IMG/VR virus record: IMGVR_UViG_3300009285_005727
Coordinates: 1-22,595 of that record
Direction: 5' to 3' (one strand)
Length of the DNA: 22,595 nt
Source of the DNA: a virus
Shown in pieces: positions 1 through 22,595 of this stretch. Under the pieces are notes generated by a model that had not been told where the DNA came from, did not search any database, and worked only from the letters and a program-made list of their open reading frames with translations. Both the position numbers and the translations under genes were made by a program. Position 1 is the first letter of the stretch. The number at the start of each line of letters is the position of its first letter.

Positions 1-806
1 TCTGTGGCGATCGTGATACCCGTTCCTCCATTGCCAATCGGAAGAATTCCAGTGATGGCCGCACTCTGGGCGAGGTCAATGGCCCCAAACGCCACCGCTG
101 AGCCTGAGCGCCTCAACACCTGGAAATCGCTGGCAGCCGTCATCGCGGCCACATCAGCGGTGGAGGCCCCAGTGACACCCAGAACCGACAGCCCAGCAAT
201 CTGGGTCAGGTTGGCAAAGGGGAGGTCACCCGTGACGCCGTTCGCCACGTTCACCTGTGCCCAGGCAGGATTATTGGAACTGCCCGTGTTGCTCAGATAG
301 CGGGTTGCACTCGCATCCTTTGCCAATCCCGCCAGGACGTTGGCGCTGCTCGCATAGGGAATGGCACCCTGCGTGAAGGTGTCGGGAATCGTGAACGTCG
401 AGTAGGCGGGGAGGGAACCCGTTGAGCGGATGACCTTTCCTGCCGCTGCAACCGTCAACCCACCCCAGGTATTCGCCGCGCTGGCATACACGAGATCCCC
501 ACTCGCCGCACTGTTGGGGAGAATGAGGGTCGACCAGGCAGGGAGGGTTCCGGTGGAGCGAATGAACATGCCCGCCGTGGCCCCCACGGTGAGTCCATCC
601 ACCGTGCCTACTGTGTCAACAATGTAGAGGAGATCCCCCTGTGTAAAGGAAGGGTCCAGAACCAGTTCTTGGGAGTTTGCACTCCCAACCGCACTATTCC
701 TCAACCCCGTAAACAGATCCCGGAACATCTCGTCAATCTGCGTCATGACGAGCGTGGAGGGCTCCACGTTCACCAGGCTATACTTCTGGGCCACAATCTG
801 GGGCAT
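1..806 (-). CDS. Tail fibre protein, N-terminal 268 codons (runs off left edge)
   Basis: The frame is open from an ATG at 806 to the window edge, so the C-terminus is missing. The N-terminal 50 residues (MPQIVAQKYSLVNVEPSTLV onward) would be the virion-attachment part. Then come about four repeats of 44-46 residues, each starting with G-D/A-L/I-x-Y/F and continuing to G-L and S-T-G-x-L-P-A; the repeat glycines fall at residues 57, 103, 147 and 193. Near residue 255 the sequence ITGILPIGNGGTGI is a motif very common in phage tail fibres just before a C-terminal receptor-binding region. The start overlaps the upstream stop (TAATG), which points to translational coupling with the gp10-like gene. 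The role in host binding is inferred from family resemblance. The repeats make a trimeric beta-structured shaft likely. Confidence 0.8.
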   Translation of the reverse strand, partial: MPQIVAQKYSLVNVEPSTLVMTQIDEMFRDLFTGLRNSAVGSANSQELVLDPSFTQGDLLYIVDTVGTVDGLTVGATAGMFIRSTGTLPAWSTLILPNSAASGDLVYASAANTWGGLTVAAAGKVIRSTGSLPAYSTFTIPDTFTQGAIPYASSANVLAGLAKDASATRYLSNTGSSNNPAWAQVNVANGVTGDLPFANLTQIAGLSVLGVTGASTADVAAMTAASDFQVLRRSGSAVAFGAIDLAQSAAITGILPIGNGGTGITIAT

Positions 807-2374
807 TACCGCTCACCCAACTCGTGCCACACGACCTCATACCCATACAACTCAACATCCTGAGCCGCTGTCGTGTGCCGGAAGTTCAACTGACAGAAGC
901 GGCCATTTCCGAGGCGGCGCAGGCGCTCACGGCCTGCTGTCATGCTGGCACTGATAGCCGTTCCCGCTGATGCGTTCAAAGCCCCCACCTTGGGTGTAAT
1001 GGTGAGCGTCCCCGCCCCTTGAATCTTGCTGAGGAGGGTCAACTGGTTGAAATGCTTCTCGATGGCCGGGGAGTTCATATCGTGGAACTTTGTGTCCACG
1101 TCGAAATCAATCCCTGTCGCCGTGCCATCAGTCCTCGTCGTTTGATCCTTGTAGAGGAATCCTGTTGAACTGCCAAAGACTGGAACGACGACTCCATTGC
1201 TATCGAGAATGGATGCGGCCCAGGTTGGCGTGAAATCCGCCGTTTTGTGCGGTCCCCACCAGGTTTGATCGTCGATGTCGAGTTCCACCCACCGGTCGAG
1301 GGTGGACGATCCCGTTGCAGAGAGCAAGAGTTGATACTTGTTGAGGAGAGGATCAATCCTCCCAACGGCATACTGAAATCGGCTCCGGTTGAAATACGTA
1401 TCGGTGTTGAACCAGGATCGCACCTTGCCATCACTGATGGGGTGCACCCCAGCATCGCTCCAGGTATAGACACCATCCTCACCCAACCAATACGCCACAT
1501 CCCGGTGCACACGAATGGAATCGGCCGAGGCAATGCCAATCCCATCCTTGATCTTCACAGAGGCGAAATCTGATGGCACCTGTCCCACAATCTGAAAGAG
1601 GGCATCGCGCCTCCCAGCCACCAGTTCATTCTTTCGCGCGATAATTCCCGTCACCCCTCGGGCATCGCTCCCAGGGCGACCAATGATGAGTCCATACGCC
1701 GCAGGCCAGGCATACATCCTCGACGCATCGGTGAAGCGGAGGGTGTCGATTTCCGTGGCCGAGACGCCCCAGACCCGAGCCTTGTAATCGGTGACAAGGG
1801 TCAGATCGTTGGGGGGCTCCCCCAGGAGCGGTGCCGCGAGGGTCGTGAGCAGGGCATCGGAGAGATCGTCCTCAATCGTGGTCTGGGTGTTGCCATCGAG
1901 ATCGATCCAGGGGAGATACGTGGAACCACTGGTAATGGTTCGATAGAGGCGTGTGCCACTGATTGTATCAGCCGAGAGATCGAGTCCAGCCACGCGGAGG
2001 AGCTTGGCGGAGATGGTGACATTCGGTGAAACCGGGCCAAGGGGGCTCTCGGCAATCACATTCCCATCCGCATCGAGGATGCGGAAGGATTGCTTGACGA
2101 GGAAGGTGCCGGAGAGCCCACCCGCTGAGGGGCCGGAGAGGGTGATAATCGTGCGAGGGGCACGAGGACACAACACACGCACCACCCCCTCACTATCAAC
2201 CGTGAGGGGGCGTGTTGGGCTGTTGACCAGCACCACATATTTCCCAAAGATCGCGGCCCGCATAATCCGGGCGGGATCGAGGGTCACACCCGTGGGAAGG
2301 GTCAGGGTGGTGAGCGTTCCCGACGTATCCATCATCTGAAGGGATGATCCCCCCTGGAGGAGTGTGTAGGCCAT
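806..2374 (-). CDS. P22 gp10-like tail stabilisation / propeller protein (second copy)
   Basis: This 522-aa virion protein has no signal peptide or membrane segment. Repeated beta-strand and turn patterns run through it, with blocks such as GVSATEIDTLRFTDAS, GIIARKNELVAGRRDALFQI and YWLGEDGVYTWSDAGVHPIS. The last block (W-x-G-E-D-G-V-Y followed by G-V-x-P-I-S-D-G) is typical of the beta-propeller-like tail accessory proteins related to P22 gp10, which plug and stabilise the DNA-filled head below the portal. P22 gp10 is about 470 aa, so the length fits. The ATG follows the upstream stop directly (TAAATG), and its own stop overlaps the fibre start, so three tail genes are coupled. The family assignment rests on motif memory and context; a generic tail protein is the alternative. 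Confidence 0.6.
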   Translation of the reverse strand: MAYTLLQGGSSLQMMDTSGTLTTLTLPTGVTLDPARIMRAAIFGKYVVLVNSPTRPLTVDSEGVVRVLCPRAPRTIITLSGPSAGGLSGTFLVKQSFRILDADGNVIAESPLGPVSPNVTISAKLLRVAGLDLSADTISGTRLYRTITSGSTYLPWIDLDGNTQTTIEDDLSDALLTTLAAPLLGEPPNDLTLVTDYKARVWGVSATEIDTLRFTDASRMYAWPAAYGLIIGRPGSDARGVTGIIARKNELVAGRRDALFQIVGQVPSDFASVKIKDGIGIASADSIRVHRDVAYWLGEDGVYTWSDAGVHPISDGKVRSWFNTDTYFNRSRFQYAVGRIDPLLNKYQLLLSATGSSTLDRWVELDIDDQTWWGPHKTADFTPTWAASILDSNGVVVPVFGSSTGFLYKDQTTRTDGTATGIDFDVDTKFHDMNSPAIEKHFNQLTLLSKIQGAGTLTITPKVGALNASAGTAISASMTAGRERLRRLGNGRFCQLNFRHTTAAQDVELYGYEVVWHELGER

Positions 2375-3778
2375 TTAGCTGGTCACCACGCCAAGGGCGC
2401 TGCAACTCGAATTATCGAGGGCACTGGACACATCAGACCAGGTGGCTCCATCCGTGGTGCTGAGGATCACGTTGATCAAGGTACCCGCTCCATTGTAGGC
2501 TGGGGCGCTGAGGAGATAGAGAGTGTTATTGTGGATCAAGGATGCCACAAAGGGAACTGCCGTGGCGGCGTTCGCGGCTGGATAGAAGACGACGGACCAA
2601 CTGGAACCGTTGTACTGGTAAATCCTCCCATACCGGTTGGTCGCGGCGGCGTTCAGGTTGAAATAGGTGGCGTAGAGGTTGTCCTTGAAGACGGACATGA
2701 CACCCATGCCATTATAGGCCCCAAAGTCCGACATGGTTGGGACTGATCCACCCTCATTAAGCAGGGTCGTGTAGGAGGTTGAGTAGGTACCCGTCGTGGA
2801 ACGTTTTTCAATGAGAGCGGCACCACCACTATCATTGAGACACCCCATGTAGAGTTCGCCCTGGAATGAGGCGAGGCAGGCGGTTGTTCGGCCTCCACCC
2901 CCCGTCAAGTTATCCATCGTCCAATCGAGATCAAGTCCAGGGCGAATCGCATACGTTCGTACGGTTGCCGTGACCCCACCCGTATACGTCCGTGTCCACA
3001 AACGCCCATTCCACCAGATGAGATTGTAGGGAACTCGCGCCGTCTCAGGAGTGATGGGGAATCGGCTCCCGATCTGGATCAACTGACCGGTTTCTGGGAG
3101 CAACTGAAACACGCGAGCCTTCACCGTGTTTCCTGCATAGCTCCCTCCATCGTAGGTCGTCAGGTAAATCGATCCATTGGCTGCGATCATATTCAGGATC
3201 GCCGATGCCTGCGAGGCTCCCGTGTCGGGATTGTTGGGAATCCTGGCGAGGAGCACATCACGCGTGCCATCCCACACATGAATCGTGGGGGCTGTCGTTC
3301 CGACCGTGTAATCATTCCCCGCATAGTAGAAACGATTCCGATAGGTCACCCCCGCGTTCCCAACGAATTGATATTGGCGATTACTGGAGTTGGCCAGGTT
3401 CGTCCATACCTTATCGGAGGCACGCGGTTCAGCACTCCCATCATAATCGGATGGTCCACCGGTTGTTACGGAGGTCGCAAAGCCATCTGTGGTGGTATTC
3501 CATCCCGTATCGGTGTCACTGACATAGCGCCCTGCCACGATCTTCCGCGTGGTAGGCTTTGTGAGGGGGATCGCCGCCGTGCCCTGAATGGCTCCAGCCG
3601 CCACGCTGGCATTCACCTTCGTCAGGCCCGGCCGTTTTCGCAGTCCTCCATCCACACCGAGGGGATCTCGAATCGCATTCTGTGCCTTCGACAGTTCCCC
3701 ATCGGTGCGATCGATCTCCGTCTTGTCGATCGAGACGCCCATCTTGCCAACGTTATAGGCCGTGAACCGTCCAGGCAT
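2375..3778 (-). CDS. P22 gp10-like tail stabilisation / propeller protein (first copy)
   Basis: This 467-aa structural protein begins with a stretch rich in family signal: around residues 33-52 it reads AQNAIRDPLGVDGGLRKRPG. The G-G-L-x-K-R-P-G block is the usual N-terminal signature of phage tail proteins that thread around the portal exit. The rest is a series of about 40-60-residue beta repeats with aromatic turns (NRFYYAGNDYTV, GSIYLTTYDGGSY, NGRLWTRTYTGG, GELYMGCLNDSG, DNLYATYFN, NTLYLLSAPAYNG), as in six- or seven-bladed kelch or sialidase-like propellers. The start overlaps the stop of the small basic gene (TAATG), and the stop abuts the next ATG. It pairs with the neighbouring 522-aa protein, either as a true partner or as an ancient duplication. 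A structural role is secure; the exact position in the tail is inferred. Confidence 0.6.
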   Translation of the reverse strand: MPGRFTAYNVGKMGVSIDKTEIDRTDGELSKAQNAIRDPLGVDGGLRKRPGLTKVNASVAAGAIQGTAAIPLTKPTTRKIVAGRYVSDTDTGWNTTTDGFATSVTTGGPSDYDGSAEPRASDKVWTNLANSSNRQYQFVGNAGVTYRNRFYYAGNDYTVGTTAPTIHVWDGTRDVLLARIPNNPDTGASQASAILNMIAANGSIYLTTYDGGSYAGNTVKARVFQLLPETGQLIQIGSRFPITPETARVPYNLIWWNGRLWTRTYTGGVTATVRTYAIRPGLDLDWTMDNLTGGGGRTTACLASFQGELYMGCLNDSGGAALIEKRSTTGTYSTSYTTLLNEGGSVPTMSDFGAYNGMGVMSVFKDNLYATYFNLNAAATNRYGRIYQYNGSSWSVVFYPAANAATAVPFVASLIHNNTLYLLSAPAYNGAGTLINVILSTTDGATWSDVSSALDNSSCSALGVVTS

Positions 3779-4017
3779 TACTTGGACTTTTGACGATACT
3801 TCTGGAGGGCGGGAGAGGGATTCTCCGCTGCCTTCTTCAATCCTTGGAGCACGGCAGCGTTTGACTCGAAGAATCGCTTCGTTTTCTTCGCGGGGGTATC
3901 GAACTGCTCAAGCTCGGGATCGAGCATTCCCGTTTCGTTGGGAAGATAGATGTCCTTCGTGCGCTTCCCTCGCGCCTTCTCCCACCAGGAGGGTGTATCT
4001 GATCCATACTTTGGCAT
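3778..4017 (-). CDS. Small basic phage protein, unknown function
   Basis: The product is 79 aa and lysine-rich (MPKYGSDTPSWWEKARGKRT at the N-terminus, ending in KYRQKSK). No domain is recognised. The N-terminal half has a WWEKARGKRTKD patch and the C-terminal half is predicted helical (FFESNAAVLQGLKKAAENPS). A GAGG ribosome binding site stands about 9 nt before the ATG. The stop overlaps the start of the first propeller gene. A basic 79-aa protein between the head-tail adaptor and the tail plug could contact DNA or assist assembly, but that is only positional inference. The gene is supported by its ribosome binding site, its fit in the operon and the lack of a competing frame. Confidence 0.7.
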   Translation of the reverse strand: MPKYGSDTPSWWEKARGKRTKDIYLPNETGMLDPELEQFDTPAKKTKRFFESNAAVLQGLKKAAENPSPALQKYRQKSK

Positions 4018-4036
4018 GATCGATCCTCAACCGTGT

Positions 4037-4750
4037 TTAGGTCCAATATTCCTGAAAGACCCGATCGACGTATTGGGGCTCCTGAAGCTGCCGAAGTCCC
4101 AAGCTGTTCAGGAGGTGTTGCTTCTCGGTCGCGTAGATGGCGAGCCATTCGGGGTCAGGACTGCGATCCTCCCGCTCCTTGGCCCGTGCGAAGGCTCCCG
4201 TCCAGGCGATGAGGGCGTTATCGGCCTCCCCAGGGATGGGAACAATGCTCGACGCCACCATAGGCGGGAGGGTGGGAATGTAGGTGAAGGCGAGATTGAC
4301 CGTCGAGGTGGATTTGGGTGCGATGCGAACCTCGGTCAACCCAGCCGGGGAGCCCTGACCGATCACCGCAAAGAGGAATTCCGTCTTCTGTGGATCAACA
4401 GCGGACTGGCTGCGGGCGATGGCGAAGGCGGTACTATTATATTCGCGTGGGACAAAGGACGTGCTGCCCGTGCTGCTATTGCTTGTCATGTCCCGAGGCT
4501 CAATCAGATAGACCTTGTGGACATCATTCGGCACCCCTGAGAGGGTGGAGGCATTCGCCGCGAGAAAGACATCCGTCTCGTTAATCGTCAGGTAGTATTC
4601 CTGCTTGAGATTCACGAGATCCCGCCAGAGGTCCTTGATCCCACGAATCGTGATGGCCACCAACTCGGCGGAGGTCCAATAGCTGGCGGCCGTTTCCAGC
4701 AGGGGGTTGATTCGAACCTGTGTCTCGATTTCAGAGATGAGTGTGGCCAT
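4037..4750 (-). CDS. Putative head-tail adaptor (gp4-like) protein
   Basis: The product is 237 aa. The N-terminus is helical (residues 1-50, with ELVAITIRGIKDLWRDLVNL), the centre is beta-rich (YYLTINETDVFLAA, HKVYLIEPRDM, LTEVRIAPKSTSTVNLAFTY), and the C-terminal helix carries EADNALIAWTGAFARAKERE and a conserved-looking tail. A helix bundle wrapped around a beta sheet in a protein of 160-240 aa, encoded between capsid and tail-plug genes, matches the adaptor or connector proteins that bind below the portal ring in podoviruses (P22 gp4 type). No enzymatic motif is visible. The start overlaps the stop of the CxxC mini-gene (TAATG). The structural role is likely. The gp4 comparison is inference from position and fold pattern; a neck protein of another family is possible. 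Confidence 0.5.
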   Translation of the reverse strand: MATLISEIETQVRINPLLETAASYWTSAELVAITIRGIKDLWRDLVNLKQEYYLTINETDVFLAANASTLSGVPNDVHKVYLIEPRDMTSNSSTGSTSFVPREYNSTAFAIARSQSAVDPQKTEFLFAVIGQGSPAGLTEVRIAPKSTSTVNLAFTYIPTLPPMVASSIVPIPGEADNALIAWTGAFARAKEREDRSPDPEWLAIYATEKQHLLNSLGLRQLQEPQYVDRVFQEYWT

Positions 4751-4917
4751 TAGGATGTCTCACGTGGGGGTGAGGGTGGAGGAGTCTCGGAGCGATAGAG
4801 GGGATTGGGCAGCAGGCGATTCAACCATTCCTGTCGCCGCTGACAGGGGGAACACGGTTTCACCCCAACCGAGGTCGTGAGGAGTTTCAGGAGATCTCCG
4901 GCTCCAGTCATGGCCAT
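4750..4917 (-). CDS. CxxC mini-protein
   Basis: This 55-aa protein starts MAMTGAGDLLKLLTTSVGVK and then carries P-C-S-P-C-Q-R-R-Q-E-W-L-N-R-L-L, a CxxC pair followed by an Arg-rich helix. Phage genomes often contain small proteins with a G-x-K-P-C-x-x-C-x-x-R-x-x-x-L-N pattern beside the tail genes; their role is not known to me. Two in-frame ATGs (4917 and 4911) are possible starts; 4917 is chosen because a GGTGAGA stretch lies just upstream, but this ribosome binding site is weak. The stop overlaps the adaptor ATG (TAATG). With only two cysteines, metal binding would need a dimer; a redox pair is the alternative. The overlap and the motif support a real gene. Confidence 0.7.
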   Translation of the reverse strand: MAMTGAGDLLKLLTTSVGVKPCSPCQRRQEWLNRLLPNPLYRSETPPPSPPRETS

Positions 4918-4946
4918 GTGTAAGGTCTCACCGTCTTGCTCTACCG

Positions 4947-5150
4947 CTAGAGCGCATCAATCTCATCAAGGAGTCTTTGTGGAGCCAGGGTCAATTTCGC
5001 CGCGCGTTCAGCCTGCTTCACTGCGGCTAGCTGTTGCAGCCCATTATCTGCCATGGTCTGGATATAGACATCGATGGTTGGATAGCCGGTGGCGATGAAT
5101 TGAAGCCCCAAGAATTGACGAGTGGTCAAGGTGATTGTGAGATCAGGCAT
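4947..5150 (-). CDS. Small phage protein, unknown function
   Basis: The product is 67 aa: a short beta start (DLTITLTTRQFLGLQFIATG) followed by helical sequence with PTIDVYIQTMADNGLQQL and a C-terminal LDEIDAL. An AGGAG ribosome binding site lies about 8 nt before the ATG at 5150, overlapping the end of the upstream fibre gene. Short alpha-helical proteins of this type are often found directly after phage fibre genes and may help fibre folding or assembly. That role is inferred from position only, and no catalytic or metal-binding residues are visible. Confidence 0.65.
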   Translation of the reverse strand: MPDLTITLTTRQFLGLQFIATGYPTIDVYIQTMADNGLQQLAAVKQAERAAKLTLAPQRLLDEIDAL

Positions 5151-5159
5151 TCTTGACTC

Positions 5160-6239
5160 CTAACTCGTGGGTGCGCTCGCTTGATGATGATGAATAATGG
5201 TGCGAATGGCACCCGCCGTGAACGAGGCACCGCCACCCACCGCCGTGAAGCGAATAGCCGTCGCACCTGTATAATTGTCTGCGCGGGCAATCGCAATGGT
5301 CTGCCCGGCGGTCAGGGTCGAGAAGGTGCCAAAGCGTGTCACATCGCCGGCAATACCAACCTGGACAGATGTGCAGCCCGTGATTGTGGTCGTAATACGG
5401 AAGCTCGTGGACAATCCCAGGCTAGAGGCCGGAAAGGTGATGGTCGTATCACTCGTGCCCGCTGCTGTGAGCGTGTGAGCTTCATTGAGACTCGTGATCT
5501 GAGCATAACTCCCACTGGAGCTATACCACCGCTGCGTTTGATCGTTGTTGCCATTCTTGAGCGCGAGCGTGTTGGCGGCATCACGGGTGAGAAAGACATC
5601 ACTCGATCCCACCGTGGCGCCCAGACCCAGGACGTCACCAAGTGAGAGCCCTGAACTGTCCAACAGCGCGCGATTCGTGCCGTTCACCGTGAGGTAGAGC
5701 TGATTCCCCGGATTGTGGAGTCCGGTATTCGTGTCATTCACAAAGGAGAGACCCGGCGCGGAGACGCTCCCATCCGCCACCTGAATGGCACCGGTCGTGT
5801 TTGTTGATGGAGCCGTCTCGCCTCCACCAACCAGACCGGTATCGTTGAGGACGGTGCCAGTCGTGTTGCCAATCTTCCCCTGTGTCGCTCCACCTGTCGT
5901 GCGATAAATGTCGTAGCTGACGGCATTCGTCACCGCTGACCAGGTGATCGCATTATAGTTGGTTGAACTGAGGGCCGCGTTTCCTGTGGCGGTTGTGCCC
6001 TCGGCCGAAGCCGCAGCCGTCTTGAGGGTGTCGCGGGCAACAATCTTATACCCATACGTCGTCGCCCCAGTTGTTCCCTGAGGGGTGATCGTCGGGGCAC
6101 CGGCATTTGAGAGCGCGGTCACGAGAATGTCGCTGAACGAACCATCGGCGAGGGAAACCGATGCTCCCGTCCCGATAAGGGTTCCCGTCCAGTTGCGAAC
6201 ATAGACAATGCCACTGGCGTGGCGAACAATGGCTGCCAT
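5160..6239 (-). CDS. Multidomain tail fibre / receptor-binding protein
   Basis: This 359-aa virion fibre-type protein shows three parts. Residues 1-50 form a beta-rich N-terminal segment (IVYVRNWTGTLIGTGASVSL). Residues 50-125 look like an FN3 domain, ending in NAITWSAVTNAVSYDIYRTT, the usual W-x-x-V-x-x-A-x-x-Y-x-I-Y-R strand pattern. Residues 150-200 hold DGSVSAPGLSFVNDTNTGLH with N-R-A-L-L-D-S-S-G, a block common to phage and prophage tail fibres. The C-terminal domain (from about residue 250) has DTTITFPASSLGL and ends in FTAVGGGASFTAGAIRTIIH. The AGGAG ribosome binding site sits 8 nt before the ATG. Binding of a surface sugar or protein is inferred. The two small genes on either side may assist its assembly. 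Confidence 0.75.
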   Translation of the reverse strand: MAAIVRHASGIVYVRNWTGTLIGTGASVSLADGSFSDILVTALSNAGAPTITPQGTTGATTYGYKIVARDTLKTAAASAEGTTATGNAALSSTNYNAITWSAVTNAVSYDIYRTTGGATQGKIGNTTGTVLNDTGLVGGGETAPSTNTTGAIQVADGSVSAPGLSFVNDTNTGLHNPGNQLYLTVNGTNRALLDSSGLSLGDVLGLGATVGSSDVFLTRDAANTLALKNGNNDQTQRWYSSSGSYAQITSLNEAHTLTAAGTSDTTITFPASSLGLSTSFRITTTITGCTSVQVGIAGDVTRFGTFSTLTAGQTIAIARADNYTGATAIRFTAVGGGASFTAGAIRTIIHHHQASAPTS

Positions 6240-6248
6240 TTCCGGCTC

Positions 6249-6425
6249 CTAACTGTCCAGCGGAGGAGGGGTCTCGCCACCGGTCGGTGACGGCATCTCG
6301 GAAGTCGCTGCCTCCGCCATCTTGCGTGTGATATACTGGATCACGCCATCTACACGGTACACGTGGGCCTTGGCATGTTCCAACTCAGTCTCTGCGCTGC
6401 GAAGATCGTCATCGAATGAGGTCAT
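6249..6425 (-). CDS. Small AKAHVYR-motif protein (copy 1)
   Basis: This 58-aa protein starts MTSFDDDLRSAETELEHAKA and continues HVYRVDGVIQYITRKM before a Pro-rich tail. The AKAHVYR-(V/L)-x-G-x-I core is shared with the 56-aa protein at 10171-10341, so the two are related. The helical, charged N-terminal half suggests a short coiled coil. No Shine-Dalgarno sequence is clear: the ATG lies 5 nt after the stop of the secreted FN3-like gene, so translation may be coupled. Similar short proteins accompany fibre or capsid decoration genes in other phages as I remember them; function unknown. Confidence 0.7.
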   Translation of the reverse strand: MTSFDDDLRSAETELEHAKAHVYRVDGVIQYITRKMAEAATSEMPSPTGGETPPPLDS

Positions 6426-6430
6426 GGGGC

Positions 6431-6790
6431 TTATCGTACCACCACACCGCTGGGACGTCCAGGCGTGCGTTCCCAGATGGCCGAGGGGTTCGAGTTGTCC
6501 GACTTCAACAGTCCTGCCACGGCTCGCACAATCACCTGATACTGACCAAACGCCACAGGTTGGACGTTGATCGCCACTGTGACCTCACCACTGACCTCAT
6601 CGGGATCGCCCCCGAGGATGGTCTGAATCACGGCTCCATCGCTGACCCGTACGATGTCGATCTCGTGTTGGTCATCACGGGCGTGATCGGGACAGGTGAA
6701 GGCGACCGCAGTGGGGTTTTTGATGGTCTGGGCCGCAATGGGGATGGCCATTCCACACAGGCTAGCCGTGAACAGAAGGCGTTTCAACAT
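6431..6790 (-). CDS. Exported FN3-like protein with signal peptide
   Basis: The product is 119 aa when started at 6790, where an AGGATC ribosome binding site lies about 10 nt upstream; a longer frame to 6856 is open but would bury the signal peptide. Residues 1-20 form a Sec-type signal (MLKRLLFTASLCGMAIPIAA) with a likely cleavage after Ala20. C12 does not sit in a proper lipobox, because the preceding residue is Leu. Residues 25-115 resemble an FN3/Ig-like beta sandwich: P-T-A-V-A-F-T-C-P-D-H, H-E-I-D-I-V-R, then FGQYQVIVRAVAG and a final W-E-R-T-P-G-R-P-S-G. Virion proteins normally lack signal peptides, so this product may act in the periplasm or on the surface of the infected cell. That placement is inferred. 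Confidence 0.7.
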   Translation of the reverse strand: MLKRLLFTASLCGMAIPIAAQTIKNPTAVAFTCPDHARDDQHEIDIVRVSDGAVIQTILGGDPDEVSGEVTVAINVQPVAFGQYQVIVRAVAGLLKSDNSNPSAIWERTPGRPSGVVVR

Positions 6791-6815
6791 GATGAGGATC
6801 CTTGATTGGTGAGGA

Positions 6816-7127
6816 TTAGTCAGGTGTACCAGAAACCGTTCCAGCAGGCCCACCATCAGCCTGCCATTCTTCCAGCAACCACCGTTGCAGGGACTTGTCT
6901 TGAATGGTTTTGAACTGGCCTTGATTCATATAGCGGAGGCCCGCACGAATCTGGGCCTCACTATGGGATGGTGAAACAATCAATCGCCAGATGGAGCGTG
7001 CACCCGTGTCCGATTCAAAGGTCACTTTGAGGGAGGGTGCGATCTGATCGATCCAAATTTCTATCACTTTCCACGTGGTCAAATCAGGAAAGGTCTGGGG
7101 AGTGGTCAAGGTCAACTGTTCGGCCAT
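6816..7127 (-). CDS. Small phage protein, unknown function
   Basis: The product is 103 aa. The first half is predicted beta (WKVIEIWIDQIAPSLKVTFE, then SIWRLIVSP) and the second half helical (SEAQIRAGLRYMNQGQFKTI, ending with RWLLEEWQADGG). No catalytic motif, signal or membrane segment is visible. The ATG at 7127 lies 12 nt after the stop of the frameshifted fibre gene, with only a weak GGATC upstream. It sits between a fibre gene and the exported FN3-like gene, so a virion-accessory role is possible but not shown. Confidence 0.65.
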   Translation of the reverse strand: MAEQLTLTTPQTFPDLTTWKVIEIWIDQIAPSLKVTFESDTGARSIWRLIVSPSHSEAQIRAGLRYMNQGQFKTIQDKSLQRWLLEEWQADGGPAGTVSGTPD

Positions 7128-7139
7128 GCGTCCGTGATC

Positions 7140-7427
7140 CTATCCTTGAGTGATAACCCATTGACCCTGAAAGGTAGTCGCGGTGGTTGCCATGGGAACG
7201 TGCACGAGCCAGGGAACCGTGTCGTTGAATAACCGGACCATGCCACTGCCAACGGCTCCGAGATCAAAGGGAATGTTGGCAATCGTCACTGGCAGCAGAA
7301 CGAGGGGGCGATAGGCCACGAGGTGAATCGCCCCCGCACCATAGGATGTCCCGAGTGTGACTGTCTGGATGGATCGCACTCCCACATCCCCAGCGACGAG
7401 TTGGAAGGGGACAAAATGGTGGCCGTT
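7140..7427 (-). CDS. C-terminal half of a frameshifted fibre protein
   Basis: This frame is open from just after a TAA at 7430-7428 to the stop at 7142-7140 and encodes about 95 residues beginning NGHHFVPFQLVAGDVGVRSI and continuing with QTVTLGTSYGAGAIHLVAYR. The sequence is clearly protein-like (alternating beta strands, regular turns) from its first codon. A GTG at 7385 would give an 81-aa product, but it cuts into the domain and has no convincing ribosome binding site. The N-terminal partner is the frame starting at 7750. One extra A in the run at 7426-7429 would join the two into a single 203-residue fibre of the form G-K-N-G-H-H-F. I read this as the C-terminal beta domain of that fibre. 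Confidence 0.6.
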   Translation of the reverse strand, partial: NGHHFVPFQLVAGDVGVRSIQTVTLGTSYGAGAIHLVAYRPLVLLPVTIANIPFDLGAVGSGMVRLFNDTVPWLVHVPMATTATTFQGQWVITQG

Positions 7428-7750
7428 TTACCAGCAGTCCCAGCAGAGTTGGTGTAGGATATCGTGGTGTGGGTAATCGCCCCTGCGTCGGCCGTATCCG
7501 ACGCGCTCCCCAGCCCGACCTGCGCCTTCGTCACGCCGTGGGGATTCGACGTTGAGGCGAGATGCAACTGGATCGCCGCATCCGCCGGCTCGTACGTCCC
7601 GGTGTGGTCATGGGCGCTCGCGGCCTTCGCATCTAGGGCGGCTTGGAGGTCCGTCTGGTTCGCAAGCGTGCCCGTGATATCGCCCCAGACCGTAGGGCCA
7701 CCACCCTCACCCATTTCCTGCGTGCTCAGAATACTACCCAGTGTTGCCAT
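7286..7750 (-). CDS. N-terminal half of a frameshifted tail fibre protein
   Basis: The frame encodes 154 aa, but only about the first 107 look genuine. Residues 20-50 contain GTLANQTDLQAALDAKAASA and then H-D-H-T-G-T-Y, and residues 67-90 contain NPHGVTKAQVGLGSASDTAD, the N-P-H-x-V-T-K-x-Q-V-G-L-G repeat well known from phage tail fibres. After the A-run at 7426-7429 the reading frame becomes Ser/Cys/Arg-rich and unlike a fibre, while the overlapping frame at 7140-7427 turns fibre-like at exactly that point. So the gene is best read as one 203-aa protein over 7140-7750 with a -1 frameshift or a missing A. The run does not form a standard X-XXY-YYZ slippery heptamer. The start overlaps the stop of the next fibre (TAATG). 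Confidence 0.7.
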   Translation of the reverse strand: MATLGSILSTQEMGEGGGPTVWGDITGTLANQTDLQAALDAKAASAHDHTGTYEPADAAIQLHLASTSNPHGVTKAQVGLGSASDTADAGAITHTTISYTNSAGTAGKTATILSPSNSSLGMWECDPSRQSHSGHPMVRGRFTSWPIAPSFCCQ

Positions 7751-8613
7751 TAGAGGATGATCCCACGCGCTCGCAGATCGGCGAGGAGCGTCCCAAGCAC
7801 GTCCGCAAGCTCGTCGAGCGAGGTCGCATTGGCGTCGTACGTGCGATCTGTCGTGACGTTGGACTCGGCGTAGGTCTGCGGCGTGCCCCAGGTGAGCCGC
7901 GTGGTCTCACCCGCCTCGTTGATCCCAAATAGATTGACCGTGCCACTCACGTCATCCGCGTAGAGCCCGGCCGTGTTGCTCGCCATACCTGTTGGGGCCG
8001 TCCCATCACCGAGGATGAAGACTTTTGAACCAGTTGATGGGTTAGACGTATGCGTACTGTCGAGTAGCATGTTCCCAGGAACCGTCATGAACCAGACATT
8101 TCCACTGGTCGTGTTCGACACCCGAAAGGAGTCAGCGCCATTTCCTATAACCGCATAACGCCATTCTTCGTTGTGTGTGCTTTGAAAGAGCGAAAAGCCG
8201 GCTTGTTCGTTTGCACCCGCTGCCACGAGCAGGATGTACGTACTATATGGGGAGGTGAGGCCTTCAAACTTGGCAAGATAACCAATATCGACTGGCGTGC
8301 CCCTCACATCGAGGGCATAGGACGTGGCCCCAGTATTGATCCCCACCCGTCGATTGGTTTCATCCAGACTAAGGAACCCGGTTGAGGTATTCCCAATAGT
8401 GACGAGACCCTTGGTGGCATGGGCCGTTGACCGAAGCACCAGATTTTCGCTGGCTGCGGTCCCACCAAGGAGGGTTTGACCCCCAGATCGCCCGGCGAGG
8501 AGGGCGTACTGGGCATGATCGTCATCACTTAAACCGGTCAACACACCATGATCGGTAATGCCATCAGCGGTCCAATCGAGTCCTCCCAAAAAGGGGTTAA
8601 AGACGTACGCCAT
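7750..8613 (-). CDS. Tail fibre protein with DDHAQY motif
   Basis: The product is 287 aa. Residues 21-46 carry D-H-G-V-L-T-G-L-S-D-D-D-H-A-Q-Y-A-L-L, the H-x-x-L-x-G-L-x-x-D-D-H-x-Q-Y signature found in many phage fibres, followed by GGQTLLGGTAASENLVLRST. The middle (residues 80-215) contains repeats of the S-L-D-E-x-x-R-x-V-G-I-N and F-R-V-S-N-T-T-S-G-N type, typical of beta-helical shaft or knob regions. The C-terminus DRTYDANATSLDELADVLGT with a final D-L-R-A-R-G-I-I-L is also a recurrent fibre ending. Stop and start overlap the neighbours at both ends (TAATG), so this gene, the split fibre and the 115-aa gene form one coupled set. Receptor binding is inferred from family resemblance. Confidence 0.8.
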   Translation of the reverse strand: MAYVFNPFLGGLDWTADGITDHGVLTGLSDDDHAQYALLAGRSGGQTLLGGTAASENLVLRSTAHATKGLVTIGNTSTGFLSLDETNRRVGINTGATSYALDVRGTPVDIGYLAKFEGLTSPYSTYILLVAAGANEQAGFSLFQSTHNEEWRYAVIGNGADSFRVSNTTSGNVWFMTVPGNMLLDSTHTSNPSTGSKVFILGDGTAPTGMASNTAGLYADDVSGTVNLFGINEAGETTRLTWGTPQTYAESNVTTDRTYDANATSLDELADVLGTLLADLRARGIIL

Positions 8614-8960
8614 TAGGACTTCGTCACGGAGTCAAGCTGACTCCCGGTGTAGGTGAGTGTGAGCGTGGCGACCGTCGTACCACCCGCTCCACCCGTCTTA
8701 TAGACCACGGAGGTCAAATTGCTGCCTGTATAGCTGAGGACAATATAGTCGTGGATGGGAATGTCCAGCCCAGGGGCGGGAGGGTTTTCCACTCCCACCT
8801 GAATGGCATCGAGGACCACGTTATCGACCGCTCCAAGATTGGCGGTGACTGTTCCAGACACTATCACGCTTCCGGCGTTGAGGATGGGCTGATTCATCCT
8901 GACCCACGTCAAGGTGCCCACATCCCACACAAGATTGAGCGTATTCTCCCGTTGACTCAT
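8613..8960 (-). CDS. Small virion-associated beta protein
   Basis: The product is 115 aa. The N-terminus (LNLVWDVGTLTWVRMNQPIL) followed by IVSGTVTANLGAVDNVVLDA and ending in a beta-hairpin block with TTVATLTLTYTGSQLDSVTK is a pattern I associate with small fibre-associated proteins in phages of environmental bacteria. No enzyme motif is seen. It overlaps both neighbours through TAATG junctions, which ties its synthesis to the fibre downstream. It may be a fibre base or adaptor; this is inference from position. Confidence 0.65.
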   Translation of the reverse strand: MSQRENTLNLVWDVGTLTWVRMNQPILNAGSVIVSGTVTANLGAVDNVVLDAIQVGVENPPAPGLDIPIHDYIVLSYTGSNLTSVVYKTGGAGGTTVATLTLTYTGSQLDSVTKS

Positions 8961-9175
8961 TACACACGACTCTTGAGATCGTGGAGGAGTTCCTCACAGG
9001 CCGCACGTATGTCCTGACAGACGTGGAAGCGGCTGCACGCAATGCCCACACCCTTCACACTCACCCGCTCAACGAGTTCAGCGATGAAATCCTTCTCCAC
9101 TGACAGCCCTGGTGCCCACTGCACCACTTTCCCCGAGGGCTTGTGGAGGACTTGGATGAGATATTCGGAGTCCAT
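8960..9175 (-). CDS. Small phage protein, unknown function
   Basis: The product is 71 aa with a short beta start (YLIQVLHKPSGKVVQWAPGL) and a helical rest (FIAELVERVSVKGVGIACSR, then ACEELLHDLKSRV). It has three cysteines (residues 47, 53 and 60) without a metal-knuckle spacing. The ATG lies 5 nt after the stop of the upstream gene, and no strong ribosome binding site is seen. The stop overlaps the next gene. Nothing visible fixes its function. Confidence 0.65.
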   Translation of the reverse strand: MDSEYLIQVLHKPSGKVVQWAPGLSVEKDFIAELVERVSVKGVGIACSRFHVCQDIRAACEELLHDLKSRV

Positions 9176-9180
9176 GGTTG

Positions 9181-9759
9181 TTAGGTGCGGCGGAGTGGAG
9201 AATTGAACGCTGAACTGAGTCCAGTGAGGGCTGCCTGTGGGGCAGAGCGAGGGGATGCCGTCCTCGCTGCCGGGCGGCGAGGGGCCTCGTCTTCATCCCC
9301 CTCCCACGGTTGGCGGTAGGATGAGGCTTGCGATCCAAACCAGGTGGATTGGGGAGGATTGGGATTGGTGGGATGGGTTCGCTTCCCTGTAACAGCACTC
9401 GATTGACCGTAGTCGAAGAGGGTGCTGGGGAGGGGTTCATTGGGCTCAGCTTGCTCCATATTCACATGCATCCCTGCCCGTTCCGCCATAGCGGTTCGCA
9501 GTGCCATACGATTCGCGTGATCCTGCGCCGCAAACCCTCCCAACCCAAGCCCACGCATGCCTATGGGAAGGGGCATCGACTCACGATAACTTCCCAAACG
9601 TCCTGCGGCAACGGCGGGATCGACCTGACCACCCTCAATACCCGCAAGGAGCATCTGGATGAATTCCTCCTCATTCTGGGGAGACTGGCCCACCGTGCCA
9701 CTCGCACGGAGGCCCTGAAGCTGTTTTTCACGCCCTTGCGGGTCACCAATGTATGGCAT
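9181..9759 (-). CDS. Virion-module protein with disordered C-terminus, unknown function
   Basis: The product is 192 aa. The N-terminal third is helical and Gln/Glu-rich (QNEEEFIQMLLAGIEGGQVD), the middle is Gly/Met-rich (PLPIGMRGLGLGGFAAQDHA), and the last 80 residues are Pro, Ser, Arg and Ala-rich (APRRPAARTASPRSAPQAAL), so likely disordered. A strong TAGGAG ribosome binding site lies 7 nt before the ATG at 9759. Its composition resembles that of phage internal or scaffold-like proteins, but no family is recognised. Confidence 0.65.
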   Translation of the reverse strand: MPYIGDPQGREKQLQGLRASGTVGQSPQNEEEFIQMLLAGIEGGQVDPAVAAGRLGSYRESMPLPIGMRGLGLGGFAAQDHANRMALRTAMAERAGMHVNMEQAEPNEPLPSTLFDYGQSSAVTGKRTHPTNPNPPQSTWFGSQASSYRQPWEGDEDEAPRRPAARTASPRSAPQAALTGLSSAFNSPLRRT

Positions 9760-9768
9760 GACGTTCTC

Positions 9769-10167
9769 CTAGAGACTCGCCACGGCCACAGCCGTATTGG
9801 GCGTGAGGCGTTCGTAGGCGTAGACTTCAATATGCCCCGCGAGCCCGGCGGCAGACACATTGAGTTCTAGATCCTTCCCAGCCGTCAGGGGTGCACCAAT
9901 GGCACCAAAGTCGAAATCCCACCGGGTGGAGTCGCCTGGGGAGGCCGGGATCTCAGCAACCTGAACAGGGGTACCGTTATCATCCTCAAACGACCAACTC
10001 TGCGCGGCGTCAGTCGTAATAAAGGCGATGATCCGCTGCACGAAGATCTGGTGGGCGGCGTTGCGAACGGCGATCAGGGTCGTATCACCTGTCGCAGCCC
10101 CCATCGTCAGATTCATGCTGACATCCTGGAAGAATGTCCGCTGTTGGCCATATTCGTCACATGACAT
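9769..10167 (-). CDS. Small beta-sandwich virion protein (decoration-like)
   Basis: The product is 132 aa. It is almost all predicted beta: QIFVQRIIAFITTDAAQSWS, then F-E-D-D-N-G-T-P, a D-F-D-F-G-A-I-G turn and LTAGKDLELNVSAAGLAGHI leading into V-Y-A-Y-E-R. This is the strand pattern of a jelly-roll-like sandwich, common in capsid decoration and fibre-knob proteins. The ribosome binding site AAAGGA lies about 9 nt before the ATG and overlaps the end of the AKAHVYR mini-gene. Decoration of the head is inferred from the fold pattern and from the neighbouring capsid-side genes; a base or knob role is equally possible. Confidence 0.65.
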   Translation of the reverse strand: MSCDEYGQQRTFFQDVSMNLTMGAATGDTTLIAVRNAAHQIFVQRIIAFITTDAAQSWSFEDDNGTPVQVAEIPASPGDSTRWDFDFGAIGAPLTAGKDLELNVSAAGLAGHIEVYAYERLTPNTAVAVASL

Positions 10168-10170
10168 GGA

Positions 10171-10341
10171 TTAGTCCTTTGATGGTTCCCCCTCAACATC
10201 GGCAGGCAGTTCATCAGGGGTTCCGAGATCCTCTTTGAGGATGAGAATGGCACCAGCCAGGCGATACACATGGGCCTTGGCGGCTTCCACGTCGATCTCA
10301 AGCTGGGCGAGACGGGCTTCTTTGGTTGTGCGAGAGAGCAT
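10171..10341 (-). CDS. Small AKAHVYR-motif protein (copy 2)
   Basis: This 56-aa protein starts MLSRTTKEARLAQLEIDVEA and then has AKAHVYRLAGAILILKEDLG before an acidic tail. The core matches the 58-aa protein at 6249-6425 in position and sequence (L-E-x-E/D-x-E-x-A-K-A-H-V-Y-R, then G-x-I). A strong AAGGAG ribosome binding site lies 8 nt before the ATG. It follows the beta-helix gene across a GC-rich stem-loop and precedes the beta-sandwich gene. A coiled-coil assembly helper is a guess; the existence of two copies is direct from sequence. Confidence 0.75.
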   Translation of the reverse strand: MLSRTTKEARLAQLEIDVEAAKAHVYRLAGAILILKEDLGTPDELPADVEGEPSKD

Positions 10342-10376
10342 CACGATCTCCTTATACGGGCGGGAGGAATGGAATG

Positions 10377-10403
10377 GGGGGAGGGGGTCATTCCCCCTCC
10401 CTC
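10377..10403 (-). other. GC-rich stem-loop after the beta-helix gene
   Basis: A stem of nine GC-rich base pairs (10379-10387 with 10393-10401, extendable through a G-T pair) encloses the 5-nt loop at 10388-10392. It lies between the stop of the beta-helix gene and the ribosome binding site of the next gene. No T-run follows on the minus strand, so it is more likely an RNA-stabilising or processing hairpin than a full terminator. Confidence 0.55.
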
Positions 10404-10411
10404 ACATCGTG

Positions 10412-11512
10412 TTAGGTCCGCACAACAACCCCGGACTCTTCAACACCAATACCAGCCACGTTGGCCTCGCCATAGTTCTGGGCGAAGCGAACTGTGGTGG
10501 GAACAATGGCCGCCGTTCCGGCCGCTCCAAAGGTCAACTCGGTGTTCCCCGTGGGACCGGTCAGGCACGCGAAGACGTTATTACTGATGAGTCCAGATGT
10601 CCCAGCTGCCAACTGGATGTATCGAGCCGCATCGGGGGATGAGGCATAGGCTGGCGCATCCACCGTGGCAAAGACGTTGCCATCAATGAACAGATCCACA
10701 ATGCCACTTCCCGCCACATAAATGTCGGCATCAACGGTTGTATTCGCCGATGATCCAAATCGATTCCCGACAATCTTCACGTGGCGTGGGACACTGATTC
10801 CACTACCCAACATGCAGATCCCGGCCCGGCAATCGATGAACTCATTGCCATAGATAGAGACATACCACGCCCCACCATCGGTAGACCAGTAGATCGCCCC
10901 ACCCGTTGCGGCAGCCGCAGAACTCTTGCAGTTTTTGAAATGACAGCCTTGAACAACGAGGCCACCCGCATCCTTCGTCGCCCCAACGGTGTCATCAGAG
11001 ACAATCTTCACGCCCCCACCCGTCGCACCAGCCCCATTGAACGTCAGCCCTGCGAGCATGACACCAAAGGCCTCCACCGTGATGATTGGGGAGGTAGTCG
11101 TGGTCCCAACCTTGATCTGTGGCTGGCCACCCTGAGCGAGTCCGCGTGAGACGCCGACAATCGAGAGGCCATCCTTCCCAGCAGGAATGGTGATGTTCTC
11201 GGTGTAGCTGTCGGGATCAGTGTCACCAGATGCCGAATCGCCCTCGAGGGCCTTCACATAGATGGTATCGCCCTGCGATGCGGCCGTCACGGCAGCCTGG
11301 ATCGTCAGATACGGCAGGCGCTCGTCGGTATCGCTCCCCGAATCCCCATCAACGAGCAGGACATTGCCAAACGAGGGGTATCCATCGAGTGGGGCAACGG
11401 TGCCATTGAAATTGCCATAGAAGCGCCCACCATAGAACCCAATCCCCGCTGCGGTCGGGTGATTGGTAATATCCGCGAGGCGTGCCGCCTTGTTCACAAA
11501 TCGTGTGGCCAT
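10412..11512 (-). CDS. Right-handed parallel beta-helix virion protein
   Basis: The product is 366 aa. Residues 1-50 form an N-terminal segment (FVNKAARLADITNHPTAAGI). From about residue 55 the order D-G-D-S-G-S-D-T-D-E-R-L-P-Y-L-T-I-Q-A-A-V followed by SQGDTIYVKA is the classical entry into a pectate-lyase-like beta-helix. Coils follow: GLSIVGVSRGLAQGGQPQIK, GVMLAGLTFNGAGATGGGVK, GLVVQGCHFKNCKSS, VSIYGNEFIDCRAGICM, VKIVGNRF, VDLFIDGNVFA and GLISNNVFA. No clear catalytic Asp/Glu set can be placed, so it may be a non-enzymatic spike or decoration. Its position on the capsid side of the fibre cluster is unusual for a tailspike. Ribosome binding site AAAGGAC lies about 12 nt before the ATG. Confidence 0.75.
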   Translation of the reverse strand: MATRFVNKAARLADITNHPTAAGIGFYGGRFYGNFNGTVAPLDGYPSFGNVLLVDGDSGSDTDERLPYLTIQAAVTAASQGDTIYVKALEGDSASGDTDPDSYTENITIPAGKDGLSIVGVSRGLAQGGQPQIKVGTTTTSPIITVEAFGVMLAGLTFNGAGATGGGVKIVSDDTVGATKDAGGLVVQGCHFKNCKSSAAAATGGAIYWSTDGGAWYVSIYGNEFIDCRAGICMLGSGISVPRHVKIVGNRFGSSANTTVDADIYVAGSGIVDLFIDGNVFATVDAPAYASSPDAARYIQLAAGTSGLISNNVFACLTGPTGNTELTFGAAGTAAIVPTTVRFAQNYGEANVAGIGVEESGVVVRT

Positions 11513-11569
11513 GATCGGGATGTCCTTTCAGGAATGGCAGAGTCCCGGCCCTGCATCCTATAATGCGAG

Positions 11570-11935
11570 TTAGCTCACCGTGGTCTCGTACTGACCGACG
11601 AGGTACCACTTTTCTCCGTACGCCCGAAGCGTCACATTGGCTGCCACCACGTTCGTGAAGGTCAGGGTATCGTAGGATCCACCCGATCCGCCCAGCCCAT
11701 TCGTGATGGTAATCGTATTCGCCTGGGTGGTGCCATTCTTGATCCAGATCGTTCGTCCCTCATCGGCGTCAGCGGGATCGGCAAGCGTGGCAGCATTCAC
11801 CCCACCCGTTCGATTGAGGATATGAAGATCCCCAGCCGAAATGTCGATGGCATCCGCTGTCCCCGTGTAGGAGATAGCTGGGTCACGCCGATAGTTGGGG
11901 CGCTGACGGATGTAGGTATTCGTTGGTGATGCCAT
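11570..11935 (-). CDS. Small beta-rich virion protein
   Basis: The product is 121 aa. The N-terminus is Arg/Tyr-rich (TNTYIRQRPNYRRDPAISYT) and the rest is beta: GRTIWIKNGTTQANTITITN, then a Gly/Ser turn, LTFTNVVAANVTLRAYGEKW and Y-L-V-G. The A-x-x-V-T-L-x-A-x-G-x-K-W-Y-x-V ending is common in small phage structural domains. The GAAGGA ribosome binding site lies about 8 nt before the ATG at 11935. Its place between the 156-aa protein and the beta-helix protein points to a virion role; no specific family is claimed. Confidence 0.65.
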   Translation of the reverse strand: MASPTNTYIRQRPNYRRDPAISYTGTADAIDISAGDLHILNRTGGVNAATLADPADADEGRTIWIKNGTTQANTITITNGLGGSGGSYDTLTFTNVVAANVTLRAYGEKWYLVGQYETTVS

Positions 11936-11954
11936 AAGCCATCCTTCACGAGGA

Positions 11955-11976
11955 GGGGGTCCACCATTGGACCCCC
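11955..11976 (-). other. GC-rich stem-loop after the 156-aa virion gene
   Basis: A perfect 8-bp stem (11955-11962 with 11969-11976, GGGGGTCC/GGACCCCC) encloses a 6-nt loop. It sits in the gap after the stop codon at 11991 and before the ribosome binding site of the next gene. There is no T-run on the minus strand, so an mRNA 3'-end stabiliser or weak attenuator is more likely than a full terminator. Confidence 0.55.
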
Positions 11977-11990
11977 ATCCTCCATTCGCC

Positions 11991-12461
11991 TTACGCGGCG
12001 CTCACGATGATGAATCCATTTCCACCATCGGAGCCATCTGAACTGCCCTCAATCGTGGTGTGCTGGGTAACCGTTACGCCCGTGTCATGTGAGAAGCCGG
12101 TCGGATAAATCTGCCAGGCTTCCTGGCTCGCGGCATCGAGAGGAAGGGAGAGGGTCTGATCGGTGGCGGACGTATCCGCCGTGGCGTGATTGAACAGCTT
12201 CACCGTATTCGCAGTTGCGGCTGCCAGCTTCTTCGTGTAGAAGACATGGACCTTGCACGCGGCGTCAAGGAGGCCCGTCCCATCCGCATCATCCGCATCC
12301 GCCTCAGCGAATGGGACGAACTGGAGGTCGGCATTGGCCTGCGAGACGCTCCAATAGCGGAAAAACGCCTTCAGAGCCTGATACGCCTGAGGGTTCGCAC
12401 CGTTCACCGCATTATACGCCTTCTGCCGCACGAGATTTGCTGACTGGAGTGAAAGAGCCAT
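11991..12461 (-). CDS. Virion structural protein, unknown family
   Basis: The product is 156 aa. The N-terminal 40 residues are helical (QSANLVRQKAYNAVNGANPQ, AYQALKAFFRYWSVSQ) and the rest is beta (CKVHVFYTKKLAAATANTVK, DQTLSLPLDAASQEAWQIYP, and a Gly/Ser loop before GFIIVSAA). A helix arm followed by a beta domain would fit a minor capsid or head-closure component. The ribosome binding site is weak (GAGGCGAG about 12 nt before the ATG). A stem-loop follows the stop. No match to a named family is made. Confidence 0.6.
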   Translation of the reverse strand: MALSLQSANLVRQKAYNAVNGANPQAYQALKAFFRYWSVSQANADLQFVPFAEADADDADGTGLLDAACKVHVFYTKKLAAATANTVKLFNHATADTSATDQTLSLPLDAASQEAWQIYPTGFSHDTGVTVTQHTTIEGSSDGSDGGNGFIIVSAA

Positions 12462-12521
12462 GATTGGAAATCTCGCCTCATCCGCTGAGGCAGGCGTCCA
12501 CCCATGTAACGTCGGGGCGGA

Positions 12522-13115
12522 TCAACGCGACAACGAGGATCGATCGAGCCACGTCGTCATGACATCTGGACGGTAGGTGGTCTTTGACGTTGTGTGAACG
12601 GCATGGGCCTGAGATGTTGGGGCCTTCGAGGGGGTCATTGGCGACCAGAGGTGGGAACGAGTCCCGATCCGCTTCTGATAGTATTTCCACGCATCCTTCG
12701 AGAGGTAGTCGAGATGTTCGTCAACCTGAGCCCGTTTGGTCAGGACCTCCGCACGATCCTGCGCCTCCAGCATCTCGTTCACCTTCGCCGCCCCGCCCAT
12801 TCGCCAGGGGGCCCGACTGGCCAGTTCCGCAAAGAGCCCTGGATTCCCCCAATTGGCCGTCGCCAGGATCGTCGTCACTGGGATCAACCCGTAGGAGGCC
12901 AACATCCTCGTATCCGCTTGCTCCTTCAGCAGATCGTGCACCAGCGCCTCCTTCAACTGGAGCGTCCGACGCTGGGCCAGGCGATACATGAACTCCTGTC
13001 TCGACGGCACCACGACCAGGGATGGATCGAATTCCCACAACTGGCGGAGAAAGTAGATGGGGGGTCCGGCGAGGCGAAACGGATTCGTGTCTTCGATGTA
13101 GTTCGGGAGAGTCAT
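12522..13115 (-). CDS. Capsid-module protein, unknown function
   Basis: The product is 197 aa, starting MTLPNYIEDTNPFRLAGPPI. It is largely helical and rich in charged residues: EFMYRLAQRRTLQLKEALVH, then KEQADTRMLASYGL, and a stretch with VNEMLEAQDRAEVLTKRAQV. The first 50 residues hold several aromatics and a P-S-R-Q-E-F-M-Y-R-L block that I associate with conserved proteins encoded just after the capsid in some podovirus-like genomes. No Shine-Dalgarno sequence precedes the ATG at 13115. Minor capsid or internal protein is the likeliest class. Confidence 0.6.
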   Translation of the reverse strand: MTLPNYIEDTNPFRLAGPPIYFLRQLWEFDPSLVVVPSRQEFMYRLAQRRTLQLKEALVHDLLKEQADTRMLASYGLIPVTTILATANWGNPGLFAELASRAPWRMGGAAKVNEMLEAQDRAEVLTKRAQVDEHLDYLSKDAWKYYQKRIGTRSHLWSPMTPSKAPTSQAHAVHTTSKTTYRPDVMTTWLDRSSLSR

Positions 13116-13159
13116 GGAGGTTCGCTACGAAACGATGCGTGACACGATTGTTGAAACGG

Positions 13160-13531
13160 TTAGGGCTTCACGAAGGCGGTGTCGAGGGGCTGATCGCGCT
13201 TCCACTCACGCACCGCGTAGAGGCCATTATCCCCCGCCACCGTCTCACTAGGGCGTGCCCCGGTGAGCTTGGAGCGATCCCACACCTCCACCGCATCAGT
13301 CTGCTCGGTTGGCGTAATGGGATCGTTCTGCTCCTTGATCCCAATCAGGAACTCAATCTTCCCAGTTCGTGGATCGAGGGAACCCATCTTCACGTTCTGC
13401 CGCTTGAATGCAAGGGCGACGTACTCAGGAACCGGTTTCTCCGCGTGAGGTGCGATGTCATAGGGACGCCCGTCCCACATGGCTGACAGTGTCCGACCCG
13501 TACGATTGACGATGGTGAGGAATTCGCTCAT
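13160..13531 (-). CDS. Capsid-adjacent conserved phage protein
   Basis: The start is placed at 13531 (123 aa), where an AAGGAT ribosome binding site lies about 7 nt upstream; an open frame to 13711 runs back through the terminator and into the capsid gene and is not believable. The protein begins MSEFLTIVNRTGRTLSAMWD and continues G-R-P-Y-D-I-A-P-H, then VALAFKRQNVKMGSLDPRTG and EFLIGIKEQNDPITP. The V-N-R-T-x-x-x-L-x-x-x-W-D-G-x-P-Y-x-I-x-P-x-x-x-K pattern is familiar from small proteins directly downstream of HK97-fold capsid genes. A role in the head is likely. The terminator before it should set its level below that of the capsid. Confidence 0.7.
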   Translation of the reverse strand: MSEFLTIVNRTGRTLSAMWDGRPYDIAPHAEKPVPEYVALAFKRQNVKMGSLDPRTGKIEFLIGIKEQNDPITPTEQTDAVEVWDRSKLTGARPSETVAGDNGLYAVREWKRDQPLDTAFVKP

Positions 13532-13544
13532 TCGGTATCCTTGC

Positions 13545-13590
13545 AAAAAAGAGGGTGGGAGGGAGGGCCACGTGTGTGACCCTCCCCACC
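13545..13590 (-). terminator. Intrinsic terminator after the major capsid gene
   Basis: Read on the minus strand, a GC-rich arm (GGTGGGGAGGG, from 13590 down to 13580) can pair with a CCCTCCC-type arm around 13553-13567, and then CTC and six T bases (A-run 13545-13550 on the plus strand) follow. This is the layout of a Rho-independent terminator. It lies 12 bp below the capsid stop and 14 bp above the next ATG, so it probably reduces but does not stop read-through. Confidence 0.7.
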
Positions 13591-13602
13591 AACCCTTCAC
13601 GA

Positions 13603-14928
13603 TTACGAACCAGCCGCACGCACCACAACGAGGCTCTGGCCGGTGATCCCGTCCAGTCGTGCACAGTAGGCGGGGTACTCCATAAAGTACTGCTTCCGCA
13701 TACGGTACCATGCCTCGAAGGCGTCACGGGCGGACGATCCGCCACCCCCACCCACACGGGTGAGGATCTGACCATCCTCATCCACCCACTTGCCTGGCTC
13801 GGAGACGTACTCCTTGAACCCGGCCTGCTGGAGATCGAGGAACATCATGACATCCAGCGGGAAGTCACGAATGGCCCTGACGGGGACGTCACCGAACGGC
13901 ACATCGCCCTGCTTAAAGGCCACCGTGCCAGGATCGGGCCGGGAGAGACTCGCTCCCATATAGCGTCGATCCGCATCGGTGAGCTGGACGATGAGACGCC
14001 GAATGCTGTGATGGCAGAGGATGATCGAGATCTTGCCATTCAGCTTCTGATCCACGATGTCCGACACACGCTGGATGAGGTCGGTCGAGAGTGCCCCCGT
14101 TGATGCGGAGACATACGACGTCACGGCTGGGACGTCGGCGCGCAGTGCGCCGAAGTAGTTCGCCCGATACGTGCCATCATCGATCAGTGCCATCAGGCCC
14201 CACCACGCATGCTCGTACGACGTATCGAGCACGTCAGTCGTGGCAGAACTCGCGGCCTGAACCACGTAGTCGCTGTTCACCACATTGGCCCCAATGTTGG
14301 CCGCCGCGTCAACCGTGACATCCGTGCCATCCGAGTTCACAGCGGTCACCTTCGCCTTGGTTGTCGAGGCCCGAACCGCACCCGTTGCGGGATTCACGAA
14401 GGCGAGATGCATCCCCGCCGAGAGGAACCGGTTCCCGAAGTTGTCGTTGGTGATTCCACCAGGCGCATCGAGTTCCAGGGTCGTATTACCATCCGGGGTG
14501 GCTTCATCGACGAGCGCCAACACCCCACGCCCATCCGATGCGAGGGCAAACTCATCCCGACGCGACATGTCGTCGATGAGATACTGCATCTCCGACTTCC
14601 GTGCGGAGATGAATGCCCCCTCCGTCGAGGTCGAGTCCTGCATGACCTCCCAGGTCATCCGCAGGCGGGACATGAGCTTCTTCTGGTCCACGGCCTGACG
14701 AACATACCCCTGCTGACCGGCATCCGCGAATGCCGAATCCTCACCCACGAACATGGGGGAGACGTTCCTGGCCGTGTGCATGAGACGCACATGCTCCAGG
14801 CCCTTAAACGGAACCTTCTCAGTCTTGATGATATCCCTGAGAGGATTCTTGTTGTTGACACCCTCCGATACGCCTTCCTCATACACTTCCTTGAAGATGG
14901 CGTCAAGGGCTTGCTTATCTGCACCCAT
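13603..14928 (-). CDS. Major capsid protein (HK97-fold)
   Basis: The product is 441 aa. The N-terminal part (residues 1-60) is helical and charged, then an E-loop-like stretch appears near KKLMSRLRMTWEVMQDSTST, a spine-helix-like segment (EGAFISARKSEMQYLIDDMS, R-R-D-E-F-A-L) and a long beta/alpha C-terminal part with SIILCHHSIRRLIVQLTDAD, GDVPFGDVPVRAIRDFPLDV and a final YRMRKQYFMEYPAYCARLDG. This order is typical of HK97-fold capsid proteins. A scaffold-like gene lies directly upstream, and a terminator directly downstream, as expected for the most abundant virion protein. The AAAGGATC ribosome binding site lies about 8 nt before the ATG. The assignment rests on size, order and fold pattern. 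Confidence 0.8.
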   Translation of the reverse strand: MGADKQALDAIFKEVYEEGVSEGVNNKNPLRDIIKTEKVPFKGLEHVRLMHTARNVSPMFVGEDSAFADAGQQGYVRQAVDQKKLMSRLRMTWEVMQDSTSTEGAFISARKSEMQYLIDDMSRRDEFALASDGRGVLALVDEATPDGNTTLELDAPGGITNDNFGNRFLSAGMHLAFVNPATGAVRASTTKAKVTAVNSDGTDVTVDAAANIGANVVNSDYVVQAASSATTDVLDTSYEHAWWGLMALIDDGTYRANYFGALRADVPAVTSYVSASTGALSTDLIQRVSDIVDQKLNGKISIILCHHSIRRLIVQLTDADRRYMGASLSRPDPGTVAFKQGDVPFGDVPVRAIRDFPLDVMMFLDLQQAGFKEYVSEPGKWVDEDGQILTRVGGGGGSSARDAFEAWYRMRKQYFMEYPAYCARLDGITGQSLVVVRAAGS

Positions 14929-14970
14929 TGGTTGATCCTTTACCTGAACGATCGTGACGAGGAATCCTTC

Positions 14971-15789
14971 CTACGTCCCCGATCGATGCTTTTGGAATTG
15001 AGCCCATGCAGCAACCGATCGCTCATCCAGTCCCTTCAACTGAGGGGGTGGAGTGGCGCGAGGGACTCCACTTGGTGCGTCCGTGGGAAGCGGTCCAGTC
15101 GTTCGCGCCATAGCCCCAGCCGTGGCGACCCGACGCACGGGATCGATGAAATTCGTGGAGTAGTTCTTCCAGAAGTCATCGACGAACTTGGGATCGTTGG
15201 TATACTGGTGGAGGATTTCTGGAGACGAGGCCACATAGCCAAGGAAGGCTGAGTGGAGAATCCTACGGGCATCCTCGGAGAGGGGCTGTCCGTAGCTCTC
15301 TGTGGCCTTGTCAAACAGACGGCCCATAGCCTGGCGTCCATAGGACTTCCAGTAATGGTCGTTCTGTGCTTCCATGTCCCCAGCCCGTTCGAGGACTTGG
15401 AGGACCTGCTCAGCCCGTTCCTCAAGCTTGGACAGACCTGGATACACCCGTCCAAACTGTGAACGAACCTGATCGACCTCAGTCTCCTCCTGGGGCGTGA
15501 CACCAGCCAGTGCATGGAGTTGACCTTGAACCATCTTGAGACGAGCCTGATAATCGGCCTCACGTGTGGCGAATGCCTCCTGGGCCTCACGCCAAGCCGC
15601 TTCACGAGTCTCGCGCAGACGGTACGACGGCACCATCGCGTCGTTCGAGGGCTGGGATATCGCTCCAGCAGCGGGGGCAGTTGGTGTCGTAGGTGCAGCT
15701 ACGGAGGGCTCCGGTGTCGCGGGAGCAAGCGGTGCCGTTGGTGTCGCAGTCGGCGTCTGCGGATCGACGGAGAGAAGTGAATCGGCCAT
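14971..15789 (-). CDS. Scaffolding-like protein
   Basis: The product is 272 aa. Residues 5-50 are almost entirely Pro, Ala, Thr and Ser (PTATPTAPLAPATPEPSVAA), so disordered. Residues 55-140 are charged and helical with coiled-coil heptads (RLRETREAAWREAQEAFATR, LSKLEERAEQVLQVLERAGD). A more folded helical part follows, then a Pro/Thr-rich linker and a short basic C-terminus (GLDERSVAAWAQFQKHRSGT), the usual capsid-contacting end of a scaffold. The position between portal and capsid is the standard scaffold position. A catalytic protease domain is not seen. The ribosome binding site (AAGGTAG) is about 12 nt before the ATG. Confidence 0.7.
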   Translation of the reverse strand: MADSLLSVDPQTPTATPTAPLAPATPEPSVAAPTTPTAPAAGAISQPSNDAMVPSYRLRETREAAWREAQEAFATREADYQARLKMVQGQLHALAGVTPQEETEVDQVRSQFGRVYPGLSKLEERAEQVLQVLERAGDMEAQNDHYWKSYGRQAMGRLFDKATESYGQPLSEDARRILHSAFLGYVASSPEILHQYTNDPKFVDDFWKNYSTNFIDPVRRVATAGAMARTTGPLPTDAPSGVPRATPPPQLKGLDERSVAAWAQFQKHRSGT

Positions 15790-15812
15790 GTGTCTACTCT
15801 ACCTTTTTGGTA

Positions 15813-15862
15813 TCGGAGGGCAAGTTCCTCCGAGGAGTGGTCCCTTTCCAACGTGAAGGGAC
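15813..15862. other. Two stem-loops between portal and scaffold genes
   Basis: Two perfect 7-bp inverted repeats lie in the 105-bp gap: TCGGAGG (15813-15819) with CCTCCGA (15827-15833), and GTCCCTT (15840-15846) with AAGGGAC (15856-15862). Loops are 7 and 9 nt. No T-run follows on the minus strand. They may set mRNA stability or reduce read-through between two genes needed in very different amounts. Confidence 0.5.
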
Positions 15863-15894
15863 AGAGCATCGAACAATTCGTTCACCATGAACGC

Positions 15895-18150
15895 TTAGGC
15901 AGGACCTCTGCCTTGGTTGGATTCGTTATTCCCGCGTGGAACAATGTGTGTGGAGGTGGAATTGGCGTTTGAACGCGCCATAGCCTGTCCCGCACCAACT
16001 GGACCCTTTGGACCCGCTGTGCCCTGTTCAGGATCCTCAGGCATGGGCGGGGCCATGAGAATTTTCAGTTGTTCGAGGTGCATGGCGACGATCCCCTCAA
16101 ATTGGGGCTGGGCCTTGAACCGTTCCCGCATCCGATCGGTGTTGAGCCACTTAATGCGCTCCCCCCAATGGATTTGGGGGTTATGCCAGGGCTTCACGAT
16201 CAGTGGAGGAGGTCCAGCAGGGGCATCCATCCACTTTTCAAAGACATCTTGCATCTGGAGGGCGGCTTGGATGTGAATATCGAGCGATGGGGTCAGATCT
16301 GGGAGCCCAAACTGTGAAAGAATGGAATACCGCTGCTCGGGATCGGCCGGATCGATGAGTCCAAGCTGGTTGGCCTGCTCAATCGTCGCTCGACGGCCGA
16401 GAGAGGTCTTTTGGGCTTGATTGCCGTCCTCAATATGGACCGTGACCTGCCTCTGGAGCTTCGCATTCTCGAAATGTTGGAAGGTATAGCCTCGATAGGG
16501 ACCCGTGACCGCGTAGGTGCGCTGATCCGGGCCAAATTTCCGTTCCAACTCGATCGCGGTGCTATACCATTGCCGAAACATCTCCCCACGAGCACTGTAG
16601 GCGGAGCCAAACCGTGCTTGAGAACGCTCAATGAGGGCCTGAATGGCACTAAATGCCTCAACACCCGTCGGCTTCTGCCCTTTGATGATGTCGTAGGTCC
16701 CCGATAGCTCCTCAATGTCCTTCAAATGCTGAGCACGAAGCTCAAAGAGGCTCGAACTGAGTGGTTCACCAGGCACGCGCTCGGGTTTGCCCTGCCCACC
16801 AGCGGCGAGGGCATTGTATTTCATGATCAACCCCGGCTTGCCGGTGAAATGATCGATCCCAGCACTCTCCGGGACGAGCCAGACAGGGTTGGCGGTGCTC
16901 TGAAGCTGCATCAGGATCAAGGAATCGATCTGATTGACCTGATCCTGCTTCTGGATGAGGGGGGAAATGGCCGATCGTCCGTAAAGACGGCCACCAACAT
17001 GCTCATATTGGGCATGTGCGAAGGGAAAGAGGGGAAATCCCTCTCCATCCTTATACGGAAGGGGTCCAGGAATGCCCTCATCTTCAACCGTAATGAGTTG
17101 TGCACCTCGCTCACCAGCTACACGGAGGAGCAATCCTTCAGGAAATTCGGTCGTGGGGCGTTGCCAGAGTTCGTATTCGGTCAATCCCTCAACGGTATGG
17201 CCCCCTCCCCCGCCTAAATTGCCGGCTTGGGCCCCAGATCCCAGGTCATTGGCCAGGGCGAGGGACTTATAAATCTGGAGAGAGCGATCGGTTGGTGATT
17301 TTTCCCAGACAAGCTGCCCAACCAGGTTTGGAAGATTCGCCTCGTAGTAATGCTTATCCCGCCACCGGAGGCGGATCATGTAGGGGAGATCACTGAACCG
17401 GGTCACATTGGCCGGGAACGCATACTCAAAGGGGGAAAGCGCAGTCGTCTTGCCCCGTCCGTAGGCAATCCATTCACCGGCTGGTGTGCTATCCTGATTG
17501 GTCGCTGAACCAAACTGTGTCCCACCACACGTCGGACACATGTTGTGGCTTTGAGCAATCGCCTGGGGCTGGAGAACCGCTCCACACTGGAGACATTGCT
17601 CATGTGGAATGAATACGCGATTGAATCGCTTATCCCGATCCCACCCAATTTGCAGACAGGCATTCCCAGTCGTAATAAACCAAAAGTCTGCCTCCCTCAT
17701 CACCTTGTTCATGTCGTGCTCTTCGTAGAGCAAGGGAGAGAGTTGGTCAGCCACCTCAGCCGCTGCGGCAGATTCTGGGTCATTCCCGATTGGACGCACC
17801 GTCACGTCAAGTTTGATCGCCGAGAGGTTCGCCCGAACCGCCTGCACGATCTCCGCCATCTTATTCGTGACGGGGCGTGGGATATCCTTGTCGAATCGCT
17901 TGTCAATCCAATCCCGCCGATTGGACTGGTAGGTAATCCACTGCCGCCCACCCACATAGTAAATGTCCCGGAGCCATTCTCGCTCCCAGACATGGCGATA
18001 CTCAAAACTCTCTCGCTTCAGACGGTCAAAATGATCGAGGAAATACTTGTCGGTGTATTTCGGGATCAACAGATCAGGAGCCGTTGCGGGAGTTGGTGTC
18101 CCCGCGAGGCTATTCGTTTGAGGCGGTAAGAGGGATGGAAACTCTGCCAT
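15895..18150 (-). CDS. Portal protein (P22-like size) with inserted zinc knuckle
   Basis: The product is 751 aa, close to the 725 aa of P22 portal. The disordered start is followed by KRESFEYRHVWEREWLRDIY, R-Q-W-I-T-Y and D-I-P-R-P-V-T-N-K, then AADQL-type helices and ADFWFITTGNACLQIGWDRD, the typical clip/wing start of portal proteins that use a D-x-x-P-x-x-x-x-N-x-M motif. Residues 186-208 carry C-x2-C-x15-C-x2-C, a zinc-ribbon-like insert not usual for portals. The centre has VGGRLYGRSAISPLIQKQDQ, V-N-Q-I-D-S-L, a portal signature. The C-terminus is flexible, with a Gln/Asn-rich end. It forms the dodecameric DNA gate in the head vertex. No Shine-Dalgarno sequence precedes the ATG, so translation may be coupled to the upstream gene 17 bp away. 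Confidence 0.85.
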   Translation of the reverse strand: MAEFPSLLPPQTNSLAGTPTPATAPDLLIPKYTDKYFLDHFDRLKRESFEYRHVWEREWLRDIYYVGGRQWITYQSNRRDWIDKRFDKDIPRPVTNKMAEIVQAVRANLSAIKLDVTVRPIGNDPESAAAAEVADQLSPLLYEEHDMNKVMREADFWFITTGNACLQIGWDRDKRFNRVFIPHEQCLQCGAVLQPQAIAQSHNMCPTCGGTQFGSATNQDSTPAGEWIAYGRGKTTALSPFEYAFPANVTRFSDLPYMIRLRWRDKHYYEANLPNLVGQLVWEKSPTDRSLQIYKSLALANDLGSGAQAGNLGGGGGHTVEGLTEYELWQRPTTEFPEGLLLRVAGERGAQLITVEDEGIPGPLPYKDGEGFPLFPFAHAQYEHVGGRLYGRSAISPLIQKQDQVNQIDSLILMQLQSTANPVWLVPESAGIDHFTGKPGLIMKYNALAAGGQGKPERVPGEPLSSSLFELRAQHLKDIEELSGTYDIIKGQKPTGVEAFSAIQALIERSQARFGSAYSARGEMFRQWYSTAIELERKFGPDQRTYAVTGPYRGYTFQHFENAKLQRQVTVHIEDGNQAQKTSLGRRATIEQANQLGLIDPADPEQRYSILSQFGLPDLTPSLDIHIQAALQMQDVFEKWMDAPAGPPPLIVKPWHNPQIHWGERIKWLNTDRMRERFKAQPQFEGIVAMHLEQLKILMAPPMPEDPEQGTAGPKGPVGAGQAMARSNANSTSTHIVPRGNNESNQGRGPA

Positions 18151-18167
18151 GCAGATTCAGAAGGAAT

Positions 18168-18533
18168 TTAGTTGTCGAACGTCGGGAGGCCAAGTTCCTT
18201 GGCCCGCACATCGCCAATGTCTTCAAAGTTCGTTAGGCGAAAGCGATCATCCCGATTGGGTGTCTTCACCAACTCGGGAACTGGAAGCTCTAGCTTATAC
18301 ACCTGACGAATGAGTTGGGCGCGTTCCATCTCAAGCTGGTTCACCTTGGTGCGGAGCCAATCGCAGTGGACCTCATTCGTGGCCAATTGAATCTTCATGG
18401 TATCGCGCTCCGCCCGAACGGCTGCGAGATCCTCACGAAGATGCTGAAAGGCTTCCTTGGCAACGGAGGCATTCAAATCGGCATCGGCCTTCAACCCGCT
18501 GAACCAATCAACGATCTTTGGTGAGATCCACAT
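18168..18533 (-). CDS. Coiled-coil protein upstream of portal, unknown function
   Basis: The product is 121 aa. Residues 20-85 form a long charged helix with heptad leucines and isoleucines (AFQHLREDLAAVRAERDTMK, then TKVNQLEMERAQLIRQVYKL), a probable coiled coil. The C-terminal 35 residues are mixed and acidic (FRLTNFEDIGDVRAKELGLP). The ATG follows the upstream stop directly (TAAATG), so translation is likely coupled. A packaging or head-assembly accessory is possible from position; no family is recognised. Confidence 0.65.
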   Translation of the reverse strand: MWISPKIVDWFSGLKADADLNASVAKEAFQHLREDLAAVRAERDTMKIQLATNEVHCDWLRTKVNQLEMERAQLIRQVYKLELPVPELVKTPNRDDRFRLTNFEDIGDVRAKELGLPTFDN

Positions 18534-18725
18534 TTACACGTCTCCGGGAGGAACCAGTTTCTCCGTGATGGATTGAATTGAGATCTGCATCACGGGAGGA
18601 ACCTTTCCACGCTTCGTCTTGTCCGCCCCGTTGAGAAATCGACACCGATGACAGTAGCGAGGATCCTTGGGGCTTCGGAATGCTCCACAACTGGCACAAT
18701 GCACGCGAGGACCAAGATAGGGCAT
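18534..18725 (-). CDS. Small zinc-ribbon protein
   Basis: The start is set at 18725 (63 aa), 8 nt after the stop of the upstream gene; a longer frame to 18785 would overlap that gene by 53 nt. The protein begins MPYLGPRVHCASCGAFRSPK and then has Y-C-H-R-C, so C10-x2-C13-x11-C25-x2-C28, a complete zinc-ribbon Cys4 set with the knuckle G at residue 14. The remainder (GADKTKRGKVPPVMQISIQS) is basic then hydrophobic. Phage zinc ribbons of this size can bind nucleic acid or another protein. Which applies here cannot be read from sequence. Confidence 0.75.
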   Translation of the reverse strand: MPYLGPRVHCASCGAFRSPKDPRYCHRCRFLNGADKTKRGKVPPVMQISIQSITEKLVPPGDV

Positions 18726-18732
18726 GGAACAG

Positions 18733-19086
18733 TTAAGACCAGAAGAACCTGGTTCCGGCGATCTCTGCACCAGCCGTGAGGACAAAGGAGGTCACGCTGG
18801 ATGCCAAGGCAATCGTGGTGGGATCAGTGAGATGGATGGTAATCCCTGTATCCCCGCTCACGCCCTTCAACGTGATACTATTTGTGTTTCCTGTTGGGGG
18901 GACAATCGTGACGGCTGTGGGGACTGTTCCGCCCGTGGGAATGGTGATCGTATTCGCCCCCGATGCGAGTGTCTTAATCTCCACCGATCCCGCACTCGCC
19001 GCATTCGATGCCGCCGTGATGATCTGTGTCCCGATCACATCACCTGAGTAGGTGATGGTGACGGATCGTGTTGCCGTAACAGCCAT
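18733..19086 (-). CDS. Beta-rich structural protein between terminase and portal
   Basis: The product is 117 aa and nearly all beta, Thr/Ser/Ala-rich: RSVTITYSGDVIGTQIITAA, SAGSVEIKTLASGANTITIP, then NSITLKGVSGDTGITIHLTD and a final AEIAGTRFFW. It is close in style to small phage domains with regularly alternating T-I-T and G-T-x-I strands. The AAGGA ribosome binding site overlaps the terL stop. The gene stands apart from the other virion beta proteins, in the packaging module, so head decoration or a head vertex role is a guess. Confidence 0.65.
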   Translation of the reverse strand: MAVTATRSVTITYSGDVIGTQIITAASNAASAGSVEIKTLASGANTITIPTGGTVPTAVTIVPPTGNTNSITLKGVSGDTGITIHLTDPTTIALASSVTSFVLTAGAEIAGTRFFWS

Positions 19087-19095
19087 AGATGGTCC

Positions 19096-20568
19096 TTATG
19101 CCCAGAACTCGTTTATGCCCGCTGGAACACTCTGCTCATCCTTGAATTGTGCATCGATCCGTCGCATCCGCTGAATCGTCTGTTGCATCGTGTCAGGGAG
19201 GGCTGAAATATCACGTTCGGTGGAAGCCACGTGATGCTTGGGGAGTTGGGGCCAGATCATCACCACATAGCGGGTCCCATCTGGCAGTTCATCATTCCTC
19301 TTGAACACCATCGCCCGGTCGCGGTGTTGCTGATCGCGTCTGGGATCGGCCCAACGATAGGCTTTTAACTGTTGAATGGTCTTTGGAACGGCCGACTCAA
19401 CAAACCACAGTTGGTGGGCATAGAGCCAAGACTTTACTCGCTCAATCCCCGCATGTTGATCATTCTCTGCTGGGGTGCACACAATATTGTGTGGAGGCTG
19501 AGCGAGTTCGATCATCGGCTGCTTCTCGTTCTTGTTGATTGCCCACCTGGTTGGGTGAGAACCCGCAAGACGCTTCAGCGCCATGGCGTGCTGGGCGAAT
19601 GATTTCTCTCGCTCCAGATACTCGTCAACGCCAACCAGCCCATGCTCGGTTGAAACGAACTTTACCGCGCCAAATGGATGATCGGCTCCTGTGTCAATGC
19701 CAATAACAATGGGACGCCACGAGGCAATCTTGGGCCACTCTGGAATAAATCGTTTGACATCCTCGGGTGTGTGGAGGATTTGTGGAAGGAGCAAGTCCCC
19801 ATAGACCGCCCCCGCGAAGGTCACGAAGTCAGCCTCATACTCCTGCCGGAACATCGTGTCCGGCATCGTGGCCCGCTCGGCCTCGAGGGCAGCCTGAAAC
19901 TGGGGCTCTCTAAACTTGGGGTTCTCGATTGTTTTCGCTCGACAGGCCCAATAGCCCGGTTGGCTATCAAAGGCTGGTTTGTAGAGCTTGTCGTGGACCC
20001 AATCGTAGGATTTCGGGGAAGTCGTGAAAAAGGCCACTCCCTGACGATCGTAGAGGGAGGGCCGAATGACATCCCAGTGCGCCTCTGTCAATTCACAGAT
20101 CTCATCGATCCAGAGCCAATCGAGCCCCTGACCACGCCCCTGGTCAGGATCGTCAAGGGTCTGGAAGTGAATGAGCGCCCCATTCTTGAGTCGGAGATCG
20201 AGATACTCCGATGACCACTCCGCGACCCAATCTGGAGGGATGAGTTGCTGGAAGGCGGGAATGACGTAGCGATTGAGCTTGGGATTCGTCGGGGCACAGG
20301 CCCACCCGATTGAATTGGGAATGCAGGCTTCCTCCACCCCCGCGATGGAGCCAATTCTCGTCTTTCCCCACCGACGGCCCGCGATAATGGTGAGCCGGTC
20401 AAAGATGCGAACACCGGGCTTTTTGCAGGTTGGGCAGGTAAGGGTCTCTGTGGCCTTGAACTGAATCTGGCACGCTGGGCAAATTCGCCCGCGCCTGGCA
20501 TCAAGGAATGATGCCTGATCGGCCTGGGCATAGAGGGCCTCGTGGGGAAGTTGGATCCACTTTGCCAT
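19096..20568 (-). CDS. terL: Terminase large subunit (TerL)
   Basis: The product is 490 aa, the two-domain DNA packaging motor. An N-terminal Cys4 set (C30-x2-C33, C45-x2-C48) precedes the ATPase. The Walker A is G64-R-R-W-G-K-T70, preceded by L-T-I-I-A. The Walker B is L-D-W-L-W-I-D155-E156, with E156 as the likely catalytic carboxylate. F-T-T-S-P-K (181-186) is the coupling motif. RQEYEADFV (241-249) is the usual linker signature. The RNase H-like nuclease begins at about residue 287 with V-I-G-I-D292-T-G, whose Asp binds metal. The product packages DNA through the portal and cuts concatemers. The Cys4 set is an extra not found in most TerL proteins. The ATG overlaps the stop of the 57-aa gene (TAATG). 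Confidence 0.95.
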   Translation of the reverse strand: MAKWIQLPHEALYAQADQASFLDARRGRICPACQIQFKATETLTCPTCKKPGVRIFDRLTIIAGRRWGKTRIGSIAGVEEACIPNSIGWACAPTNPKLNRYVIPAFQQLIPPDWVAEWSSEYLDLRLKNGALIHFQTLDDPDQGRGQGLDWLWIDEICELTEAHWDVIRPSLYDRQGVAFFTTSPKSYDWVHDKLYKPAFDSQPGYWACRAKTIENPKFREPQFQAALEAERATMPDTMFRQEYEADFVTFAGAVYGDLLLPQILHTPEDVKRFIPEWPKIASWRPIVIGIDTGADHPFGAVKFVSTEHGLVGVDEYLEREKSFAQHAMALKRLAGSHPTRWAINKNEKQPMIELAQPPHNIVCTPAENDQHAGIERVKSWLYAHQLWFVESAVPKTIQQLKAYRWADPRRDQQHRDRAMVFKRNDELPDGTRYVVMIWPQLPKHHVASTERDISALPDTMQQTIQRMRRIDAQFKDEQSVPAGINEFWA

Positions 20569-20741
20569 TAGTGGCTGGCCTTACGCAGTCCCTTCAGAGC
20601 CTTGGCCGAACGCTTTGATTCGGTGGAGTCAACCTTTTCTGGGAGATCCCGCTGAGATCCATACTCCTTCTGCCACCGCTTCGCAATTTTTGGCTTGTTG
20701 GCATAGAGGAATCGCCGTTGAGCATCGCTCTTAAACGGCAT
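20568..20741 (-). CDS. Small basic MPFKSxAQRRF protein
   Basis: The product is 57 aa and starts MPFKSDAQRRFLYANKPKIA, then KRWQKEYGSQRDLPEKVDST and a Lys-rich C-terminus. Small phage proteins beginning M-P-F-K-S-x-A-Q-R-R-F/W-x-Y/F-A are very widespread, usually beside terminase or capsid genes; their function is not established as far as I know. The ATG at 20741 lies inside the end of the upstream gene (11-nt overlap), and the stop overlaps the terL start. The family match plus the overlaps on both sides make the gene secure although it is short. Confidence 0.8.
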   Translation of the reverse strand: MPFKSDAQRRFLYANKPKIAKRWQKEYGSQRDLPEKVDSTESKRSAKALKGLRKASH

Positions 20742-21408
20742 CGCCTACTACTTCTGTGTCAAAAATGGTCGCATCATCAGCGGCTGATCGTTCAAACGTC
20801 TTTGGACGCCCAACAACATTCCCCACCACAGATGGTTGACTTTCCCCAGTCGATTCGATTTTGAGGGCCAGAACGGTTTGGGGCGCGTCGCTCTCCACCT
20901 TCACCGCCTGATGTGACTTAAAGAGGCCCAATCCCTTGGCGGCCTCAATCGTCATCTGTTTGTCTTTCTTGTTCAGGTGGTGTTCGATGTTATCCACAAC
21001 CACATGGGAGAGTTCCTGTTCGAGGCGCTCCGCTGGGTTGTCAAACTTCAGCCACCCTTGCTTGGTGGCCTTCCAAATCATCGTGTTGAGCGTGGTCGGC
21101 TTGAGCCCGAGGAGGGGAGCGATCTCGATATTCTTCATGCCCTTGCTCCGGTAGAGGATCCACTGCGCGATATGGGCGCGGTGGGACCGGTCGTGGGCTA
21201 TGAGAGGAGGGAGTTCGTCTGCCTGGAGGGGCTTGGCCGCGAGAGCCGTGGAAGGCTCTTGTAGGCCAGCTTCGTCACGCTTTGGTCCAATTGGTCCAGG
21301 GAGGCCCGTCTTGGTCCTGCGGCGTGTACAAATGGTACATTGGCAGGTTTCTTTGTGAGTGTTGGGCCTTCGAGGCTGCGCTGGATTCGTTGGAATTGCT
21401 GGTGGCAA
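20731..21408 (-). CDS. Putative terminase small subunit (TerS)
   Basis: The product is 225 aa. After a Pro-rich start there is a small Cys cluster (C22-x1-C24-x2-C27) followed by T-R-R-R. Residues 80-120 (IAQWILYRSKGMKNIEIAPL, L-G-L-K-P-T-T-L-N-T-M-I-W) form a helix-turn-helix of the type that recognises the packaging start site. Residues 124-160 are helical (AERLEQELSHVVVDNIEHHL, MTIEAAKGLGLFKSHQ), matching the oligomerisation core of small terminases. The C-terminus is flexible and acidic, as expected for TerL binding. The gene precedes terL by one small gene. No ATG exists near the N-terminus: an in-frame TGA lies 6 nt above the TTG at 21408, so TTG is the only visible start. Confidence 0.7.
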   Translation of the reverse strand: MPPAIPTNPAQPRRPNTHKETCQCTICTRRRTKTGLPGPIGPKRDEAGLQEPSTALAAKPLQADELPPLIAHDRSHRAHIAQWILYRSKGMKNIEIAPLLGLKPTTLNTMIWKATKQGWLKFDNPAERLEQELSHVVVDNIEHHLNKKDKQMTIEAAKGLGLFKSHQAVKVESDAPQTVLALKIESTGESQPSVVGNVVGRPKTFERSAADDATIFDTEVVGDAV

Positions 21409-21547
21409 AATTCTTCAAACCCGGAGAGTGACTGGGACCGCAAATACATCGTCGGGGGGTGTGATGGTGGTAGGAATTTGAGGCCCAGTCGGGGTAGGAT
21501 ATCCAAGAGTGCGGGGGAGGGTGACTTGCTAACAGGCATTATACCAC

Positions 21548-21853
21548 TTATGTAGGGGAATTGTCAAGAGGGTCCTCTGGATTTTTGTGCCATTTTCCAC
21601 CCTCTCTGACCCACAACTCGTCCTGTCTGGTGCCGTTTTGATAGCCTGAGAAGGTTGCCAAGAGGCGTTTCCTCCCAACTGGAGTGGCAATACGCTTGAT
21701 TTGGATGCACCGAACAGGCTCAGCACCCCGAAAGGCAATAATATCGTAGGGACCGTGGCTTCCAGCCGTGCGGAGGACCGTGTAACCTTGGAGTTCCAAC
21801 TCCTTTTTGGCGAGATATTCAAAGGCCCGTCCACGGGTGTAGTTGGTAGCCAT
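21548..21853 (-). CDS. Hjc-like Holliday junction resolvase (PD-(D/E)XK)
   Basis: The product is 101 aa. It reads R-G-R-A-F-E12-Y, then ELELQGYTVLRTAGSHGPYD with D37, and I-I-A-F-R-G followed by C-I-Q51-I-K53-R. The order E12 - G-S-H-G-P-x-D37 - Q-x-K53 is the catalytic set of the Hjc-type archaeal/phage resolvases, which cut four-way DNA junctions; the S-H-G-P block is characteristic. The length (101 aa) is near the minimal size of this fold. In a late operon it would remove branches from replicating DNA before packaging. The ATG lies 13 nt after the stop of the 40-aa membrane gene, with no clear ribosome binding site of its own, so coupling to that gene is possible. Confidence 0.85.
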   Translation of the reverse strand: MATNYTRGRAFEYLAKKELELQGYTVLRTAGSHGPYDIIAFRGAEPVRCIQIKRIATPVGRKRLLATFSGYQNGTRQDELWVREGGKWHKNPEDPLDNSPT

Positions 21854-21866
21854 GATTGAGTGGAAC

Positions 21867-21989
21867 CTAGCGATGCTTCAGGTGCTCGATGCAACGGACT
21901 ACCAGGAGTCCTGCTAACCATGGAACACAAAAGCCGCTCACCACAATCCAGAGCCCCAAGTTCCCCAAATACGCCCAGTCTACGTACAT
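21867..21989 (-). CDS. Small membrane protein (first gene of late operon)
   Basis: This 40-aa ORF starts MYVDWAYLGNLGLWIVVSGF and continues C-V-P-W-L-A-G-L-L-V-V before a basic end R-C-I-E-H-L-K-H-R. Residues 6-31 are hydrophobic, enough for one transmembrane helix, and the positive C-terminus predicts an inside end. An AGGAGG-type ribosome binding site (ACAGGAGGGG) lies 6 nt before the ATG, the best such site in the window, and a promoter lies about 20 bp further up. The stop TAG is 13 bp before the resolvase ATG. A lysis-related or membrane-anchored role is a guess; many holins are longer and have more segments. Confidence 0.65.
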   Translation of the reverse strand: MYVDWAYLGNLGLWIVVSGFCVPWLAGLLVVRCIEHLKHR

Positions 21990-22015
21990 GTGCCCCTCCT
22001 GTTCGTGTGGCTAAA

Positions 22016-22045
22016 AGTATAGCATGGCAGGCGCTGAACTGTCAA
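22016..22045 (-). promoter_or_regulatory. Sigma-70 promoter of the late operon
   Basis: On the minus strand TTGACA (22045-22040) is followed after 18 bp by TATACT (22021-22016), an exact -35 and a near-exact -10 box. Transcription should start at about 22009 and give a 20-nt leader to the AGGAGG site of the 40-aa gene. It is the only strong promoter seen on the minus strand upstream of the packaging genes. Confidence 0.75.
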
Positions 22046-22083
22046 TTTCATGGGCATTTCAAAAATGATCAATGAAACTGGGG

Positions 22084-22510
22084 TGACACGGCACATGCGT
22101 CCCTGGAAGTGCTTGAGCCAGTATGGGTTATGGGTTTCGGACTTTGCGGAGCCAAAACGATTTGACACGCTCGTAACCCGTTTGGGCTCAGTGGGTTAGG
22201 TGCTAAAGTGGGTTTCCGTGTCAAACCTGTATATAAAGAAGAAGTGACACGACACGGATAGGCCACCTTAGGGGTGGCCCTATTTCTCCGTAGTCGTTAG
22301 GGCTGACACGGTGGGTGACACGCTCGTAAATCGTTTAGAATCAGAGGGTTGCGTGGGTTTTTGTGGTAGCGTGTCAAATGGTCCTAAAAGTGACACGCTG
22401 AGAAGTCGTTTAGAATCAACAAGATAGCGATTCCCGTGTCAGGGCCGTTTTTTTGACACGGCATTTTGACACGCAAATCGAGGTAAAATGGGCTAACTCC
22501 TTTAGAATCA
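22084..22510. repeat. TGACACG heptamer array with second conserved element
   Basis: Eleven exact heptamers lie within 390 bp. TGACACG starts at 22084, 22163, 22245, 22304, 22316, 22391, 22454 and 22467; CGTGTCA starts at 22217, 22370 and 22435. Main units begin every 71-82 bp (22084, 22163, 22245, 22316, 22391, 22467). A second element, consensus CGTTTAGAATCA then GGGTTA, recurs at 22332, 22407 and 22501 (exact TTTAGAATCA) and in weaker form at 22179 and near 22113. No ORF on either strand looks coding here. Arrays of this kind are usually binding sites for a replication initiator, a partition protein or a regulator; which applies here is not shown. Confidence 0.8.
22261..22285 (+). terminator. 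Stem-loop with T-rich tail inside the array
   Basis: GGCCACC (22261-22267) and GGTGGCC (22273-22279) form a perfect 7-bp stem around a 5-nt loop. On the plus strand CTATTTCT follows, so it could be a modest intrinsic terminator for rightward RNA, or simply a structural element of the array. On the minus strand there is no T-run. Confidence 0.4.
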
Positions 22511-22575
22511 ACGGGTTATGGCGAAATGAGGGTTTTGAATAAATTTCTGGTGTAGGGCCCCCATCCCCGCCGGCA

Positions 22576-22590
22576 TGGCACGATTCTTGC
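22576..22590 (+). promoter_or_regulatory. Sigma-54-type -24/-12 promoter, pointing out of the window
   Basis: TGGCACG (22576-22582), four bases, then TTGC (22587-22590) exactly match the sigma-54 consensus TGGCACG-N4-TTGC, and the GG and GC dinucleotides are 10 bp apart as required. Transcription would start about 12 bp further right, beyond the edge, so the controlled gene cannot be seen. A 6-bp inverted repeat CCCCGC/GCGGGG overlaps it (22565-22570, 22589-22594). Confidence 0.55.
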
Positions 22591-22595
22591 GGGGG

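Follow-up and report, generated by a model that had tools for sequence, protein, structure and literature searches.

A cluster of short repeats between the record end of an uncultured bacterial virus and its late genes raises the question of which protein would bind there, and to what effect. The DNA analysed here (the window, 22,595 bp) is a complete IMG/VR record whose end lies just beyond this cluster. It contains 16 exact copies of the heptamer TGACACG/CGTGTCA, 11 of which fall within 390 bp (Table 1), with forward copies starting at 22084, 22163, 22245, 22304, 22316, 22391, 22454 and 22467, and reverse copies at 22217, 22370 and 22435. Dinucleotide shuffles gave 3.57 ± 1.88 copies per window (maximum 9), or about 0.06 per 390 bp, and the five copies outside the array (5335, 5730, 12081, 13140 and 19189) represent chance level. 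These counts agree with the original prediction, which had reported 8 forward and 3 reverse heptamers against about 0.05 expected, and chance frequency elsewhere. Furthermore, when all heptamers were counted without bias in windows of 450 bp, no other cluster in the record was as dense as this array; one first-order Markov randomised sequence, used for comparison, reached at most 4 copies.

The array is intergenic: on one side the record ends, and on the other, downstream of the array, is a late operon whose first genes are Mrr-like, TerS-like (HTH) and TerL. It thus presents the clustering of short repeats in a single intergenic region that is typical of iteron origins.

Relatives with and without the array

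Searching with TerL retrieved 34 related viral contigs; no match above 60% was found in the phage collection, and the genome collection gave distant matches only, none of them close. Arrays of TGTGTCA/TGACACA lie about 2 kb upstream of TerL in L010, L017, L021 and L025, the L017 array also using TGTGTCG. In L013/G005, the dyad core is that of the window but the heptamer is TGGGTCA/TGACCCA. The more distant G014 and G015, which are probably one phage, have one array sequence in common, again of TGTGTCA/TGACACA and upstream of TerS/TerL. Many relatives (L011, L012, L016, L020, L022, L027, L030 and more) lack this array. The array-bearing ones cluster on the TerL tree, where the distribution needs two to three changes.

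The original prediction had looked to relatives for a decision, absence of the heptamers from the syntenic site counting against a binding array. The outcome is divided, since many relatives have no array, whereas those that have one keep it at the syntenic site with its anatomy. GC skew, which the same prediction proposed to run, shows no switch at the arrays of the relatives; this counts against an origin, though skew there follows gene direction. We also observed in L020 (7440-7490), at the place that the array occupies in other relatives, 4-5 copies of an AAGTCGG/CCCGACTTGG repeat, possibly another specificity.

Anatomy of the array

The TTTAGAATCA element is present in three copies (at about 22334, 22409 and 22501) and one degenerate copy. 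A spacing of main units by 71-82 bp, as originally described, holds for a chosen subset of forward heptamers (79, 82, 71, 75 and 76 bp) and fails for the array overall, the plan of which is more aptly stated as dyad units surrounded by heptamers in direct and inverted orientation. In the direction of the terminase, members with an array carry a dyad of about 27 bp with the consensus GTAAGTCGTTGATTCTAAAGG-ACTTAC, which a heptamer usually follows within a few bases. They also have in common a GC hairpin, a core (TATATA or TATAGGG) flanked by inverted heptamers, and a downstream consensus sigma70 promoter.

Table 1. Features of the array and of the adjoining late region in the window
Feature	Coordinates	Strand	Description
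Heptamer array	22084..22473	.	11 exact TGACACG/CGTGTCA, 8 forward and 3 reverse
Dyad unit 1	22492..22521	-	ATAACCCGTTGATTCTAAAGGAGTTAG; exact GTTGATTCTAAAGG core common to G001, G002, G003, G005 and G015
Dyad unit 2	22400..22428	-	GCTATCTTGTTGATTCTAAACGACTTCTC, then heptamer 22391-22397
Dyad unit 3	22324..22353	-	CGCAACCCTCTGATTCTAAACGATTTACG, then heptamer 22316-22322
Dyad unit 4, degenerate	22172..22199	-	CTAACCCACTGAGCCCAAACGGGTTACG, then heptamer 22163-22169
TATATA core between inverted heptamers	22217..22251	.	CGTGTCAAACCTGTATATAAAGAAGAAGTGACACG
GC-rich imperfect hairpin beside core	22250..22296	.	-14.6 kcal/mol, z -5.5; terminator-like scan match
AT-rich and G-rich element with half of GGGG(N)CCCC palindrome	22525..22595	.	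In family with or without array; record ends inside palindrome
Consensus sigma70 promoter	22016..22045	-	TTGACA-18-TATACT; just downstream of array; kept in relatives
Mrr/PDDEXK-like small protein	21548..21853	-	PF04471, E 6e-5; first recognisable late gene
TerS-like HTH protein, small terminase candidate	20731..21408	-	
Large terminase (TerL)	19096..20568	-	Query used to find relatives

Counterparts of the TATATA core occur in both arrays of G001, in L017, L010, L025 and G005, and in Rhizobium phage RHph_N65, where CCCCTATATAGGGG stands between inverted copies of GCGGAGA. Judged by sequence, the core provides the AT-rich element found among the repeats of iteron origins, in the window as in the relatives. 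The GC hairpin, strong in the window and in three of the five relatives tested, is a possible ssi/primase site, cruciform or terminator.

Of 18 gaps from a reverse heptamer to the next forward one, which form outward pairs, 14 measure 41-45 or 52-56 bp, i.e. four and five helical turns, where 1.5 would be expected, a contrast whose significance is optimistic because the bins were set after the data had been seen.

Two other readings of these parts were discarded. An IHF site (AATCAAC-N-GTTA) fits some units only, and a T7-like promoter (GACTCACTATAGGGG in G015, CACTATAGGGAG in the second G001 array) reduces to TATAGGG as the only portion common to the arrays.

Two arrays with one heptamer in each genome

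G001 carries two TGTGTCA arrays (6.0-6.4 and 57.0-57.4 kb), and G005 two TGGGTCA arrays (42.1-42.5 and 69.9-70.2 kb). In both genomes, the second array stands at the head of a replication module of the AAA_25/PDDEXK/PolA type, in which it is followed by dCMP deaminase or AAA_25, a PDDEXK exonuclease, a Sak4-like protein and PolA. The complete circular podovirus ctVRi840 has seven copies of GCGGAAA abutting TerL and seven beside repA, and its gene order (repA, PDDEXK, AAA, polymerase) is that of the G001 and G005 module. Hence, the heptamer is equal at both loci in these three genomes and differs from one genome to another; the G002 contig comes without its replication side, and G015 has the terminase-side array only. 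Agreement within a genome combined with change between genomes implies a phage-encoded binder that co-evolves with its sites. The earlier expectation that the array binds a protein is well supported at the sequence level.

On the gene content of these genomes, we observed that G001 encodes (41389-44241) a family A DNA polymerase with an N-terminal uracil-DNA glycosylase-like domain, the two parts of which match separate ORFs in G015. The early genes of G001 and G005 include a COOH-NH2 ligase, ATP-grasp-like and RlaP-like proteins, an RNA ligase and a polynucleotide kinase, a set that points to roles in RNA repair and in peptide ligation.

The composite, arm-core-arm look of the modules could also befit a site for recombination, partition or transposition (att-like arm and core sites, parS or transposase end repeats), and the parS site of P1 likewise combines heptamers with other boxes. 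However, there are two arrays per genome, and each array has several cores, for which reason a tyrosine-recombinase att site was rejected; the ORF lists inspected show no transposase or integrase beside the arrays. Moreover, no ParA/ParB-like family of the kind that accompanies a P1-type parS was found among the 62 early proteins of G001 and G005 or the six window proteins scanned. We regard this reading as highly improbable.

Late promoter and terminase neighbourhood

The sigma70 promoter next to the array is presumed to be the late promoter. It is one of two near-perfect sigma70 promoters (21567-21538 and 22045-22016, minus strand; 12/12 and 11/12) that precede successive late genes, and in relatives tiny membrane-like ORFs of about 30-45 codons follow the first promoter.

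Standing directly upstream of this kept promoter, the array would suit a transcriptional role equally well. In such a scheme, a phage regulator would bind the heptamers cooperatively and, by controlling the sigma70 promoter or the TATATA core, turn the late operon on or off, the second array serving the replication operon likewise. In G001 and G005, each of the two arrays stands at the head of an operon, with its TATA core pointing the same way as the downstream genes, and one heptamer at two operons is what a two-operon regulon would look like. Yet the same consensus promoter is found in relatives that have no array, heptamers flank the core on both sides, and the arrays of other phages adjoin RepA-like helicase genes rather than regulator genes. 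Furthermore, the 62 early proteins of G001 and G005 include no known DNA-binding regulator family (for PHROG, among the matches listed, 25 of 37 families). An operator array is the main rival reading, a tentative one that we consider somewhat unlikely.

On the opposite side of the array, the GGGG(N)CCCC palindrome, the G-rich tract and AGAAAATTTTAAA occur once per genome, at the same place upstream of TerL, array present or absent (palindrome found there in L009, L010, L011, L012, L016, L017, L020-L024, L027, L028 and L030). A sigma54-like -24/-12 match (TGGCAYG-N4-TTGC) adjoins the palindrome, at 22576-22590 in the window and at the same place in L017 and L021.

Alternatively, the small terminase might recognise array and palindrome together as a cos/pac region. 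In every relative that has it, the array indeed directly precedes TerS/TerL; it abuts TerL in ctVRi840 and adjoins the kept palindrome, and the contigs of L009, L011 and L028 begin 423-429 bp from the palindrome, perhaps at a genome end, perhaps by coincidence. Against packaging, the replication module has a second array built from the same heptamer, the palindrome is kept where the array is missing, and the only array of RHph_N65 adjoins the helicase gene, a long way from the terminase. We find a packaging site very unlikely. TerS was also dismissed as the heptamer binder, since it is encoded by all relatives, with or without the array.

Arrays are associated with a RepA-type helicase

The AAA_25 protein matches the RSF1010 RepA helicase (1g8y, E 1e-15), and a RepA-type AAA_25 gene is present in the array-bearing G001, G005, G015 and ctVRi840. 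The proteins of G001, G005 and G015 form a common subtype (52% and 31-36% identity; range 31-52%), to which those of the array-less G006, G007 and G009 match at 22-28%. PolA shows the opposite kinship, G006 and G007 being 54-56% identical to G001, and G015 only 28-37%; no PolA match was found for G009. With three array-bearing against three array-less lineages, which are small numbers, the AAA_25 subtype thus appears to track the array and not phage phylogeny. A predicted model of the helicase (three sequences) was poor, its mean pLDDT of 54 being too low to show a DNA-binding tail.

Not every array has the helicase next to it: the AAA_25 gene lies 3.1 kb from an array in G001 and about 10 kb from one in G015, and the window array adjoins the terminase, not a helicase gene. 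Repeats do adjoin the helicase gene at the second arrays of G005 and ctVRi840 and in RHph_N65, Javan406, L095, L096 and L099. Among other phages with RepA-like AAA_25, a heptamer array lies directly after the gene at 8 of 22 loci (P≤0.05; L091 (G005), L095, L096, L099, L102, Vadim, RHph_N65 and Javan406), giving a Fisher P of 1.7e-6 for which the effective number of loci is smaller because L095/L096 and L099/mu1/6 are related. These arrays are often accompanied by a GC hairpin. In ctVRi840 a further array adjoins repA, and in mu1/6 one lies where the helicase gene ends. RHph_N65 repeats the plan of the window, with 12 copies of GCGGAGA and a unit taagtcattgaaatcattgatg that precedes a heptamer. 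No heptamer array was found at the mapped origin of Lactococcus phage sk1, and the ACGAGGA clusters of Koji and Eleri were discounted as they overlap annotated genes.

A putative platform for the replication initiator

We favour the reading, at somewhat better than even confidence, that an initiator of RepA type uses the window array as an iteron-type platform, and that the site is probably a second replication origin, or a relocated one, where early and late genes meet. We read it as a docking platform because relatives keep the layout with words of their own and three of them repeat their word beside replication genes, and as an iteron platform because in SaPIs the Rep helicase recognises iterons that directly follow its own gene, as has been proposed for SCCmec (PMC7581432). 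As had been noticed originally, no binder is apparent in the window; this 22.6-kb fragment without a replication module encodes no candidate initiator, and we infer its binder from the relatives. Among the three kinds of binder first envisaged, the initiator is best supported, through two-locus concordance, RepA subtype and adjacency; a repressor acting at the late promoter comes out weaker, and a partition protein is unsupported.

The binder would be the phage's own initiator, most likely the hexameric helicase of RepA-like (AAA_25) type or else its loading partner. Its subunits would bind heptamers and adjacent dyads, with the spacing of four and five turns placing them on one helix face, and would wrap the DNA or bend it. 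They could then open the TATATA core, which lies between inverted heptamers, and load the helicase there, while primase may start at the hairpin. The array would act as an origin between early and late genes, of which relatives have a second copy beside the replication module.

A more speculative extension, which we think unlikely, is that one initiator-binding array marks both the replication and the packaging/late modules. The same protein would then start replication and mark or time late transcription or packaging, and paired arrays would form a replication-to-packaging switch in which the word changes in step.

Comparison with known systems

In our literature searches we came across no account of this array or of what appears to be a recurring origin-like architecture in RepA-helicase phages, i.e. 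heptamers and dyads at helical-turn spacing, a TATATA core, a hairpin and a phage-specific word repeated at the terminase. If so, origins and initiator specificity would be predictable from sequence across many phages, and a single protein linking replication to late expression or packaging becomes testable.

The origins of SaPI Rep and SCCmec Cch2 resemble this architecture in that a mobile-element helicase gene is accompanied by adjacent short repeats and by inverted repeats able to form hairpins, the repeats being recognised by the helicase tail (PMC7581432). In contrast, the helicase is here a RepA/RecA-fold AAA_25 protein and of neither the SaPI Rep nor the Cch type, and heptamers are combined with a 27-bp dyad and have a copy at the terminase.

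With oriV of RSF1010 (IncQ), which is served by the RepA helicase, the RepC initiator and the RepB primase, the arrays have in common a RepA-type hexameric helicase, repeats and ssi-like hairpins. They differ from it by heptamers at four- or five-turn spacing instead of tandem 20-bp iterons and by their location in a phage genome, and Pfam/PHROG scans of the relatives' early genes found no RepC or RepB homologue of the IncQ system.

SPP1 has two origin-like sites per genome, oriL and oriR, with common boxes beside AT-rich DNA, and replicates with gp38 and a DnaB-type helicase. Its paired sites with common boxes are similar to those described here, where the helicase is of RepA type and the origin is putative.

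Finally, the array that follows the RepA-like helicase/primase gene of RHph_N65 (MN988536), unannotated in its record, differs from that of the window in being a single array of another word, GCGGAGA, located at the helicase gene. It nevertheless shares with the window its cluster of heptamers, a TATATA/GGGG core between inverted heptamers and a taagtcattgaaatcattg composite unit.
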